Shown here: one piece after another, positions 1 to 64,000 of the stretch
Numbering within the stretch: position 1 is the first letter of the stretch
How the letters are laid out: the number at the start of each line of letters is the position of its first letter
Assembly: GCF_003946545.1 (NCBI RefSeq)
Contig: NZ_RHOA01000011.1
Span: 1-64,000, forward strand
Length of the DNA: 64,000 nt
Direction of reading: 5' to 3'
Source of the DNA: Levilactobacillus tangyuanensis
GTDB lineage: Bacteria; Bacillota; Bacilli; Lactobacillales; Lactobacillaceae
The notes under the pieces: generated by a model
What the model saw: only the letters and a program-made list of their open reading frames with translations
Databases searched by the model: none
What the model was told of the DNA's origin: nothing
Position numbers and translations under genes: made by a program

Positions 1-11
1 TGCTAACTATC

Positions 12-37
12 ATAAGGGAGAGGCTTTCCCTTTTCAA
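12..37 (+). terminator. Hairpin upstream of ahpC
   Basis: A short stem (AAGGGA pairing with TCCCTT) is followed by a mixed T tract. It may end the gene to the left of the window or be part of the ahpC leader. Confidence 0.35.
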
Positions 38-66
38 TTGCTTATTTTTCTATTTACACATAATTA
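38..66 (+). promoter_or_regulatory. Candidate ahpC promoter
   Basis: TTGCTT (38-43) and TAATTA (61-66) are separated by 17 bases, about 40 bases before the ahpC start. No PerR-type box was recognised, so redox control is not shown by the sequence. Confidence 0.4.
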
Positions 67-105
67 TTTAAACACTCTAGATTACTGAATGAGGGGGATT
101 TTAAG

Positions 106-669
106 ATGAATTACATTGGTTCAACGTTACCCGATTTTAAAGTAAATGCTTTTCAAAATGGCGAGGTCCAGTCGCTGACAGCGGCCGACCTGAAGGGGCA
201 TTGGTCTGTCCTATTCTTCTATCCGGCCGACTTCTCCTTTGTTTGTCCGACTGAGTTGGGCGACCTAGCGGAACACTATGCGGCGTTTAAAGATCAAGAT
301 GCTGAAATCTATAGTGTCTCTGAGGATACTGAATTTGTTCACCAGGCGTGGCATGAACAGAGCCCGGAGGTGGGGCAGGTTGACTATCCAATGATCGCCG
401 ACCCGGCCGGTGACCTCGCTCGGCACTATGGTGTCCTGGATGAGGACGCTGGGCAAGCCTACCGGGGGGTGTTCATCCTGGATCCGACCGGTGCCGTGCG
501 ATCGTACACCATTAATGACATGGGGATCGGGCGTAACGCCAGCGAGATTTTACGAACCCTGACGGCGGCCCAGTTCGTTGCCGAACATGGTGATCGTGTC
601 TGCCCGGCTAACTGGCATCCGGGTGAGGCGACCTTGCAACCAGGGACCAAATTAGTCGGGAAAATTTAG
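106..669 (+). CDS. ahpC: Alkyl hydroperoxide reductase, peroxiredoxin AhpC
   Basis: Typical 2-Cys peroxiredoxin of 187 residues that reduces hydrogen peroxide and organic peroxides in the cytoplasm. The peroxidatic cysteine is Cys47 in the context FSFVCPTE, and the resolving cysteine is Cys166 in VCPANW near the C-terminus. Length matches the AhpC family. A GAGGGGG ribosome site lies 9 bases before the ATG. No ahpF follows; the next gene is on the other strand, so its electron donor (AhpF or a thioredoxin-type system) must be encoded elsewhere. It ends at a shared bidirectional terminator, so it is monocistronic. Confidence 0.95.
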   Translation: MNYIGSTLPDFKVNAFQNGEVQSLTAADLKGHWSVLFFYPADFSFVCPTELGDLAEHYAAFKDQDAEIYSVSEDTEFVHQAWHEQSPEVGQVDYPMIADPAGDLARHYGVLDEDAGQAYRGVFILDPTGAVRSYTINDMGIGRNASEILRTLTAAQFVAEHGDRVCPANWHPGEATLQPGTKLVGKI

Positions 670-679
670 ACTAATAAAA

Positions 680-717
680 AAAGGATCGCAACGATAAGGT
701 TGCGGTCCTTTTCATTT
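680..717. terminator. Bidirectional terminator
   Basis: A 12-bp stem (AAGGATCGCAAC with GTTGCGGTCCTT) is flanked by A and T tracts on both sides. It serves ahpC and the convergent gene ending at 717. Confidence 0.85.
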
Positions 718-1064
718 TAGATACCTGGTGCGATGGCGGCATATTCTTGGTGATACCAGGCACTCCAAGTATTGCCCTTGAGACTACCATCGGTATTATA
801 GGCCAGGTCGACGGTCTTCAAAATTTCGAGGAACATCTCACGTTTGTATGCCAACACACCAGTGGCCAGTTCGGCGGGACTGAATGAGTGGTTGACGTAG
901 AGATAGTGGTTGATATCGTTCATGGCGTAGTCCACTTTGTATTGGGACAAGATTTCCAGGTCATTGGACCGGAAGTGACGAATGTAGAACTTAGCAAAGT
1001 CAATCAGGGCTTGTTGTTGAGCATCTGCATCCAAATCAGTGATTTTTACATCTGCATTTGGCAA
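717..1064 (-). CDS. Hypothetical protein (115 aa)
   Basis: I do not recognise this family. The open frame extends to 1175, but the best start is TTG at 1064-1062, with an AGGAGGT ribosome site 8 bases upstream; the upstream ATG overlaps that site. The product is a soluble, acidic, aromatic-rich protein with no signal peptide or membrane segment, mostly helical in appearance. It is convergent with ahpC and divergent from the NAD(P)-binding protein gene at 1240. Confidence 0.7.
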   Translation of the reverse strand: MPNADVKITDLDADAQQQALIDFAKFYIRHFRSNDLEILSQYKVDYAMNDINHYLYVNHSFSPAELATGVLAYKREMFLEILKTVDLAYNTDGSLKGNTWSAWYHQEYAAIAPGI

Positions 1065-1239
1065 GATTGGTGACCTCCTCATAAAATCAGTGGGTTGTTG
1101 CGAGTGTTGGTCGTACCCTAACTTTATTATGGCACTTTTTATAGGTGGGTAAAGCGTTGGTGACTGTTTTTTCATGGATTTCGTGGCAAAATGGTGTTAT
1201 TGGGTCATGACGACTTTAAAAAGGACTGGTGGGAATAAC

Positions 1240-1881
1240 ATGCGGGTACTCGTAATTGGGGCAAATGGTGAAGTGGGTCATTTAGTGGTCCAGCAATTAT
1301 TGTTGGCAGGGGATGAGCCTGTCGCCGGGATTCGTCCGGATGAACCGGATGAGGATTGGCGGGATCAGGAGCTGAGTGTCGAACGACTGGATCTCTTGGA
1401 TAAGCCAGAGCAATTGGCTAAAGGCATGTTGGGCACGGATGCCGTCATTTTTGTGGCCGGGTCGGGCGGCCGTACCAAGGATGACATGACCTTACTCGTC
1501 GACCTAGATGGTGCCGTTAAGTCGATGCAAGCGGCGGAGATTGCCGGTGTGCGACGGTTCATCATGTTAAGCATGTTGTTTGCCGAAGATCGTAATCGCT
1601 GGGCCGATCCGTTAAAGCCGTTGTACGTTGCGAAATTTTACGCGGATGACTGGCTGGTTCACCGTACCCATTTGATCTACACGATTATCCAGCCCGGAGC
1701 GCTTTCGTTTCACGCTGGAACCGGACGGGTGAAGAGCGATCCATTGGCAGTCGGCAGTATTCCCCGGGCGGATGTGGCCACATTTATGGTGGCGGCGCTT
1801 CATGCGCCACGGGCGCAATACAAGACGATTCCCCTATTGAGTGGGGATCGCTCGATAGCGGAAGTCATCCAAGCTTTATAA
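1240..1881 (+). CDS. NAD(P)-binding epimerase-like protein (atypical SDR)
   Basis: Single Rossmann-domain protein of 213 residues in the NAD(P)H-binding/YwnB-like group of atypical short-chain dehydrogenases. The N-terminus MRVLVIGANGEVG carries the GxxGxxG dinucleotide loop. Members are used as NADPH sensors, quinone or flavin reductases; the substrate cannot be told here. The open frame starts at 1174, but ATG 1240 begins exactly at the beta-1 strand and has GGTGG 7 bases upstream, so it is preferred. It is followed by a small unknown gene 78 bases downstream. Confidence 0.8.
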   Translation: MRVLVIGANGEVGHLVVQQLLLAGDEPVAGIRPDEPDEDWRDQELSVERLDLLDKPEQLAKGMLGTDAVIFVAGSGGRTKDDMTLLVDLDGAVKSMQAAEIAGVRRFIMLSMLFAEDRNRWADPLKPLYVAKFYADDWLVHRTHLIYTIIQPGALSFHAGTGRVKSDPLAVGSIPRADVATFMVAALHAPRAQYKTIPLLSGDRSIAEVIQAL

Positions 1882-1959
1882 GCTAGATGGTCGTTCGTTT
1901 AATCAGTTTTTTGGTAAAATGAAATTAACCGAACAGCTTCTGCTAAGGAGGTAACCGTG

Positions 1960-2202
1960 ATGACTGAGAATATTGTCTTGGCCCCGCCGGCAGCCCTTGA
2001 GCTAGCGAAACATCTAGATGAATGGTCAAAATGGCGGCAGACCAAGGATCCGTTGACCGCGGATCGGGATTGGCAACGATTTATTGCGAAGAGTCGCGAC
2101 AAGGCCGAGTGGGAAGCGGGCCTAGCGGTCGAAATTGACCGATGGGAGGCGCTCCACGCCATTCAATTAACCCTAGAGGACTCTTTATTAGGGATTCGTT
2201 AA
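1960..2202 (+). CDS. Small hypothetical protein (80 aa)
   Basis: Unrecognised, charged and Trp-rich helical protein. AAGGAGGT (1945-1952) lies 7 bases before ATG 1960; the preceding in-frame GTG at 1957 is too close to the ribosome site. No export signal. It has its own terminator immediately downstream. Confidence 0.65.
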   Translation: MTENIVLAPPAALELAKHLDEWSKWRQTKDPLTADRDWQRFIAKSRDKAEWEAGLAVEIDRWEALHAIQLTLEDSLLGIR

Positions 2203-2230
2203 ACGAGCATATAAATGATAATAAGACGCT

Positions 2231-2272
2231 AAAAGACGATCACAATCGCTGGGGTTCTGATCGTCTTTTTTG
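2231..2272. terminator. Terminator
   Basis: AAAAGACGATCA pairs with TGATCGTCTTTT around a 15-base loop, with T tracts on both strands. It separates the small gene from the convergent XRE regulator. Confidence 0.8.
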
Positions 2273-2298
2273 GTAGGATGGGGTCACCCCCATGGGCG

Positions 2299-2901
2299 TT
2301 ACTGACTGACTGGGCGTCTAGAATATTTAATCGTCCCGAATAACAGTCCCACCCAGCAGGCGATGGCGAGGTAGAGGATGTCGGTTAGCAGTCCGGGACG
2401 ATGGAGGTGCCAAGCCATTGCAACGCCTACGGTACTGATAACGGCGAATAACAAGAGCCAGAGCCGGCTCTTCGGCCAACGGGTGGCCGGATCTTCCTGG
2501 GTGAGCGAGCTGGCAAATTGATTCAGTTGGTTGAGTGTCCAGAAGTTTAATAGGGCAATGGGCAGTAGCAGGCCCTTAGCCGACGTGAATTGGTCATCAA
2601 ACAGGAGGGCAACCATTAAAATAATATTCATGATCGTTAGATTACGGATGGTTGGATGCAGGGCATGCAGAACCTCAGGTTTCCTTAAGGTGTCGGTCAT
2701 ACCGTTGTCTTCTTTCAATAGGACATCTAGCGATAGGGTGTACAGGTCGCTGAGCTTAATGAGACTATCGATATCGGGATAGCTATGCCCGGTTTCCCAG
2801 CTGGAAATGGTTTGGCGTGAGACGTGTAAGGACGTCGCCACCTGACTCTGAGTTAGATTTTTTTGTTGCCGTGTTTGTTGTAAACGTTCCCCGAATTTCA
2901 T
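2299..2901 (-). CDS. XRE-family regulator with membrane-embedded C-terminus
   Basis: Residues 1-65 form a Cro/C1-type helix-turn-helix (motif SQVATSLHVSRQTISSWE). A linker follows, then about four hydrophobic segments between residues 90 and 195. This arrangement, a DNA-binding domain anchored in the membrane, is common in Lactobacillaceae and suggests sensing of envelope or membrane signals (inference). AAAGGGGGAA precedes the ATG. Targets are unknown; neighbours are unrelated metabolic genes. Confidence 0.85.
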   Translation of the reverse strand: MKFGERLQQTRQQKNLTQSQVATSLHVSRQTISSWETGHSYPDIDSLIKLSDLYTLSLDVLLKEDNGMTDTLRKPEVLHALHPTIRNLTIMNIILMVALLFDDQFTSAKGLLLPIALLNFWTLNQLNQFASSLTQEDPATRWPKSRLWLLLFAVISTVGVAMAWHLHRPGLLTDILYLAIACWVGLLFGTIKYSRRPVSQ

Positions 2902-3021
2902 GATGGTTCCCCCTTTAGAACTGTCTTCACCATACCAAATATCGCTAAAATTGCCTAGCTGAGTTTCTAAGCATGACCGTTATATCAAGGATTTCGACCT
3001 ATTAAAAATAAAAATGAGCAA

Positions 3022-3050
3022 ACAAAAAGACGCCATGGTGGCGTCTTTAA
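3022..3050 (-). terminator. gnd terminator
   Basis: AAAGACGCC pairs with GGCGTCTTT across a short loop, with a T tract on the minus strand directly after the gnd stop. Confidence 0.8.
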
Positions 3051-3063
3051 TTTAAAATTTCGT

Positions 3064-4506
3064 TTATTGTTCTTCGTACCAAGTGTAGTGGAAGTTCCCA
3101 TCGCGGTCGTTCCGTTCGTACGTGTGAGCACCGAAGTAGTCCCGTTGTGCTTGTAACAAGTTAGCAGGTAAGACTTCAGCCCGGAAGCTATCGTAGTAAG
3201 TGATAGCGGCGGATAAACTAGGAACGGGGATGCCGGCTTGAACAGCCATGGCAACCACGTCACGGATGGATTGTTGGTACTTGCCAGCGATATCCTTGAA
3301 GTAGCTATCGAACAGCAAGTTAGACAACTTAGGATCCTTGTTGAAGGCTTCGGTGATGTTTTGGAGGAATTGGGCCCGGATGATGCAGCCGCCCCGCCAG
3401 ATTTGTGCTAATTCACCGAACTTCAAGTCCCAGTCGTTAGCTTCGGAAGCAAACCGGAGTTGTTCGAAGCCTTGAGCATAGCTCATCAGCTTACCAAAGA
3501 AGAGGGCTTGGCGAACTTCTTCGACGAACTTGTCCTTGTCAGGGATGTCAACGTTGCCTTGCTTTTCAGCAGCTGGCAATTCCTTAGAAGCCTTAACCCG
3601 TTCGTCCTTCAACATGGAGATGTAACGAGCGTAAACGGCTTCGGTAATCACTGATTGAGGAACTTGAACGTCCAGGGCATCTTCGGAACTCCACTTACCA
3701 GTCCCTTTGTTGTTCCCACGGTCCTTGATGGCGTCGACGATTGGTAAGTTCTTGTCGTCGCCCAAGTCATCCTTACGAGTCAAGATGTCGGCAGTGATTT
3801 CAACTAAGTAGCTGTCCAATTCACCCTTGTTCCAGTCTTTGAAGATGTCAGCCATCTCGTCGACTGAAATACCGGCAACGTTACGCATGATGTTGTAGCT
3901 TTCATCGATCAGCTCTTCATCACCGTATTCGATCCCATTGTGGACCATCTTGACGTAATGACCAGCACCGTTAGGGCCGATGTAAGTTACACAAGGCTTG
4001 CCATCTTGAGGCGCCTTGGCGGCAATCTTGGTTAAGATTGGTTCGACTAAGTCATAGGCTTCCTTTTGGCCGCCGGGCATCAGTGAAGGTCCTTGTAAGG
4101 CACCTAATTCACCACCGGAAACACCCATACCAATGAAGTTGATCCCAGATTTGTCGAGTTCGGCGTTACGAGCCATCGTGTCGTGGAAGTTCGTGTTCCC
4201 ACCATCGATGAGGACGTCACCCTTGTCCAAGAGTGGTAATAATTCATGAATAACGGCATCGGTTGGCTTACCAGCCTTAACCATCATGAGAATCCGCCGA
4301 GGGGTTTCCAAAGACTTCACGAAGTCCTCAACGTTGTAGCTTGGGACCAGTTTCTTTTCACTGTGGTCTTTCATAACTTGTTCGGTCTTGCTTGCGGAAC
4401 GGTTGTAGATACCAACCGTGTAGCCGCGGCTTTCAATGTTCAGGGCTAAGTTCTTGCCCATGACCGCCATACCAACAACACCAATATTTGCTTTTTGATC
4501 TGCCAT
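3064..4506 (-). CDS. gnd: 6-phosphogluconate dehydrogenase, decarboxylating
   Basis: 480 residues, the standard length. It oxidises 6-phosphogluconate to ribulose-5-phosphate and CO2, the decarboxylating step that feeds the phosphoketolase pathway. Seen: Rossmann loop [13 protein letters not shown] at the N-terminus, the substrate signature [19 protein letters not shown], and the catalytic [17 protein letters not shown] region. The open frame runs upstream to 4572, but ATG 4506 has GGAAGG 6 bases before it and matches the family start. zwf is 1.2 kb upstream on the same strand, separated by the marR/GNAT pair, so the two are not a simple operon. Confidence 0.97.
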
Positions 4507-4667
4507 TAGTAACCTTCCTTTACGTTTGAAATTAAGAACGGTTTGTCCAACAGTTAGTGTAGCATTGAACAATTTAAAAGGAAAATGTTTTGTCTGATTT
4601 TTACTGAAAAATCAGGAAAGTTTTCACTAATTATTAGAACAATGATAGCGAGGAGGAATTGATCGGC

Positions 4668-5090
4668 CTAAAGCTTGGCATGCTTGATATTGTTGGCCAC
4701 TTTGCCCAATAATTCGCTCAGCAAGGCCTTCTCGCCGGCCGATAGGCCTGATGTACCGGCAGCAATGATCTGTTGCTCATAACGCTCGAGAGCGGGATAC
4801 ATGGCCTGGCCCTTTTGGGTTGCCATGAGGGGCCGGCGTTTCTTGTCCTGGTCATCGACGGTGCGGGTCACATACTCGCTGGTGATCAGCTTGCGAACGG
4901 TTCGCAGGCAGGTCGAGGGGTCGACGTGGAGTTGGGCAGCGAGCTCCGTCTGGGTAATGCCGGGATTTTCGACGACCCGCATGAGATAAATAAACTGGTT
5001 GTGTTGAAGCTGGTCCGGTTGAAAGCGTTGATTACCGATAACCGCGGTGGCACGGGCGATCAGGCCAATACTTCGAAATGAATTGGACAT
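4668..5090 (-). CDS. MarR-family transcriptional regulator
   Basis: 140-residue winged-helix protein. The helix-turn-helix lies around residues 45-70 (TQTELAAQLHVDPSTCLRTVRKL) and is followed by the wing and a C-terminal dimerisation helix. The long upstream extension of the frame overlaps the divergent gene and is rejected; ATG 5090 has GAGGAAA close upstream. It is divergent from the GNAT gene with 81 bases between, which contain an inverted repeat. Such regulators usually repress themselves and the divergent gene. Confidence 0.88.
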   Translation of the reverse strand: MSNSFRSIGLIARATAVIGNQRFQPDQLQHNQFIYLMRVVENPGITQTELAAQLHVDPSTCLRTVRKLITSEYVTRTVDDQDKKRRPLMATQKGQAMYPALERYEQQIIAAGTSGLSAGEKALLSELLGKVANNIKHAKL

Positions 5091-5104
5091 ATTTTTCCTC
5101 CAGT

Positions 5105-5120
5105 AGTTGCATTTGCAATT
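5105..5120. promoter_or_regulatory. Inverted repeat, candidate MarR operator
   Basis: TTGCA-TT-TGCAA (5107-5118) sits in the divergent intergenic region between marR and the acetyltransferase gene, 17 bases from the marR start codon. Position and symmetry fit an autoregulatory MarR operator. Confidence 0.45.
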
Positions 5121-5171
5121 AAAAAGTGAGATACTCGTTACCAATATTATAACACAGGAAGAAGCGGTACT

Positions 5172-5621
5172 ATGATTAACTGGCGGATTAACTCCTTCGA
5201 TGAACTGACGACTCTTGATTTGTATAAGATTGCATATGAACGTATCCGAACTTTTGTTATTGCCCAGGATCGGCCCTACCAGGAGATTGATGAGACGGAC
5301 TTGATTGCTCGTCATATTCTCGGCTATCAGGACGGCGAGCTCGTGGCCTATGCCCGTGTCTTTACCGATGAGGGCGGCGTCACGTTCGGCCGGGTGTTGA
5401 CGATTCCTGAACGTCGAGGCCAGGGATTGGGCCGCCAACTGGTGCAACAAATCGAGGGCGAAATTGCTCGCCACTTTGGCAAATGCCCCATCTTTATTGA
5501 GGCCCAGATCGATAAGCAACATTTCTATGAAAAATTTGGCTACGTTGCCGAAGGTCCGGTGTTTGACTTCAATGGGTCACCCCATATTCGGATGACTAAG
5601 CCGGCCTTAGTTCAGGCCTAG
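5172..5621 (+). CDS. GNAT N-acetyltransferase, ElaA type
   Basis: 149 residues of the GCN5-related acetyltransferase fold, ElaA subgroup. Seen: the N-terminal LYKIAYERIRTFVIAQ segment typical of ElaA, the acetyl-CoA loop RRGQGLGRQLV (about residues 79-89), and a C-terminal FYEKFGYV motif. Acetyl acceptor unknown. ATG 5172 is preceded by AGGAAG. It is divergent from marR and probably under its control. Confidence 0.85.
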   Translation: MINWRINSFDELTTLDLYKIAYERIRTFVIAQDRPYQEIDETDLIARHILGYQDGELVAYARVFTDEGGVTFGRVLTIPERRGQGLGRQLVQQIEGEIARHFGKCPIFIEAQIDKQHFYEKFGYVAEGPVFDFNGSPHIRMTKPALVQA

Positions 5622-5630
5622 GTCAACGAA

Positions 5631-5663
5631 TAAAGGACGCCGCAATCATTGCGGCGTCCTTTA
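5631..5663. terminator. Bidirectional terminator
   Basis: AAAGGACGCCGCAAT pairs with ATTGCGGCGTCCTTT, with T tracts on both strands. It lies between the GNAT gene and the convergent zwf. Confidence 0.85.
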
Positions 5664-5741
5664 TTTGTAAAAACCAAGTTATGCCTTAGTCTTTATCTAA
5701 TCAATGTTAATCTCTCTAGTTGTCGACCAATGCCAGGGCGA

Positions 5742-7229
5742 CTAGTTGTTTAAACGGTAGACCCATTGACGATGGTCGCGTTGGATAAGTTCCTCGGCGG
5801 CTGCAGGGCCCATTGAATGTGGCGTGTAGTTAGGGAATTGTGGTTCTTGTAAGTCCCAAACGCGACGAATTTGGTCAACAAACTTCCAAGCGTAGGAAAC
5901 TTCTGGCCAGCTGGAGAAGTTGGTCCCGTCACCCTTCATGACGTCGTGTAACAGACGTTCGTAAGGTTCTGGCGTTTCCTTAGACTTTTCAGCGTCAACC
6001 AAGTAGTCCAACTTGATGGGTTCCGTTTGGAACGTGGCATCGTTGGTCTTGGCGTTTAATTGCAGGGAGAACCCAGCGTGTGGCTCAACGAAGATCGTCA
6101 AGACGTTGGCTGCCAGTGGGGCGTTAGGTGCTTGTGGGAAGGCAAAGATATCAACCAATGGCTTCTTGAAGACGACGTCCACGCGGGTAAACTTGTCGGC
6201 TAACATCTTCCCAGTCCGGATATAGAATGGGGTGCCTGACCAACGGTAGTTATCGAACAAGAGCTTGCCGGCAACGAACGTTTCAGTGGTTGAGTCATGA
6301 GGAACGTTGTCTTCGTGACGGTAGTCGGCTTGATCGTTGATGGAGCCGTATTGGCCCCGGACGAAGTTGGTTGCGGCATCGGCAACGTTGTAGACCCGTA
6401 AGCTCCGTAAGGCCTTCACCTTTTCAGCTCGAATATCGGTATCCGTGAAGGCAACAGGTTGTTCCATGGCTAACAGGGAAACGATTTGCATGATGTGGTT
6501 TTGAACCATGTCCCGCAAAGCCCCACTGTTATCGTAGTAGGAAGCTCGTTCTTCAACCCCTAACTTTTCGGAAAGGGTGACCTGGATGTTATCGATGTAA
6601 CGGTTGTTCCAAAGGGATTCAACCAAGGTATTACCGAAACGCAGGGCTTCGATGTTCTGAATCATTTCCTTACCCAAGTAGTGGTCGATCCGGAAGATTT
6701 GTTCTTCGTCAAAGGACTTGCTGAGGGCATCGTTTAATTGTTTTGCGGAGTCGAAGTCGCGACCGAAAGGCTTTTCGATGACCAACCGGTTGAAGGCATC
6801 TTTGTTATCAGACATTAAGCCTTGGGACCGTAAGTCTTGGGCGATTGTGCCGAAGAATTGTGGGGCCATGGACAGGTAGAAGATCCGGTTGCCTTGCAAC
6901 TTGTACTTCTTGTCCAACTTGTCGGCCAATTCCTTTAGAACAGAATAGTGCGCCGTGTCCGTAACGTCATGTGCTTGGTAGTAGAAATGAGAGATGAAGT
7001 CGCTGGCTTCTTTAGAGTCGGCGCGTTCGCCACTGTCAGCCAAGGATTTCTTGATGGCAGCACGGAACTTTTCGTCATCCAACGTTTGCCGGGAAGTCCC
7101 GATAACGGCGAAATGAGACCGTAAGTTACCTTTGCGATATAAGTTAAACAGACTTGGGTAGAGCTTCCGGTAAGCTAAGTCACCAGTGCCTCCAAAGAAC
7201 ATGAATAATGCGGTACGTTCAGTTGCCAC
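5742..7229 (-). CDS. zwf: Glucose-6-phosphate 1-dehydrogenase
   Basis: 495 residues. It converts glucose-6-phosphate to 6-phosphogluconolactone and is the entry step of the oxidative pentose-phosphate/phosphoketolase route. Seen: nucleotide loop FGGTGDLAYRKLYPSLF at the N-terminus and the active-site signature RIDHYLGKEMIQN near residue 180. The start is GTG at 7229-7227, with AAGGAG 10 bases upstream. A TATAAT hexamer on the minus strand (7350-7355) implies a leader of roughly 110 bases containing a hairpin (7283-7314). Confidence 0.97.
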   Translation of the reverse strand: MATERTALFMFFGGTGDLAYRKLYPSLFNLYRKGNLRSHFAVIGTSRQTLDDEKFRAAIKKSLADSGERADSKEASDFISHFYYQAHDVTDTAHYSVLKELADKLDKKYKLQGNRIFYLSMAPQFFGTIAQDLRSQGLMSDNKDAFNRLVIEKPFGRDFDSAKQLNDALSKSFDEEQIFRIDHYLGKEMIQNIEALRFGNTLVESLWNNRYIDNIQVTLSEKLGVEERASYYDNSGALRDMVQNHIMQIVSLLAMEQPVAFTDTDIRAEKVKALRSLRVYNVADAATNFVRGQYGSINDQADYRHEDNVPHDSTTETFVAGKLLFDNYRWSGTPFYIRTGKMLADKFTRVDVVFKKPLVDIFAFPQAPNAPLAANVLTIFVEPHAGFSLQLNAKTNDATFQTEPIKLDYLVDAEKSKETPEPYERLLHDVMKGDGTNFSSWPEVSYAWKFVDQIRRVWDLQEPQFPNYTPHSMGPAAAEELIQRDHRQWVYRLNN

Positions 7230-7820
7230 GAGTTCGTCACTCCTTAAGTGTGAGTTTGATTAGGTTATTTAACATGATTGAACCTGTCCGGTTAGATGCG
7301 CCGGAAAACAGGTGTGGGTCGACGACTGTCTAGACCACTTCGAAAGCTTATTATACGCTACTTTCAAATGAAACGCGACAATTTTAAAGCAAGAATTTCA
7401 AAATAGGACAACCGGTTGCATTGGCATAAAATCAACGTTTTCATTGAAATGCGGTTTTCATGAAAGCAAAATAGTTTTTGCTCCAGCCGTATGGAAACGA
7501 CTTTCTCACCGTTACTGGTCATTCGACGAATCTGAAGTAAGTCTAGCAAATACCGAGGGAAAAGACACGTGATAGGCGTTGGACAATTATAACAACCAAC
7601 TTGGACGAAAACGCCAATCGCGACGGACTTTGACGGTGCGTTACGCAAATAATTCACGACCGAACTAAGTAGACGCTAAGTTAATTTTAAGCCTTATTAA
7701 AAAAGACTAAAAACCGCATGAAACCGGGTTCAATTAAGGTTGAAAGCTGTTATACTATGAGGCGGTTAGAAAATACAGTGCCGGCACGTAACTGTCGGCC
7801 GATTAAGGGGTCAGGATATA
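7230..7820. other. Intergenic region between zwf and the lysine-rich protein gene
   Basis: About 590 bases without a convincing gene. The zwf side holds a nested hairpin (ACCTGT/ACAGGT enclosing CCGG/CCGG, 7283-7314), the 8-base palindrome GTCTAGAC (7328-7335) and a minus-strand TATAAT (7350-7355). The right side holds an extended -10 (TGT-TATACT, 7748-7756) for the gene at 7821. I see nothing definite in the middle. Confidence 0.5.
7748..7756 (+). promoter_or_regulatory. Extended -10 promoter
   Basis: TG-T-TATACT is an extended -10 element placing a start site near 7763, about 58 bases before the start codon of the lysine-rich secreted protein. The -35 is weak. Confidence 0.45.
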
Positions 7821-8630
7821 ATGAAGAAGTTTATGATTGCTTTGACCGGGTTGGTAACGTTGGCCACGGTAGGTGCAGTGGTACCAGCAACGGCTGTAAC
7901 ATCAGCAACAACTGCTCACGCGGCAACTCACGTGGGACCAAGTTTGAGCGTTAATGCTATTCGCACGTCAACCACGAAGGTTTCGGGGACCGCAACGAAG
8001 AGCTCTAAGATTACGGTTAAGGCCACGAAGAATGCTAAGAAGAACTTGGCTAGTGGTACCGCTTCAAAGAAGACGGGGAAGTTTTCCGTTAAGTTATCCA
8101 AGAAGTTGAAGAAGAATGCTAACGTCTACGTTTATGCAACAAACCCTAAGACGAAGACGTCCTTCTACCGGATCATCCGGGTTGAAGGTGCTGCTACTAA
8201 GGCTGCAACGACGACTAAGAAGACTACAACCAAGAAGACCACAACAAAAAAGGCCACCACTAAGAAGACGACGGCTAAGAAGAGCACTGCTAACTTCACC
8301 GTTAAGACGCCTACTGGGACTTGGAAGTCTAACACGGCTAACAAGTACTCCCAAAAGTGGGTCTTCAGCCAAAAGACTGGTTTGAACGAATACCTTTACA
8401 AGAACGGTAAGAAGGTTAAGACCTTAGTTTCTTACGCTAAGTACAGTGTTAGTGCTAAGACCCCAACGTTCTGGAAGATTACTTACACCCCTAAGGGTTC
8501 TAAGACGAAGAAGACCGTTTACTTACGCTTCACTTCTGCTAAGAAGTTCAAGATCGTTAACAGCAAGAACAAGGTCGTTGCCGTTAAGGCCGGCGTTGCC
8601 CCAGCTGCTAAGTGGACTTTCACGAAGTAA
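7821..8630 (+). CDS. Secreted, extremely lysine-rich protein with Lys/Thr repeat linker
   Basis: 269 residues. A Sec signal peptide (MKKFMIALTGLVTLATVGAV...AHAA) suggests cleavage near residue 35. An Ig-like bacterial domain (about 38-125) with the pattern typical of small adhesion/wall modules follows. Then comes a low-complexity linker of repeated TKKTT/TTKKA units (about 130-155) and a C-terminal beta-rich domain of about 105 residues. Lysine is by far the commonest charged residue and Asp is nearly absent, so the mature protein should be strongly cationic. Lysine is encoded almost only by AAG, the codon bias seen in xfp and adhE, which suggests high expression. Binding to teichoic acid or nucleic acid is a guess. 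No sortase motif or lipobox. Confidence 0.75.
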   Translation: MKKFMIALTGLVTLATVGAVVPATAVTSATTAHAATHVGPSLSVNAIRTSTTKVSGTATKSSKITVKATKNAKKNLASGTASKKTGKFSVKLSKKLKKNANVYVYATNPKTKTSFYRIIRVEGAATKAATTTKKTTTKKTTTKKATTKKTTAKKSTANFTVKTPTGTWKSNTANKYSQKWVFSQKTGLNEYLYKNGKKVKTLVSYAKYSVSAKTPTFWKITYTPKGSKTKKTVYLRFTSAKKFKIVNSKNKVVAVKAGVAPAAKWTFTK

Positions 8631-8650
8631 GCTCGTTTATAATGACTCAT

Positions 8651-8687
8651 TTAGCGACATCCTCGTTGGGGATGTCGCTTTTTTTTA
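8651..8687 (+). terminator. Terminator of the lysine-rich protein gene
   Basis: AGCGACATCC pairs with GGATGTCGCT and is followed by eight T. Confidence 0.85.
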
Positions 8688-8689
8688 TG

Positions 8690-8725
8690 ACAAAAGGGTC
8701 CCCACCCAAGCTAGTGAGGACCCTC
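8690..8725 (-). terminator. Terminator of the metal P-type ATPase gene
   Basis: AGGGTCC pairs with GGACCCT, giving a short T tract on the minus strand after the stop at 8740. Confidence 0.6.
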
Positions 8726-8739
8726 TATGATGATACCGG

Positions 8740-10641
8740 TTAGTTAGTGGCCAATTGTTGAGTGACCGGGTTAGATTGCTTGGCAACCCGAGGCCGGTAA
8801 CGAATGAGCCGCATCGCGTTGAAGATGACGACTAGAATGGAAGCTTCGTGGACAAACATCCCACTGGCCATGTAGATGTAGCCGTAGACCAGGCCGATTA
8901 ACAGGAAGGCCACGGTTAGGATGGCAATCGTGATGTTTTCCTTCGTGTTGGCGGCGGTCTTCTTGGCTAAGCCAACCGCATGGTTCAAGGCAGTGAAGCT
9001 GGATTGCATCAGGACGACGTCGGCCGTTTCGATGGCAACGTCGGTCCCACCACCCATGGCGATGCCGATGTTAGCGGTGGCCAAGGAAGGGCTATCGTTA
9101 ATCCCGTCACCGACGAAGGCCACGTGATGACCCATGTCTTGGAACTTCTTGACGAAGGTGACCTTATCGGATGGCAAGAGGTCGGCGTGGACCTCGTCGA
9201 TGCCCAGTGATTCGGCGACGGCTTGAGCGGTGGTTTGGTTGTCACCGGTTAACATGACCAGGTGCTTGATGCCTTGGCGTTTCAGAGCGGCCAAAGCGGC
9301 AGGAACCTCATCGCGAACCGTGTCGGCCACGCCTAAGATAAAGGCTAACTTCCCTTGGTAACCGACTAAGACTGTGGATTGACCCTTGTCTTGCATGTCG
9401 TGGAGGTCACTGAGTTGGTCAGCGGATAATGTGATGTCGTGGTCCTTGAGCAAAGCGGCATTACCAACGAACAGGTCGTGGTCGTGCCATTGGCCAATCA
9501 TCCCACGACCCTTGACCGTTTCGGTTGCGATGGTCTTAGCATCGGCGGCAACGTGATTGATTAAATGAGCCGTAATGGCTTGGGCCAACGGGTGATCGGA
9601 GGTTTGTTCGACCTGGGCCACACCGGCGAGTAGGGACCGATCATCGGTATAGCTGTGAACGCTGGCAACGGTCATTTTGCCAGTCGTCAGGGTCCCCGTC
9701 TTATCGAAGACTAAGGTGTCAACCTTGGCCAGGCTGTCGACCACGTCGCCACCCTTGATGAGGATGCCGTTCTTAGCACCGTTACCAATTCCGGCAACGT
9801 TAGAAACGGGTGCACCGATAACCAGAGCGCCGGGGCAACCAAGCACCAGAACCGTGATGGCCAGCTTGAGGTCACGTGAGAAGACGAAGACCAGAATGGC
9901 AATGATTAAGACCGCTGGCGTGTAGTATTGGGCAAATTTGTCGATGAATTTTTCGGCCGGGGACTTGGTATCTTGGGCTTCTTCGACCAATTCAATAATC
10001 TTAGAGAAAGTTGTTTCGTCTCCGACCTGGGTGGCCTTAACTTGAATCATGCCGCTTTCAACCATGGCGCCGGAGTACACGCCGTCGCCGTTTCCCTTGT
10101 TAATGGGGCGGGATTCACCGGTAATGGAGGCTTCATTAACATAACCAGATCCATCGATGACTTGTCCATCGACGGGAACCTGGCCACCGGCCTTGACTAA
10201 GACGATGTTGCCTTCTTCGAGGTCATCCACGTCAACGTCTTCTGTTGTTCCATCGTCGGTCACCAGTTGGGCAGTCGTTGGGGCCATTTCGGTTAGGGAT
10301 TGAATGGCGCCCCGCGTCTTGGCGAGTGTCTTTTGTTCTAGGTAGGAACCGAAGAGAAAGAGGAAGGTCACGATCGCAGATTCCTCGAATTCACCGATGG
10401 CAAAGGCCCCGATGACGGCGATACCAACCAGAAGCTCAATGCTGAAGACCTTAGCCTTCAGTGCACTGATGGCCCGTAAGACAATGGGAGCCGCGGCAAT
10501 GATTGAGGCAATAATCCAAGCCGTGTCGGTAACGTAAGGAATTTTAGTGAACCAGGTGTTCAGGAAGCCGAAGATGATCAGGCCGGCTGACCAGAAGGTA
10601 ATGGGATTAGTGTGGGCATAAATATAACGTTGAATAGCCAT
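8740..10641 (-). CDS. Heavy-metal P1B-type ATPase with CPG motif
   Basis: 633 residues: several N-terminal membrane helices without a metal-binding HMA domain, actuator loop with TGES (174-177), membrane motif Cys269-Pro-Gly, phosphorylation site D313KTGTLT, the HP motif of metal pumps (SDHPLAQ), and the hinge GDGINDSPSLA. The family exports soft or transition metals. The usual membrane motif is CPC, SPC or CPH; here it is CPG, so the metal cannot be assigned from known classes. A GAAAGGATCG ribosome site precedes ATG 10641. The promoter carries a Crp/Fnr-type box at about -41.5, like the promoter of the metallochaperone-dps operon at 15.2 kb. Confidence 0.9.
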   Translation of the reverse strand: MAIQRYIYAHTNPITFWSAGLIIFGFLNTWFTKIPYVTDTAWIIASIIAAAPIVLRAISALKAKVFSIELLVGIAVIGAFAIGEFEESAIVTFLFLFGSYLEQKTLAKTRGAIQSLTEMAPTTAQLVTDDGTTEDVDVDDLEEGNIVLVKAGGQVPVDGQVIDGSGYVNEASITGESRPINKGNGDGVYSGAMVESGMIQVKATQVGDETTFSKIIELVEEAQDTKSPAEKFIDKFAQYYTPAVLIIAILVFVFSRDLKLAITVLVLGCPGALVIGAPVSNVAGIGNGAKNGILIKGGDVVDSLAKVDTLVFDKTGTLTTGKMTVASVHSYTDDRSLLAGVAQVEQTSDHPLAQAITAHLINHVAADAKTIATETVKGRGMIGQWHDHDLFVGNAALLKDHDITLSADQLSDLHDMQDKGQSTVLVGYQGKLAFILGVADTVRDEVPAALAALKRQGIKHLVMLTGDNQTTAQAVAESLGIDEVHADLLPSDKVTFVKKFQDMGHHVAFVGDGINDSPSLATANIGIAMGGGTDVAIETADVVLMQSSFTALNHAVGLAKKTAANTKENITIAILTVAFLLIGLVYGYIYMASGMFVHEASILVVIFNAMRLIRYRPRVAKQSNPVTQQLATN

Positions 10642-10704
10642 AAATAAACGATCCTTTCTGTGAAGTCGAATTTTTCAAGATTTGTTGTTCTTGTTGATGT
10701 TTCC

Positions 10705-10748
10705 ATTATGCCGTGGATTCAATCGGATTAACTTGATGTAAATCAAGT
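10705..10748 (-). promoter_or_regulatory. ATPase promoter with Crp/Fnr-type box
   Basis: The perfect inverted repeat ACTTGAT-GTAA-ATCAAGT (10731-10748) contains the textbook FNR/ANR site TTGAT-N4-ATCAA. On the minus strand the -10 is CATAAT (10710-10705). A start about 7 bases on puts the box centre at -41.5, the classic class II activator position. The expected -35 is non-consensus, as in activator-dependent promoters. Confidence 0.65.
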
Positions 10749-10928
10749 CCGGATAAAAAAGTCGATTTTTTTGAAAAATGTCGTCGAATCACGATAAAAG
10801 CGATCGAAAAATTGCTTAATCGAATAATTGGTATACCAGAATTAATCGTTTACTAAACTTACAATCTAATGGGGTAAAGTGATGAAAAATATCAGGAAAT
10901 TGACCATTATTTTAATTAATTTCATGGA

Positions 10929-10940
10929 TAAAACGTTTTA
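10929..10940. promoter_or_regulatory. CG-centred palindrome upstream of the glycosidase operon
   Basis: TAAAACGTTTTA is a perfect 12-base palindrome centred on CG, the core shape of LacI/CcpA-family operators. It lies about 100 bases upstream of the predicted -35. It is not a full cre match. Confidence 0.35.
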
Positions 10941-11041
10941 AAACGGTCATGTGACGGCGATGCTCATCGATCACGACTGGTGGGGATGATTCACGTTGGT
11001 GGAATGGTTGCCCCGAATGAAAGACTAGCGGGTGCGTTGAT

Positions 11042-11070
11042 TTGACAGGCTAATCTAAAATTGGTACGCT
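11042..11070 (+). promoter_or_regulatory. Glycosidase operon promoter
   Basis: TTGACA (11042-11047), a 17-base spacer, then TACGCT (11065-11070), about 50 bases before the start codon. Confidence 0.5.
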
Positions 11071-11122
11071 TCTATCTGGTGCCGAAGCAGGTGGCACGTT
11101 CTCGGACTTAATGAGGTGATTA

Positions 11123-12883
11123 GTGTTGGATAGATTAGCATTCCCAAATCCCCAGCAGATTCGTCAGGAATGGCTTGACCTGAACGGACAGTGGGATTGT
11201 TTGTTGGTTGAAAATGAAAACGATTACATAGTGCCGCCGGCGGCCGATCAATTTGACCGGCAGATCCAGGTGCCTAGCAGTCCAACCTTCCCGGTTTCCG
11301 GGTTGGACCTCACAACCTATTACCCGGTCATCTGGTATCGCCGTGAATTTGCGGCCGACTTACGGGACCAACAACGGGCCCTCTTAAACTTTGAAGCGGT
11401 CGATTACGAATGCGACATCTGGCTTAACGGCCAACATATCGGGCATCATCGCGGGGGGCATACGCCATTTACCCTCGACGTGACGAACTGGCTGGCGGCC
11501 ACCAATGAGCTAATCGTGAAGGTCGTTGACCATAATCGGACGACCCAGCCACTGGGTAAGCAAAGCTGGAAGGATCAAAACTTCCTTTGTTGGTACACGC
11601 GGACCATTGGCATTTGGCAGAATGTTTGGCTGGAATTTACCGGGGAGCATTACGTGACGAGGGTCACCGCCTTGCCAGAAATTCACCGAGCATCCCTGAA
11701 TCTGGATCTTGAGTTGGATACCCCGGCACCGGTTGAGGTCCGGGCCACCGCTCGCTATGCCGGACAGCTGGTGACAACGGCCACCGTTTCCGCTAAGAAT
11801 GGGCGAGCAAAATTCTCCCTGGATGTCAGCGATAACCAGGCTAACTTCCGGCTACATTATTGGACACCCGCGACGCCGGATCTCTATGATCTATCGTTAG
11901 AGGTCCTGGACCGTGGCCAAGTGACGGACCATATTGACAGTTATTTCGGCATGCGGGGAATCGAGACGCGGGGCCAGGATATCTTGGTTAACGATCAGCG
12001 GGTCTACCAAAAGTTAATCTTGAATCAAGGCTACGACCGACATAACGGCCTCAGTTCAACGGTTACTGGGGATGCTGCGGATATCGATAAGATTAAAGAA
12101 ATGGGCTTTAACGGTCATCGACTCCATCAGCACATTGGCAGTCATCGACTTCTGTATCTGTGTGACGCTAAAGGGTTATATACCTGGGCAGAAATGCCGA
12201 GTCCCTTTGAGTTTAGTGCCACCATGATGACGAACTTTCAAGCGGAGTTACCAGCCTTCATTGCCAAGCATATCAATCATCCGGCGGTGATCACCTATGT
12301 CTTGATGAATGAATCGTGGGGGGTCAATGAGATTGCCCATCAGCCGGCCGAACAGGCCTTTGTTGATGGACTCGTCGACCTGACCAAGGCCTACGATCCA
12401 ACCCGTTTGGTCATTGGTAACGACGGTTGGGAACAGGTGAAGACCGATGTTGCGACCGTTCACGATTATGATAATGACCCTGATCGACTGACGGCCAGCT
12501 ATCCTGACCTGACCACCACCTATCAGGGGAGCCCGTCACAAACCAGTGGCCGGCGAACTTTCTGTGACGGCTATCAAGAACAGTCGGTTCCATTTATCCT
12601 CAGTGAATACGGTGGGATTGCCTATGAAGAGGATGCTCAGTCCGATTCCTGGGGGTATGGCGACCGGATTCAATCAAAGGAGGCCGTTGTGGCCAAGATT
12701 GAGGCCTTGACCCAGGCGGTTATGGCCATTCCAAACTGCGCGGGCTTCTGTTATACGCAGCTTTCGGACGTGGAACAGGAGGTTAACGGCTTGCTGGATC
12801 ACGATCATCGCTACAAGATTGACCCGGAGCGGATTCACGCGATCTTTACAGCCGAACATCAGACAGGTTTTGTTTTTGATTAG
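11123..12883 (+). CDS. Glycoside hydrolase family 2 (beta-glucuronidase/beta-galactosidase-like)
   Basis: 586 residues with the three GH2 parts in order: N-terminal sugar-binding jelly roll (about 10-180), Ig-like domain (about 185-280) and TIM barrel. The acid/base is Glu397 in LMNESWGV and the nucleophile Glu495 in ILSEYGG. No signal peptide, so the substrate is hydrolysed inside the cell after uptake. The compact size and overall pattern are closer to UidA-like enzymes than to LacZ, but specificity is not proven. GTG 11123 and TTG 11126 are both possible starts behind AGGTG. The GPH-family transporter starts 15 bases after the stop, forming a two-gene uptake and hydrolysis operon. Confidence 0.88.
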   Translation: MLDRLAFPNPQQIRQEWLDLNGQWDCLLVENENDYIVPPAADQFDRQIQVPSSPTFPVSGLDLTTYYPVIWYRREFAADLRDQQRALLNFEAVDYECDIWLNGQHIGHHRGGHTPFTLDVTNWLAATNELIVKVVDHNRTTQPLGKQSWKDQNFLCWYTRTIGIWQNVWLEFTGEHYVTRVTALPEIHRASLNLDLELDTPAPVEVRATARYAGQLVTTATVSAKNGRAKFSLDVSDNQANFRLHYWTPATPDLYDLSLEVLDRGQVTDHIDSYFGMRGIETRGQDILVNDQRVYQKLILNQGYDRHNGLSSTVTGDAADIDKIKEMGFNGHRLHQHIGSHRLLYLCDAKGLYTWAEMPSPFEFSATMMTNFQAELPAFIAKHINHPAVITYVLMNESWGVNEIAHQPAEQAFVDGLVDLTKAYDPTRLVIGNDGWEQVKTDVATVHDYDNDPDRLTASYPDLTTTYQGSPSQTSGRRTFCDGYQEQSVPFILSEYGGIAYEEDAQSDSWGYGDRIQSKEAVVAKIEALTQAVMAIPNCAGFCYTQLSDVEQEVNGLLDHDHRYKIDPERIHAIFTAEHQTGFVFD

Positions 12884-12898
12884 TGGGGGAATAAAACG

Positions 12899-14302
12899 AT
12901 GAAGGAAAATGAGTTAACGATACCAAATGACGATGACCCAAGCCAAGTGGTCGCGCCTAGTGAATATGCCGCGTATTTCCTCTATGGCTTTGGCCAATGC
13001 TTTAGCTTCGGGGTGGTCGGTAGTTTTATCCTGATTTTCTACACGGATATTGTGGGAATTTCGTCCGTGATTGCCAGTGCCATCTTCATGATTGCCCGGC
13101 TGTGGGATGCGGTGTTTGACCCGGTTGTTTCGGGGTGGATCGATAAACACAAGACAACCACGGGAAAATTTAGGAAATACATGCGGATTGCGCCCATCTT
13201 CGTGGCGGTCTCAACGGTGACCTGTTTCATTAGTCCGGACATCAGCATGGGTGGAAAAATCATGTATGCCGGCGTGACCTATATTCTCTGGGGCACGTTG
13301 TATGCCTTCTCCGACATTCCATTCTGGTCATTGTCGACCGTTATTTCTAAAAACGGTCAGGCACGGACTAACCTGTTGACGACGGCCAATCTAGGCGTCT
13401 TCGGCGGGATCGGCATGGTCGGGTTGATTCTGCCAATGATGCTGACCTACTTCAAACAACACGGTTCACCGGCCTCTAGCTACATGATCAGTGTGGCGAT
13501 TCTGATGGTCGTTGGGTTTGTTCTGATGGAAATCGGGTATAAGTTCACCAAGGAACGGGTGGTGAGTCCCAAGGCCGAAAAGCTAACCACCAAGGATATT
13601 GTGGATTCGGTCAAGGCCAACAAGTACATGCTCCGGATTCTGCTGCTATTTTTCCTCAAGATTTTCATGGAAATGGTCAACAGTGTCATCATCTACTTCT
13701 TTACCTATAACCTCTTAAATGCCAACCTGATGAGTGTCTTCGGCTTGATTGGGACGTTCAGTGCCCTCGGGTTCTTCCTGATTCCGTTACTGACGAAACG
13801 ATTCAAGAAGCTCCATATCCTGCGGGTGCTCCTGATTACCGATGTGATTGTGCGAGTGATCTTCTTTGCCACTGGCTATCGGCACGTGGTCCCGGTCTTT
13901 ATCTTCCTGGCGATCACGCAAACCCTTTACTCGGCAACGGGGCCAATTATTTCCGCCATGTTAGCCGAAACGGTGGAATACAGTGAGGTGAAGACTGGTA
14001 AGCGGTGTGAAGCCATTGTCTTTGGTGGGCAAACCTTTGCTAGCAAGGTGGCCATCGCCGCGGCCGGTGCTTTAACCGGGTTGCTACTGTCTGGCGTTGG
14101 CTATCAGGCCAACACCACCCAATCCAGCACCACGCTCATGGGGCTCTTCGTGATTATTTCAATTTTGCCAGCGTTGGGTTCCTTGTTACGGCTCTGGGTA
14201 CTTGCCAAGTATGACTACACGGAAGACGAGTTCCATGACTGCATGAAGATCATTGAAGAACGGCGGCTGAAGGCAGAAGCCGACGAATCGTCTCAGGCTT
14301 AA
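12899..14302 (+). CDS. GPH-family sugar:cation symporter
   Basis: 467 residues, about 12 membrane helices, of the glycoside-pentoside-hexuronide:cation symporter family. Seen: the early RLWDAVFDPVVSGWIDK motif (RxxDAxxDPxxG) characteristic of GPH transporters and the later AETVEYSEVKTGKR segment. No C-terminal PTS IIA domain, unlike LacS. A GGGGGA ribosome site precedes ATG 12899. Paired with the GH2 enzyme, it probably imports the beta-glycoside or glucuronide that the enzyme cleaves. Confidence 0.9.
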   Translation: MKENELTIPNDDDPSQVVAPSEYAAYFLYGFGQCFSFGVVGSFILIFYTDIVGISSVIASAIFMIARLWDAVFDPVVSGWIDKHKTTTGKFRKYMRIAPIFVAVSTVTCFISPDISMGGKIMYAGVTYILWGTLYAFSDIPFWSLSTVISKNGQARTNLLTTANLGVFGGIGMVGLILPMMLTYFKQHGSPASSYMISVAILMVVGFVLMEIGYKFTKERVVSPKAEKLTTKDIVDSVKANKYMLRILLLFFLKIFMEMVNSVIIYFFTYNLLNANLMSVFGLIGTFSALGFFLIPLLTKRFKKLHILRVLLITDVIVRVIFFATGYRHVVPVFIFLAITQTLYSATGPIISAMLAETVEYSEVKTGKRCEAIVFGGQTFASKVAIAAAGALTGLLLSGVGYQANTTQSSTTLMGLFVIISILPALGSLLRLWVLAKYDYTEDEFHDCMKIIEERRLKAEADESSQA

Positions 14303-14317
14303 CTTAAAATTGCACGT

Positions 14318-14363
14318 CAAAAGGCCCCGGTAACTCCTCACAGAGAGTTGCCGGGACCTTTTG
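14318..14363. terminator. Bidirectional terminator
   Basis: A 19-bp stem with two wobble or mismatch positions (arms 14318-14336 and 14345-14363) separates the transporter gene from the convergent dps. Confidence 0.85.
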
Positions 14364-14375
14364 GTTTAGTTGCGG

Positions 14376-14936
14376 TTAATCTTCATCGTCATCATCGTCT
14401 TCTTCATCGAGACCGTCGCGGGCATCCTTACCTAGGAGGGCCTGAAGTTCACGGATGATATGATTATTCGTACCACGCAGATCGGTTAGGAAGCTGGCCA
14501 GGGCCGGCCGTTCTTCCTTCTCGGCGAGCTTGATAGCCCGGTCGATGAAGAGGTTGTGCGTGTCGGCATCGTGGACCAAGCCGTCGATTTGGTCTTCGGC
14601 GGCGAAGTACTTCTTGTCGCCACCCTCCTGCAACATGTTGTAGTCGTGGAATTCCTTGGTCGTGGTTGAAACGATTTCGCCTTCGTCCAGCAGCAGTTCA
14701 CCCAACGCGTCGAATTGACGCCGGTAGGTTGCGATGTAGTCGTTCAGTAGGGACCGAACGCTCACGGCCAGGGGCCCCTTAACGGACCAGCGAACTTGGT
14801 GGAACTTCACAATTGAGATGTGGAGGTTGGCCAAGATGTGGTTGGTCATGGCCCCGGCGGTTGGAACGTGGTGGTCGTGTTCGGTCTGTGCCTGTTCGGC
14901 AGCGTAGCGGTCGGCAATTGTCATGGTATCAGTCAT
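14376..14936 (-). CDS. dps: Dps-family protein with altered ferroxidase residues and acidic tail
   Basis: 186 residues of the Dps/ferritin-like fold, normally a dodecamer that oxidises and stores iron and protects DNA. The core VRWSVKGP...FDALGE aligns without gaps to the ferroxidase region of well-known Dps proteins. At the intersubunit iron ligands, however, the two His are Arg49 and Arg61 and one Asp is Asn65; only Asp76 and Glu80 are kept. The last 15 residues are nearly all Asp/Glu. So DNA shielding by ferroxidation is doubtful; metal sequestration through the acidic tail is possible. It lies 29 bases downstream of the metallochaperone gene and is co-transcribed with it. Confidence 0.88.
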   Translation of the reverse strand: MTDTMTIADRYAAEQAQTEHDHHVPTAGAMTNHILANLHISIVKFHQVRWSVKGPLAVSVRSLLNDYIATYRRQFDALGELLLDEGEIVSTTTKEFHDYNMLQEGGDKKYFAAEDQIDGLVHDADTHNLFIDRAIKLAEKEERPALASFLTDLRGTNNHIIRELQALLGKDARDGLDEEDDDDDED

Positions 14937-14965
14937 TGGATGAACTTCCTTTCGATTTTAGGGGA

Positions 14966-15193
14966 TTAGAGGGCTTTTACTTTTGAACTTTGAACGGCAT
15001 AGCCCAGGTCGGTGACCGTGGCTTCCAAGTCATCGGCGGAAATAGCACTGTCGTCGAATTCGGCCTTAACCTTGCTGGCGTTGAAGAGTACCTTGACGTT
15101 CTTCACGCCATCTTTCTTGCTAAGGGCACCTTCGATTTTGGTCATGCAAGATGGGCAGGTCAGATCGTCTAATTTCATGGTTACTTTACTCAT
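14966..15193 (-). CDS. Heavy-metal-associated domain protein (CopZ-like metallochaperone)
   Basis: 75 residues, a single ferredoxin-like HMA domain. The metal-binding loop is DLTCPSC with Cys13 and Cys16; the usual Met two positions before the first Cys is Leu. Function by family: cytosolic carriage of Cu(I) or a similar soft metal to a P-type ATPase. The ATPase at 8740-10641 lacks its own HMA domain and shares the same promoter box, so it is the obvious partner. TAAGGAGG lies before ATG 15193. First gene of the two-gene operon with dps. Confidence 0.88.
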   Translation of the reverse strand: MSKVTMKLDDLTCPSCMTKIEGALSKKDGVKNVKVLFNASKVKAEFDDSAISADDLEATVTDLGYAVQSSKVKAL

Positions 15194-15237
15194 ATTGAAA
15201 ACCTCCTTAGGTTTCGCTGGTCTTGATTACATAAGTT

Positions 15238-15282
15238 AGTATACGGGCGACCGTTGAAAAAGAACTTGACTCAGATCAAGTT
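15238..15282 (-). promoter_or_regulatory. Metallochaperone-dps promoter with Crp/Fnr-type box
   Basis: AACTTGA-N6-TCAAGTT (15263-15282), with the core TTGAC-TCAG-ATCAA, differs by one base from an ideal FNR site. The -10 on the minus strand is TATACT (15243-15238). The inferred start near 15231 places the box centre at -41.5, exactly as at the P-type ATPase promoter. Confidence 0.65.
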
Positions 15283-15312
15283 GCCCAATCTTTTTCGATA
15301 TTTTACCGGAAA

Positions 15313-15329
15313 ATGAGCAAATTGCTCAT
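15313..15329. promoter_or_regulatory. 17-bp palindrome upstream of MFS gene
   Basis: ATGAGCAA-A-TTGCTCAT is a perfect 8-1-8 inverted repeat, about 100 bases before the MFS start. It is a candidate operator for that gene and distinct from the Crp/Fnr box on the other side. Confidence 0.45.
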
Positions 15330-15431
15330 AAAACGGCGGTTTAATTGGGTTTATCGTGGGTAAGAGTTTCGGAATATTAGTAAATATGCGACAATATATA
15401 GCAGAAATAAAAAATAAGTGAGGGACGAACC

Positions 15432-16598
15432 ATGTGGAAGAAGAAAAAAGAAGTGAGTATGGCGGGGGTCGTCACCGCAACGTTACTCTTGAACGCTGCG
15501 GCCGCATGTATGTGGCCGTTGACGACCGTCTATATGCATAATCAGCTCCACCAAACCTTGGCGTTAGCCGGGGTGGCGCTGCTGGGAATGTCACTATGCA
15601 TGATTCTGGGGAATTGGCTGGGTGGCTGGTTGTTCGACCACTGGTCGCCCTTCAAGAGTGGTGTGATTGGAACCCTGTGCTCGCTGATTCCCATGGTCGG
15701 TCTGATCTTCTTTCATGGCTGGCCGGTCTTTGGCTTCATGCTCCTATTCATTGGTTTAGGGGATGGGATTGTGATGACGGTTGTGAATTCGTTCGCGGCC
15801 AACGTCAAGAGCGTGAACAGTCGGCGGGTCTTCAATTACCTCTATATTGGGATGAACCTTGGGGTAGTCCTGGGGACCTTGATGGTGGGTTATCTGATGG
15901 ACCATGGGGTGACCCTGGTCTTTACCGTAGCCAGCCTCTGTTACGCAGCTCAGCTGATCATCTTCGTGCTGGACTTCCGGGTACCGATTGAGAAGAAGAC
16001 CTACAGTCATGATCAGAAGACGGTTAAACCGGTCCAGATTAAGCTCATTTGGCTAATCAGCCTGCTGGTCTTCTGCCTGTACCTGAGTTATTCTCTCTGG
16101 GAAAGTGTGATTTCCGTGCACATGACCAACCTGGGGATTTCCTTCGAAAGATACAGTCTGCTTTGGACATTGAATGGGATTCTGATTGTCTTTGGGCAAC
16201 CGCTGGCCAACCGGATCGGGGCCAATTTCAAGTTGAGCTCGCAGATTTGGACGGGCACCGTCGTCTTTATCCTGTCCTTCTTATTGTTAGTCTTTGCGAA
16301 GAGCTACGCGACCTTTGTCTTCACCATGGTTATCCTGACACTGGGTGAGATGACCGGATTCCCCGGGATCCCGGCCTGGATTGATAACCTGGCGGGTGAT
16401 AACGACAAAGGTAAATATCAAGGAATTTATAACATGGCCATCTCGTTTGGCCGGGCCATCGGACCGTTATATGGGGGGCTACTGATCGAATACGGGAGTT
16501 ACCAATCCCTGTTCTGGTCGGTGACCGTCATTATGTTGTTGGTCCTAGCGGCCGTGATGTTCCGGAATCATCGCGATCTGCTGAAATTAAAGGAATAG
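15432..16598 (+). CDS. MFS transporter, multidrug efflux type
   Basis: 388 residues with 12 hydrophobic segments and a basic N-terminus (MWKKKKE). Seen: loop 2-3 LGNWLGGWLFDHWSPFKSG, corresponding to the GxLaDrxGrr motif A of the major facilitator superfamily, and motif-C-like glycines in helix 5. Probably a proton-driven drug or metabolite exporter; substrate unknown. It is divergent from the metallochaperone-dps operon with 238 bases between, but has its own palindrome, so shared control is not shown. Confidence 0.85.
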   Translation: MWKKKKEVSMAGVVTATLLLNAAAACMWPLTTVYMHNQLHQTLALAGVALLGMSLCMILGNWLGGWLFDHWSPFKSGVIGTLCSLIPMVGLIFFHGWPVFGFMLLFIGLGDGIVMTVVNSFAANVKSVNSRRVFNYLYIGMNLGVVLGTLMVGYLMDHGVTLVFTVASLCYAAQLIIFVLDFRVPIEKKTYSHDQKTVKPVQIKLIWLISLLVFCLYLSYSLWESVISVHMTNLGISFERYSLLWTLNGILIVFGQPLANRIGANFKLSSQIWTGTVVFILSFLLLVFAKSYATFVFTMVILTLGEMTGFPGIPAWIDNLAGDNDKGKYQGIYNMAISFGRAIGPLYGGLLIEYGSYQSLFWSVTVIMLLVLAAVMFRNHRDLLKLKE

Positions 16599-16644
16599 CC
16601 CGCGAGGCAAGCTGGCGGCAACCGTTTCGGCCATATGAACCAAA

Positions 16645-16684
16645 AAAACAGGCGTAGCGACAATCTGTCGTTACGCCTGTTTTG
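16645..16684. terminator. Bidirectional terminator
   Basis: ACAGGCGTAGCGACA pairs with TGTCGTTACGCCTGT, with T tracts on both sides. It lies between the MFS gene and the convergent nitroreductase gene. Confidence 0.85.
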
Positions 16685-16687
16685 GAT

Positions 16688-17437
16688 CTAATTGGTTGAA
16701 AATCCTTGTTGATGCAGACCGGCTAGGATGCCAGCCCGCTGTTGAGGATCACGACTCAGTTCCGCTGCGATGTGATGGGAGAAGGTTTCGTCTCGTTGAT
16801 GCGACTCACGTTTATGGTAATAGTCCGTGATGAGTTGGTCGTAAGCAACCAGGCGGTCGTCGGTTGGCTTGAGCCGCTGATAGGTATTTTCGAAGTGGAT
16901 CAGGCTTTGTGGTAACCGGGGCTTCTGGCCGGGTTGGTCGGCCGGATGGCCAATGGCTAGGCCGAGCAATGGGAAGGTGAGCTGGGGCAAGTCAAACAGG
17001 TCAATTAATCGTGGCACATCATTTAAAATGCTGCCCATGATGGTGCTCCCTAAGCCCAGGCTCTCACCCGCGGTGACCATGGCTTCCGTCATGATAGTCG
17101 CATCAAAGATGCTTGCCAGGAGTTTGTCGGTACTGTGAAGGTTAGTCGTTGCGGTGGGATCGTTTGGCGCCAACTGCTGATTACGGAATTGGTCGGCGAC
17201 AATCAAGAAGTAATGGCCGGCCCGCTGTAACCAGGGATGACCGGTGACCTCGGCGAGGACGGCGAGCTTTGCCGGATCGGTCACGCTAATGATGCTAGCT
17301 TGCTGCGAAAAGGTACTGGTTGGGGCGTGCTGGGCCGCACTGACCAGGGTCGTGACCTCTTCTTCGGTCAACTTGGTCGTCGTAAACTGCCGCACGCTGC
17401 GGTGAGTCATCAACGTTTCCAAGGTTGGATTAGTCAT
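16688..17437 (-). CDS. NADPH-dependent flavin reductase/nitroreductase (NfsA-FRP type)
   Basis: 249 residues. FMN-dependent oxidoreductase of the nitroreductase superfamily: SVRQFTTTKL near the N-terminus is the FMN phosphate-binding motif, and the C-terminal excursion with HKRESHQRDETF resembles the FRP/NfsA branch. The long upstream frame extension is rejected; ATG 17437 has AGGAGGT upstream and overlaps the end of the NrdI-like gene by 8 bases, so the two are translationally coupled. Likely role: reduction of flavin, quinones or nitro compounds, possibly delivering electrons to the flavodoxin-like partner (inference). Confidence 0.85.
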   Translation of the reverse strand: MTNPTLETLMTHRSVRQFTTTKLTEEEVTTLVSAAQHAPTSTFSQQASIISVTDPAKLAVLAEVTGHPWLQRAGHYFLIVADQFRNQQLAPNDPTATTNLHSTDKLLASIFDATIMTEAMVTAGESLGLGSTIMGSILNDVPRLIDLFDLPQLTFPLLGLAIGHPADQPGQKPRLPQSLIHFENTYQRLKPTDDRLVAYDQLITDYYHKRESHQRDETFSHHIAAELSRDPQQRAGILAGLHQQGFSTN

Positions 17438-17903
17438 GAAGCGCGACCTCCTTTTGCCGGGCGACCAGGGCGTCGTATACCCGGGATTCATCGCGTGGAA
17501 CCCCGCGGAGTTCGTAGCTGGCCACAAAGGGGGCGTTAAACTTTTTGGCATAACGCTTGGCGGTCAGACAGTACTGTTCATTAAAGTTACGATTGCCACT
17601 GCCGACAACCCCGATGAGTTGGTCGGCGTTATCACCATATTCGATGTATTCACCCAAGACGTTGGTCATGAGTTCCTTAACGCCGTTGTCGATGCCGTTA
17701 CCACCATCGAGATAGGTGGGGACGAAGCAAAAGTAAGGGGTTGTTTCGGCATTGAAGTCACTGACCTCACTAATTTCCGTCGAGACAATGGTTGGCTGAG
17801 TCGCGTCCTTCGCATGTTGTTTGGCGGCGTAGGCGGTGAGGTTCGCCACAAAATTACGGGTGTTGCCTTCAATAGAAATAAATAGAATTCGTAAGGGTTG
17901 CAT
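17430..17903 (-). CDS. NrdI-like flavodoxin
   Basis: 157 residues, flavodoxin fold. The phosphate-binding loop SIEGNTRNF and the later segment GVVGSGNRNFNEQYC are characteristic of NrdI, the flavoprotein that oxidises the manganese cofactor of class Ib ribonucleotide reductase. No nrdE or nrdF is nearby; the partner is a nitroreductase instead, so it may be a stand-alone NrdI paralogue. ATG 17903 is chosen because GGAGG lies 8 bases upstream; the earlier in-frame ATG overlaps that site. Confidence 0.82.
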   Translation of the reverse strand: MQPLRILFISIEGNTRNFVANLTAYAAKQHAKDATQPTIVSTEISEVSDFNAETTPYFCFVPTYLDGGNGIDNGVKELMTNVLGEYIEYGDNADQLIGVVGSGNRNFNEQYCLTAKRYAKKFNAPFVASYELRGVPRDESRVYDALVARQKEVALHD

Positions 17904-18077
17904 GTTGGGTTCCTCCATTTTCTTCGCCAGTTAAGCTCTATCCAGTGTACACGGATCTGGCAAAAATTGCTGGCATGATGATGACTCCAAAACAACAAAA
18001 TTGCCCCGGAATCTTGTCAAATTTTAGGAGATATGCTATCCTGTGGTTACTTTAAGAAAGAACGAGGTATTCAGCCG

Positions 18078-18089
18078 ATGCGTAACTAA
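18078..18089 (+). CDS. Candidate leader peptide MRN (upstream ORF)
   Basis: ATG CGT AAC TAA, preceded by GAGG about 10 bases upstream, sits at the beginning of the structured leader of the ABC-F gene. Very short upstream frames of this kind sense ribosome stalling in leaders of antibiotic-resistance ABC-F genes. Too short to support by itself. Confidence 0.3.
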   Translation: MRN

Positions 18090-18111
18090 TCAATCAACCA
18101 ATGTTAGTCAG

Positions 18112-18230
18112 TTTCACCCTTTATGAGGGGTGAAGTGGGCCTGCAAAGGGGATTGATGGGACGCGCGACTGAATTGCCAAGGCAGTCAGTGGGCGCCATT
18201 TCCAGTTGGGAAATGTGACCACTTTTTTTG
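18112..18230 (+). promoter_or_regulatory. Transcription attenuator leader of the ABC-F gene
   Basis: Three nested signals: a hairpin (TTCACCC with GGGTGAA, 18113-18134); a hairpin pairing ACTGA (18168-18172) with TCAGT (18186-18190); and an intrinsic terminator (18188-18229, AGTGG..CATTTCC with GGAAATG..CCACT, followed by seven T). The second hairpin uses the bases that begin the terminator stem, so the two are mutually exclusive. A terminator 60 bases before a start codon, with competing folds, indicates attenuation. Confidence 0.6.
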
Positions 18231-18289
18231 TGCGATCAAGTAGTGGGTAGTTGCCAGCAATCCCGGCTTTTAAAGAGGGAGACGATTTT

Positions 18290-19801
18290 TTGACACAAAT
18301 AACTTTAACGAATATCACAAAAACTATTGCTGGTAACCAGCTCTTCACGGCGCCACACTTAACCGCTCAGACGGGCGACGGGATTGGCATCGTTGGGGCC
18401 AACGGGGGTGGTAAGACCACCTTGGCACGCTTGATAGCCGGGCAGGACGCCGACTTTACTGGTGAACGTCACGTCGATCAGTCGGTGACACTGGTTCCCC
18501 AGATAGCACCCACCGACGGCCGTTCGGGTGGCCAGAGTATGTTGGACCGAATCCGTCGGGCCCTGGCTCAACGCCCGGCCTTACTTATCCTGGACGAACC
18601 ATCTGCCAACCTCGATGATGATCATCAAAGGTGGTTAATTCAGCAGCTGCTAGCCTATCGCGGCCTGCTACTGGTGATTTCTCATGACCGAGAATTGCTA
18701 AATGCCGTTGCGACCGGCATCTGGTCTTTAAGTGAACACGAGTTCCGTCAGTATAATGCCGGATTTGCCGCCTTCGAACAGCAACGAACGGAACACCGGC
18801 AGAATCAGTTGCAGGCATACCAACACGAACAACGGGAAAAGCGGGAGGTCCAACAGGCCATTCAGGCACGCCATGAAAAGGCTGCGCGTATTCGTAAAGG
18901 GAGTCGGCACATGAGTGCCCAAGAACGGGCCAATTCGAAGTCCTTGCGCGAAGACAATGCCGGGAAGATGGAACGCGGCGCGCGGGCATTAAAGGATCGT
19001 GCCAGCCGAGAGATGACCACGGAGAAACCGCATGAGGTGGCCGCGTTGAAGCTGTTGGCGACCGACCTGCCCCCGGTAGTTGGTAAGCAGCTGGTCACGG
19101 TGAGCGACCTGCATTTGATGCGAGACCATCACGATCTGTTGCATCACGTTAATTTTCGGATTAAGCCGGGGGAACGAGTCGCCATTAGTGGACCTAATGG
19201 AAGTGGAAAATCCACCTTGATTGATCAGATTCTGGCAGGGGTGCCGGGCACCCGCTTGGCTCCCAGTGCGCGGATCGGTTATTTCCATCAAGACATGACG
19301 CAATTGCCATTAGACCAGACGGTTTGGGCGACCATTGCGGCCGCTACTACCCTGGATACCAACCGGACACGGCAGATCATGGGCGCCTTTGGCCTGACTG
19401 CCATCTTCTATGACCGCTTGGTGGGCGACTTAAGTGGAGGCGAACAGGTCAAGCTCCAGCTGATCACGATTCTGGTAAGTGCCAGTAATCTGTTGATTCT
19501 CGATGAACCCACGAATTACCTCGACTTACCGGCGTTACGAGCGTTAGAGGACTTCTTGATTGGCTACCCGGGCACGGTGTTGTTCGTGGCCCATGACCAG
19601 GCCTTCCGGGACCGGGTGGCCACCAGAACGTTGGTGGTTCAAGACCACCAGTTGATTGATCCCGAGCGGACGGCGGTGGGGACGCCCTCGTCTGACCTGC
19701 CACAATTAAAATTTGAATATGATCAGTTGATGATGGCGCCGAAGCTGGATACGAAGCGACTCCAGGAGCTAAGAGAACAGATTGATCGCTTACAAAGCTA
19801 A
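18290..19801 (+). CDS. ABC-F family ATPase, probable ribosome-protection type
   Basis: 503 residues and two nucleotide-binding domains without membrane segments. NBD1: Walker A GANGGGKTTLA, signature SGGQ, Walker B LLILDEPSANLD. A basic coiled-coil linker (about 170-265, rich in Gln/Arg/Glu) follows. NBD2: Walker A GPNGSGKSTL, signature LSGGEQ, Walker B LLILDEPTNYLD. The short distance between Walker A and the signature in NBD1 is as in the Msr/Vga/Lsa group, which displaces antibiotics from the ribosome. The start is TTG 18290 behind GAGGGAG. The leader contains a terminator, consistent with drug-inducible expression. Confidence 0.85.
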   Translation: MTQITLTNITKTIAGNQLFTAPHLTAQTGDGIGIVGANGGGKTTLARLIAGQDADFTGERHVDQSVTLVPQIAPTDGRSGGQSMLDRIRRALAQRPALLILDEPSANLDDDHQRWLIQQLLAYRGLLLVISHDRELLNAVATGIWSLSEHEFRQYNAGFAAFEQQRTEHRQNQLQAYQHEQREKREVQQAIQARHEKAARIRKGSRHMSAQERANSKSLREDNAGKMERGARALKDRASREMTTEKPHEVAALKLLATDLPPVVGKQLVTVSDLHLMRDHHDLLHHVNFRIKPGERVAISGPNGSGKSTLIDQILAGVPGTRLAPSARIGYFHQDMTQLPLDQTVWATIAAATTLDTNRTRQIMGAFGLTAIFYDRLVGDLSGGEQVKLQLITILVSASNLLILDEPTNYLDLPALRALEDFLIGYPGTVLFVAHDQAFRDRVATRTLVVQDHQLIDPERTAVGTPSSDLPQLKFEYDQLMMAPKLDTKRLQELREQIDRLQS

Positions 19802-20038
19802 GCGCGTTGACCGTCGGCAAGGTCACGGATTGTGTTAGTTGTGATTAGTGTTTTCTGCTAAGTGGGCAACTTGTAAGTTGGACTAACCATCTCAGGGGTT
19901 AATTGCAACGAATACACCGGTCCATGGTAAATTGAGTCTAGAGAACGGACCGACAGCCGTACTCAACAATCCTACAATTCTACGAGATGAGTCAACGCGG
20001 CTCAATGGTCTTCATCCACTATTGGGTCTTAAAGCATC
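19802..20038. other. Intergenic region after the ABC-F gene
   Basis: About 240 bases before the shared terminator. I see no gene, promoter or strong structure in it. Confidence 0.4.
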
Positions 20039-20073
20039 AAAAAACGGTCTGGCAATTTGCCAGACCGTTTTTT
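20039..20073. terminator. Bidirectional terminator
   Basis: AAACGGTCTGGCAA pairs with TTGCCAGACCGTTT, with T tracts on both sides. It lies between the ABC-F gene and the convergent CBS-domain gene. Confidence 0.85.
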
Positions 20074-21434
20074 TAGTCATCATTCTTTTCTGGATCGGTC
20101 ATTTCAATCCGCTTCTGTGGGGGATTGACCGTCACCTCTAACCAATTGATAAAGGAATTCTCATAGTCGAGGACCTTTAAATCAAAGTTTTCCAGATGAA
20201 TCACGTCGTTGACCTTGATGGTAGGGTAGTTATCGATGATAAACCCGGCCATCGTCACCGTTTCGGTGGATTCAAATCCCTTGATGTCCGTGTTGAAGTA
20301 CCGTTCAAAGTCATAAGTCGTCATCTTACCATTTACTTGGTAGGTGCCGTTAGGCTGTTTGAAGATGTACTGGTCATTGGCATCGTCGATTTCATCGCGA
20401 ACTGTTCCAAACAGTTCTTCGTAGATATCCTTATCCGTAATGATCCCGGAAGTCCCACCATACTCGTCAACAACAACGACGATTGGCGTCCGTTTCTTAA
20501 TCATCTGTGACAGGACCTGGGTAATTGGCGTCGTTTCCGGCGTCGTCGAGATATCCCGAATTAACTTGTCGACCCGGATAGAAGAATCCACCTGTTGCTG
20601 TCGAATCAAGTCATAGTTGTAGACGTAACCGAGAATCTTATCCTTATCGTTATCGGCAACCACTGGGAGCCGGCTAAACCGTTCCTGTAAGTAGACGTTT
20701 AACGCGTCCTTGACGGTGGAGGTGATATCGATGACTTCCAGCTGCGTCCGGTCAATCATGATGTCCTTGGCAACCTTGTCATTCAATTCGAAGGCCCGTT
20801 GCATGTAAACCAGGTCATTCTTTTCCAATTCCCCACCTTCCACGGCACTCCGTGAAAGGTTTAGGATTTCAGCTTGAGAGAAGACTTCATCACTTTCGTT
20901 TGCAACCTTGAGGCCCATGAGCTTAACGACGCCAGAGGCACTGCTGTTGAGTAACCAAACGAATGGGTAGAAGAGGACGTGGCAGTAATGTAGTGGCGTT
21001 ACCACTAACATTAAGACCTTCATGGGCATATCAATCGAAATGTTCTTAGGAACAATTTCGGTGAAGACCACTTCCAGGTAGGTCAATAGGAGTACCCCGA
21101 CAATCACACTAATCGTGTGGGCCGTGGCCCCATTGAGGTGGGCAGGTGCTAATCCGTCTAACAGAATGTCGACGAAGAAGGTTTCCCCAATCCACCCAAG
21201 GATGATCCCGGCGAGGGAAACCCCCACTTGGGTCGTTGATAAATATTCGTTTAAATTGGTAACCATTTTCATGGCCCGATTAAGCTTCACTGACGGCTTG
21301 TCTAGTTCCGCAATTTTTTCTTCTAAGGCACTAGGCCGCGTCTGGACTAAAGCAAACTCGCAGGCAACAAAGAAAGCTGCAAATAAGAAGGTAATTAAAA
21401 TAATAATTAGATTCACAACTATCTGACCGCTCAC
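20073..21434 (-). CDS. CNNM/HlyC-CorC family membrane protein with CBS domains
   Basis: 453 residues. Order: DUF21/CNNM membrane domain with about four helices (1-190), a CBS pair (about 205-335; DRTQLEVIDI at the start, VVVDEYGGTSGIITDKD near the end) and a C-terminal CorC/HlyC transporter-associated domain (about 350-440). Family members affect Mg2+ or Co2+ export; haemolysin naming is historical. The start is GTG 21434 with GAGG 8 bases upstream. Monocistronic. Confidence 0.9.
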   Translation of the reverse strand: MSGQIVVNLIIILITFLFAAFFVACEFALVQTRPSALEEKIAELDKPSVKLNRAMKMVTNLNEYLSTTQVGVSLAGIILGWIGETFFVDILLDGLAPAHLNGATAHTISVIVGVLLLTYLEVVFTEIVPKNISIDMPMKVLMLVVTPLHYCHVLFYPFVWLLNSSASGVVKLMGLKVANESDEVFSQAEILNLSRSAVEGGELEKNDLVYMQRAFELNDKVAKDIMIDRTQLEVIDITSTVKDALNVYLQERFSRLPVVADNDKDKILGYVYNYDLIRQQQVDSSIRVDKLIRDISTTPETTPITQVLSQMIKKRTPIVVVVDEYGGTSGIITDKDIYEELFGTVRDEIDDANDQYIFKQPNGTYQVNGKMTTYDFERYFNTDIKGFESTETVTMAGFIIDNYPTIKVNDVIHLENFDLKVLDYENSFINWLEVTVNPPQKRIEMTDPEKNDD

Positions 21435-21644
21435 ACATCATTCCTCATTTCATAAAGTTTCTATCCCTCTATTATAGCGCGTCTCAGCGCCTTTTCACAG
21501 GGGGTGAATTGAAGCAAATTTTACCCTTTATACGTTCGCTTAGCAACCGAACACGAGGAAAAAGTTAATTTCGAAATGGGATATTTAACGTTTTGACCAA
21601 AAAGGACTAGACTGAAATTAGTAACATCAAAGGAGATTTTGATT

Positions 21645-22007
21645 ATGGCAGATACACCAAAGGAAAAAGTAGAGACACCAACTGTTGATATTCCAAAAGA
21701 AGACGTGGAAAAGGCAGCGAAGTTGGTTCTGGATCCGGGGTATGTGACGAAGAAGGATTTACCAAAGATGGCAGATTTAGCCTGGGCGACCGCTTTATCT
21801 GATGCTGTAACAAAGCATTTCTTAAACAACGATGACGACCATGACCCTTACGTTTACTTCGAACAATTTGACTTCGATGGTGGCGATATTGATTCGATTA
21901 TCTTCAATATGGATATCATCAAGACCCGTGAGGAAGCCTTGGATGACTTGGCTGAAGCATTGGGTGAAAAGATTGTTAACCATGAGGTTGACCAAACGAC
22001 CTACTAA
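21645..22007 (+). CDS. Hypothetical acidic protein (120 aa)
   Basis: Unrecognised. A soluble, strongly acidic protein with a Lys/Glu/Pro-rich N-terminal 25 residues and an Asp-rich stretch (NNDDDHDPY) in the middle. AAAGGAG lies 8 bases before ATG 21645; the in-frame TTG at 21639 is too near the ribosome site. It has its own terminator and is located between the CorC gene and hsp20. Confidence 0.7.
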   Translation: MADTPKEKVETPTVDIPKEDVEKAAKLVLDPGYVTKKDLPKMADLAWATALSDAVTKHFLNNDDDHDPYVYFEQFDFDGGDIDSIIFNMDIIKTREEALDDLAEALGEKIVNHEVDQTTY

Positions 22008-22023
22008 AGTCGCGGTGATTGGA

Positions 22024-22057
22024 AAGACTTCGACAGCGATGTCGAGGCCTTTTTTAT
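22024..22057 (+). terminator. Terminator
   Basis: TCGACA pairs with TGTCGA, with flanking AAG/CTT-type pairing and six T. Confidence 0.7.
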
Positions 22058-22169
22058 TGGGTAAATGCCATCGAGAATGTTTGACCATTTGACGAAACAA
22101 TTTTATTTTTTTCTGACCGATCAACTTCTGTGAAGCTTTAAAATACCGTGATAGCGGCATTTATATGAA

Positions 22170-22204
22170 GCAATTAGCACTCTATCTACGCGAGTGCTAA
22201 TTGC
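22170..22204. promoter_or_regulatory. CIRCE element (HrcA operator)
   Basis: TTAGCACTC-N9-GAGTGCTAA (22174-22200) is a perfect match to the CIRCE consensus. Flanking GCAA/TTGC extends each arm to 13 bases. It lies about 70 bases before the hsp20 start, so hsp20 should be repressed by HrcA and induced by heat. Confidence 0.95.
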
Positions 22205-22273
22205 TTGCATTGCTGACCAATCCTGACTATTATAGACAATGTAAACAAGGAAGACAGAAAGGGGTTATTGATT

Positions 22274-22699
22274 ATGGCTAATGAAATGATGAACCGCAAC
22301 TTTGACTTATTCGATCCAATGAACTTCTTAAATGAAGTAGGCAACTTGGGTCATGACATGTTTAATGGTGACAACATGATGAAGACGGATGTCGTCGAGC
22401 ATGATCAAGACTACGTTGTGACTGCCGAAGTGCCTGGCTTCAAGAAGGATGACCTGCATATCGACTACCGTGACGACACGCTACGGATTTCTGGTAAGAG
22501 TCATGTCAATGATGAATCAAAGGACCAGGATGGCCGGATCTTACGGCAAGAACGTCGGAGTCAAGACGTTGCCCGTTCCTTCTACCTGCCCGACATTGAT
22601 GTGAAGCAGGTTCAGGCAAAGTACGCCGACGGTATTTTGACGTTGACGTTGCCTAAGGAAACGAAGACGGATGATCATCACGAAATCAGTATCGACTAG
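22274..22699 (+). CDS. Small heat-shock protein, Hsp20/alpha-crystallin family
   Basis: 141 residues. ATP-independent chaperone that holds unfolding proteins. The alpha-crystallin domain spans about 35-130, with VTAEVPGFKKDDLHIDYRDD and the closing YADGILTLTLPK motif; a short Met/Asn/Phe-rich N-terminal arm precedes it. ATG 22274 is 7-8 bases after AAAGGGG; the in-frame TTG at 22268 is less likely. Controlled by the upstream CIRCE element, unlike many Firmicutes hsp20 genes under CtsR. Confidence 0.95.
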   Translation: MANEMMNRNFDLFDPMNFLNEVGNLGHDMFNGDNMMKTDVVEHDQDYVVTAEVPGFKKDDLHIDYRDDTLRISGKSHVNDESKDQDGRILRQERRSQDVARSFYLPDIDVKQVQAKYADGILTLTLPKETKTDDHHEISID

Positions 22700-22735
22700 G
22701 GCGACCGCGTTCGTGATTAACCACAACTAAGCAGA

Positions 22736-22778
22736 AGAGGCCATCAATCCCAGACGGATTGATGGCCTCTTTTTTTAG
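22736..22778. terminator. Bidirectional terminator
   Basis: AGAGGCCATCAATC pairs with GATTGATGGCCTCT, with T tracts. It lies between hsp20 and the convergent aldo-keto reductase gene. Confidence 0.88.
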
Positions 22779-23623
22779 TATTGTTTGCCTGACTCGTAGA
22801 CGATCTCGGGGTCATTGCCCGTGCGGTGATTCTGATTAAGCAAGTCAATCATGGTCAGCTCGTCCTGATCGAGTTCAAAATCAAAGACATCGGCGTTGGC
22901 GGCTATTCGATCGGGATGGGTCGACTTAGGAATCGGCACCACGCCGTGTTGTAATTCCCAACGCAAGACAATTTGGGCCACGGATTTGGCATGGTGCTTG
23001 GCAATTTTGGCCAGCATAGGATTGTCGAGTACGGTCCGGCGGCCCAGTGGGCTCCAGGCTTCGGTCACAATTTTTTGTGATTGGTCATAGTCTACCAGTC
23101 CTTGCTGGTTGAGATAGGGGTGGTATTCAACCTGATTCACAACCGGCATTTCCTTGGCCTGGGTCGCTAGGAGTTCCAGGTGGGCCACGGAGTAGTTAGA
23201 GACTCCGATGGACTTAACTTGGCCGTTGGCCTTGAGTTGTTCCAGGGCCCGCCAGGTTTCGAAGAAGTGTTCACGAACGGGCCAGTGAATTAACAACAGA
23301 TCGAGATAGTCCGTTTGCAGCCGCTTCAGCGATCCCTCGACGGCCTTCATGGTCCGATCGTAACCCTGGACAACCTCGGCGACCTTACTGGTTAGGGTAA
23401 AGCCTTCACGCGGAATGCCTAGTTGGTGAAAGGCTGGTCCCAAGATATCCTCGTTGCGATAGAGCATGGCGGTGTCGAAGAGCCGGTAACCGGCGTCCCA
23501 CGCGGCCTGGATGCTGGTGTTCATGGTGGCCTGATCCTTAATCAAATAGGTCCCGAAGCCTATAACTGGGATGGTCTTGCCATCGGCCAAGGGGATGGTG
23601 TCACTCATTTTTGTTAATGCCAT
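22775..23623 (-). CDS. Aldo/keto reductase
   Basis: 282 residues, (beta/alpha)8 NADPH-dependent carbonyl reductase of the AKR5-like bacterial group (2,5-diketo-gluconate reductase-like). The catalytic tetrad is visible: Asp and Tyr in FDTAMLYRNE, Lys in LTSKVAE, His in LLLIHWPV. The C-terminal IPKSTHPDRI motif binds the cofactor phosphate. GAGGAGG lies 9 bases before ATG 23623. Substrate unknown. Confidence 0.92.
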   Translation of the reverse strand: MALTKMSDTIPLADGKTIPVIGFGTYLIKDQATMNTSIQAAWDAGYRLFDTAMLYRNEDILGPAFHQLGIPREGFTLTSKVAEVVQGYDRTMKAVEGSLKRLQTDYLDLLLIHWPVREHFFETWRALEQLKANGQVKSIGVSNYSVAHLELLATQAKEMPVVNQVEYHPYLNQQGLVDYDQSQKIVTEAWSPLGRRTVLDNPMLAKIAKHHAKSVAQIVLRWELQHGVVPIPKSTHPDRIAANADVFDFELDQDELTMIDLLNQNHRTGNDPEIVYESGKQY

Positions 23624-23696
23624 ACGCGTACGGCCTCCTCACATTAATGTTGCGTCATGAATTCATCTTAAGCTAAAATGAAGGCAATGACAACGC

Positions 23697-23858
23697 TTAC
23701 TGTGGCCGGTGAAACTGGTCAAACAGGTTAACGCTGGCTTCGATCAGCATCCCGCCGGTCATGATCCACATCGCTAACATGCTATGATTGGTTAACATAC
23801 AACCCAATAGAATGAGGTACAAAACAAATAGAATGATTGACGTTGATTTGTGATTCAT
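23697..23858 (-). CDS. Small membrane protein (53 aa)
   Basis: Two hydrophobic segments (about 6-25 and 28-45) with a short polar tail. ATG 23858 has GGGAGG 8 bases upstream; the longer frame to 23879 overlaps that site. Unrecognised. Confidence 0.65.
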   Translation of the reverse strand: MNHKSTSIILFVLYLILLGCMLTNHSMLAMWIMTGGMLIEASVNLFDQFHRPQ

Positions 23859-24029
23859 AATGGTTCCTCCCTTGAACAACTAAGTCGATTATACCCACTG
23901 TTTGGTCAAAGTGTTAACTGCTAACGATTCGGTTAAATCCGTGGGAATTCTCACAAATCAAACGGGGGTCCAGGTGGGAAGCGAGTACAATAAAGGTAAA
24001 GCAAGTGGACGGTAAAGGAGGCTTGGGCA

Positions 24030-26375
24030 ATGGCACAAAGTGAATCTAGTCAGCCCGACTTAACAGTTGGGCTCTCGGCGGCAGAGGTCGCCACGCGTGA
24101 GGCGGCGGGACAGAAGAACGATCCGTTGCCGCCACTAACTCGGAGCGTCAAACAAATCTTCCGTGATAATATCGTGACCCTATTTAACCTGATTAACTTG
24201 GTTCTGGCTGGCCTGGTCTTCTTCACGGGTAGCTATAAAAATATGTTGTTCCTGGGTGTTGTGGTCATCAATACAGGGATTGGGATTTTTCAGGAAATTC
24301 GTTCTAAACGGCAGGTCGACAAGCTGGCGTTGCTCTCGGAGAGTCAGATTAAGATCTTACGAGAGGGTGAGGTCGTTGCCCGCCATCAGGATGCGATTGT
24401 TCAAGACGATCTCCTGATGCTGGGTCGTGGCGACCAGTTGCCAGTGGATGGCCGAATTCGGCAAACGACGGGCCTGGAAGTTGATGAATCACAGATTACC
24501 GGTGAGGCCACCCCGATTGTGAAAAGCACCGGGGATGAATTGGTTTCTGGTAGCGTTATCCTAGGTGGTAAGGCTGTGGTTCAAGCCATGACGGTGGGCG
24601 ATGACAGTTACGTGAAGCAATTGGCCCACTCGGCGAAGCAGGAACATCGGACGCCCAGCGTACTATTGACGATTATTAATCGAATTATTAAGGTTCTGAC
24701 GTTTACCATTGTTCCTTTGGGGGCGGCCCTCTTTATTTCCTCACTCATGCGGGGCCAGGATCAACACCGGGCCATTTTAGGTACCGTCGCCGCCATGGTG
24801 GGGATGATCCCCGAAGGCCTGGTCTTACTGACCTCGGTTGCCCTGGCGGTTGGGGCCTATAACCTGGGGCGGCGCAAGGTGCTGGTCCGGGAATTGCCGG
24901 CGATTGAGGCCCTGGCGCGGGTCGACGTGCTTTGTTTGGATAAGACCGGGACCATCACCAACGGCCATTTAAAAGTTGATCGGATTGACCCACTGGCCGA
25001 AGTACCGGTGGCGGATCTCGAACGGGACCTCGCCCAGTTAGTAGCTGCGACGGGCGATGACAACGAGACGGCGACGGCGGTGCAGTCTGCCTTGGGCTCG
25101 CCACAAGTTACTGCGACCGAGATCCAACCGTTCTCCTCTGATCGTAAATGGAGTGGTGCGACCATCGCCGGGGAATCATTCGTGTTGGGTGCACCAGAAT
25201 TTATCTTTGACCATGTGCCTGACGACGTGCAGCAACGGATTCAGACCTGGGCCCAGCAGGGCTATCGGGTCCTGTTGTTAGCCAAGGTAGCCGCCATGAC
25301 GGCGCCCCGGCCAACTAATCCCGAAGCCCTAGGGCTACTGTTGATCACGGATGAATTACGGCCACGGGCCAAGTCCACGTTTAGTTTCTTTGCCAAACAG
25401 GACGTGGCGCTCAAGGTTATCTCAGGCGATAATCCCGTGACGGTGGCTAGTATCGCCGAACGGGCAGAGATTGCCGGCGCCAAGCAGTTGGTTGACATGA
25501 GTCAGGTGGGAACAGAACCGGATTACGATCGGTTAGTCCAAGACTATAACGTTTTTGGACGGGTAACCCCACAGCAAAAGGAGAGTCTAATCAAGGCCTA
25601 TCAAGCGGCCGGCCACACGGTGGCGATGACGGGTGATGGGGTCAACGACCTGTTGGCTCTACGCCAGTCCGACTGCAGTATCGCAATGGCTTCCGGCAGT
25701 GAGGCGACTAAGAGTCTGGCGGACTTTGTCCTGATTGAATCCAACTTTGATGCAATGGTCCACGTCTTAAATGAAGGTCGGCGGGTCATTAATAACATCG
25801 AGCGAGTGGCCTCCCTGTATTTGATTAAGACCATGTACTCGGTAGTGTTGACCCTGATCTTTATCTTCATGAGTCGGAGTTATCCATTTGAACCGATTCA
25901 ACTCACGCCAATTTCCTCACTGATGGTGGGGATTCCAACTTTCTTCTTGGCGCTGCAACCGAACCACGACCGGATTGCCGGGCGCTTCATGCAACAGGTC
26001 ATGGAGATTGCGGCGCCGGCCGCGGTCTGTGTGGTTGGGTACATTCTCGTGATTCTAGGTATCGGGACCCAATTCCACTTGAGCTTTGCCACGACCTCCA
26101 CGCTGAGTGTGTTAATGACAGGACTCGTGGGACTGAATGCTCTGGTTCTAGTGGCACGGCCCATGAACCGCTTCAAGGTGACCTTAATTATCTTGATGGC
26201 GGCCCTATTCGCCGGGGTTTTCCTGTTCGCGGGGCCGATATTCTCGCTAGTTAGTCTAATTAACTGGCGATTGGCCTTGCTCTACCTGCCCCTCATGGTC
26301 AGTGTCTTTCCAGTGTTTATGCTGGTTCAGGACGGGTTGGGCAAGCGAATCTTAAGCAAGATTAGATGGCGCTAG
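24030..26375 (+). CDS. Cation-transporting P-type ATPase, CtpE-like
   Basis: 781 residues. Actuator domain with the TGEA variant (DESQITGEATP) of the TGES motif, membrane motif MIPEGLVLLTSVAL, phosphorylation site LDKTGTITNG, and hinge MTGDGVNDLLALRQSD; about 10 membrane helices. The PEGL motif is that of P2-type and CtpE-like pumps and lacks the Cys/His ligands of heavy-metal pumps; CtpE members have been linked to Ca2+. An AAAGGAGG ribosome site precedes ATG. The C-terminal membrane block lacks the DUF4131-like extension of eukaryotic pumps. Monocistronic or followed by the DUF1836 gene, which has its own promoter. Confidence 0.88.
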   Translation: MAQSESSQPDLTVGLSAAEVATREAAGQKNDPLPPLTRSVKQIFRDNIVTLFNLINLVLAGLVFFTGSYKNMLFLGVVVINTGIGIFQEIRSKRQVDKLALLSESQIKILREGEVVARHQDAIVQDDLLMLGRGDQLPVDGRIRQTTGLEVDESQITGEATPIVKSTGDELVSGSVILGGKAVVQAMTVGDDSYVKQLAHSAKQEHRTPSVLLTIINRIIKVLTFTIVPLGAALFISSLMRGQDQHRAILGTVAAMVGMIPEGLVLLTSVALAVGAYNLGRRKVLVRELPAIEALARVDVLCLDKTGTITNGHLKVDRIDPLAEVPVADLERDLAQLVAATGDDNETATAVQSALGSPQVTATEIQPFSSDRKWSGATIAGESFVLGAPEFIFDHVPDDVQQRIQTWAQQGYRVLLLAKVAAMTAPRPTNPEALGLLLITDELRPRAKSTFSFFAKQDVALKVISGDNPVTVASIAERAEIAGAKQLVDMSQVGTEPDYDRLVQDYNVFGRVTPQQKESLIKAYQAAGHTVAMTGDGVNDLLALRQSDCSIAMASGSEATKSLADFVLIESNFDAMVHVLNEGRRVINNIERVASLYLIKTMYSVVLTLIFIFMSRSYPFEPIQLTPISSLMVGIPTFFLALQPNHDRIAGRFMQQVMEIAAPAAVCVVGYILVILGIGTQFHLSFATTSTLSVLMTGLVGLNALVLVARPMNRFKVTLIILMAALFAGVFLFAGPIFSLVSLINWRLALLYLPLMVSVFPVFMLVQDGLGKRILSKIRWR

Positions 26376-26398
26376 TTAAAAAATGATTTGGTTTCGCT

Positions 26399-26433
26399 TA
26401 TCTAGTCATCATGACTAGATAGTATGATATAAT
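26399..26433 (+). promoter_or_regulatory. 23-bp perfect palindrome overlapping an extended -10 promoter
   Basis: An 11-1-11 inverted repeat (26399-26421; core CTAGTCAT-C-ATGACTAG) ends 6 bases before TG-A-TATAAT (26425-26433). It covers the -35 region of the DUF1836 gene promoter, the layout of a repressor operator. It has no T tract, so it is not a terminator. Confidence 0.7.
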
Positions 26434-26463
26434 GAGTCTACTAACGGAAGGGTAGGGATAGAC

Positions 26464-26988
26464 ATGGCAGACTTTAATCAATACACCCGGTGGGAACACC
26501 AGATGCATGGGGTACGGTTACCCCGGTGGGATGATCTTCCAAAATTTGATTTATATATGGACCAGGTCACCGCACTGATTAACGATATTCTGGGGCCACT
26601 GGGCATTGATACCGTGACGCCGGCAATGATTAACAATTACGTGAAACACAATATTATCATGGCGCCCGTCAAGAAGAAGTATCAGACCATGCAGCTCACG
26701 GATATCTTGATGATTAGTCTGTTGAAACCAATGTTCCAGACCGATACCGTCCGTTCTGGCATTGACCAGATTACGGCCGGCGACTATCCTAAGCAAGCCT
26801 ACGATAACTTCATTGGCCAACTGGAAGACCGTCTTCACCACCTTGGTGAAGACCACGTCCAACCGGCAGCCCAGAATCTAAATGAAAAGTTGGTGCAGGT
26901 TGCTATCGATGCCGTCGTCTCTCGACTTCAATCCGAAAAATTACTGCGGCTGATCAAACGGCCATTGCGGAAGGTTACCAAAAAGTAA
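26464..26988 (+). CDS. DUF1836 protein, putative MerR-like DNA-binding regulator
   Basis: 174 residues of the DUF1836 family, whose core resembles a MerR-like winged helix. Seen: the helix-turn-helix-like region TVTPAMINNYVKHNIIMAPVKKKYQ (about 50-75) followed by a helical C-terminal half. The family is widespread in Firmicutes with little experimental work. A GGAAGGGTAGGG ribosome region precedes ATG 26464. The large palindrome over its promoter suggests autoregulation. Confidence 0.8.
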   Translation: MADFNQYTRWEHQMHGVRLPRWDDLPKFDLYMDQVTALINDILGPLGIDTVTPAMINNYVKHNIIMAPVKKKYQTMQLTDILMISLLKPMFQTDTVRSGIDQITAGDYPKQAYDNFIGQLEDRLHHLGEDHVQPAAQNLNEKLVQVAIDAVVSRLQSEKLLRLIKRPLRKVTKK

Positions 26989-27390
26989 TTGTTGGCCGTC
27001 CTCCGACCGCCAGTGACGACGCCCGCTGTAGACTGGCAGAAAACGCCAGTCAACACCATCGACACAGCAAACATCGTCTCTGCCGGCCTCCCGACTACAC
27101 AGTCGTTACCAATTACCGCCTTACCGTTCGCCAAACTTGGACCGGAACGCGGCGGGAAGGACGGGACAAGCCAAAAGGCGGTCTTGCCCCTCGCTTGAAG
27201 CCGTAAGTACTGTGATTCAGGTATTTAAGCTAGATTAGTTTTCAAGAACCTGTGTAACCGGAGGCGGTCAGAGGTGGAATCTCTGACTGCCGCAGGTGGC
27301 TGGGTGAGACTGATTTTCAGTCTATAACGGCTTACTATTCTTGGCTTGATAACGTTTTTTGAACTTTCAACGTTTAACTAAATGAACTAA
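26989..27390 (+). other. Structured intergenic region, possible small RNA or long 3' UTR
   Basis: No convincing gene. Contains hairpins: GACTGGC/GCCAGTC (27031-27051), an 11-bp GGCGGTCAGAG/CTCTGACTGCC stem (27263-27291) and AGACTGA/TCAGTCT (27307-27323), and a T6 tract (27355-27360), all before the terminator at 27391. The sequence TGTAACCGGAGG here (27252-27263) recurs at 44740-44751 in front of another hairpin. Confidence 0.4.
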
Positions 27391-27434
27391 AGAGAGCTCA
27401 ACCTAGTATTTTGCTAGGCTGAGCTCTTTTTTAT
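27391..27434. terminator. Terminator
   Basis: A 13-bp stem with one mismatch (GAGCTCAACCTAG with CTAGGCTGAGCTC). The T6 tract is on the plus strand, so it mainly ends rightward transcription from the DUF1836 side; on the minus strand the T tract is weak. Confidence 0.75.
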
Positions 27435-29224
27435 TGGGTTTGAGTTTCTAAGGACAGGTCATTCATGAACGTTAAGAGTAGGTTAGCGTAACTTGGATGA
27501 TCCGTATTGTCCTTGATTTCTTGTTGAATGGTGCCGAGGTTATTGGTGATGACGCCGTTAACCCCCATGAACATCATTTGGTCGAGGCTGGTAATGTCGT
27601 CGATGTCCCAAGCGTAGACGCGCTTGTGTTCACGGCCGGCCTGGTCGATGAAATTATCGTTTAAAGTCGTCGACTCCATGGTGTAGGCGTTGGCCTTGGT
27701 TCGAGGGAAGGTTAGGTTGTATGGCATGATATAGCTCACAAATAGTTGGGGATACTTGGTCTTTAAGGTATTCATAATCCCGTAGCTCAGCGTGTGAATC
27801 TGTTCGTGATGCGTCAAGATTCGTTGGCCAAATTGCCGGTAGAACCGTTCTGGTAAGTCCTTCGTATCGCCCGAACTCGTCTTGATTTCGATGAGCAATT
27901 TTTGGTGATGGCGAATGGCCGTGTTGAGGTAGTCATTAAAACTAGGAATCTTTGCCTGGTAGCCATTTTCCGTGAGCGTGACCCTGGTGAGCTGTTTCAA
28001 GGTCATCTTGGATACTGTCCGGTTTAGTCCAGCCAAATTCTTGAGATTGGCATCGTGCATGACCACGAATTGGTGGTCCTTGGTTTCCCGGATATCCATT
28101 TCAACGTAATCGGGCTTCTCCTTGCTGGTCTTGACCATCGCGGGGATGGTATTCTGCACGCCGTTGCCGTTATCCACGCCGCGATGGGCAATGGTGAGGG
28201 GGGTCGACATGGCGAGACCGTTCAGATAGATCAGGTTAAACCCAACCAATGAGGCACTGATGATTGCCAGCCCAGTGATAACGAGCAGTCGGGTCCGTAA
28301 CTTGGTCCGGGCGGGTTCATGGAAGCTTAGGAGCATGGTGGGGGTTGGTTGATTGGCCGAGTGACTGCTGAGAATAACCATCATGAACAGAATGGTGGCG
28401 TAACAGATGATGAACTCGGTAATGACCTCCATTAGGAAGAGATTGACCGTGGCCCCGGCCAGACCAAAGGGGGTCTTGTCAAAGCCAAGCTGGCCAACAT
28501 ACAGGATGGCATAGATCACGGCCACGGCAATGCTGACCATGATAAAGGTGATGACTAATTTAGAAAAATAGGCCCAGAACCGGCCCCGGGTCCGTTGCCA
28601 GCCGATGCGAATGGCGTCATGGCTGTGGTAGTGGTCAATAATCATAAGGGGCAGAACACCAATTAGCCGGGTGCCCACATAGGCGGCCACAAGATAGAAC
28701 AACCCAAGACAGACGGCCCAGATGGGGTTGGCCATGAGGTAACTGGTAATGAAGGCCGGAATCTTAGCCTTGTTGAGGAGTGGCGTGGTAAAGAGTTCAC
28801 TCCCGAAAGGAATAATCACAATGAAGTAACCAATAAAGAAGAGAAACGTGCTGGGTGAGGCGCCCGCAATACTGCGGAAGGTATCGTATAGGACGCCACG
28901 GGTCGACTGCGGCCGGCCCCGCCGGATATTGGTGACGCCTAGGAGCAGGTACGCAAATTGCCAATAGATCAGGGTGATAATGGCCAACAAGATGAGGAGG
29001 AGACCAATAATCGCCAGGGGATGATGGATGGCCATCGATCCCAGGTTGGTATAGGACACATAGGGAATGTCTTGCCAACGCATCAGTTGGGCAACCAGCC
29101 AGGTGAAAACGGGAACCGCGATATAACTAATGAGTAGGTTGGTGAGAAAGACCAGGGTGACGTAGCTACCCCAGTGTTGGAAAAAGTGCCGGTTGGCATC
29201 TTTCCAGAAGGTCCACGCTTGCAT
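27431..29224 (-). CDS. Membrane-anchored glycerophosphodiester phosphodiesterase
   Basis: 597 residues. The N-terminal half (about 1-330) has some eight membrane helices and matches the glycerophosphoryl diester phosphodiesterase membrane domain. The C-terminal GDPD TIM barrel (about 345-590) has the catalytic HRG...NT motif, the EMD pair in YVEMDIRETKD and VMHD. It hydrolyses glycerophosphodiesters, perhaps lipid head groups or lipoteichoic acid turnover products at the membrane surface. ATG 29224 is used because AAAGGAG lies 9 bases upstream. Confidence 0.9.
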   Translation of the reverse strand: MQAWTFWKDANRHFFQHWGSYVTLVFLTNLLISYIAVPVFTWLVAQLMRWQDIPYVSYTNLGSMAIHHPLAIIGLLLILLAIITLIYWQFAYLLLGVTNIRRGRPQSTRGVLYDTFRSIAGASPSTFLFFIGYFIVIIPFGSELFTTPLLNKAKIPAFITSYLMANPIWAVCLGLFYLVAAYVGTRLIGVLPLMIIDHYHSHDAIRIGWQRTRGRFWAYFSKLVITFIMVSIAVAVIYAILYVGQLGFDKTPFGLAGATVNLFLMEVITEFIICYATILFMMVILSSHSANQPTPTMLLSFHEPARTKLRTRLLVITGLAIISASLVGFNLIYLNGLAMSTPLTIAHRGVDNGNGVQNTIPAMVKTSKEKPDYVEMDIRETKDHQFVVMHDANLKNLAGLNRTVSKMTLKQLTRVTLTENGYQAKIPSFNDYLNTAIRHHQKLLIEIKTSSGDTKDLPERFYRQFGQRILTHHEQIHTLSYGIMNTLKTKYPQLFVSYIMPYNLTFPRTKANAYTMESTTLNDNFIDQAGREHKRVYAWDIDDITSLDQMMFMGVNGVITNNLGTIQQEIKDNTDHPSYANLLLTFMNDLSLETQTQ

Positions 29225-29365
29225 ACGACTCAACTCCTTTCGATATAACTAGTTAACCTAACTTTAGCATAAAAATGGGCAGATGCTGGGAGAAATCGTT
29301 TGGTTACCGTCATTCAATGGGAGAAGGCGACTTAGATCAGATTTGCTGAAAACAGTTTAGTCTGT

Positions 29366-29383
29366 TAGTGAAACTATTCACAC
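29366..29383 (+). promoter_or_regulatory. Rex-like box 1 upstream of adhE
   Basis: GTGAA-ACTA-TTCAC core, matching the Rex consensus TTGTGAA-N4-TTCACAA except at the outer edges. About 200 bases before the adhE start. Confidence 0.5.
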
Positions 29384-29481
29384 AAAATTTAAGCGATAAA
29401 TTTATTATCGTTAATGTATGCGCTTACATTCAAGCTGGTAAAAGAACGCGGCGCATAGGCGTTTTGTCGGGAATTAACTAT

Positions 29482-29499
29482 TTGTGATCTTTTTAACAT
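29482..29499 (+). promoter_or_regulatory. Rex-like box 2 upstream of adhE
   Basis: TTGTGAT-CTTT-TTAACAT, two mismatches from the mixed Rex consensus TTGTGAA-N4-TTAACAA; just upstream of the predicted -35. Confidence 0.4.
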
Positions 29500-29506
29500 A
29501 AAGTAC

Positions 29507-29534
29507 TTGCGCCATGAAAAATCTGTGATATGAT
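29507..29534 (+). promoter_or_regulatory. adhE promoter
   Basis: TTGCGC (29507-29512) and TATGAT (29529-29534) with 16 bases between, flanked on both sides by Rex-like boxes. Confidence 0.45.
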
Positions 29535-29539
29535 AATAT

Positions 29540-29557
29540 TCGTGAAGAAGTTAACAA
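29540..29557 (+). promoter_or_regulatory. Rex-like box 3 upstream of adhE
   Basis: TCGTGAA-GAAG-TTAACAA covers the predicted transcription start, where a bound repressor would block initiation. Confidence 0.45.
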
Positions 29558-29586
29558 GGATTTTTTAAATAAATGGAGGCATAACC

Positions 29587-32205
29587 ATGTTGAAAAATGT
29601 GAAAGAGACCACTCCTACCACAGATAATAAAAATGATGAAACCGTTGCGGAAATGATGAACCGTTTAACGAGCAAGGCCCACGATGCTTTATGTGCCATG
29701 GATGACTTTACCCAAGAACAAGTTGACCATATTGTTCACCAGATGGCTATCGCCGGCTTAGACCACCACATGGAATTAGCCAAGGCGGCCTTTGAAGAAA
29801 CTGGCCGTGGCGTTATGGAAGACAAGGCCGTCAAGAACATGTTTGCGACCGAAGAAATCTGGCACTCAATCAAGAATAACAAGACCGTTGGGATCATCAA
29901 GGATGACCACGAACGGCAGTTGATTACCGTTGCCGAACCACTCGGGATCTTGGCTGGGGTTACCCCAGTAACGAACCCAACGTCAACGACGCTCTTCAAG
30001 TCCCTGATCGCCGTTAAGACGCGGAACCCAATCATCTTTGCCTTTCACCCACAGGCGCAGAAGTCTTCCGTCATGGCCGCTAAGGTTGTCCGGGATGCTG
30101 CGATTGCTGCCGGTGCTCCTGAAGGGGTTATCCAGTGGATCGACAAGCCTAGCCTTGAAGCCACGACAGCCTTGATGAATGACCCAATGATTGCCAGTGT
30201 CCTGGCAACCGGTGGTCCTGGCATGGTCAAGGCCGCTTACTCAACCGGGAAGCCCGCCCTAGGGGTTGGTCCTGGTAACGGGCCAGCCTACATTGAAAAG
30301 TCGGCCAACATCAAGCGCGCCGTCTACGACATCGTCTTATCCAAAACCTTTGATAACGGGATGGTCTGTGCTTCCGAAAACAGTGCCGTTATCGATGCCG
30401 CCATTTACGATGACGTTAAGCAAGAAATGCAAGACCGTGGTGTTTTCTTCATTAAAAAGAGTGACCACAAGGCCTTGGCCGATGCCATGTTCCGGCCAGA
30501 GGGTGGCGTTAAGGGCCCAATCGCTGGGATGGCCGCAACGAAGATCGCTGATTTAGCTGGGATCAAGGTTCCTGCTAACACCAAGGTCTTGGCTGCCGAA
30601 ATCTCCGGTGTTGGACCAGATGCACCGTTGTCACAAGAAAAGTTGTCTCCAGTCATTTCCGTCTTCAAGGCGAAGAGCAAGGACGATGCCTTCAAGTTAT
30701 GTGACGAATTGCTCCACTTCGGTGGGCTGGGTCACACGGCCGGCATCCACACCATGAACGATGACTTGGCAACCGAATTTGGGATTAAGATGAAGGCTAG
30801 CCGGGTCTTGGTTAACACGCCTTCCGCCATCGGTGGGATTGGGAACCTTTACAACGAAATGGTGCCATCATTGACCTTAGGTACTGGTTCATGGGGTAAG
30901 AACTCCGTGTCTCACAACGTTTCTGCCTTTGACCTCTTGAACATCAAAACTATTGCAAAGCGGCGAAATAACATGCAGTGGATTAAGCTTCCTCGAGTTT
31001 ACTTTGAAAAGACTTCCGTGCGTTACCTGAACGATATGCCTGGCGTTAAGCGGGTCTTCTTGGTGACCGACCCAGCCATGGTTGAATTGGGTTATATCGA
31101 CACGGTCTTGAATGAATTGAAGCGTCAACCAAACGGGATCGAATACTCCTTATTCAGTGACGTTGAACCAGATCCAACCACGGACACCGTTAACCGTGGG
31201 GTGACGCAAATGCGGATGTTCAAGCCCGACACCATCGTTGCCTTAGGTGGGGGTTCAGCGATGGATGCCGCTAAGAACATGTGGCTCTTCTATGAAGACC
31301 CAGATGCTAGCTTCTTCGGTGCTAAGCAAAAGTTCTTGGACATTCGGAAGCGGACCTACAAGTTTAACAAGCCGCACAAGGCCCAATTCGTGGCTATTCC
31401 AACGACTTCCGGGACTGGTTCCGAAGTCACACCGTTTGCCGTTATTACGGACTCCAAGACTCACGTGAAGTACCCATTAGCCGACTATGCTCTGACGCCT
31501 GACGTTGCAATTGTGGATTCACAATTCATCGAAACGGTGCCTAAGAAGACGGTCGCTTACTCTGGGCTAGACGTCTTAACTCACGCCATCGAATCCTACG
31601 TTTCCAACATGGCGTCCGATTACACGCGTCCATGGTCTCTGCAAGCCATCAAGTTGGTTATGGATAACCTGACCGCCTCATACAATGGGGATATCACGGC
31701 CCGTGAAGAAATGCATAACGCCTCAACCTTAGCCGGGATGGCCTTTGCCAATGCCTTCCTAGGGGTTGACCACTCGATTGCCCACAAACTGGGTGGCGAG
31801 TTTGGCTTACCTCATGGTTTAGCCATTGCCATCACGTTGCCACATGTTATCCGCTACAACTTCAAAGAACCAACGAAGCTGTCCATGTGGCCTAAGTACG
31901 ACTACTTCAGAGCCGACGAAGACTACGCTCAAATCGCCCGCTTCTTGGGTCTTGAAGGTAGCACGAAGGAAGAACTGAAGGAAGCCTTGGTCCACAAGGT
32001 GATTGACTTGGCTCATTCTGTTGGCGTCACGTTAAGCCTGAAGGCTAACGGTGTCGACAAGGCCCACTTCGACCGGACAGTTGACGACTTAGCCGAATTG
32101 GCCTTCCAAGACCAATGTACGACTGCCAACCCTAAGGAACCTTTGGTTGCTGAATTGAAGCAAATTATGTTAGATGAATACGATGGCAAAAACGTTGAAA
32201 AATAA
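29587..32205 (+). CDS. adhE: Bifunctional acetaldehyde-CoA/alcohol dehydrogenase
   Basis: 872 residues. The N-terminal CoA-acylating aldehyde dehydrogenase (about 1-450) has its catalytic Cys in DNGMVCASENSAV. The C-terminal iron-dependent alcohol dehydrogenase (about 460-865) has GGGSAMDAAK and the metal-binding His motifs DHSIAHKLGGEFGLPHG. It reduces acetyl-CoA to ethanol and regenerates two NAD+, the ethanol branch of heterofermentation fed by phosphoketolase. A TGGAGG ribosome site precedes ATG. Three Rex-like boxes upstream suggest NADH-responsive repression. AAG/GGT-type codon bias indicates strong expression. Confidence 0.97.
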   Translation: MLKNVKETTPTTDNKNDETVAEMMNRLTSKAHDALCAMDDFTQEQVDHIVHQMAIAGLDHHMELAKAAFEETGRGVMEDKAVKNMFATEEIWHSIKNNKTVGIIKDDHERQLITVAEPLGILAGVTPVTNPTSTTLFKSLIAVKTRNPIIFAFHPQAQKSSVMAAKVVRDAAIAAGAPEGVIQWIDKPSLEATTALMNDPMIASVLATGGPGMVKAAYSTGKPALGVGPGNGPAYIEKSANIKRAVYDIVLSKTFDNGMVCASENSAVIDAAIYDDVKQEMQDRGVFFIKKSDHKALADAMFRPEGGVKGPIAGMAATKIADLAGIKVPANTKVLAAEISGVGPDAPLSQEKLSPVISVFKAKSKDDAFKLCDELLHFGGLGHTAGIHTMNDDLATEFGIKMKASRVLVNTPSAIGGIGNLYNEMVPSLTLGTGSWGKNSVSHNVSAFDLLNIKTIAKRRNNMQWIKLPRVYFEKTSVRYLNDMPGVKRVFLVTDPAMVELGYIDTVLNELKRQPNGIEYSLFSDVEPDPTTDTVNRGVTQMRMFKPDTIVALGGGSAMDAAKNMWLFYEDPDASFFGAKQKFLDIRKRTYKFNKPHKAQFVAIPTTSGTGSEVTPFAVITDSKTHVKYPLADYALTPDVAIVDSQFIETVPKKTVAYSGLDVLTHAIESYVSNMASDYTRPWSLQAIKLVMDNLTASYNGDITAREEMHNASTLAGMAFANAFLGVDHSIAHKLGGEFGLPHGLAIAITLPHVIRYNFKEPTKLSMWPKYDYFRADEDYAQIARFLGLEGSTKEELKEALVHKVIDLAHSVGVTLSLKANGVDKAHFDRTVDDLAELAFQDQCTTANPKEPLVAELKQIMLDEYDGKNVEK

Positions 32206-32218
32206 GGTTTAGCCTGAA

Positions 32219-32248
32219 AAGCCGGTCCGTTGTGACCGACTTTTTTTG
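32219..32248 (+). terminator. adhE terminator
   Basis: CGGTC pairs with GACCG and is followed by seven T. Confidence 0.75.
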
Positions 32249-32431
32249 TGGTGTTTCTACTATATTATTAATAGAGGGTTATCCATCATGGGATGAATGG
32301 ATTACCGGCAGGTTAAATTTGCGGATAAGTGGCCCGTTTTTCCGTGAGATATGCTAAAATTGGTTTTGTGATGGCCGGTGATGCGGTTACATTGCTGGCT
32401 GGTAGTCTTGTGTCGTTAGGGAGGAATTAGC

Positions 32432-32662
32432 TTGCTGCAATCGGAGATTGAAAAGCTACATCCGGACTGGCACGTGATCTTCTACGGAGAAAACGTGGAC
32501 GAAGTTATCAACTGTGCTAGCTGCGGGAAAGAAGTGAAGTATGGGGAAACCTATACGTCACTGGAACAATTCATTGATGACGGTAGTTTTGGACTATCCG
32601 TCTGTGCGGATTGCTATGCTAAGGAATACGCGCGGATGAAAGCCAAAGAAGCCAAAGAATAA
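32432..32662 (+). CDS. Small zinc-ribbon-like protein (76 aa)
   Basis: Two CxxC knuckles, CASC (about 28-31) and CADC (about 57-60), suggest a single structural zinc site; the C-terminus is a charged Lys/Glu/Ala helix. The start is TTG 32432, with GGGAGG 7 bases upstream. Partner unknown; it stands alone between adhE and the Apf cluster. Confidence 0.75.
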   Translation: MLQSEIEKLHPDWHVIFYGENVDEVINCASCGKEVKYGETYTSLEQFIDDGSFGLSVCADCYAKEYARMKAKEAKE

Positions 32663-32675
32663 CGTTAAACTTTTA

Positions 32676-32708
32676 CGGCAGGAGCGTAGGCTCCTGCCGG
32701 TTTTTTTG
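32676..32708 (+). terminator. Terminator
   Basis: Perfect 10-bp stem CGGCAGGAGC/GCTCCTGCCG with a GTAG loop and seven T. Confidence 0.9.
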
Positions 32709-33068
32709 GTTCTAACCCGTAGGCTGAGTCGATTTTTCTTAAAATCACCTCGGCTTGTGGGGCAAAAATCCTTGAGTTTTCAATCATTTTCGCAAATTCT
32801 TCGATTTATCATCAAATTTTCATCAAACACGAGAAATTTTTCAAGATATTCGGTGCAAAAATCACCGGAATTTCAGCGCCATTTTCGCTAAAAAGGGTAA
32901 AAACGGGCTAATTAAAGCGTTTTATGTTACGGGAACGTAACGATTATTACGGATTGTCATACAGTAATATTTTTCTTAACACTGGCGTAACCTTACCCCA
33001 ATCTGATTGACACACCCATCAGTTATTCTAATAGCCGTTAAGCAAACAAAGGAGGACATTCATTTCTT
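32709..33068. other. AT-rich upstream region of the first Apf gene
   Basis: 360 bases with no gene. It contains a WalR-like site (32925-32941) and the segment TTTTTCTTAAC...GGCGTAACC, which recurs in similar form upstream of the second Apf gene (34485-34512), implying duplicated promoter sequence. Confidence 0.5.
32925..32941 (+). promoter_or_regulatory. WalR-like box upstream of first Apf gene
   Basis: TGTTAC-GGGAA-CGTAAC matches the WalR (YycF) consensus TGTWAH-N5-TGTWAH with one mismatch; it is also a perfect inverted repeat GTTACG-GGAA-CGTAAC. Confidence 0.45.
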
Positions 33069-33641
33069 ATGGATATCAAAAAAGCTTTAGTTACGACTCT
33101 TGGGACGGTTGCCGTTGTCGGTGCTGGTCTCTTCGCTACTAACGAAACGGCTAACGCCGACGTTAAGGTTACGGTCAAGCAGGGGGATTCTGTTTGGTCA
33201 TTGGCTGACAAGTACGATTCATCCGTTAGTGCTATTGAAAAGGCGAACAGCTTAAGCAACAGTAGCTTAATCATGGTTGGTCAAAAGTTGAACGTGCCAA
33301 ACGACACGAAGACGAAGACCACCACGGCTAGCATTGCTAGCCACAAGACTTACACTAGCCAAGCAACCACGAAGCAAACGACTAGCAGCAACACGACTGC
33401 TTCTACGGGCGTTTCTGGTTCAGAAGCCACTGCCAAGGCTTGGATTGCTGGCAAGGAATCCGGCGGTTCTTACACTGCCCGGAACGGCCAATACGTTGGG
33501 AAGTACCAATTAAGTTCTTCATACTTGAACGGTGACTACTCAGCTGCGAACCAAGAAAAGGTTGCCAACGCATACGTTAGCTCCCGTTACGGTTCATGGA
33601 CGGCCGCACAAGCCTTCTGGCAAGCCAACGGCTGGTACTAA
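33069..33641 (+). CDS. LysM and Apf-type surface protein 1
   Basis: 190 residues. Signal peptide (about 1-30, ...TANADVKV), LysM domain (about 30-77, starting VKQGDSVWSLADKY), Thr/Ser-rich linker (about 80-120), then a C-terminal lysozyme-like Apf domain (KAWIAGKESGGSYTARNGQY...QANGWY) with the putative catalytic Glu in KESGG. Apf (aggregation-promoting factor) proteins are abundant, non-covalently bound cell-wall proteins and probable muralytic enzymes. AAAGGAGGACA lies 10 bases before ATG. Paralogue of the gene at 34609, with nearly identical ribosome-binding leader and C-terminus. Confidence 0.9.
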   Translation: MDIKKALVTTLGTVAVVGAGLFATNETANADVKVTVKQGDSVWSLADKYDSSVSAIEKANSLSNSSLIMVGQKLNVPNDTKTKTTTASIASHKTYTSQATTKQTTSSNTTASTGVSGSEATAKAWIAGKESGGSYTARNGQYVGKYQLSSSYLNGDYSAANQEKVANAYVSSRYGSWTAAQAFWQANGWY

Positions 33642-33687
33642 ACTAAACCAAGTTTAGTAAAGTCAATTCACGTTTAAATCAAGTAGT

Positions 33688-33720
33688 CCCTCCAGATGCA
33701 GGTCTGGAGGGGCTTTTTTT
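33688..33720 (+). terminator. Terminator of first Apf gene
   Basis: CCCTCCAGA pairs with TCTGGAGGG and is followed by seven T. The repeated structured element begins directly after it. Confidence 0.88.
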
Positions 33721-33721
33721 A

Positions 33722-33847
33722 GATCAGAGCGAGAGCCGGGGCGCCTAGACCCTGAGCATTAACGTCACTAAGTGCCAGACCGGGGGACCCGGTCCGGTGC
33801 TTAGTGGGGTTAAGCGGAGGGGGCTGCCCCGGCGAACGCGTTTCGGC
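33722..33847. repeat. Structured repeat element, copy A (126 nt)
   Basis: Shares with copy B (55218-55343) the ends GATCAGAG and GTTTCGGC, the core GAGCATTAACGTCACTAAG, and CTTAGTGGGGTTAAGCGGA. Stem P1: 33735-33742 (GCCGGGGC) with 33826-33833 (GCCCCGGC). Stem P2: TTAAC/GTTAA and CACTAAG/CTTAGTG, then a distal stem GACCGGG/CCCGGTC. P1 and the distal part of P2 differ completely in sequence from copy B yet remain paired. Strand of expression undetermined. Confidence 0.75.
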
Positions 33848-34608
33848 GGCCGCAGATGCTTGGGATAGAAACTCGGCGACGGCCTAGATACAAGGCCAAG
33901 CAATGATAAGTCACAGGAACTGGAGAAATCAGTATCACTCGAAAGGAAAAATCCAGCAGATCTAAATTGAAGATAAACGACGTTTATCCAAAATGGATTG
34001 CGCTTTTTCTAAAAGCATATGGCCCCAAGTCAACCGAAATAAAGCCACCCATCAGAGTGTGGTTAAACGGTTGGGCCTTTTAGAAAGGTCACTGGCCGCT
34101 CAACATGGTCGACTACTACCAAAATATAAGTCCATTAATATAGTAGAAACGACCAATAACGCCTGCCAAAATTCGCGCCACAGTCGTGAGACAATACCCC
34201 GCGCCGCCGTTTTCATGGAGAAGGGTCGGCAACAAACAGGATGATTTCGAGAAAATAATTGGCAAATAGCAGCTCTGGACAGGGGAAATTGCCGTAAATT
34301 ACGGAAAAATCACCAAATATCCACCAAAATTCAGAAAAAATCGTCCTTTTTTCCCAATAAATTCGGTCAGTTTCTTTAGAAAAACGCTAGTATTCCGCGG
34401 TTTTCGTCACACTAGCGCAACGTAAGGCCGAGAAAACCGCTTAATATTGCAAGGTTATTAACCACATTACGCTTTGTCATTTAAGCCGGTTTTTCTTAAT
34501 GTGGGCGTAACTCGGCAACAATCCCGGTGTAACCTCCGCAGGTTATGATAGGTCTCGTTAAGTAATTGATAGACAGTTTTACTAATCAAAAGGAGGACAT
34601 TCATTTTT
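33848..34608. other. Intergenic region between Apf genes 1 and 2
   Basis: Over 700 bases without a credible gene. It holds a long foldback hairpin (34006-34086), an inverted repeat TAACCT-CCGC-AGGTTA (34530-34545) about 65 bases before the second Apf start, and AT-rich sequence resembling that upstream of the first Apf gene. Confidence 0.45.
34006..34086. repeat. Foldback hairpin element (81 nt)
   Basis: Nested complementary blocks in register: TTTCTAAAAG (34006-34015) with CTTTTAGAAA (34077-34086), GGCC (34021-34024) with GGCC (34074-34077), CAACCG (34031-34036) with CGGTTG (34068-34073), and CCAC with GTGG around the loop. There is no T tract after the stem, so it is not a terminator. It resembles a miniature foldback element or a hairpin RNA. 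Confidence 0.5.
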
Positions 34609-35223
34609 ATGAATATCAAAAAAGTTTTAGTTTCTACATTAGGAACCGCAGCAGTGTTAGGTGCCGGGTTATTCGCAAGCACCACTTCCGCAAACGCCGA
34701 CGTCCGGGTATCGGTTAAGTCGGGAGACACGGTTGCTAAGATCGCAAACCAATACAACTCCAGCATTTCCGCTATTGAAAGTGCCAACAGCATGAAGAAC
34801 GTTAACTTAATCTACGTTGGCGAATCCTTGGTCGTTCCTAGCTCAGCTAGCTCGACCGCAAGCACGACTACGACGGCAACGCAATCCACGACGCCTAGTC
34901 AATCACCTCAAACCACTTCTAACTACAGCTCAAACAACACGAGCGCTAACTACAGTACCCAATCAACTGGGACCACGAGCTCAGCATCTACGACGAGTTC
35001 TAACTCATCTTCTGCTAAGGCTTGGATTGCCAACAAGGAGTCCGGTGGCTCATACTCTGCTCGTAACGGCCAATACGTTGGGAAGTACCAATTGAGCGCT
35101 TCATACTTGAATGGTGACTACTCAGCTGCTAACCAGGAAAAGGTTGCCAACTCATACGTAAGTTCTCGTTACGGTTCATGGGCTGCTGCCAAGTCTTTCT
35201 GGCAAGCTAACGGCTGGTACTAA
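34609..35223 (+). CDS. LysM and Apf-type surface protein 2
   Basis: 204 residues with the same architecture as the gene at 33069: signal peptide (...TSANADVRV), one LysM (about 29-77), a longer Ser/Thr/Gln/Asn-rich linker (about 78-138) and the Apf/lysozyme-like C-terminus ending QANGWY with KESGG. The 20 bases before the start, AAAGGAGGACATTCATTT, are almost the same as for paralogue 1, so duplication included the 5' leader. Confidence 0.9.
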   Translation: MNIKKVLVSTLGTAAVLGAGLFASTTSANADVRVSVKSGDTVAKIANQYNSSISAIESANSMKNVNLIYVGESLVVPSSASSTASTTTTATQSTTPSQSPQTTSNYSSNNTSANYSTQSTGTTSSASTTSSNSSSAKAWIANKESGGSYSARNGQYVGKYQLSASYLNGDYSAANQEKVANSYVSSRYGSWAAAKSFWQANGWY

Positions 35224-35258
35224 GCCGAAATAGTTCATTGAAATAAGTAACTAAAGCG

Positions 35259-35299
35259 GAAACGACGGTCAAGTCCTCGGGACTTACCGTCGTTTTTTT
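35259..35299 (+). terminator. Terminator of second Apf gene
   Basis: AACGACGGT..AAGTCC pairs with GGACTTACCGTCGTT (one bulged C) and is followed by seven T. Confidence 0.88.
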
Positions 35300-35370
35300 G
35301 TGGTCAAAATGGCTTAGTGGCGGTATTTACGCCGGCTGTTCCCAGCCATTTTGCCGGGATTGGAGTCGGC

Positions 35371-35388
35371 TGTTACAGCTTTGTAACA
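35371..35388 (+). promoter_or_regulatory. WalR box upstream of third Apf-domain gene
   Basis: TGTTAC-AGCTT-TGTAAC is a perfect fit to the WalR consensus TGTWAH-N5-TGTWAH, and also a 7-4-7 inverted repeat TGTTACA-GCTT-TGTAACA. About 70 bases before the start codon; WalR regulates cell-wall hydrolases in Firmicutes. Confidence 0.6.
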
Positions 35389-35457
35389 TTTAGACAATCT
35401 GGCTGTAACCTCAAAACGTTATGCTGATCTTAACAAATTCGCTAGGAGGGGAAACTT

Positions 35458-35814
35458 TTGAAGCTTAAGTCATTATTCATGGTGATCGTCACTTTAATAA
35501 CGCTTGCCCTGCCCAGCGTCACGGCGATCACTGGCCCGGCCACGACAGCCGAGGCCAGCACCACGACCACCTACGTCTGCACGTTATCTAACAAGGAGAA
35601 AAAGGCCAAGGCCTGGATTGCGAAACGTGAATCCGGCGGTAACTACCGGGCCCGTAATGGTCGGTACTATGGTAAATACCAACTGACCGTTTCCATGTTA
35701 AAGGGTGACTACAGCAAGGCCAACCAAGAAAAGACAGCCGACCGTTACGCTCATACCCGGTATGGGTCATGGACGAAGGCGAAGGTTCACTGGCTTGGCT
35801 ACCATTGGTTCTAA
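35458..35814 (+). CDS. Secreted Apf-domain protein lacking LysM (118 aa)
   Basis: Signal peptide (about 1-32), a short spacer, then the Apf/lysozyme-like domain (AKAWIAKRESGGNYRARNGRYYGKYQ...) ending in HWF rather than NGWY. No LysM anchor, so it may be released or bind the wall through its strong positive charge. The start is TTG 35458, with AGGAGGGG 6 bases upstream. Third member of the local Apf family and more diverged. Confidence 0.85.
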   Translation: MKLKSLFMVIVTLITLALPSVTAITGPATTAEASTTTTYVCTLSNKEKKAKAWIAKRESGGNYRARNGRYYGKYQLTVSMLKGDYSKANQEKTADRYAHTRYGSWTKAKVHWLGYHWF

Positions 35815-35831
35815 CTTAAAATTTAACTGAT

Positions 35832-35871
35832 CAAAGCACGTTAGTCGACGAGGACTAACGTGCTTTTTTGA
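35832..35871. terminator. Bidirectional terminator
   Basis: AAAGCACGTTAGTC pairs with GACTAACGTGCTTT, with T tracts. It lies between the Apf-domain gene and the convergent YhgE-type gene. Confidence 0.88.
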
Positions 35872-35884
35872 TCGGCGGGTAGGG

Positions 35885-37288
35885 TTACAAGGTCTGATCG
35901 GTTAATGGATGACGCTTCAAGACCAGATGGAACTTGAGAATAATGAGAAGGTTAAAACCAACGGTCATGGCAATCGTCATGATCCAGGCACCAGGCAGGC
36001 TAAGGTTCGTTGAAATTGCCGACCGAAGAAGCTGGATCAGGTAAGTCATGGGTAACCAAGGGTTGAGAAACTTGGCGACGGGACTGATGAGTGGCAGTGG
36101 GTAGAGGCCGCCGGAGCTGGCGAGTTGGGCAACCAGCACGATGGATATGAGCCAGGTCCCAAAGCCACCCAGCAGGAGGCGGAGGCAAAAGATGAGTGAG
36201 AGGAACAGGAGCGAACCGATGAGGATGGTGGCAAACAGCCCAAGCTGCGACCGTACGGTGAGACCGTTCATTTGGCGGAGAGTGGCGTAGAGCAGAAGAC
36301 TTTGAATCACGGCAACACCGCCGATGATGGCCGCCTTACTTCCCCACCAGGTAATGGCTAATGTGGGTTGACGATAAGTGCGGCGGCCATCGTACATCGT
36401 CCCGAGGGCGATGCCGCCGACGTATAGGCCAATCGCAATGGCAAAGGGGGCCATACCGGTGCCGTTGTTGGGAACGCTGGCGATATCGTGGATGTCGGCA
36501 GTCACCGGCCTTGCAATCGCGACAGCGTTTGCGGATTGGGTATGAATGACTTGAAGATGACGACTTCCTTGGGCAAGAGCTTGTTGAGAAGTTTCGGCAC
36601 CGATGGTCAGGCGATTTAGCCCGGTTTGGATCGCTGTGAGGCCCGTGGTAAGTCCGGCATTATTGGCTGAAGACGTGGCCCGTTGCATTTTTAACGTCCC
36701 AGCCGTTAATGCGGCACCGCCCTGAACTAATTGTTGACTACCAGTGGCAGCGGTTTGCATGCCGATGGTCGTTTTATGCAGGGTGTTCAGCAGAACCTGG
36801 GTATCCGTTTGGGTGACGGCCCGGTTGATATTGGCCGTGATAGAGGTGGTCATACCCGTCGTGATCTTTGAAACAATGAAGTTAGTGCCTGAGTTAAGGT
36901 CATAGTGTAATCGCAAGGTCTTGGGCCGCCGAGTTAGCAGCGTGGCGGCATTCTCAGAGAAGTCTTTTGGGATGGTCAGAACCATGTAGAGTTGACCACG
37001 CTTTAGCCGCCGATGGGCCGTTGTTTCACTAAGGGCTTTGAAGTCGAGGCTAGCGGAATGAGTTAACTGGTGCGTGAGTGTTTGACCTAGGGTGAGTCGG
37101 TGGCCATTGGTCGTGACCGGTCGATCGCGATTGACCACGGCGACGGGGATATTATCGACGTGGCCGTAGGTGTTCCACATGGAAGAGAGATAGAGATAAC
37201 AGTAAATTGCTGGGATGATCGCAATCATCAGTAGGACGGCAACGATCATTTTATGTTGGCGGAGGAACCGCCATTCGCTAGCTAGCAT
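35885..37288 (-). CDS. YhgE/Pip-type ABC-2-like membrane protein
   Basis: 467 residues. One N-terminal helix (about 15-35), a long extracytoplasmic region (about 40-285) with DIPVAVVNRD-like start (NIPVAVVNRDRPV) and YMVLTIPKDFS, then about five C-terminal helices: the ABC-2/YhgE-Pip topology. Members are phage receptors, ESX-associated proteins or exporter subunits. The usual long coiled coil is shorter here. ATG 37288 has AAAGGTGG 9 bases upstream; the longer frame to 37393 is rejected. No ATPase gene adjoins. Divergent from a TetR regulator. Confidence 0.85.
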   Translation of the reverse strand: MLASEWRFLRQHKMIVAVLLMIAIIPAIYCYLYLSSMWNTYGHVDNIPVAVVNRDRPVTTNGHRLTLGQTLTHQLTHSASLDFKALSETTAHRRLKRGQLYMVLTIPKDFSENAATLLTRRPKTLRLHYDLNSGTNFIVSKITTGMTTSITANINRAVTQTDTQVLLNTLHKTTIGMQTAATGSQQLVQGGAALTAGTLKMQRATSSANNAGLTTGLTAIQTGLNRLTIGAETSQQALAQGSRHLQVIHTQSANAVAIARPVTADIHDIASVPNNGTGMAPFAIAIGLYVGGIALGTMYDGRRTYRQPTLAITWWGSKAAIIGGVAVIQSLLLYATLRQMNGLTVRSQLGLFATILIGSLLFLSLIFCLRLLLGGFGTWLISIVLVAQLASSGGLYPLPLISPVAKFLNPWLPMTYLIQLLRSAISTNLSLPGAWIMTIAMTVGFNLLIILKFHLVLKRHPLTDQTL

Positions 37289-37351
37289 GTTAAAAACCAC
37301 CTTTCGAATGAACAACCTGTTGATTGAACGTCTACAGAATACCGAGTCACA

Positions 37352-37368
37352 TTGATTGGGACAATCAA
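37352..37368. promoter_or_regulatory. Inverted repeat, candidate TetR operator
   Basis: TTGATTG-GGA-CAATCAA lies in the region between the YhgE-type gene and the TetR gene. Related half-sites (GTTGATTG or its complement) also occur at about 37319, 37471 and 37516. Confidence 0.45.
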
Positions 37369-37544
37369 CAACTTGGCGGATTCTGTGGGTCATAAACGGT
37401 GAGAATTTTGCGGTGAGGACGGTTAGCGGTGCTTAGTCAGCTGATATAACTAGCGACAGTCCCGGAAGAAGTGTTGATTGTGTTTGGCGAGAAAAAGTTA
37501 TTAAATGGCCAGTAAATCAACAAACTGTTCAGGGAGGGAAAATA

Positions 37545-38117
37545 ATGGATGCTAATAGGAAACGTCTAAACACCGAGATTAAAATTCAGCGGGCCTTTAT
37601 TCAGTTAATCAATGAAGAGGGGTTTGAACGCCTGACGGTTCAACAGTTAACCCATCTGGCGGGCATCAATCGGGGGACATTCTACCTGCACTATTTGGAT
37701 AAATTCGACCTGTTGACCCATTACGAAGAGGGAATGTTGGCCGAGATTGCCGGAATTTTTCAACATTACCCTAAACCCACGGTGGATGACTCGCCGGATC
37801 ACAATGCCTTTTGGGAGCTCTTCCGGGTCCTGTACCGGGAACGTGACTTGGCGGTCGCTTTATTAAAGAGTGCCGACTCGTCCTTGGGCACACGGGTTAA
37901 GGCTCTGATTATTCAGGTCATTGGTCGGCCAGCCAAGACGGCGGTTCCGGCGGCCTATGCGCAAGAGATTGTGGCCCAGGGAATTCTGGACTTCTTTAAT
38001 TACTGGCTGACCCGGACGCCGGTTGATTCGCCGGAACGAGCCTACCAGATCTTTCGCGCGAGTCGGTCTTTGGCCCCCAATCAATTGTCTTTAAGCGACA
38101 CCAAAAAGAGTGGTTAG
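37545..38117 (+). CDS. TetR/AcrR-family regulator
   Basis: 190 residues. N-terminal TetR helix-turn-helix (about 10-55; LTVQQLTHLAGINRGTFYLHYLDKFDLL) and an all-helical C-terminal ligand/dimer domain of the TetR_C_8 type. GGGAGG lies before ATG 37545. Divergent from the YhgE-type gene, its most likely target. Confidence 0.9.
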   Translation: MDANRKRLNTEIKIQRAFIQLINEEGFERLTVQQLTHLAGINRGTFYLHYLDKFDLLTHYEEGMLAEIAGIFQHYPKPTVDDSPDHNAFWELFRVLYRERDLAVALLKSADSSLGTRVKALIIQVIGRPAKTAVPAAYAQEIVAQGILDFFNYWLTRTPVDSPERAYQIFRASRSLAPNQLSLSDTKKSG

Positions 38118-38426
38118 TCTTAAGGGAAACCGGCTGCTATTTGGTGAACGCTTCGACCATATGAGGGGATAACAAAAGAGCCTGGGATGTTGCCCCAGAC
38201 TCTTTAATTTTGTGCGTAAAACCGCCCAATGATAGGGTAGCACGCACCGGTTAGCCTTAACTTAAGGATGGTCTTAAGCCTTTCTGAAACACTGTGTCGA
38301 TTCGGTAAAGACCGTGACAGTTTGTCATGAACTTTACTTGAGTTTAACGTAGCGGTAACCCAGACCTCATCGAATTGAGACATTGCGGCGGTAAGCTATG
38401 GTCAATTCGAAAGGGAGGAACCATTG
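38118..38426. other. Intergenic region before the 3D-domain gene
   Basis: Contains the TetR gene terminator (38174-38205) and about 200 bases leading to the 3D gene. CTTAAG repeats at 38260 and 38273. No clear promoter hexamers could be fixed. Confidence 0.4.
38174..38206 (+). terminator. Terminator
   Basis: AAAGAGCCTGGG pairs with CCCAGACTCTTT around a short loop, downstream of the TetR gene. Confidence 0.7.
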
Positions 38427-38903
38427 ATGATTAAGAAAATTATTATCACCACGTTAAGTACCGCTGCCGTTTTACTTGCAGGCATCGGCGCCTCCAGCGT
38501 GACTGCTAATGCCAGCACTTATCGCGGGCAAGCACCACGGATCACTCATGATCAACCACAAACTTCAACTTACAGTCAAACCAATTATGGCACGACAAAG
38601 CAGACCAACGCCGCTAGTTCAAATACCAGTAGTCAGGCGACTAGCGCGACCATCAGCGTGGCACAGTTTGAGTCGCAAGGGGTCGTGTACCTGAACGGTA
38701 ACAAGTGGACCTATTACTCCGGTAGTACCACGGCCGACGGAACGTCGATTAGTGCTAGCGGGTTAGACGCCAATGGCTATCGCATCGTTGCCGCTCCGGC
38801 CGGCATCCCCTTTGGCACCAAGATCATGACGCCATTAGGCATGGGCGTCGTGCATGACCGGGGAACGGCCATTACCGGTAACCATTACGACGTCGTCATT
38901 TAA
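38427..38903 (+). CDS. Secreted 3D-domain protein
   Basis: 158 residues. Signal peptide (about 1-30, ...TANAS), a Gln/Thr/Ser/Asn-rich linker (about 31-80) and a C-terminal 3D domain (Asp-Asp-Asp; double-psi beta barrel as in MltA-type lytic transglycosylases) with VVHDRGTAITGNHYDVVI. The protein stops right after the third Asp, whereas 3D domains I know continue about 10-20 residues, so the barrel may be clipped. No LysM. AAGGGAGG lies 8 bases before ATG 38427. Functionally belongs with the Apf cell-wall cluster. Confidence 0.82.
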   Translation: MIKKIIITTLSTAAVLLAGIGASSVTANASTYRGQAPRITHDQPQTSTYSQTNYGTTKQTNAASSNTSSQATSATISVAQFESQGVVYLNGNKWTYYSGSTTADGTSISASGLDANGYRIVAAPAGIPFGTKIMTPLGMGVVHDRGTAITGNHYDVVI

Positions 38904-38942
38904 CCACCAGCTTTCCCCAAGGAACATCCCTTCGCTTCAAAT

Positions 38943-38990
38943 AAAAGCCACCCGTTCGACCGGCATGTCCGGCATAACGGGTGGCTTTTT
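38943..38990 (+). terminator. Terminator of the 3D gene
   Basis: AAAAGCCACCCGTT pairs with AACGGGTGGCTTTT, enclosing CCGG/CCGG, and is followed by five T. Confidence 0.88.
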
Positions 38991-39148
38991 GTGTTCGTGT
39001 TAGTAGGCTGGGGGAGCCAACATGGTTAGCATACCTGAGCCAGGATTGGAATGCGAGAATTATTAACCTGTACTAATTCGGCCGATAATCATCGACCGGT
39101 CCGATTGCCTAATCGCATTAGGAACTAGCCGGGTTAGTTATTTGCTTA

Positions 39149-40771
39149 TTAGCGCATTTGTAAATCGCGCCGGCGATAGCCAACCCAACCGCTGATGATG
39201 AGCACGATGGCCAGGCCGGTCATCCAACTAAAGGTGGTCCAGTTCATGGCGTGTAAGGGAACTCGTAGCATCCAACCGGCGGGAGTGAGTTGCTTTACCC
39301 AGCCGGGTAACTTTAGAAGGCTGCCCATGTAGACACTGATGAATCCCAAGGCCAGGTAGGCCCAGCTGAGCGTCTTCAAACGTGGCCAGCAACCAACCAG
39401 TAAGGTGCTGATGGCCAGGAAGACCCAGATCTCTGGGAGTTGGGCCGCAACACCGTGCCAAAATTCCGTGGCACTAATCCCGTCTTGGACGTGCGTCAGG
39501 CTGGCGTCACCCATGACCACGATCCCGCCCAGACCACCAATGTAGGCTAGGGTGGACGTGAGGTAGGCCATACCCAGGTGACTGAACAGCAGGGTGGTCC
39601 GGCTGAGTGGTCGGGCATACAACGCCTCCAACCAACCCCGGGTTTCATCGGTGTGTAGCTTTAAGATGAGCTGCATACCGGGGATGGTGGCCACGGCAGC
39701 CATGACGATGGCGAGCAGTGACGTGAAGCTCAGCAAGACCTGATGATTGGCTTCATGGACCATGGTTGACCCAAAGACCTGTTGCATCGTGGGATTGGTC
39801 TTGAGAATGTCCCCGATGGTATTGAAGACCGTCCCATAGGCAATCCCAAAGATCATTACTGCCAGTAACCAGGCGATGATCACGTTACGCTCACGGCGCC
39901 AGAGCAGAGAGACCGGGCCACGAAGAAAGGCGGACGCCGTTCTTCGTCCGGGTCGGGTTGTGATGGCACCGGCACCGAGGTCCCGGCGATCGTTGAGACG
40001 AAAGGCCAGACTCAACAGGATTAGGCCGGTTAACAGGCTGAGCCAAATCGGTGTCCAGTTGGCCGCGTTATAGGGGGCGAGCTTCTCCACCCAGCCCATC
40101 GGTGACCACCAGGTGAGCTTGGGGTTTTGCACGTCCGTGATCATCCGCGCCAGATAACTGATGCCAAACAGGGCGTAGGCGAGACCCGTTGCACTCGCGG
40201 AATGGTCGGCGAGCTGGGCCGTCAGCAGGCCCAGCAGGCCAAATAACAGGCCGGTGGTTGCGAGGCCAATGCCAATGAGCCAATTGCCCTCGGTGGTGGC
40301 CCCAGGCATATTGGCCGCCGTCAATCCTACACTGTACAGGACTCCTAGCAGGCCATTCACGATGACCAGCTCGAGCGTGGCCGCCCCCAGGGGTGCCAAG
40401 GTGCCTACGGCGTGTGATCGAATCAGTTCGGTAATACCCAAGTCCTCTTCGCCGCGGGTGGCGTGCACGCTAAGGGCGAGGTTCATGACGACCTGAATCA
40501 GTCCCATGAAGAGTAACATTTCATTCGCAAAGATTTCGGCGGTTGTCACTTTTCCCTTGAAGGAGAACGCGCCAAACATGGCAACGATCCCAGGGCTAGC
40601 GAGGGTGCCCTTGATGGCCGCAATTTCGGATTGGGTCCCGTAGATGTCTTCGAATTTCCAGGCGACACTGGCCATGAGCGCCGCTAATAAGATGATCCAC
40701 ATCAAAATACGGAAGCGATCCCGCCGCAGGTTGAGGCGGGTTAACTGCCCTAAACGTCCAAAACGAGTCAT
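39149..40771 (-). CDS. ABC exporter permease (ABC-2 type, 12 TM)
   Basis: 540 residues with about 12 hydrophobic segments in two similar halves, as in single-chain polyketide/tetronasin-type exporters. An alternative GTG at 40780 overlaps the upstream stop; ATG 40771 has AAAGGAG 8 bases upstream. It begins 5 bases after the ATPase gene ends. Likely exports a drug or lipid-like compound; substrate unknown. Confidence 0.87.
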   Translation of the reverse strand: MTRFGRLGQLTRLNLRRDRFRILMWIILLAALMASVAWKFEDIYGTQSEIAAIKGTLASPGIVAMFGAFSFKGKVTTAEIFANEMLLFMGLIQVVMNLALSVHATRGEEDLGITELIRSHAVGTLAPLGAATLELVIVNGLLGVLYSVGLTAANMPGATTEGNWLIGIGLATTGLLFGLLGLLTAQLADHSASATGLAYALFGISYLARMITDVQNPKLTWWSPMGWVEKLAPYNAANWTPIWLSLLTGLILLSLAFRLNDRRDLGAGAITTRPGRRTASAFLRGPVSLLWRRERNVIIAWLLAVMIFGIAYGTVFNTIGDILKTNPTMQQVFGSTMVHEANHQVLLSFTSLLAIVMAAVATIPGMQLILKLHTDETRGWLEALYARPLSRTTLLFSHLGMAYLTSTLAYIGGLGGIVVMGDASLTHVQDGISATEFWHGVAAQLPEIWVFLAISTLLVGCWPRLKTLSWAYLALGFISVYMGSLLKLPGWVKQLTPAGWMLRVPLHAMNWTTFSWMTGLAIVLIISGWVGYRRRDLQMR

Positions 40772-40776
40772 GGCGC

Positions 40777-41673
40777 TCACTCCTTTCCGGTGTAGTAGTG
40801 CATGAAGAGATCTTCCAGCGTCGGTGGTGTGCTTTGCAGGGCTTCAACCTGGTGTTGGGCCAGCGTCGTCATGACCTGGCTGAGTTCTTTATCTTCAACG
40901 GCAAATTGCCACTCGTTAGGGTGTTGACCAGCGGTGACGCCGTGAACGCCGGCAAGTTCGGTAACGTCGAAGGCATCCCCGAGGGTGACCGTGACCATGG
41001 TCCGGGTCAGGTGACGCATCTCGGCCAGGCTACCGGTCTCGATGATTTTTCCCTCGCGGATGATGCCGATACGGTCACACATCCGTTCAACTTCAGAGAG
41101 AATGTGGCTGGATAGGAGGACGGCCTTGCCGTGTTGCTTGAGATCGAGGACGGCCTCCTGGAAGAGACGCTCGTTCAAGGGATCGAGCCCAGAGGTTGGC
41201 TCGTCAAAGATATAGAAGTCGGCGTCTTGGGAGAAGGCGGCGATGAGGGCCACCTTTTGCCGATTTCCCTTGGAATAGGTGCGGGCCTTCTTGGTCGGGT
41301 CCAGGCCGAAGCGTCGAATGAGGTCATCGGTCTTGGCTGTGTGGCGAGCGCCGTTTAGTTTGAGCAGGAGATCGATGATTTCCCCACCGGTTAGGTTCGG
41401 CCAGAGATAAACGTCGCCCGGCACGTAGGCGAGCCGTTGATGAATCGCGACGCTATCGGACCAGACGTCCTGACCAAATATTTTGGCATGGCCGCCGCTG
41501 GCTCGAATCAGGCCTAGCAAGACGCGAATGGTGGTCGACTTACCGGCACCGTTGGGGCCGATGAAGCCGAAGACCTCGCCGGGCTGGACGGTAAAGGTAA
41601 TGTCTTTCAAGGCCTGGAAATGGCCAAATTTCTTTTGTAAATGAGTGATTTCTAGTACAGGGTTGGTCGTCAT
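40777..41673 (-). CDS. ABC exporter ATPase
   Basis: 298 residues. Walker A GPNGAGKST (about 40-48), signature YSKGNRQKV (a variant of LSGGQ typical of drug-export ATPases), Walker B FYIFDEPTSGLDP, and a C-terminal accessory domain of about 80 residues. First gene of the pair with the permease. Divergent from the TetR gene, with an inverted repeat between them. Confidence 0.93.
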   Translation of the reverse strand: MTTNPVLEITHLQKKFGHFQALKDITFTVQPGEVFGFIGPNGAGKSTTIRVLLGLIRASGGHAKIFGQDVWSDSVAIHQRLAYVPGDVYLWPNLTGGEIIDLLLKLNGARHTAKTDDLIRRFGLDPTKKARTYSKGNRQKVALIAAFSQDADFYIFDEPTSGLDPLNERLFQEAVLDLKQHGKAVLLSSHILSEVERMCDRIGIIREGKIIETGSLAEMRHLTRTMVTVTLGDAFDVTELAGVHGVTAGQHPNEWQFAVEDKELSQVMTTLAQHQVEALQSTPPTLEDLFMHYYTGKE

Positions 41674-41742
41674 TAAAATCCCCTCCTCACAAGTTTAAAA
41701 TCGCTATCATCGTAAGCCTGGGGATCGGCAAAGTCAACAAAA

Positions 41743-41771
41743 AGTGAACTTTCTTTACGAAATAGTTCACT
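41743..41771. promoter_or_regulatory. Inverted repeat, candidate TetR operator
   Basis: AGTGAACT-N13-AGTTCACT, perfect 8-base arms, lies between the ABC exporter and its divergent TetR gene. Confidence 0.55.
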
Positions 41772-41835
41772 AAAATTAAAAACGCGGCTTGATTGCGGTA
41801 TGCTAAAATAAAGACTGGTAAAGGTGGTGGCAAGA

Positions 41836-42465
41836 ATGGCAACGAATCAGGAACGGAAGCGACGTCAACGCCTAGGCATCATGACGGCCGCGCAGACTTT
41901 GTTTGTCCGGGATGGCTTCAAGGCCACCCATATCGCGACGGTTGCGGCCGAGGCGAACGTGTCTCAGGTGACGCTATATAAATACTTTGATAGCAAGCTG
42001 GATCTCGGCCGGGCGGTGGTTGTCAAGATGATTGCGGATGGCTACCGGGACTTTCAACGGATGGTCGATGACTCCGAACAGAGTTTTCCGGACCTCATTC
42101 GACTGATGATGCGGACGAAGGTCAGCCTGAGTGATCACATGAGTGGGGACTTTTATCAATTTGTCATTGATGAAATGGGCGGCAAGACCGGGAATCATCT
42201 GGTCAAGGACGCCTATGAGGCTGGTAAACGTGACTTTTGGGATGATTTCGTTGCCCGGGGCCGCGCGGCCGGAATGATTAACCCGGATATCTCGAATGAG
42301 GCGCTCTTGCACTTCCTGTCGATGTACGTGGATTACTTCAGTACTGCCAATATTCCATCCGGCGAGTATCAAACCATTGTGGACCAGTTGATGCACCTGT
42401 TTTTCTACGGGTTCATTGGGGCCCCCCACGCGCCTTACCAATCGACTGAGGAGGATGACAAATGA
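41836..42465 (+). CDS. TetR-family regulator of the ABC exporter
   Basis: 209 residues. N-terminal helix-turn-helix (about 12-58; HIATVAAEANVSQVTLYKYFDSKLDL) and a helical C-terminal sensing domain. ATG 41836 is chosen because AAGGTGG lies 8 bases upstream. Divergent from the ABC exporter genes, its probable targets. The stop overlaps the HD-domain gene start (ATGA), so the two are co-translated. Confidence 0.9.
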   Translation: MATNQERKRRQRLGIMTAAQTLFVRDGFKATHIATVAAEANVSQVTLYKYFDSKLDLGRAVVVKMIADGYRDFQRMVDDSEQSFPDLIRLMMRTKVSLSDHMSGDFYQFVIDEMGGKTGNHLVKDAYEAGKRDFWDDFVARGRAAGMINPDISNEALLHFLSMYVDYFSTANIPSGEYQTIVDQLMHLFFYGFIGAPHAPYQSTEEDDK

Positions 42466-43121
42466 CAGCATCAGCAGTATTAGCAAAGGTCCGGGCTTTT
42501 TCCCAATCTAAAATGGGGGACGACGAGACCGGTCACGGATTCGATCACATTCAACGGGTGGTCGGCCTAGCCGATCACATCAGTCGGTCTTATCCGGAGG
42601 CGGACTACGTGTTAACCATCACGGCCGCTTACCTCCACGATGTGATCGATGAAAAATTGGTGGCGGATACGGTCGCCGCCAGTGACGAGGTTCGGCAGTT
42701 CCTGGGGGACCAAGGTTTAACCACCGACCAGATTGACACGGTCTTCCTGATTATGGACAACATGTCCTACCACAAGACGTTGGACGGGACGGCCAAGCCG
42801 TTACCCCTCGAAGGGCAGATTGTCCAAGACGCCGATCGCCTCGATGCTATCGGTGCCATTGGTATTTCACGGGCGATTTACTTTGGGGGCCACTTCGGCG
42901 AAAAGATTTACGATCCGGCCGTGAAGCCCCGGACGGAAATGACGCATGCTGAATACCGAAATCTGGACAACGAAACCATCATTAATCATTTCTATGAAAA
43001 ATTATTAACGCTAAAGGATCTGATGAATACCGAGGCGGCTAAGCAGTTGGCCGAGCATCGGCAACAGGTCATGTTAGACTTTCTGGCCGAATATAAGGCC
43101 GAATGGAACGCGGACGCTTAG
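42462..43121 (+). CDS. HD-domain phosphohydrolase
   Basis: 219 residues. HD metal-binding residues are visible: His in GHGFDHIQRV, the HD pair in AAYLHDVIDE and the distal Asp in VQDADRLDAIGA. YedJ/YpgQ-like family; probable (d)NTP or nucleotide phosphohydrolase, substrate unproven. GAGGAGG lies before ATG 42462, which overlaps the TetR stop by four bases. Confidence 0.9.
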   Translation: MTASAVLAKVRAFSQSKMGDDETGHGFDHIQRVVGLADHISRSYPEADYVLTITAAYLHDVIDEKLVADTVAASDEVRQFLGDQGLTTDQIDTVFLIMDNMSYHKTLDGTAKPLPLEGQIVQDADRLDAIGAIGISRAIYFGGHFGEKIYDPAVKPRTEMTHAEYRNLDNETIINHFYEKLLTLKDLMNTEAAKQLAEHRQQVMLDFLAEYKAEWNADA

Positions 43122-43235
43122 GCGCCGCGTTTTTATTTGGCCATGTAACCGCTTCGATCATAATTGACTGATGCATTTTGGTTACAATGCCGGTATGATT
43201 GACTGTAATGACCTTTTTGAAAGTGAGATGTAAAT

Positions 43236-44642
43236 GTGAGTCAAGCAAACACAAATCCTGATAAGGTGCCCGGGAAAAATCTGGTGGCAATCATTGCGGT
43301 TGCCTTAATGGCCTTCATGGGAATTTTGGTAGAAACTTCTATGAACGTGACGTTCCCAACGCTCATGAAGACGATGCACGTCTCACTGAGTACGGTGCAG
43401 TGGATTACCACTGGGTACCTGTTGACGGTGGCCCTATTGATGATTACCTCGGCCTTTTTGAAACAACGCTTCACCAATCGCCAGCTCTTCGTTGCCGGTG
43501 CTTTGGTATTTATGTTAGGTGACCTAATTTGTGCGCTCGCACCTAACTTTTGGATTCTCTTGTTCGGTCGGTTGATCCAGGCTGGCTGTGCCGGACTTGC
43601 CATTCCACTGATGTTCAACGTGGTCATGGAGAGCGTTCCGCGTTCGCGGCTCGGTTTTTATATGGGGATGGCGGGATTAATCCTGATGATTGCCCCGGCT
43701 AGCGGGCCAACCTTCGGGGGCATCATGGTGTCGTTAGCCGACTGGCGAATGATCTTTTGGTCAACGCTACCGGTTGAGGCCATCATCCTGTTCTTCGGGG
43801 TCCTGACGATTCAGCAGTTCGATCCCGTTCAAAAGATTCGCTTCGACTGGTTGCAGTTTGGCCTGCTTGCGGTAGCCTTTATTAGTTTCACACTAGGGGT
43901 TAACAGTCTTAGCACGGCTGGCCTTCTGAGCTGGCAATTTCTTGGTGGCGTCATCCTGGCCTTGCTCACGATCTGGCTGTACATCAGAGTGTCGAAGCGC
44001 AGTGATCGGCCGTTACTTCGCCTGGAAATCTTTAAGAACCCGGTCTTCACGTTTAGCTTTTTTGCCTACGTGGTCCTGCAATTCTGTAATATTGGGATTA
44101 ACTTTGCGTTGCCAAATTACGCGCAGATTGTCGTTGGGGCAACGTCACTGATCGGGGGCATGATGCTCCTGCCAGGAAGCCTAATTACGGCGGTTCTGCA
44201 ACCCTGGTTTGGCCATTTGCTGGACGCCCATGGGGCCCGGCTACCCATCCTGTTTGGGAGTAGTCTCTTCTCGCTCGCAGCCGCGGGATTCATGATACTG
44301 GGACAACACTTAACGGTCTTAGTGATTGCGATTCTCTATATGCTGTTCAGTGTCGGTCGGTCGATGGCCTTCAGTAATACGCTGACTAATGGGTTGAAGG
44401 AAGTTGACCTGAGCCAACGGGCCGATGCCAACGCCATCTACAATACCGGTCAACAGTTTGCGGGTTCCTTGGGGACCACCGTCTTGGCCGCCTTGATGTC
44501 TGCCGTCAAGATTCATGGCATGAGCTATGCCCACGAGACCGCGGTGGGAAGTCAGTTAGCCTTCGGGTTAATCTTTGTGCTCAGTGCCCTGAACTTTGTC
44601 TTCTACCTTATAGCCTTTAAGCATCAAAAAAACGATAAATAG
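43236..44642 (+). CDS. MFS drug efflux protein, DHA2 family (14 TM)
   Basis: 468 residues with about 14 hydrophobic segments; motifs of the DHA2 family such as ITTGYLLTVALLM in helix 2 and GRLIQAGCAGLAIPLMFNV in helices 4-5. Similar to EmrB/LmrB-type exporters. The start is GTG 43236 behind AAGTGAG. It follows the HD gene after 114 bases and carries its own terminator. Confidence 0.9.
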   Translation: MSQANTNPDKVPGKNLVAIIAVALMAFMGILVETSMNVTFPTLMKTMHVSLSTVQWITTGYLLTVALLMITSAFLKQRFTNRQLFVAGALVFMLGDLICALAPNFWILLFGRLIQAGCAGLAIPLMFNVVMESVPRSRLGFYMGMAGLILMIAPASGPTFGGIMVSLADWRMIFWSTLPVEAIILFFGVLTIQQFDPVQKIRFDWLQFGLLAVAFISFTLGVNSLSTAGLLSWQFLGGVILALLTIWLYIRVSKRSDRPLLRLEIFKNPVFTFSFFAYVVLQFCNIGINFALPNYAQIVVGATSLIGGMMLLPGSLITAVLQPWFGHLLDAHGARLPILFGSSLFSLAAAGFMILGQHLTVLVIAILYMLFSVGRSMAFSNTLTNGLKEVDLSQRADANAIYNTGQQFAGSLGTTVLAALMSAVKIHGMSYAHETAVGSQLAFGLIFVLSALNFVFYLIAFKHQKNDK

Positions 44643-44696
44643 AAAAAACCGTTTCGATTATCTGAAAAATCAGACAGTCGAAACGGTTTTATTTTC
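44643..44696 (+). terminator. Terminator of the DHA2 exporter gene
   Basis: AAACCGTTTCGA pairs with TCGAAACGGTTT, with an inner CTGA/TCAG stem and a T-rich tail. Confidence 0.88.
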
Positions 44697-44739
44697 GAAT
44701 AAATATTTTGATTGAATTGATGATTAAATTAGTGACTCA

Positions 44740-44821
44740 TGTAACCGGAGGGAGCCAGGGTTTCAGGCTGGAAGCGACCCCACAGCAGGTGGTTTCCCTG
44801 GCACCCGTAGGTTATCATTTT
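44740..44821. other. Structured intergenic sequence
   Basis: Nested pairing: TAACC with GGTTA and GCCAGGG (44754-44760) with CCCTGGC (44796-44802), next to a T6 tract at 44817. Begins with TGTAACCGGAGG, also present at 27252. May end the M50-like gene transcript or be a small hairpin RNA. Confidence 0.35.
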
Positions 44822-45625
44822 TTAGTGATATTTGATCTGCAAAGCGAGTCGTACCAGCAGGTTGGTGACCAGCGAGACCAGCAGCGAATAGCTGAGAATG
44901 ACGGCCAACAGAATGATGCCGGCCGTGATCACGGTCAGAAAGCCACTGGCCAGATTGAAGAGTGACAGCAGAACGGTAATGACCACGTTAATCACGATGA
45001 AGCCGATCAGGCCAATCCGAGAATTGGCGAAGTCGGCGGTGCTGAGATCGAAGCCACCAATACTGATATTTAAGGATAAGAGGAGCATGATGCCCCAACG
45101 AATCCAGGGATGATTATCGTTGCCGAGCGCCCGGAAGAAGCCATTCCAGTCCAGGTTAAAGGGGTTGGCGATGAGCGTCAGCATGCCGTTAAAAAGGCTC
45201 GGAATTAGTCCGGCCGTCAGGGCCAACAGCAACAGGGCACAACCAAATATCGGCGCGATGCCAATGAAGAGGTTACCGATGACCTGGTACCAGTTGCGTT
45301 GATTCCACGTATGATTCACGTAGCCGAGGGCCAGGTCGGGCTGGCCATCCGCACCGACTCGGTCGGGATGGGGCCGGCGTAGCAGGCTAATCCGGTCGAT
45401 GCGATGGCCGAAGAGAATCGCCGTGATCAGGTGGCTGAGTTCATGGCAAAAGATGCCGATGAAGCCCAAGTAGAACTCACTGTTGACCCCGAAGCCATTG
45501 GCCAGGATCTTCTTGGTATCCCGGTTTAAATACGTTAATAACGTCACAAAAACGAAGGGAATGACCAGTAAGTCTAACCCGACGATCCCTAAGTTTTTAA
45601 AAATCAGACTGAGGTCTGTGTTCAT
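44822..45625 (-). CDS. M50-like membrane metalloprotease homologue
   Basis: 267 residues with about seven hydrophobic segments. HELSH (in IFCHELSHLITA, about residues 55-66) is the HExxH zinc motif inside a membrane helix, as in M50 intramembrane proteases; the later GNLFIGIAPIFG segment fits the NxxPxPxxDG region only loosely, without its Asp. Either a divergent protease or an inactive relative. ATG 45625 is 4 bases after the YbaK-type stop, so the two genes are coupled. Confidence 0.72.
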   Translation of the reverse strand: MNTDLSLIFKNLGIVGLDLLVIPFVFVTLLTYLNRDTKKILANGFGVNSEFYLGFIGIFCHELSHLITAILFGHRIDRISLLRRPHPDRVGADGQPDLALGYVNHTWNQRNWYQVIGNLFIGIAPIFGCALLLLALTAGLIPSLFNGMLTLIANPFNLDWNGFFRALGNDNHPWIRWGIMLLLSLNISIGGFDLSTADFANSRIGLIGFIVINVVITVLLSLFNLASGFLTVITAGIILLAVILSYSLLVSLVTNLLVRLALQIKYH

Positions 45626-45629
45626 CCAG

Positions 45630-46133
45630 CTACTCCAACAGGTCGGCAAACGTGCCGTGAACCAACGTGGCCAGGTCCGTGGCATCGACCTCTACCGACC
45701 GGCCAATCTGACCGGAAGAAACCAGGATTTGGCCCTGTTCTTGAGCCGTTTTATCGAGATAGATCGGGAACTGATTCTTTTCCCAAATACCGACGGGCGT
45801 GTTAGCACCATGTTCGTATCCGGTGGTCTTGACCAGGTCCTTTAGGGGAACCATATTAACCTTTTTGTTGCCCGAAACCTTGGCCAGTTTTTTCTCATCT
45901 AAATGCTCATCGATGGGCAATACGCCGACAACGGGACCGGTGGTATTACCACTGAGGACCAGGGTCTTGTAAATGTGATGTTCATCGACCGCTTCGTGGT
46001 CGACCTCCATTTGAGCCACGTCGCCTTCGGTATGGGTGGCGAATTCGAATTGCTTGTAGGCGATCTTGTTCTTATCTAGAATTTGTTCGACAAGGGTCTT
46101 GTGGAGACGCTTGCCCTTTTTCTTTTTTGCCAT
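45630..46133 (-). CDS. Cys-tRNA(Pro)/Cys-tRNA(Cys) deacylase, YbaK/EbsC type
   Basis: 167 residues. Editing-domain protein that removes mischarged amino acids from tRNA. Seen: Lys-rich N-terminus, HIYKTLVLSG with the conserved catalytic-region Lys, KVSGNKKVNMVPLKDLVKTTGYEHGANTPVG (GYxxGGxxP region, here GYEHGANTP) and SSGQIGRSVEV. ATG 46133 has AAAGGTG upstream. Translationally coupled to the M50-like gene. Confidence 0.92.
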   Translation of the reverse strand: MAKKKKGKRLHKTLVEQILDKNKIAYKQFEFATHTEGDVAQMEVDHEAVDEHHIYKTLVLSGNTTGPVVGVLPIDEHLDEKKLAKVSGNKKVNMVPLKDLVKTTGYEHGANTPVGIWEKNQFPIYLDKTAQEQGQILVSSGQIGRSVEVDATDLATLVHGTFADLLE

Positions 46134-46326
46134 GAGACTCACCTTTCAAAGTAAAGTTATTGGATTAACAGCGATCCAACAGCCCGTAATTGATTCGCCG
46201 GCTAAATTGGATCGGTCTTAAAAAATAAATGGAACGGTTGTTTGTTCAGAAAAGCAGACACCACTCGGAAAACCTGTTATACTCTATCACAGTGCAAGTC
46301 TAGTTGAAGAGTTATGAGGAGATATC

Positions 46327-47052
46327 ATGGCAGATTTAGTCTATCGAAAAGTGATGCGGGACTTAAAACAACGGATCCATCAGAATGAATTCCCCAATAA
46401 ACGTCTCCCCGATGAGCGGAGCCTGAGTGAAGCTTACGACGTCAGTCGGAGCTCCGTTAAGCGCGCCCTCAATGTTTTGGCTAACCAAGGCATTATTTTT
46501 AAAAAACGGGGATCGGGGACCTTCATTAACCCATTATATATGAAAAACCAAACAATTTTTCAATATGAGGGGTCTAATTTAGGAATTACTGACAGTATGA
46601 AGTCTGCCGGCAATACGCCTGGGATTCGGTTACTGAAGTTTGATGTGGTTCCTGCCAGTAAGGAAATCCAGCAGGATCTCTTTCTAAGCGAAGGCGACTT
46701 CGTCTACGAGATCAAGCGATTACGGTTGATTGACGACAAGCCGTTCATGATCGAAACGGGGTATATTCCCATTAAGATTGCCCCAAATCTCTCACAAAAG
46801 ATTGTGACCGATTCCATCTTCAATTATTTAGAAACGCAGGGGAAGGTCGTCACCAAGTCCTTCATGTCGATTCAAGCACAGCCATCAACCGCCGAAGACC
46901 AGGAACTCCTGGACCTGAAGCCAGTTGAACCGGTTGGCATCATGGAAGGCGTCTTCTTCCTGGATGACGGCACGCCGTTTGAGGTTTCTAACATGCGACT
47001 CCACTATCAATATTTGAACTATAACACCTTTGTCTCACTTGATGAAGAATAG
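46327..47052 (+). CDS. GntR/HutC-family regulator (UTRA domain)
   Basis: 241 residues. N-terminal winged helix (about 1-70; SLSEAYDVSRSSVKRALNVLANQGII) and C-terminal UTRA ligand domain (about 90-235), usually binding sugar phosphates or related metabolites. GAGGAG lies before ATG. Located 378 bases upstream of xfp on the same strand with a terminator between; repeated TTGGTCTA sequences and an inverted repeat before xfp suggest it controls xfp (inference). Confidence 0.9.
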   Translation: MADLVYRKVMRDLKQRIHQNEFPNKRLPDERSLSEAYDVSRSSVKRALNVLANQGIIFKKRGSGTFINPLYMKNQTIFQYEGSNLGITDSMKSAGNTPGIRLLKFDVVPASKEIQQDLFLSEGDFVYEIKRLRLIDDKPFMIETGYIPIKIAPNLSQKIVTDSIFNYLETQGKVVTKSFMSIQAQPSTAEDQELLDLKPVEPVGIMEGVFFLDDGTPFEVSNMRLHYQYLNYNTFVSLDEE

Positions 47053-47062
47053 GCAACAAGCA

Positions 47063-47091
47063 GTGATTACCGAGCGGTAGTCACTTTTTTA
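47063..47091 (+). terminator. Terminator of the GntR-family gene
   Basis: GTGATTACCG pairs with CGGTAGTCAC and is followed by six T. Confidence 0.8.
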
Positions 47092-47154
47092 TTGGTCTAA
47101 AATTGGTATGGCAATGACGATAGTCACTAATGGACCATTTAAAATATTGGTCTA
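47092..47154. promoter_or_regulatory. Repeated TTGGTCTA sites, candidate GntR operators
   Basis: TTGGTCTA at 47092-47099 and 47147-47154, with the symmetric AATGG-A-CCATT (47129-47139) between them. The spacing and the GGTC/GACC core resemble HutC-type operators. Confidence 0.4.
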
Positions 47155-47268
47155 GTTTATCTTGTTATGAATAAAGAAAAATTAAAGAAAAACAACGCTG
47201 TTTAGTCGCAATTGTCCGTTAAGTTTGGCATAATGCTAGGTGTAGATGACGTATGGTCACTCAATTTA

Positions 47269-47326
47269 AAAATTGATACGATCCAATTTTCAAAAAGGTT
47301 GACTTTTTGTGAAAACACGTTATGAT
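47269..47326 (+). promoter_or_regulatory. xfp promoter with adjacent inverted repeat
   Basis: Promoter TTGACT (47299-47304), 16-base spacer, TATGAT (47321-47326). Directly upstream is AAAATTG-N8-CAATTTT (47269-47290), a candidate regulator site. The transcript leader would be about 100 bases. Confidence 0.6.
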
Positions 47327-47430
47327 AGGGACAGTAAAAAACAACTCGGTAGTCATTACGAGATAAATTTTACAAATTTTCTATCAACTAGATTATGCAG
47401 TTATGATTTCAAAGAAGGAGTGTTAATTAC

Positions 47431-49812
47431 ATGGCAGCAAATGCAAACTTCGACTCCAAGGAATACTTGGAAGGCGTTGACAAGTTCTTTCGCGCCGCTA
47501 ACTACCTGTCTGTAGGTCAGTTATACTTGCGTGACAACCCGCTGTTAAAGCGTGACCTGACTTCAGACGATGTTAAGGTTAAGCCTATTGGTCACTGGGG
47601 AACGATCGTTTCTCAAAACTTTATCTATGCTCATTTAAACCGGGCCATCTTAAAGTATGATTTGAACATGTTCTATATCGAAGGTTCAGGTCACGGTGGT
47701 CAAGTGATGGTTTCTAACTCATATCTTGATGGTAGCTACAGTGAAATTTATCCTAACATCTCTCAAGATGAAGAAGGTATGAAGCGCTTATTCAAGCAAT
47801 TCTCCTTCCCAGGTGGCGTTGCATCCCATGCCGCACCTGAAACGCCAGGTTCTATCCACGAAGGTGGGGAACTTGGTTACAGTCTTTCCCACGGTACTGG
47901 TGCTATCTTAGATAACCCAGACGTTATCGCCGCTGTTGAAATCGGTGATGGGGAAGCTGAAACCGGCCCATTGGCCGCATCATGGTTCTCAGACAAGTTT
48001 ATCAACCCAATCACTGATGGTGCCGTATTACCTATCATCAACATGAACGGGTTCAAGATTTCTAACCCTACTATCCTTTCACGGATGAGCGACGAAGAAC
48101 TGACTAAGTACTTCGAAGGTATGGGTTGGGAACCTCACTTCGTTGAAACCGAAGGCCTTACGCACATGGAAGCTCACGCTAACATGGCAAAGGTTATGGA
48201 CGAAACTGTTGAAAAGATCAAGGCTATTCAAAAGAATGCCCGCGACAACAACGATGACTCCTTACCAGTATGGCCAATGATTATCGTTCGTTCACCTAAG
48301 GGCTGGACTGGTCCTAAGAACGACTTGGACGGTAACCCAATCGAAGGGTCATTCCGTGCTCACCAAATTCCAATTCCAGTAGACGCAAACGACATGGAAC
48401 ATGTTGACTTGTTAGTTGACTGGTTGAAGTCTTACAAGCCAGAAGAACTCTTCACTGAAGATGGCAAGGTTAAGCCAGAAATCCGTGAATTTGCCCCTAA
48501 GGGTAACCAACGGATGGCTATGAACCCTGTTACTAACGGTGGGATCAAGCCAGAACCATTGAAGCTCCCTGACTACAAGAAGTACGCTTTGGACAACACC
48601 GAACATGGTAAGACCATCGCGCAAGACATGCTTGTTTGGTCAGATTACCTGGCTGACACGATGAAGTTGAACCCTGAAACTTTCCGTGCCTTTGGTCCTG
48701 ACGAATCCAAGTCTAACCGTCTTTACAGCATGTTAGACTATGGTAAGCGTCAATGGATGGAAGACATCCACGAACCTTACGACGAAGACATGTCCACCAA
48801 TGGTCGTGTCATCGATTCACAACTTTCAGAACACCAAGCTGAAGGCTGGTTAGAAGGTTACGTCTTGACTGGTCGTCATGGTTTCTTTGCTACCTACGAA
48901 TCATTCGGTCGGGTAGTGGACTCCATGCTTACGCAACACTTCAAGTGGTTACGTAAGGCCGCTGAACAAGAATGGCGTCATGATTACCCATCCTTGAACT
49001 TTGTTGATACGTCAACTGTATTCCAACAAGACCACAACGGTTACACCCACCAAGACCCAGGTATGTTAACTCACTTGGCAGAAAAGAAGCCTGAATTCGT
49101 TCGCGAATACTTGCCTGCTGATGCCAACACCTTGTTAGCTGTTGGGGACGTTGCTTTCCGGAGTCGTGAGAAGATTAACCTGATCATCACTTCCAAGCAC
49201 CCACGTCCACAATGGTTCTCCATTGATGAAGCCACTAACCTGGTTAACAATGGTCTGGGCTACATCGACTGGGCATCGACTGACCAAGGTCAAGAACCTG
49301 ACATCGTCTTTGCTGCTGCCGGTACTGAACCTACTTGGGAATCATTAGCTGCAATTTCATTATTGCATGACGAATTCCCAGAAATGAAGATCCGCTTCAT
49401 CAACGTTGTTGACTTGTTGAAGTTACGTTCTCCTAAGATTGACCCTCGTGGGATTTCTGATGAAGAATTCGATCGTCTGTTCACGACCGACAAGCCAGTT
49501 ATCTTTGCCTTCCATGGCTTTGAAGACTTGGTTAAGGATCTCTTCTTCGACCGTCACAACCACAACTTGCACGTGCATGGTTACCGTGAAAACGGTGATA
49601 TCACGACGCCATTCGACATGCGTGTCTTGAACCAATTGGACCGCTTCGACTTGGCTAAGGAAGCTGTTAGTGACATCGACGCCTACGCCGTTAAGGGTGC
49701 CTACTTCATTCAACGGATGAACGACATGGTTGCTAAGCACAATGCCTACATTCGCGAAGTTGGGACTGACTTGCCAGAAGTTGATGCATGGCAATGGAAG
49801 CCACTTAAGTAG
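47431..49812 (+). CDS. xfp: Xylulose-5-phosphate/fructose-6-phosphate phosphoketolase
   Basis: 793 residues, full length. Thiamine-diphosphate enzyme splitting xylulose-5-phosphate into acetyl-phosphate and glyceraldehyde-3-phosphate: the defining reaction of heterofermentation. Seen: the [19 protein letters not shown] signature near the N-terminus, the TPP-binding [14 protein letters not shown], and the C-terminal domain with [14 protein letters not shown] precedes ATG. Strong codon bias marks very high expression. Works with zwf and gnd (upstream) and adhE (ethanol branch) in this window. Confidence 0.98.
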
Positions 49813-49849
49813 TCTTCGGATTACCTTGGCTTAAAAACTAGTCATTAAA

Positions 49850-49896
49850 CAAACCACCACTGACTGACCTTCGGGTCGGCGAGTGGTGGTTTTTCG
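49850..49896 (+). terminator. xfp terminator
   Basis: AAACCACCACT pairs with AGTGGTGGTTT, enclosing GACC/GGTC around TTCG, followed by T tract. Confidence 0.9.
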
Positions 49897-49912
49897 TTTA
49901 ACGAAATAGAAA

Positions 49913-49968
49913 TTAAATAGCCCGACCAAACGTTGTCATCGGCAGTGTTTGGTCGGGCTATTAATTTT
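49913..49968 (-). terminator. Terminator of the GreA paralogue gene
   Basis: AATAGCCCGACCAAAC pairs with GTTTGGTCGGGCTATT; T-rich on the minus strand. Confidence 0.85.
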
Positions 49969-49987
49969 GGTTCTCGGTATACTGAAA

Positions 49988-50476
49988 TTAGTTGCGGGGG
50001 GCAGTCAGTGAGACTGCGACTATTTCAACATCGTAACTGGCATTGGGCGCGGCAATCGTGACCCGCTCCTTGGGCCGATGTCCCAGTAGGGCCTTGCCTA
50101 GTGGCGACACGCGGGTAATCTTGCCCGCCTCTAGATCGGCCTCGGCGGTCCCCACGAGTTGATAGGTGGCGGTGTCCTCGTCGTCTAGAAAGCGGACCGT
50201 CACCCATTTGCCAAGCTCGACGGTCGTGTCGGCCTTGGGGTTCACGACCTTGGCGTATTGTAGCTGTTTATTGAAGAACCGCAGCTGGCTTTCCAGATGG
50301 CGCAGATCGCGCTTGGCCGCTGAATATTCAGCATTTTCCGAGAGGTCGCCATGGGCTCTGGCCTCGGCTAGAATCGCAATTTTTTCCGGTCGGTCGGCCT
50401 CAAGCGCCGCAATTTTGGTTTCCAAATCGTGATAACCTGCCGCGGTGATGGGATTGAAGTCCCGTGAATCTGCCAT
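49988..50476 (-). CDS. greA: Transcription elongation factor, GreA family
   Basis: 162 residues. N-terminal coiled coil (about 10-80) that enters the RNA polymerase secondary channel, with the acidic-tip region HGDLSENAEYSAAK, and a C-terminal FKBP-like domain. Stimulates transcript cleavage in backtracked polymerase. The sequence is diverged enough that it may be a second Gre paralogue rather than the housekeeping copy. GAGGTGA lies before ATG. Confidence 0.88.
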   Translation of the reverse strand: MADSRDFNPITAAGYHDLETKIAALEADRPEKIAILAEARAHGDLSENAEYSAAKRDLRHLESQLRFFNKQLQYAKVVNPKADTTVELGKWVTVRFLDDEDTATYQLVGTAEADLEAGKITRVSPLGKALLGHRPKERVTIAAPNASYDVEIVAVSLTAPRN

Positions 50477-50550
50477 AGTTTCACCTCATTTACACATGAT
50501 TATTAACTTCATTTTACACAGTCGTCAGTTGAAAGCAAGGAGGGATGACC

Positions 50551-50949
50551 ATGCACATGACGTTTGATTATTGGCGTCGGCAGGTCGGCGTTGGCCTACT
50601 CTGGGTGGTGGCGTTGGCCCTGCTAGGCCATTTGGATTATAGTCGGTGGACCCTGGTGAACGGGTTCACGATGGCGGATGGTTACTTTGTCATCAGTTGG
50701 TTAGCGTTTCCGTTCGCCAAGTGGGCCGTTCTAGTGGATGGCCGACAGGTACAGGCACCGACCATTCGGCGGCGACGTAAGACCACCGTGAGTGGCCTGA
50801 ATGAACAGATGCTACGGCCGAAGCGGATTCAGGCGGCCGCCAAGGCGCCACTACAATGGTATTGGCTGGGGCTGATCGATGCCGGTCTCGTCTTTTTCGG
50901 CCCGCTGGTTGTCGGCGGCTATCTGACCTATTCGTTACGGCACAATTGA
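50551..50949 (+). CDS. Hypothetical membrane protein (132 aa)
   Basis: Hydrophobic segments at about 10-27, 40-60 and 102-125 with a basic loop (RRRRK) between. ATG 50551 has AAGGAGG 7 bases upstream; ATG 50545 overlaps the site. Unrecognised family. Confidence 0.7.
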   Translation: MHMTFDYWRRQVGVGLLWVVALALLGHLDYSRWTLVNGFTMADGYFVISWLAFPFAKWAVLVDGRQVQAPTIRRRRKTTVSGLNEQMLRPKRIQAAAKAPLQWYWLGLIDAGLVFFGPLVVGGYLTYSLRHN

Positions 50950-50964
50950 ATTGTGCTGTTTTTT
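50938..50964 (+). terminator. Terminator overlapping stop codon
   Basis: GCACAATT pairs with AATTGTGC across the TGA stop and is followed by T6. Confidence 0.8.
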
Positions 50965-51409
50965 AATGCATTAACGTGCAAATACGGACGTTTTTGCCAC
51001 TTAACGAGTGATAAGAGGATTTCATGGTAAAGTAAGGACAGTTGAAAGGGGTCAGTTTTACGGCAACTGATTTCGCCACTCAATGAGTCATTATATCGGA
51101 TGATTCTTGGGTTGGCGGCCCACGTTTTTTAATGAATAGTTGGCCTGACAGTGTGTCAGTGTTCGTCGTTTCTTAGGCTTGAATCGTTCATAGCCAATCG
51201 GCTGAAGAGTAAGTAATGGTTGTTGGAAGACCTAAGGGATAATGACTAGTTTGGGGCTTGGGGGAGTGCTAATTAGCCAGCGATAGTAATTAAATAGTCA
51301 ACATGAGAAAGGACCATTTGCGGATGGCTCTTTTTTATTGCAAACGAAAGGAATTCAGGTTACATTAGTGGGTGAATAGATTTGACGCTGAATTAACCAA
51401 AGGGGTGTG
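50965..51409. other. Intergenic region upstream of the two-component system
   Basis: About 440 bases. No pheromone precursor with a convincing ribosome site was found; the best short frames encode 14 residues (51242-51286) and 21 residues (51303-51368). It ends in a terminator at 51311-51337, implying something upstream is transcribed. No clear pair of LytTR-type direct repeats was located. Confidence 0.4.
51311..51337 (+). terminator. Terminator-like hairpin before the response regulator gene
   Basis: GGACCAT pairs with ATGGCTC (one mismatch) and is followed by T6, about 75 bases before the regulator start. Could be an attenuator. Confidence 0.55.
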
Positions 51410-52171
51410 ATGTTGGTGCTGGCCGTTTATTTATGCGAAGACAATGTTGAACAGCTTACCCATTATCGTGACGTGGTGGAACGGTACATCATGATTAACG
51501 ATTACGATATGCAGGTGCGGTTGGCCACACCAAGCCCACGGGAACTACTGAATGATTTGGAAAAGGCCTCGCCGGAGTACGCGCTATTTTTTCTGGATAT
51601 CGAATTTCCAGGCGAACAAACGACGGGACTGGAAACGGCGATTAAGATTCGGCAACACTTGGGATTTGCGGAAATTGTGTTCGTGACGACCCACTCGGAA
51701 ATGGCATTACTGACTTTTGAGCGTAAGGTGGAGCCCATGGACTTTGTCGTGAAAGACCTAGGTCGGGCTCAGATTGATCAGAAGCTACGGGAAAATGTGG
51801 ATTATGGTTATCAACGCTATACCAATTACTTAGGAAATACGGAAAATCTTTTTAGTTATACGATCGGTGGTCGTAAGTTCAGTCTGCCGATGGGGGATGT
51901 GTACTTTGTGGCCACGGCCGAGTCTCCCCACAAGGTCACGGTTCACGCGGCCAATCAACTGGTCGAGTTCCCGGGGTTTTTAAAGGATATTGCGGATCAG
52001 TATCCCGAGCTCTATCGCACGGATAAGAGCTTCCTGGTTAATCTCGATAATGTTAGTGGCATCGATTCGGTGAACCGGCGGCTGGTCTTTCCTAATGGGG
52101 ATGAGACGGACGTGGCAACCCGACGATTTCATGAGGTCAAAACATTGGTACAGAAGCATCTGAAGGGTTAG
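51410..52171 (+). CDS. LytTR-family response regulator (AgrA/ComE-like)
   Basis: About 253 residues. Receiver domain (1-130): acidic pair in LCEDN, phospho-acceptor Asp in FFLDIEFPG, conserved Lys in FVVKDLG. The LytTR DNA-binding domain (about 150-250; FSLPMGDVYFVATAESPHKVTVH) binds pairs of direct repeats. The start is uncertain: ATG 51410, TTG 51413 and GTG 51416 all follow AAAGGGG. Directly followed, with no gap, by two histidine kinase genes, so the three form one operon. Confidence 0.9.
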   Translation: MLVLAVYLCEDNVEQLTHYRDVVERYIMINDYDMQVRLATPSPRELLNDLEKASPEYALFFLDIEFPGEQTTGLETAIKIRQHLGFAEIVFVTTHSEMALLTFERKVEPMDFVVKDLGRAQIDQKLRENVDYGYQRYTNYLGNTENLFSYTIGGRKFSLPMGDVYFVATAESPHKVTVHAANQLVEFPGFLKDIADQYPELYRTDKSFLVNLDNVSGIDSVNRRLVFPNGDETDVATRRFHEVKTLVQKHLKG

Positions 52172-53497
52172 GTGATCGGTGTGCATTTCTTAGATTACCG
52201 GTTCTGGATAAACTTGGTTCTGGCGGTCACCATGCAGTGGTTTATCACGCTGTGGGTGGGGGTTATCCGCCCACAAAACTGGAAGCTGCCCTTGAAATGG
52301 ATTGGGTGGGGCTTGATTCCGGCTATTTTAGGTCGGCCCTGGACCCTTATCTTGCCACCGCTTAGTGCGCTGGTTTATTTGATTCGGCATCGACCGAAGT
52401 TAACGCTCATCTTCGTTAACGCGACCATCGTGATTTACCTGGTGGTGGTGATGGTTAATGATGTGGTCCGTCAAGTGATTGTTGAACTGATTGGCGTGGC
52501 AGGTAGTGAGCAACCCTTGGTGATTGCGGGCCGGTTAATTTTCCAATTGTTAATCTATTCGCTAATTTCATTGGCGGTGTCAGGGATGCGGGTTCAACCG
52601 GGGAATCTGGAACGGTTGTCCTTTAGCCGCAAGGAACAGTGGACCGTCATGGCGCTGTTAACCAGCCTGGCGATCCTGGCGCAGGCATCGTCGATGATTA
52701 TTCACCGATTAAAGATTAACCATGCCATGCTGACCTTTGCTCTAAGCATTGAATTAGTTATGGTCCTACTGATCAGTGCCAGCCTGTTTTTCTTCCTCCA
52801 GAGTTTCTTTGATCGGCAACATGTTCGGGCCAAGTTTCAAGAAAATTTACTACAGACGCGCTACGATCGGCGAATCTCCAATCAGGTTCAGGCTATTCGG
52901 GAATTTAAGCAGACCTATCAGAAGCAGATGTTGAAGCTGGGTGACTATCTGGACGCCGAGGACTATGACGGCTTGGCGGCCTATTACGAAACGTTAAATT
53001 CGCGGTGGCAGGCGACCAGTCTACGGGCCGGTATTGAGGTGGATGGCTTACACCAGTTGAGTGATCCGGCGCTGAAGAGTCTGCTTTTCCAAAAGATGCT
53101 AGCGGCCCAGAACCATGGGATTGCCTTTCAACTAGAGATTCCCGACAAGGTCGCGGCGTTGCCGATGGAAAGTGTCCACCTGTTGCGAGTGGTCGGGGTA
53201 CTGTTAGACAATGCGATTGAGGCCTGTACGGGTCAGTCCCAACCAGAAATCTATTGTGCCATTCTCGACTATCCCGGTGTCATTGAATTTGCGGTGGCCA
53301 ATCCGGTGTCGACCGATACCCCTGGTAAGATGAGTCACTTCATGGAGGCGGGGTATACCACCAAGGGCGGCGGGCACGGTCTGGGCTTGAGTTCCGTCCA
53401 GGAGATTATTAATCAAACCGATAATGCCTCGCTGCAGGTGGTTTATAAGCGGGGGATGCTTTACTTTACAGTGATGTTAACCAAACCAGGCAGGTGA
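52172..53497 (+). CDS. AgrC-like histidine kinase lacking the phospho-acceptor His
   Basis: 441 residues. About six membrane helices (1-215), a dimerisation/H-box region (about 235-290), and a GHKL ATPase domain with intact N box LLDNAIEA and G box GGGHGLGLSSV. In the H box, where relatives read F-x-HDY-x-N, this protein reads FKQTYQK: Gln247 replaces His, Thr replaces Asp and Lys replaces Asn. It could bind ATP and transfer phosphate but cannot be phosphorylated at the usual site. The start is GTG 52172 (or GTG 52181), immediately after the regulator stop. The next gene is a complementary paralogue that keeps the His. Confidence 0.9.
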   Translation: MIGVHFLDYRFWINLVLAVTMQWFITLWVGVIRPQNWKLPLKWIGWGLIPAILGRPWTLILPPLSALVYLIRHRPKLTLIFVNATIVIYLVVVMVNDVVRQVIVELIGVAGSEQPLVIAGRLIFQLLIYSLISLAVSGMRVQPGNLERLSFSRKEQWTVMALLTSLAILAQASSMIIHRLKINHAMLTFALSIELVMVLLISASLFFFLQSFFDRQHVRAKFQENLLQTRYDRRISNQVQAIREFKQTYQKQMLKLGDYLDAEDYDGLAAYYETLNSRWQATSLRAGIEVDGLHQLSDPALKSLLFQKMLAAQNHGIAFQLEIPDKVAALPMESVHLLRVVGVLLDNAIEACTGQSQPEIYCAILDYPGVIEFAVANPVSTDTPGKMSHFMEAGYTTKGGGHGLGLSSVQEIINQTDNASLQVVYKRGMLYFTVMLTKPGR

Positions 53498-53501
53498 TAA
53501 C

Positions 53502-54830
53502 GTGATTACGGTTAGTCCCATCAGCTTTTATATTTCGGACTTCTTCCTAGTCTTTTGGCTGGTCTATTTTCAGTATTATTGGTTTCCTCAGGTCCGACCG
53601 CAGAAACATTTTTTGCTCTATTGTGCCCTGCTAGCGGGAATTTTCACCGCTATCGATGTCGTGAATCCCTTTACGAAGAGTGCGGTCCTTGGGGCCTTCT
53701 CAATCATTGTCCTGCTGTGCATTGAGCTGGGATGGTTGGGCGGTCATCACCGGTGGCAGTATATCCCGTCCTTCATTGACGTGACGATTTTGGCCTACCT
53801 GCTGACGGAATTCATCGATATGGTGATTCTGGCGGGGATGATTCATTTGGTGGGGCCAGTCTTTGCGGCCAGTCTCACGGGAACGATGATTGAAATGGCG
53901 TTGGATACGATGGTCTTTAGCCTGTTGGCGGTGGGTATTTGGCTAACGCGAGCCCCCATGGAAAACCTGATCCAAGATATCATGGGGAGCTCCATGGAAT
54001 TCCTATTTCTAGGCTTTATGTCCATCCTGGGTGTGGTTTATATTCTGTTTGAGTACTCGCTACAGAGCCTGGCAAATTCGGAACAGTACCTGTTCTTCCT
54101 GGCGGGGATCGCGGGCATTCTATTAATTGGTTTAACGCTCAGTACATATATGCTAATGCAAACGCACTTACAACAGGAGCATGCCCAGCTACAGGGGCAA
54201 CAACAGGCCTTTAGGGAGCAATATACCAAGGAACTCGACCGTCAGGTACAGGCCATTCGAAAGTTTAGTCACGACTATCAGAACATGCTATTGGGACTAG
54301 GGGGGTACCTGGAGGATAAAGACTACGAGGGTTTTCGACAACTCTACATCGACATCCGGTCGGGTTGGACGACGAGTAATGCTGCGGAATTAACGCTGGA
54401 AGACTTGACGAACATTCCCGGAACCCGGTTAAAGTTTCAGCTTTATCACAATTACCTGTTGGCCCGGGAACAGGGAGTCCAGCTGTTCATCCAGGTGCCT
54501 GAGCCCCTCACGGCTACGGTAGCGGCCTTGAAACAGATTAGTCAGGTAGTTGACCGGGTTTTGCCGGAAATGGTTCCAGCGCTTAGTAAGATGGATCCTG
54601 CGGTGGTCACGGTAAGCTTAAACGAGTCCGCTAAGCAGATTCAGCTACAATTGACGTTCTCGGTTCCCAAGGATGCCAAAATCGATGGTCATCATCGGGT
54701 GGTGACGGACGTCGGCGTCATGAGTTTTGCCAGTGTTCGAGCCAGCCTGCCCCAGTCGGCAACCAGCTCGTTACAGCTAAAGCTGCATTGGGGGCAATTG
54801 TTGATTGCGCTCCCAAAGGGTGTTGGATAG
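53502..54830 (+). CDS. AgrC-like histidine kinase with His but degraded ATPase domain
   Basis: 442 residues; starts 4 bases after the previous kinase gene. About six membrane helices (1-220), then an H box with intact His257 in RKFSHDYQNMLLGLGGYL, alignable without gaps to the partner (QVQAIR-x-F...YLxxxDYxG). The C-terminal region aligns to the partner's GHKL domain, but the N box reads VLPEMVPAL instead of LLDNAIEA, and the G box region reads VGVMSFASV without the Gly pattern. It should be unable to bind ATP but can accept phosphate. An ordinary stop ends it at family length, so this is divergence, not truncation. Confidence 0.88.
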   Translation: MITVSPISFYISDFFLVFWLVYFQYYWFPQVRPQKHFLLYCALLAGIFTAIDVVNPFTKSAVLGAFSIIVLLCIELGWLGGHHRWQYIPSFIDVTILAYLLTEFIDMVILAGMIHLVGPVFAASLTGTMIEMALDTMVFSLLAVGIWLTRAPMENLIQDIMGSSMEFLFLGFMSILGVVYILFEYSLQSLANSEQYLFFLAGIAGILLIGLTLSTYMLMQTHLQQEHAQLQGQQQAFREQYTKELDRQVQAIRKFSHDYQNMLLGLGGYLEDKDYEGFRQLYIDIRSGWTTSNAAELTLEDLTNIPGTRLKFQLYHNYLLAREQGVQLFIQVPEPLTATVAALKQISQVVDRVLPEMVPALSKMDPAVVTVSLNESAKQIQLQLTFSVPKDAKIDGHHRVVTDVGVMSFASVRASLPQSATSSLQLKLHWGQLLIALPKGVG

Positions 54831-54910
54831 GCCGGATCATTCACAAAGTCGACTGTCTAGACTGTTGACGTAAAACTGACAGTATAGGTGGTGAAAGATT
54901 CTGAAACCGC

Positions 54911-54938
54911 TTGCAAATCGGTGGGCGTCTGATATACT
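54911..54938 (+). promoter_or_regulatory. Strong extended -10 promoter without a following gene
   Basis: TTGCAA (54911-54916), 16-base spacer, TG-A-TATACT (54930-54938). No protein gene begins within 600 bases on this strand. Confidence 0.6.
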
Positions 54939-54944
54939 AATATT

Positions 54945-55217
54945 TGTAATACCAATCAATCCTTCTTGGGAGCCGGAGAATTAAAGCAATTTTACGGGTT
55001 CTAGACTTTGTGAAAAATGTCTATTTAGACGATAGATGTTTTGTCCACGTTGCGAAAAGTCTTTGCCGAGGCTTTTCACAATTCTACATTCCTGATCCGA
55101 TCTAATTGGGAATATAGTTGATTTGAGTAAACAGCGTTTTCTTGATTACAGTCTATAATGTTGGATAATCTCAAAGAAGCTATTAAGAGCCGGTGCTGAC
55201 AAGCAGCGGTTTTTTTT
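54945..55217 (+). ncRNA. Candidate non-coding RNA of about 270 nt
   Basis: Bounded by the promoter at 54911-54938 and an intrinsic terminator (CCG-TGCT with AGCA-CGG around GACA, then T8, 55191-55217). Internal pairs include TAGAC/GTCTA (54999-55021), GTGAAAA with TTTTCAC, and GAAAAG..CTTTTC (55053-55076). The only short frame of note encodes 19 residues starting MFCPRCEKSLP (55036-55095), without a ribosome site. Located directly downstream of the kinase operon. Family not recognised. Confidence 0.4.
55190..55217 (+). terminator. Terminator
   Basis: CCGGTGCT-GACA-AGCAGCGG with one G/G mismatch, followed by eight T. The repeat element copy B begins at the next base. Confidence 0.75.
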
Positions 55218-55343
55218 GATCAGAGTGGTCCCAAGGGCGGTAAGCTGGCGAGCATTAACGTCACTAAGGAAAAAATCCCGGGCTTGGATTATTTCCTTAG
55301 TGGGGTTAAGCGGAACCGGCTGCCCTTGGGACCACGTTTCGGC
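55218..55343. repeat. Structured repeat element, copy B (126 nt)
   Basis: Same length and conserved blocks as copy A at 33722. Stem P1 is 12 bp: TGGTCCCAAGGG (55226-55237) with CCCTTGGGACCA (55323-55334). Stem P2: TTAAC/GTTAA, CACTAAG/CTTAGTG, continued by GAAA/TTTC and AATCC/GGATT. It also creates an apparent minus-strand frame (55146-55421) that I regard as spurious. Confidence 0.75.
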
Positions 55344-55518
55344 AATGATGACCAGGGGGCTAGCAAAGAGATCCAGTGCCCACGCGGGCACGCAATAATT
55401 AAAAGTCTTTAAGCCAGACAAGGTATTTAAGCGGGTCCTCTGGGAAAGATGATCGTTCGCCGTTCCCTAACGCATTTCCCCCCGACAAGCCACTACCCAA
55501 TAAAAGCCAAGCCAATTT
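55344..55518. other. Intergenic sequence after copy B
   Basis: Contains the hairpin GTGCCC-ACGC-GGGCAC (55377-55392). Nothing else recognised. Confidence 0.35.
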
Positions 55519-55557
55519 AAAAACGAGCTGAGAATGAAGACTCCCAACTCGTTTTTT
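55519..55557. terminator. Terminator
   Basis: AAACGAG pairs with CTCGTTT with T tracts on both strands; it ends the 29-residue membrane peptide gene. Confidence 0.65.
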
Positions 55558-55645
55558 ATTGGCCTAAATTAATGATTCCCCAGATTAACAGAATGCCCAA
55601 CAAGATCACGAGAACGATTAACGCCCATCTCTGTTGCCACCGCAT
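55556..55645 (-). CDS. Membrane microprotein (29 aa)
   Basis: MRWQQRWALIVLVILLGIL... then LIWGIINLGQ: a basic N-terminus, one membrane helix and a short polar tail. The start ATG (55645) has a GGGGGG ribosome site 5 bases upstream and the frame is followed by a terminator, which together argue for a real gene. Size and layout match small membrane peptides, including type I toxins, but no antitoxin RNA is evident. Confidence 0.55.
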   Translation of the reverse strand: MRWQQRWALIVLVILLGILLIWGIINLGQ

Positions 55646-55736
55646 CGAATCCCCCCTAAGCCATGTAATCGGGGTCAGTATACCAAGAAAAAATAGTTAA
55701 CGGTTGCAATCGTCCAGAACGTTTGAAAACAGACGA

Positions 55737-56639
55737 TTAAGCTTGGTCCATGTGAAAATGGTTAAAATCGCTGGGGATGGGTGCCGTGACTGTGGTGCGT
55801 TTATCACCGAGAGTGAAGGGCTGTGGAAAGGCGAGTTGCCAGCAATGCAGGCGTAGTTGGCAAGGATCGCCAGGGCCATACAGGGGGTCGCCGACTAAGG
55901 AATGACCGCTGTGAGCAAGATGCACACGAAGCTGATGGGTTCGGCCGGTTTCTAGCCAGAGTCGGACCAATGTGGCACCGGGCTGATGATCAACCGCGGT
56001 GTAATGGGTAACGGCCGGTTGGGCGTGATCGCCATCGATCTGCCGCTTGCGCTTGTCGGCCAGATCCCGACCGATGGAGCCGGTGAACGTTCCCGTGCCG
56101 CTAAGATTTCCGTGAACCCAGGCTAAATAAGTTCGTTGAACCCGTTTTTCAGCGATGTTACGTACCATGATGGGCACCACCGCTGGCGTCTTCGTCATCA
56201 TCAAGGCGCCAGTGGTTTCCTGGTCCAGCCGACTGAGAATATAGGGCCCGGGTTCGTTGGGCCCGAGATAGGCCGCCACATGATTCAAGGTGGTTCCGCG
56301 TTCGCCGGGCTGGTTGGGATGGGTCTTACTCCCACGCGTCTTATTGACGATGAGCAGGTCGGCGGTCTCGTAGACCACACTGACCGTCGCGGCACTGTCG
56401 GGGTCGACGTCGGGGAAGGGTTCCTTGAAGTCCTCGGGCTTAAAGGTCAGAAGAAGGGTATCGCCACCGGCGACCAGTTCGTTCATCGATCGATAGTCGC
56501 CGTTGACCAGCACCCGTTGATTAATCCGCAGGTCATGAACCAGGTGACTGGGGAGTAACCAGTCGGTGAGCAGTTGACGGAGCGGACGTGGCGTAAAATT
56601 CTCCGGGAGCACCCGGGTATAGGACCAAGATTGTGGCAT
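55737..56639 (-). CDS. RluA-family pseudouridine synthase
   Basis: 300 residues. Order: degenerate N-terminal S4-like region (about 15-75), then the catalytic domain with SRLDQETTGAL (about 137-147), containing the catalytic Asp; the usual His before Arg is Ser here. C-terminal LETGRTHQLRVHLAHSGHSLVGDPLYG is the classic RluA motif. Isomerises uridine in rRNA or tRNA; target not predictable. ATG 56639 follows AAAGGTGA. Confidence 0.93.
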   Translation of the reverse strand: MPQSWSYTRVLPENFTPRPLRQLLTDWLLPSHLVHDLRINQRVLVNGDYRSMNELVAGGDTLLLTFKPEDFKEPFPDVDPDSAATVSVVYETADLLIVNKTRGSKTHPNQPGERGTTLNHVAAYLGPNEPGPYILSRLDQETTGALMMTKTPAVVPIMVRNIAEKRVQRTYLAWVHGNLSGTGTFTGSIGRDLADKRKRQIDGDHAQPAVTHYTAVDHQPGATLVRLWLETGRTHQLRVHLAHSGHSLVGDPLYGPGDPCQLRLHCWQLAFPQPFTLGDKRTTVTAPIPSDFNHFHMDQA

Positions 56640-56654
56640 AGTCGTCACCTTTCA

Positions 56655-56699
56655 TAAAAAAATAGCCTTCCACTGCGAGGCAGTCGGAAAGCCATTTTA
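56655..56699 (-). terminator. usp terminator
   Basis: AAATGGCTTTCCGACTGC pairs with GCAGTGGAAGGCTATTT on the minus strand, followed by T7. Confidence 0.85.
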
Positions 56700-56706
56700 A
56701 AGATCA

Positions 56707-57165
56707 TTATTTTTTGACTTCGGTTGGCTTGACGATTAAGACGTCGCAGATTGCGGAACGGCTAACGTAGTTGGTTACAGAGCCAATCATCAGGCGTTCA
56801 ACGGCGGTCAAACCAGTTGAGCCGATCACGATTAATTCGGTGTCGTGATCAGCTGGGAATTCCCGAGCAATGACGGGCTTGGGGTTACCAAACCGAACGT
56901 GAATGCTGACATCAGGAACACCGGCATCCAGGGCTTGTTGCTTCAAGGCATCCAAACGGTCTTGAACATCTTGAGAAAGTTTGTAAATGACGTCACCACT
57001 AACGGCACCACCATACGTGTCGCTAAATTGGTTAACTTCGAGTACATTTAAAATATCCAAATGAGTTTTATTGCGCTTAGCAACTTCGATTGCTTTTTCT
57101 AGAACTGGTTGCGTTGCTTTGGAACCATCAACGGGGACCAGAATGTTTTTGTATTGTTGTAACAT
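56707..57165 (-). CDS. Universal stress protein, UspA family
   Basis: 152 residues. Alpha/beta fold with N-terminal ILVPVDGS and the C-terminal ATP-binding motif GSTGLTAVERLMIGSVTNYV (G-x2-G-x9-G-S/T). Probably an ATP-binding Usp involved in general stress survival. ATG 57165 has AAGGGTGG 8 bases upstream; the longer frame to 57177 is less likely. Confidence 0.93.
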   Translation of the reverse strand: MLQQYKNILVPVDGSKATQPVLEKAIEVAKRNKTHLDILNVLEVNQFSDTYGGAVSGDVIYKLSQDVQDRLDALKQQALDAGVPDVSIHVRFGNPKPVIAREFPADHDTELIVIGSTGLTAVERLMIGSVTNYVSRSAICDVLIVKPTEVKK

Positions 57166-57778
57166 CTCAAATGCCACCCTTCACGAAGCAAGTTAAATTC
57201 TACCTCTACTATATCATTTATTGCTTTATGTGTAAGTAATTAATTCCGCAAGAAACTCATGAAAGGACCTGAAAAGCCTACCCGTTTAAGCATTGACCTA
57301 ACTGGATGAGTCCGCAATGTTGATGAATAAACGTGAGCTTTCGTTGAATAAACCGGGAATCGGCAAGGGGTGAACCGTTATTGGGCGAAGCAATCTGGTA
57401 AGGCAGATGGTTTGAACGGGCAAATGGATGGGTTGGCAGACTAGTAAAAGATTAATTTAAAGTGGATAGGTCATTCTTGGATAAGATTCGGACAGATTGA
57501 TTGTGCTAGGTCATTTGTCGATAGTGACTTCAGAACGGCGACTGTTCTGGCATGGTGATCATTGTTGCCAGAGCCGTAGGAGGTCAGGTACAGAGACCTG
57601 TGACGGTGGTGTTAGAAGGGTGGGCTGACCGTTCTTACACCACGGGCCGAGCTTGGAGACTCGGGTTGTGAGGCGCCAAGTCGCCACCGCGGACCGCTCT
57701 TTGGCCGGGGTGGTTGCCCCACAGGCGGCGTACCTGACCGCCGAAGGCGGTCCAACACCAACCCAACACCAACCCAAC
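57166..57778. other. Long non-coding region with GC-rich hairpins
   Basis: About 610 bases. 57540-57750 is unusually structured and GC-rich: TGGTGTTAGAA/TTCTTACACCA (57609-57643), CCGAG/CTCGG (57648-57666), GACCGCC-GAA-GGCGGTC (57737-57753), then an imperfect tandem repeat of CAACACCAACC (57755-57778). The frame on the minus strand (57559-57780) looks spurious. No known RNA family recognised. Confidence 0.4.
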
Positions 57779-57811
57779 ACAAAAACAGCCGACCATGATT
57801 GGTCGGCTGCG
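57779..57811 (-). terminator. opp operon terminator
   Basis: CAGCCGACCA-TGAT-TGGTCGGCTG followed by T5 on the minus strand, just after the oppA stop. Confidence 0.88.
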
Positions 57812-57823
57812 GTAAAGCAGGCC

Positions 57824-59641
57824 TTACTTCATGCTGGATGAAGTTAAGGACAGGCTGCTCCAGAAATCAACATTGGAGCTCTTGAGGCTGTAACCCTTGA
57901 CCCGGGTGTTAACCGGTGCCCAGGTGTAGCTGAATGAGTCAGGAGCAACGTACGCTTCTTCGTTCATGTACGCTTGCCATTCCTTGAAAATCTTAGCCCG
58001 GTAGCTATCGTTCCAGGCCTTGTTACTGTTCATGTCGTTGATCAGTTGCGTGTTCTTGGCAGTCGCAAAGTGACCCAGGTTTTGGACGGAAGTTTCGGTG
58101 TACATCGTTGGCGTTGGTTCGGATGAAACAGCCCAGGCCGCGTTGTAGATGTCGATCTTGTTTTGCTTAGGCGCTTGCAACGTGGTGTAGAAGCTGTTCA
58201 TTTCCATCGTCTTACCCGTAGCAAACTTCACGTTCAAGCCGATCTTGTGCCATTGTTGCAGGTAGTCTTGGTAGGTTGCCGCTTGAGCCGAGGTCCCGGT
58301 CATGGCACCGAAGTAGATGGTTAATGGCTTACCATTTGGTTGAGCACGCCACTTGCCCTTCTTCTTGTATCCGGCGTCATCCAAGAGCTTGTTTGCCTTC
58401 TTGATGTTCAGTGGGAAGCCCTTAGCGGAAGAATCCCAGTAGTTGTCAAAGATTGGTGGAATCAAGGTGTTGGCCCGCCAGGACATGCCGTAAGAGAATT
58501 TCTTGGTAACGGCATCGGTGTTCACGGCGTACATCATGGCCTTCCGGAGACTCTTGTTGGCCATCTTGCTGTTCGGGTCAATGACATTCTTGCCGGTCTT
58601 GGTATCGAATTGGCCGACGTTGAAGCCAAAGTAGCCGTACCCCAATTCGGGTTGGCCAACGATCTTGTAATTCTTCAAGTTCTTAAGTTCCTTGTAGTCG
58701 GTTCCGTGCATGACACCGGCTGGCGAGGTGAAATCATACTTGCCGGATTGGATCGCCTTGTCGATGTTGTTGCTGGAAACGACGGTGATGACAATATTCT
58801 TAATTTGCGCCTTCTTGCCGTAGTAGTAAGGGTTCTTGGACCAGGAAGTGGATTCGCCGGGAACGATCTTGTCCAGCTTGTAAGGACCCGTGAAGAGTGG
58901 ATTCTTCCGGACTTGTGGCGAGGCTGCCAGCTTCCCGATTGGGACATTCTTGATGTAGTCGTAAGGTTCCACCGTTTCGGCAATAAAGTTGTTCCCAACG
59001 AACTTCATGGCGGGTGTCATCTTCGTACAGTGAATGACGACGCTGCGGCCGGTTTCCCCGTCTGGATAGGTAATGCCGGAGATCGTCTTGGCGGTGCCGG
59101 CGTGGTAAGCGGCCATCCCTTTGATGTTAGCCATATCGGCCGTGTAGTTTTGAGAAGTTGAATCCTTATTTCCGATGACTTCGTAGGTGTATTCGATATC
59201 CTTAGCGGTGATCGGTGAGCCGTTGGACCACTTGGCACCCTTACGTAAGGTGATTGTCACCGTGTTGTTTTTACGATCGAGGCGTTGGTTAGCTAGCCCA
59301 CCATCGATAATCTTGTTATTCTTATCAGCGATAAATAGATCGTTGATATTACCGGGAGCCGCTGCACCGGGTGCGAAGACGTCATTGTCTTCGTTGTTTT
59401 GCATCAGGTTGGGATCACCAATCCCCGCGAAGGGTGCGTCCGCCGGTTCGGCCACGTGTAGTGTCCCATTGCGGGTAGCGGCTTTGTCGGTCGCCTTGGT
59501 GTTGGTATAGTGGTCCGGCAGCTTCAATGAAGCCCCTTTTTCGCCGCTACTGTTGGAGCTGGAACTCTTGCTCGAACAGCCGGCCAGGCCAATGACGGCA
59601 AGCACCGCAACGGCCGATAAGACTAATTTCTTCTTATTCAT
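57824..59641 (-). CDS. oppA: Oligopeptide-binding lipoprotein
   Basis: 605 residues. Lipoprotein signal with lipobox LAGC (Cys at about 22), a Ser-rich spacer, then the type 2 periplasmic-binding-protein (SBP family 5) fold with WSNGSPITAKDIEYTYE. Captures oligopeptides for the ABC importer encoded upstream. GGGGGA precedes ATG. 124 bases separate it from oppC, more than between the other opp genes, allowing extra expression control. Confidence 0.94.
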   Translation of the reverse strand: MNKKKLVLSAVAVLAVIGLAGCSSKSSSSNSSGEKGASLKLPDHYTNTKATDKAATRNGTLHVAEPADAPFAGIGDPNLMQNNEDNDVFAPGAAAPGNINDLFIADKNNKIIDGGLANQRLDRKNNTVTITLRKGAKWSNGSPITAKDIEYTYEVIGNKDSTSQNYTADMANIKGMAAYHAGTAKTISGITYPDGETGRSVVIHCTKMTPAMKFVGNNFIAETVEPYDYIKNVPIGKLAASPQVRKNPLFTGPYKLDKIVPGESTSWSKNPYYYGKKAQIKNIVITVVSSNNIDKAIQSGKYDFTSPAGVMHGTDYKELKNLKNYKIVGQPELGYGYFGFNVGQFDTKTGKNVIDPNSKMANKSLRKAMMYAVNTDAVTKKFSYGMSWRANTLIPPIFDNYWDSSAKGFPLNIKKANKLLDDAGYKKKGKWRAQPNGKPLTIYFGAMTGTSAQAATYQDYLQQWHKIGLNVKFATGKTMEMNSFYTTLQAPKQNKIDIYNAAWAVSSEPTPTMYTETSVQNLGHFATAKNTQLINDMNSNKAWNDSYRAKIFKEWQAYMNEEAYVAPDSFSYTWAPVNTRVKGYSLKSSNVDFWSSLSLTSSSMK

Positions 59642-59765
59642 ACAAATTTCCCCCTTGAAAAAATGTCCTCATAATTTCCCAGCAAGCATCCCTTCATCCC
59701 CGCCAGGGTAAGTGCAGTGTGTGATTGTTAAGGTGGCACCATCTCCTCAAATGTGGTTTGGCTGA

Positions 59766-60716
59766 TTAGCTGGTCAGGCCTTGCCGTTGCGAGGCATCGG
59801 CCGCGCGCCGGAGGACTTGACCGATATAGCTAATGGATAAACACAGAACGATGATTTCCAAGGCCGCGGGCAACCAGGTCCACCAGTATTGCGTGATGTT
59901 ATTGGGGTCGTTGGCGTTGGCGATTAGGGTCCCCAATGATGGGGTTTGACTCGGTAGTCCAAATCCCAGGAAGGACAGCCCCGTTTCAACCCCGATGTTT
60001 TCGGCGAAGGACAGGGTGGTGTCGACGATGATCAGTGAAGAGATGTTGGGCATGATTTGGCTGAAGATAATCTTCCACTGATTGGTCCCCGACGTAATCG
60101 AGGCGGCCACGTAGTCCTTATCGGCTTCTGCCAGGGTCCGCGAGCGAATCAATCGTGACGTGCCTTCCCAATAGAACAGGGAGAAGATCAGCGTCAACGT
60201 AATGGCGTTGTAGTGCGGGATGATGGTGACCAACACGATGATAATCATGAGCATGGGTAACATCATCATGAAGTCGTAGACCCGTTGCATGCCCCAGTCC
60301 ACATAACCGTTAAAGTACCCGGAGATGAGGCCCCAGGCAATCCCGAAGGTGGAAGAGATGACGGTCAGGCCCAACGCGATCCCGATGGAGTTTCGTGAAC
60401 CCACGATGAGTTGTTGGGCAATTGAACGCCCAGCCGAGTCGGCGCCCAACCAGTCCTGGGCCGAGAAGGGTGGGTTGAAGTAATTCATGATGTTGGTTTC
60501 CATCATCCTCGGCGTATCGATGAAGAGCGACGCCAGCATAACGAACAGGATGAACCCCACGATGATGACGAGGGCCACGATGGCCGGCCGGTCGGCCTTG
60601 AATTCGCTCCAGATGATGCGGGCGGTCGAGGGGGTTGCCTCCGACTGGGCTTCCTGGTTCAGTCGGGTTAAATCGGCTGCGGAAATGCTGGATTGTTGAT
60701 CGATTTTATTTGGCAT
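59766..60716 (-). CDS. oppC: Oligopeptide ABC transporter permease OppC
   Basis: 316 residues with six membrane helices and the cytoplasmic EAA loop (ASITSGTNQWKIIFSQIMPN). N-terminal cytoplasmic extension of about 35 residues as is usual in OppC. ATG 60716 has AGGGGGTG 7 bases upstream; GTG 60725 overlaps that site. 12 bases after oppB. Confidence 0.94.
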   Translation of the reverse strand: MPNKIDQQSSISAADLTRLNQEAQSEATPSTARIIWSEFKADRPAIVALVIIVGFILFVMLASLFIDTPRMMETNIMNYFNPPFSAQDWLGADSAGRSIAQQLIVGSRNSIGIALGLTVISSTFGIAWGLISGYFNGYVDWGMQRVYDFMMMLPMLMIIIVLVTIIPHYNAITLTLIFSLFYWEGTSRLIRSRTLAEADKDYVAASITSGTNQWKIIFSQIMPNISSLIIVDTTLSFAENIGVETGLSFLGFGLPSQTPSLGTLIANANDPNNITQYWWTWLPAALEIIVLCLSISYIGQVLRRAADASQRQGLTS

Positions 60717-60728
60717 GCGGTTCACCCC

Positions 60729-61688
60729 CTATTGAATCCGAATTCGTGGATCAACCAGACTGAGAATAATATCCGATAGCAGCGTTCCCAATAGGTTTAG
60801 GATGCCGTAAATTAAGACCAGTGCCGTGATCACGGTGTAGTCCCGGAAGCTAATGGAATTAATGAACAGTAGCCCCATCCCGGGATAGGAGAAGATGGTT
60901 TCGGTGAAGATTGACCCGTTCAGCAGGCCGGTAATTGAATAGCCGGCAAAGGCCGCGATGGGCAACAGGGAGTTGCGGAAGATGTGGTGCCGGTAGATGT
61001 CCTTGGTGGGCACCCCTTTAGACCGCGCCGTTCGCACGTAATCTGAGTGCTTGGCATCGATGACTTCCGACCGCAGGTATTGCACGATATTCACGGTACT
61101 GAACAGGGCACCCATGATTCCCGGCAAGAGGATGTGGTAGAAACGCGACCCAATGGTGTCGAGCCAGCCACTCGCGGTAATCGAGATGGACCCGGTGGTT
61201 GGGAACCAGCCCAGTACATAGCCGAAGATCCAGATGCCGACAACCAGGATGACAAAGAACGGAATGCAGTAGGTCACGTAGGTGTAGAAGCGAATGATGG
61301 TGTCGGGTAACTTGCCTTCGTGGCGGCCGGCAAACACGCCCATTGGTAGGGCAATCGCATAGGTCAGCAGCATGGTGAACAGCGCCAACCAGAGCGTGTT
61401 GGTTGCCCGTCCGGCAATCAGCCGGGTCACGGGTTCTTGGTATTGATAACTGTTCCCCAGGTTCCCATGGAACAGGTGAACCACCCAGTTCCAATATTGT
61501 GAGTACCAGGGACCATCGAGGCCGTTCATCTTCATCAGATGGGCAATTTGGGCGGGGTTTGCCTTGGGATTAATTGACCCGGTGAACGGGTCGCCGGGCA
61601 TCGCCTTGGCTAACAGAAAGACTAGGATACTCAGGATAATGACTTCTGGAATCATGATGAGCATCCGCCGTAAGATGGTTTTCCACAT
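60729..61688 (-). CDS. oppB: Oligopeptide ABC transporter permease OppB
   Basis: 319 residues, six membrane helices, EAA loop (RSKGVPTKDIYRHHIFRNSLLP). The start overlaps the oppF stop by one base (TAATG), showing translational coupling. Forms the pore with OppC. Confidence 0.95.
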   Translation of the reverse strand: MWKTILRRMLIMIPEVIILSILVFLLAKAMPGDPFTGSINPKANPAQIAHLMKMNGLDGPWYSQYWNWVVHLFHGNLGNSYQYQEPVTRLIAGRATNTLWLALFTMLLTYAIALPMGVFAGRHEGKLPDTIIRFYTYVTYCIPFFVILVVGIWIFGYVLGWFPTTGSISITASGWLDTIGSRFYHILLPGIMGALFSTVNIVQYLRSEVIDAKHSDYVRTARSKGVPTKDIYRHHIFRNSLLPIAAFAGYSITGLLNGSIFTETIFSYPGMGLLFINSISFRDYTVITALVLIYGILNLLGTLLSDIILSLVDPRIRIQ

Positions 61689-62662
61689 TAGGCCTGCACC
61701 TCCTCTTCGGCGTGGGCCAATGACTTGGCAAAGTCGGCCGGTAACGCCACGAAATGAGTGGGACTGACCGCCACGAGTGGGAAGGGTGCGCCATCGGCAT
61801 CGTAGTAGCGGGTTTGTTGGTCTTGATAGGCCCGTTCCACCGCTTGTCGAGTGGCTCGGTGTGCCACCCGTTGATTGACGTTGGTTTCGGGAATCGCTGC
61901 CAGTAACCGCTTGGTGTAAAGGTGTAGGGGATGGTGATAAATGTCCTCACGGGTTCCCAATTCCACCAATCGGCCCTTGTGCATGATGGCAATGTTGTTG
62001 CACATGTGGCGGACGACGCCCAGGTCATGAGAAATGAACAGGTAGGAGATGCCAAATTCCTGTTGAATCTGTTTCATAAAGTTTAGAACCTGTGCTTGAA
62101 CGGATAGGTCCAGGGCAGACACGGGTTCATCGGCGATGATCAACTTGGGATTTGTGGCGACCGCCCGAGCGACCCCGATGCGTTGTCGTTGGCCGCCTGA
62201 GAATTGGTGCGGATATTTATACAAAGCATCTGCATCTAGTCCGACAATATCAAGCAGCTGTAGGACTCGAAGCTTCTCGTCGTCCTTACTCAGGTGGTCA
62301 AAATTACGCAGGGGTTCGGCGATGATATCCTCGATACGCTTCCGGGGATTCAGGCTCGACAGGGAGTCTTGAAAGATCATTTGGACATCCTGGTTGTAAT
62401 GGAGCCGTCGGCGAGTGGCCGGCCGCGTGATGTCTTGGCCCTGATAAATAATCTGGCCGCTGGTGACCTTCTCCAGGCCCACCACGGATTTACCGGTGGT
62501 CGATTTGCCGGAGCCGGATTCGCCGACGAGACCGTAGGTTTCACCGGCCTCGATGTTGAAGCTAATCCCGTCGACCGCCTTAACCGAGTCGGTGACCCGG
62601 TTCCAGAAGCCGCTACGAATGGGGTAGTGGACCTTGAGATCGTGAATTTCAATCAGACTCAT
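61688..62662 (-). CDS. oppF: Oligopeptide ABC transporter ATPase OppF
   Basis: 324 residues. Walker A GESGSGKSTTGK, signature FSGGQRQRIG, Walker B LIIADEPVSALD, H-loop ISHD, and the C-terminal oligopeptide/dipeptide domain. Starts in a four-base overlap (ATGA) with oppD. Confidence 0.96.
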   Translation of the reverse strand: MSLIEIHDLKVHYPIRSGFWNRVTDSVKAVDGISFNIEAGETYGLVGESGSGKSTTGKSVVGLEKVTSGQIIYQGQDITRPATRRRLHYNQDVQMIFQDSLSSLNPRKRIEDIIAEPLRNFDHLSKDDEKLRVLQLLDIVGLDADALYKYPHQFSGGQRQRIGVARAVATNPKLIIADEPVSALDLSVQAQVLNFMKQIQQEFGISYLFISHDLGVVRHMCNNIAIMHKGRLVELGTREDIYHHPLHLYTKRLLAAIPETNVNQRVAHRATRQAVERAYQDQQTRYYDADGAPFPLVAVSPTHFVALPADFAKSLAHAEEEVQA

Positions 62663-63672
62663 ACGTGGTCACTTCCCTTCTCATCCGGAAAGGTAAAGTT
62701 ACGATAACAGGTGCAGCGAACCTCGTGACCGGGTGCGACCTCATGCATCGTCGGGGTCGCTTCGTGCTCGCTGGCTGGCACCCACGGAATCCGTGAGGCA
62801 AAACGATCGCCAGTGGTTGGCAAACGACGTAATGACGGAACGTTTCCTTGGATAACGTAGAGATCATCGGATTCGTTGTTACGTTGCGGCATCGACCGCA
62901 ATAGGGAGCGGGTGTACGGATGCTTCGGCGTGTTGAAGATTTGTTCCGCCGATCCCGACTCCACGATTTGGCCGGCATACATTACCGCCACGCGATCGGC
63001 CGTCTCGGCGACAACCCCCAGGTCGTGGGTAATGAGGATAATGCCGGCGTGATTTTCGGCCTGAATCGACCGCAACACATCGAGAATCTGGGCCTGAATC
63101 GTCACGTCCAAGGCCGTCGTGGGTTCGTCGGCAATGATGAGGTCGGGCTTGCAGGCAATGGCTATTGCGATGATGACCCGTTGCCGCATCCCACCAGATA
63201 ATTCATGGGGATATTGGCGCGCGGTTAACGGTGGATTCACGATGCCCACTTGATCGAGTAACTCCATGACCCGGTCATGTTTGGCGGCGGTCGATAAGGT
63301 TGTGTGGTAGTCCAAGACTTCCTGGATCTGGTCTTCCACTCGCTTGAGTGGATTCAATGCCGACAGAGGATCTTGGAAGATCATGCCAATCTTGGCGCCG
63401 CGGAATTGGTTATAGCCGTCCTCGTCAAGTTGTAAGAGATTGGTTCCTTCGAAGTCAACGACGCCGCTAATCCGCGTTTCTTCTGGGTCGTGCAGGCCCA
63501 TGATGGTCGTGGCTAAGGTGCTCTTACCGCAACCGGATTCGCCGACCAGCGCGAGAATTTCATCGTGGTGGACCGTTAAGTTAATGTGTGAAATGGCGTC
63601 GTAGTACTGGCCGTTAATCTTGAAGGCCGTGCTGACGTCCTTGATGGTTAGAAAATTCTCCTCGGTTGCCAC
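62659..63672 (-). CDS. oppD: Oligopeptide ABC transporter ATPase OppD
   Basis: 337 residues. Walker A GESGCGKSTLA, signature LSGGMRQRV, Walker B LIIADEPTTALD, H-loop ITHDLG. The C-terminal domain has a single conserved Cys (VRCTCYRNF region) where relatives carry an Fe-S-type Cys cluster. GTG start at 63672, after GGGGGG. First gene of oppDFBCA. Confidence 0.95.
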   Translation of the reverse strand: MATEENFLTIKDVSTAFKINGQYYDAISHINLTVHHDEILALVGESGCGKSTLATTIMGLHDPEETRISGVVDFEGTNLLQLDEDGYNQFRGAKIGMIFQDPLSALNPLKRVEDQIQEVLDYHTTLSTAAKHDRVMELLDQVGIVNPPLTARQYPHELSGGMRQRVIIAIAIACKPDLIIADEPTTALDVTIQAQILDVLRSIQAENHAGIILITHDLGVVAETADRVAVMYAGQIVESGSAEQIFNTPKHPYTRSLLRSMPQRNNESDDLYVIQGNVPSLRRLPTTGDRFASRIPWVPASEHEATPTMHEVAPGHEVRCTCYRNFTFPDEKGSDHV

Positions 63673-64000
63673 GTTAATCCCCCCCTAGACCAGATAATGC
63701 CTGACCACTGACCTTTCCCCCTGGTCGTCAATGGCCCCCGTAGTCGTTGGGGACCATCATTAGTCATGGACAATACGGCTGGCCCATCTAAACTTTGACA
63801 GGGCAATCATCTCAGAATTAGTTCTAGAGGGATTAAAATTGAGCCCGAAAATGGCGTGTTGGGTTGCTTGCTTGCCTAACAATTGGTTAAATCATTGAAT
63901 CAACTGGCGACTCAAGCCGTCAAAATGACGGACGAACGGCGGGGGTCAGCGACTCGGGCTATTATTAAATATCCAGAATGTGGTATGATACGGTTAATAA
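63673..64000 (-). promoter_or_regulatory. Upstream region of the opp operon
   Basis: Over 300 bases without a gene. Hairpins: ATGGNCCCC/GGGGNCCAT (63731-63757) and CCGTCA-AAA-TGACGG (63917-63931). A plus-strand TATGAT at 63983-63988 may belong to a divergent gene outside the window. No riboswitch or T-box motif seen. Confidence 0.4.

Follow-up and report, generated by a model that had tools for sequence, protein, structure and literature searches.

The window analysed here, a stretch of 64,000 nucleotides from the 2.19 Mb genome of Levilactobacillus tangyuanensis, carries three adjacent genes for a LytTR-type response regulator (R) and two receptor-like kinases (A and B), preceded by a probably non-coding region (Table 1). 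The genes follow one another in the order R-A-B with gaps that are nil or near nil: R ends at the base immediately 5' of the start of A, and both A and B begin with a GTG codon. According to Pfam, R contains LytTR and receiver domains, and its receiver residues are preserved among relatives, with E, D, D and K in 33/33 and T in 34/34 of the alignment rows that have a letter there. The 134-aa open reading frame upstream of R has no Pfam match above the cut-off, the downstream genes tested encode a pseudouridine synthase and a Usp protein, and no peptide gene was recognised among these neighbours.

Table 1. Features of the R-A-B locus, in window coordinates
Feature	Position	Strand	Remarks
Conserved control region	50950..51035	+	inverted repeat AACGT-N10-ACGTT (50973-50992), by eye
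Extended -10 in control region		+	TG 51025-51026, TAAAGT 51028-51033, by eye
Candidate structured RNA, ~300 nt	51036..51336	+	directly upstream of the R promoter
Likely R-A-B promoter	51338..51366	+	TTGCAA, 17 nt, TACATT, by eye; conserved in upstream alignment
R, LytTR-type response regulator	51407..52171	+	intact receiver: E11, D12, D64, T94, K116
A, putative catalytic subunit, 441 aa	52172..53497	+	helical membrane part, acceptor-less DHp, intact CA domain
A, dead H box FKQTYQK	52904..52924	+	Gln247 codon 52910-52912
A, N box LLDNAIEA	53201..53224	+	intact, residues 344-351
A, G box GGHGLGL	53369..53389	+	intact; GHGLGL = residues 401-406
B, putative acceptor subunit, 442 aa	53502..54830	+	helical membrane part; DHp intact; CA fold lacks ATP-site motifs
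B, H box FSHDYQN	54264..54284	+	intact; His257 codon 54270-54272
B, CA domain	54432..54827	+	N and G boxes gone, predicted fold kept
B, LPEMVPA	54561..54581	+	stands where the N box would be

A and B share one layout and align over 432 positions with 22% identity (E 1e-24), free of gaps through the H-box segment, where F-K-Q247-T248-Y-Q-K251 of A stands opposite F-S-H257-D258-Y-Q-N261 of B. The first-pass annotation, which had described this layout and alignment and named Gln247, His257, the N and G boxes of A and the PEMVPA of B, read these residues correctly. Set against the motifs of AgrC/HPK10 kinases, the H box His-Asp-x-x-Asn is present in B and missing in A, and the N and G boxes are present in A and missing in B, which has no glycine-rich stretch at the G-box equivalent and a deletion running through that region. 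Pfam assigns HATPase_c_5 (43.5 bits; cut-off 22) and HATPase_c (32.6; cut-off 26.4) to A. B has no match to an ATPase family up to E 1, and below the cut-offs it yields only SPOB_a (13.0 vs 28.1) and a chance match to Annexin. Because B falls under every HisKA-type and ATPase Pfam cut-off, surveys based on domain presence would probably miss this pair.

A was found in 34/35 Levilactobacillus genomes, and in 34/34 of those that are at least 90% complete; the sole genome without a match is 72% complete. B lies directly downstream of A in 34/34 extracted loci, and the constant pairing of the two genes beside one regulator bears out that part of the first-pass interpretation. An intact or broken R stands ahead of A in 33 of 34 loci. 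In the other (L045) the contig ends before R, and close to the end of a different contig of the same genome there is a LytTR match. When named genomes were scanned with the A alignment, 30 loci came up, 28 from Levilactobacillus, one from a Lactobacillus sp. and one from an uncultured Lactobacillus, the nearest being that of L. senmaizukei (92%). Damage is seen in some loci: in L043, transposase genes of the IS200 and IS605 types separate R from A, a Mutator-family transposase gene sits inside R in L048, R is split into two overlapping frames in L066, and B1 is broken in L063. Seven genomes have a second B behind the first, and both copies keep HDYQN.

The complementary loss described in the first-pass annotation is maintained throughout these loci. 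His-Asp occurs in 0/34 A proteins, whether they are read from the joint alignment or counted separately by pattern, and all 34 carry the N box (LDNA-x-E) together with HG-x-GL. Among B proteins longer than 300 aa, HDYQN is found in 41/41 and the N-box pattern in 0/41, so that no B has regained this box, and H257, D258, Y259, Q260 and N261 are invariant across the 40 aligned B sequences. A loose GxG pattern occurs in two of the 41, once in the linker and once as GEGF in the equivalent region of the second B of L061; neither protein has the HG-x-GL of A, and a G box in B was rejected. That all 34 extracted orthologous loci retain this reciprocity makes it more than chance. By motif and Pfam, the ATP site and the acceptor lie on separate proteins (34 A, 41 B), and HDYQN agrees in 41/41 B with the H(E/D)xxN/T of a bifunctional split kinase in the sense of PMC3591291. 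As each protein keeps one complementary half of an active site, A and B probably work only as a pair. We consider it quite likely that R-A-B constitutes a two-component system of the AgrC (HPK10) class whose kinase is split and probably bifunctional, in which A would provide catalysis in trans and B the acceptor.

Kinship with AgrC holds for both A and B by sequence and by fold. AgrC 6e52 is the best sequence match for both profiles (A, E 2.9e-35; B, E 1.6e-9), and the scores of A and B against the NCBIfam AgrC equivalog, 132.7 and 52.6 bits, are far under its cut-off of 500. The model of A is weak overall (pTM 0.36), and its CA part matches AgrC 4bxi with a TM score of 0.89. The model of B has a mean pLDDT of 72.5 and keeps the CA fold, which compares with the ATP domain of AgrC 4bxi at a TM score of 0.73, the top row giving Z 15.4 over 137 residues with an rmsd of 2.6.

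The B model also resembles Spo0B (1ixm, Z 10.9; 1f51, Z 11.6), at a level where, for helical bundles (Z below about 13), the match may reflect no more than a commonly seen arrangement. In Spo0B a DHp is joined to a CA-like domain that makes no use of ATP; B keeps the phosphatase Asn, and A has no acceptor. This combination could mean that B alone is the hub of the system, either a phosphotransferase like Spo0B or a phosphatase of R~P, supplied with phosphate by a small molecule or some other kinase, and that A is only an ATP-binding regulatory receptor. Spo0B, however, is soluble and relays between receivers, whereas B is a membrane protein encoded beside a kinase half. The N and G boxes kept in 34/34 A would be superfluous in a mere receptor, the two proteins co-occur in all 34 loci, and a search of the own genome with A matched A and B only, although such a search scores few candidates per genome and could miss a distant third kinase. 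We therefore regard a hub made of B alone as unlikely. Since the search matched A and B only, no other AgrC-type kinase able to serve B was found; the A profile gave two matches in this genome, A being the only one among the matches listed. The other two PF14501 matches are frames of 564 and 623 aa, which differ in length from AgrC-type kinases, and a partner kinase elsewhere in the genome was rejected on these grounds.

Purifying selection acts strongly on both A and B. Pairs counted within nine species groups (29 for A and 32 for B, from 27 of the 34 loci) gave dN/dS values that are rough, as synonymous sites are near saturation (pS 0.55-0.74): in A, 0.046 for the membrane part, 0.031 for the linker-DHp and 0.057 for the CA domain, with 0.052, 0.024 and 0.062 for the same parts of B. 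For the N and G boxes of A the values are 0.025 and 0.032, as against 0.106 and 0.081 for their equivalents in B, and for the H-box segment 0.004 in B and 0.008 in A. The helix of A is thus constrained though its acceptor residue is not, as would be expected, without amounting to proof, if it still packs against a partner; because this segment is strongly conserved without a conserved acceptor, the role of the DHp of A is not fully explained. B, in turn, may do more than accept phosphate, since its CA domain is conserved too (dN/dS 0.06).

The old His position is occupied in the 34 A proteins by Gln (24), His (5) or Arg (5). The codons, CAA/CAG, CAC/CAT and CGA/CGG, are each one step from Gln codons, and five changes at this site are needed on the tree, so the acceptor position looks as if it were drifting. 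T, I, N, L, Q or R replaces the old Asp and K, Q, R, D or G the old Asn; Asp+1 and Asn+4 are missing from all 34, including the five with His, which read THN in a clade of four and KHT in one. The first-pass annotation had counted a regained His in A, or another His serving as acceptor, against its proposal. His does recur in these five proteins, but in none with Asp+1 or Asn+4, and an alternative acceptor was rejected, as the alignment of A proteins holds no conserved His in the DHp region. A kinase made of A alone, using another residue or phosphorylating itself in the five His-bearing species with B as a modulator, would account for the His at position 247 and for the strong conservation of the H-box segment of A, and with His at the old site these five proteins could be weak self-acceptors. 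The lack of a conserved His, the loss of both flanking residues in every A and the HDYQN kept by B in those same five species nevertheless make it improbable. Still less credible is that A and B are two decaying paralogues whose pseudogene-like damage hit different halves by accident, which was rejected: the damaged loci (R of L048 and L066, B1 of L063) might be taken that way, but all 34 A are open frames of 438-452 aa, both genes are strongly selected and the pattern is identical in all 34 loci, so that the open frames and dN/dS largely refute it.

Outside the genus, comparison was made with 61 related kinases: 41 distinct ones belong to the same family but to different genera, and 20 to the same order but to different families. 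They were chosen because they matched A or B comparatively well or because they lay in the same fetched loci. All of them (41/41 and 20/20) combine HD, Asn+4 and D-N-(A/S) in one protein, and a G box is seen in 60/61, the one without it being a truncated frame. Reciprocal pairs elsewhere were rejected, as the locus-sharing kinases in L164/L198, L171, L196, L197 and L203 have both halves. One L171 kinase is cut short before the G box. Searches with the B profile covered 397 family genomes (25 genus members matched) and 395 order genomes (7); the best score outside the genus was 103 bits, compared with at least 616 for B proteins among the matches listed inside it. Best among outside relatives (G077) is a lone kinase of the ordinary type, encoded behind its regulator in the same regulator-then-kinase order as here.

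In a tree of 8/34 A, 11/41 B and 40 outside kinases, A forms one clade and B another, and A and B together fall on one side of a branch with a support of 64. In the best tree, A and B are each other's closest relatives, a weakly supported placement. Of the proposal that gene duplication was followed by complementary loss, the complementary loss stands, whereas the single A/B duplication hangs on that branch. The first DHp helix is 0.406 identical between A and B, with a mean of 0.302 between A and ordinary kinases and 0.453 among ordinary kinases themselves; over the whole DHp, A is 0.337 identical to the nearest individual ordinary kinase, versus 0.298 to B. In the CA domain, identity to ordinary kinases is 0.327 for A and 0.128 for B, compared with 0.333 among ordinary kinases.

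In the split kinase that we favour, A and B would join via their DHp helices, and the CA domain of A would phosphorylate His257 of B across the dimer, for which trans geometry is required. B~P would hand its phosphoryl group to Asp64 of R, and Asn261 of B, as part of the HDxxN phosphatase motif, would dephosphorylate R~P whenever A is off or missing. On its own, neither A nor B would be a kinase, and the A:B balance would set the balance of kinase and phosphatase, as in CheA3/CheA4. A heterodimer in which catalysis is not needed, A and B merely sensing and the output being phosphatase control of R only, would fit the HDxxN kept in B, since free B could be a phosphatase like CheA3 (PMC3591291, in the portion available), but it leaves the invariant N- and G-box residues of A unexplained and is scarcely probable.

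The first-pass annotation had further suggested that the pair would require two sensor domains at once or would be insulated from other peptide-sensing kinases. The AND gate is unsupported, and the behaviour of AgrC points elsewhere: one liganded AgrC protomer is enough to switch on both. If this applies to the sensors here, OR and AND gates are equally likely. Insulation also lacks support, no other such kinase having been found in the own genome.

Among known systems, AgrC/ComD-type HPK10 kinases are nearest to A and B in sequence and fold and likewise work with a LytTR regulator, but they hold both halves in one protein. The genus of A and B also shows no match to AgrB (PF04647) in 35 genomes, in a search whose sensitivity is little tested, its control matching 1/14 genomes and none over the cut-off. 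In work ascribed to George Cisar et al. 2009, acceptor-dead and catalysis-dead AgrC protomers reportedly complement each other in mixed dimers. Those were mutants of one gene, whereas A and B are two genes with different sensor parts; such mutual complementation of half-dead protomers appears to have been fixed naturally in Levilactobacillus, which would make A/B a natural counterpart to the AgrC mutants.

Split kinases have been described in other classes. In CheA3/CheA4 of Rhodobacter sphaeroides, neither protein autophosphorylates alone, and a model indicates that such a split gives switch-like responses (PMC3591291, as far as its accessible text goes). ATP binding and phosphoacceptor are placed on two proteins there, as in A/B, and the acceptor protein carries a phosphatase, shown for CheA3/CheA4 in the available part of that paper, which quotes the HE/DxxN/T motif, and suggested for B by HDYQN. 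CheA3/CheA4, on the same partial text, are chemotaxis kinases that lack whole domains, whereas A/B are of the AgrC class, retain the full membrane-sensor/DHp/CA layout and have reciprocally lost active-site motifs only. Hik36/Hik43 of Synechocystis resemble A/B in that two genes supply one kinase working with a regulator, but form a split CheA homologue whose genes are far apart on the chromosome (PMC7656254, in the section available). In Corynebacterium glutamicum, ChrS without a working CA domain heterodimerises with its paralogue HrrS; according to the accessible portion of PMC9491836, that pair arose in laboratory evolution, its partner is a working kinase and the loss is not reciprocal. 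No description of the A/B pair was recognised in a full-text literature search, most subscription journals being beyond its reach. To the extent that the available texts describe them, CheA3/CheA4 and Hik36/Hik43 are CheA divided by whole domains, and A/B would add full-length receptors of another class, present genus-wide. A/B would also offer a small system in which to test the theory that split kinases respond in a switch-like manner, and the duplicated B genes an example of how several receptors can be given to one catalytic subunit.

A more extended picture can be offered only tentatively. One catalytic receptor A would serve one or, in a subclade, two acceptor receptors (B1, B2) as a fixed, obligate split AgrC-class kinase, free B would act as a phosphatase and render the circuit switch-like, and the main output would be the adjacent RNA of about 300 nt, RNAIII-like in a system without AgrB/AgrD. 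The stretch between the upstream open reading frame and R is conserved and probably non-coding, and the distance from the stop of that frame to a GTTGGAA-type motif is exactly 88 nt in 29/29 loci where both could be placed, the inverted repeat and the extended -10 lying within this interval. Where a terminator was detected in relatives, the candidate RNA is 244-348 nt long; its end is formed by a hairpin followed by a T run. In the window, its 3' end was set by eye from the alignment, the terminator finder having stopped earlier and a second scan having omitted 51336, and the hairpin is visible in the fold and in the alignment. Of 40 predicted consensus pairs, 11 show at least one both-side sequence change; as eight of these fall in the terminator hairpin, evidence for structure beyond it is thin. 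The window copy folds moderately better than shuffles (z -2.25). A DNA search placed the candidate RNA in 27/35 genomes, at the R-A-B locus each time (in G020, on the R-bearing contig), and a known RNA family was rejected, as Rfam gave no match.

It is possible that this candidate RNA is the output of the R-A-B system; an RNAIII-like role is a guess. LytTR regulators usually bind direct repeats at 21-nt spacing, and none at that spacing was seen by eye in the RNA promoter. The conserved element there is an inverted repeat with a 10-nt spacer rather than LytTR direct repeats, so that R as its regulator is likewise a guess. The likely promoter of R-A-B itself is missing from the consensus-scan list. 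Genome-wide, the inverted-repeat element has one exact match, at the R-A-B locus, and with up to two mismatches it occurs 18 times, against six in the backward control.

Among the loci that encode the LytTR regulator R and the kinases A and B, five (L048, L051, L053, L055 and L065) carry an A gene with a His at the old acceptor site, occupied by Gln247 in the A protein of the window; this His lies in the context THN or KHT, and the Asp and Asn are absent from all five. Seven genomes (L060, L061, L062, L063, L064, L065 and L066) carry two tandem copies of B, both of which retain HDYQN and lack the N box; in L063, the first copy is broken close to its start.

The candidate RNA upstream of R had no match in the Rfam comparison. 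The small ORF preceding it has relatives in 29 of the 34 loci and no above-cut-off match to any Pfam family. Downstream of B, a sequence read by eye, TGAAACCGCTTGCA, overlaps the -35 of the promoter-like site and resembles the consensus of catabolite-repression sites.

Features in the window and at related loci
Feature	Coordinates	Position	Remarks
Small ORF, 134 aa	window 50545-50949	upstream of candidate RNA	
Control region and candidate RNA (~300 nt)	window 50950-51336	directly upstream of R	conserved across genus
Promoter-like site	window 54896-54938	downstream of B	TG preceding -10; promoter scan
IS605- and IS200-type transposase genes	L043:2177-4007	between R and A	one genome
Mutator-family transposase gene	L048:8889-10064	interrupting R	one genome
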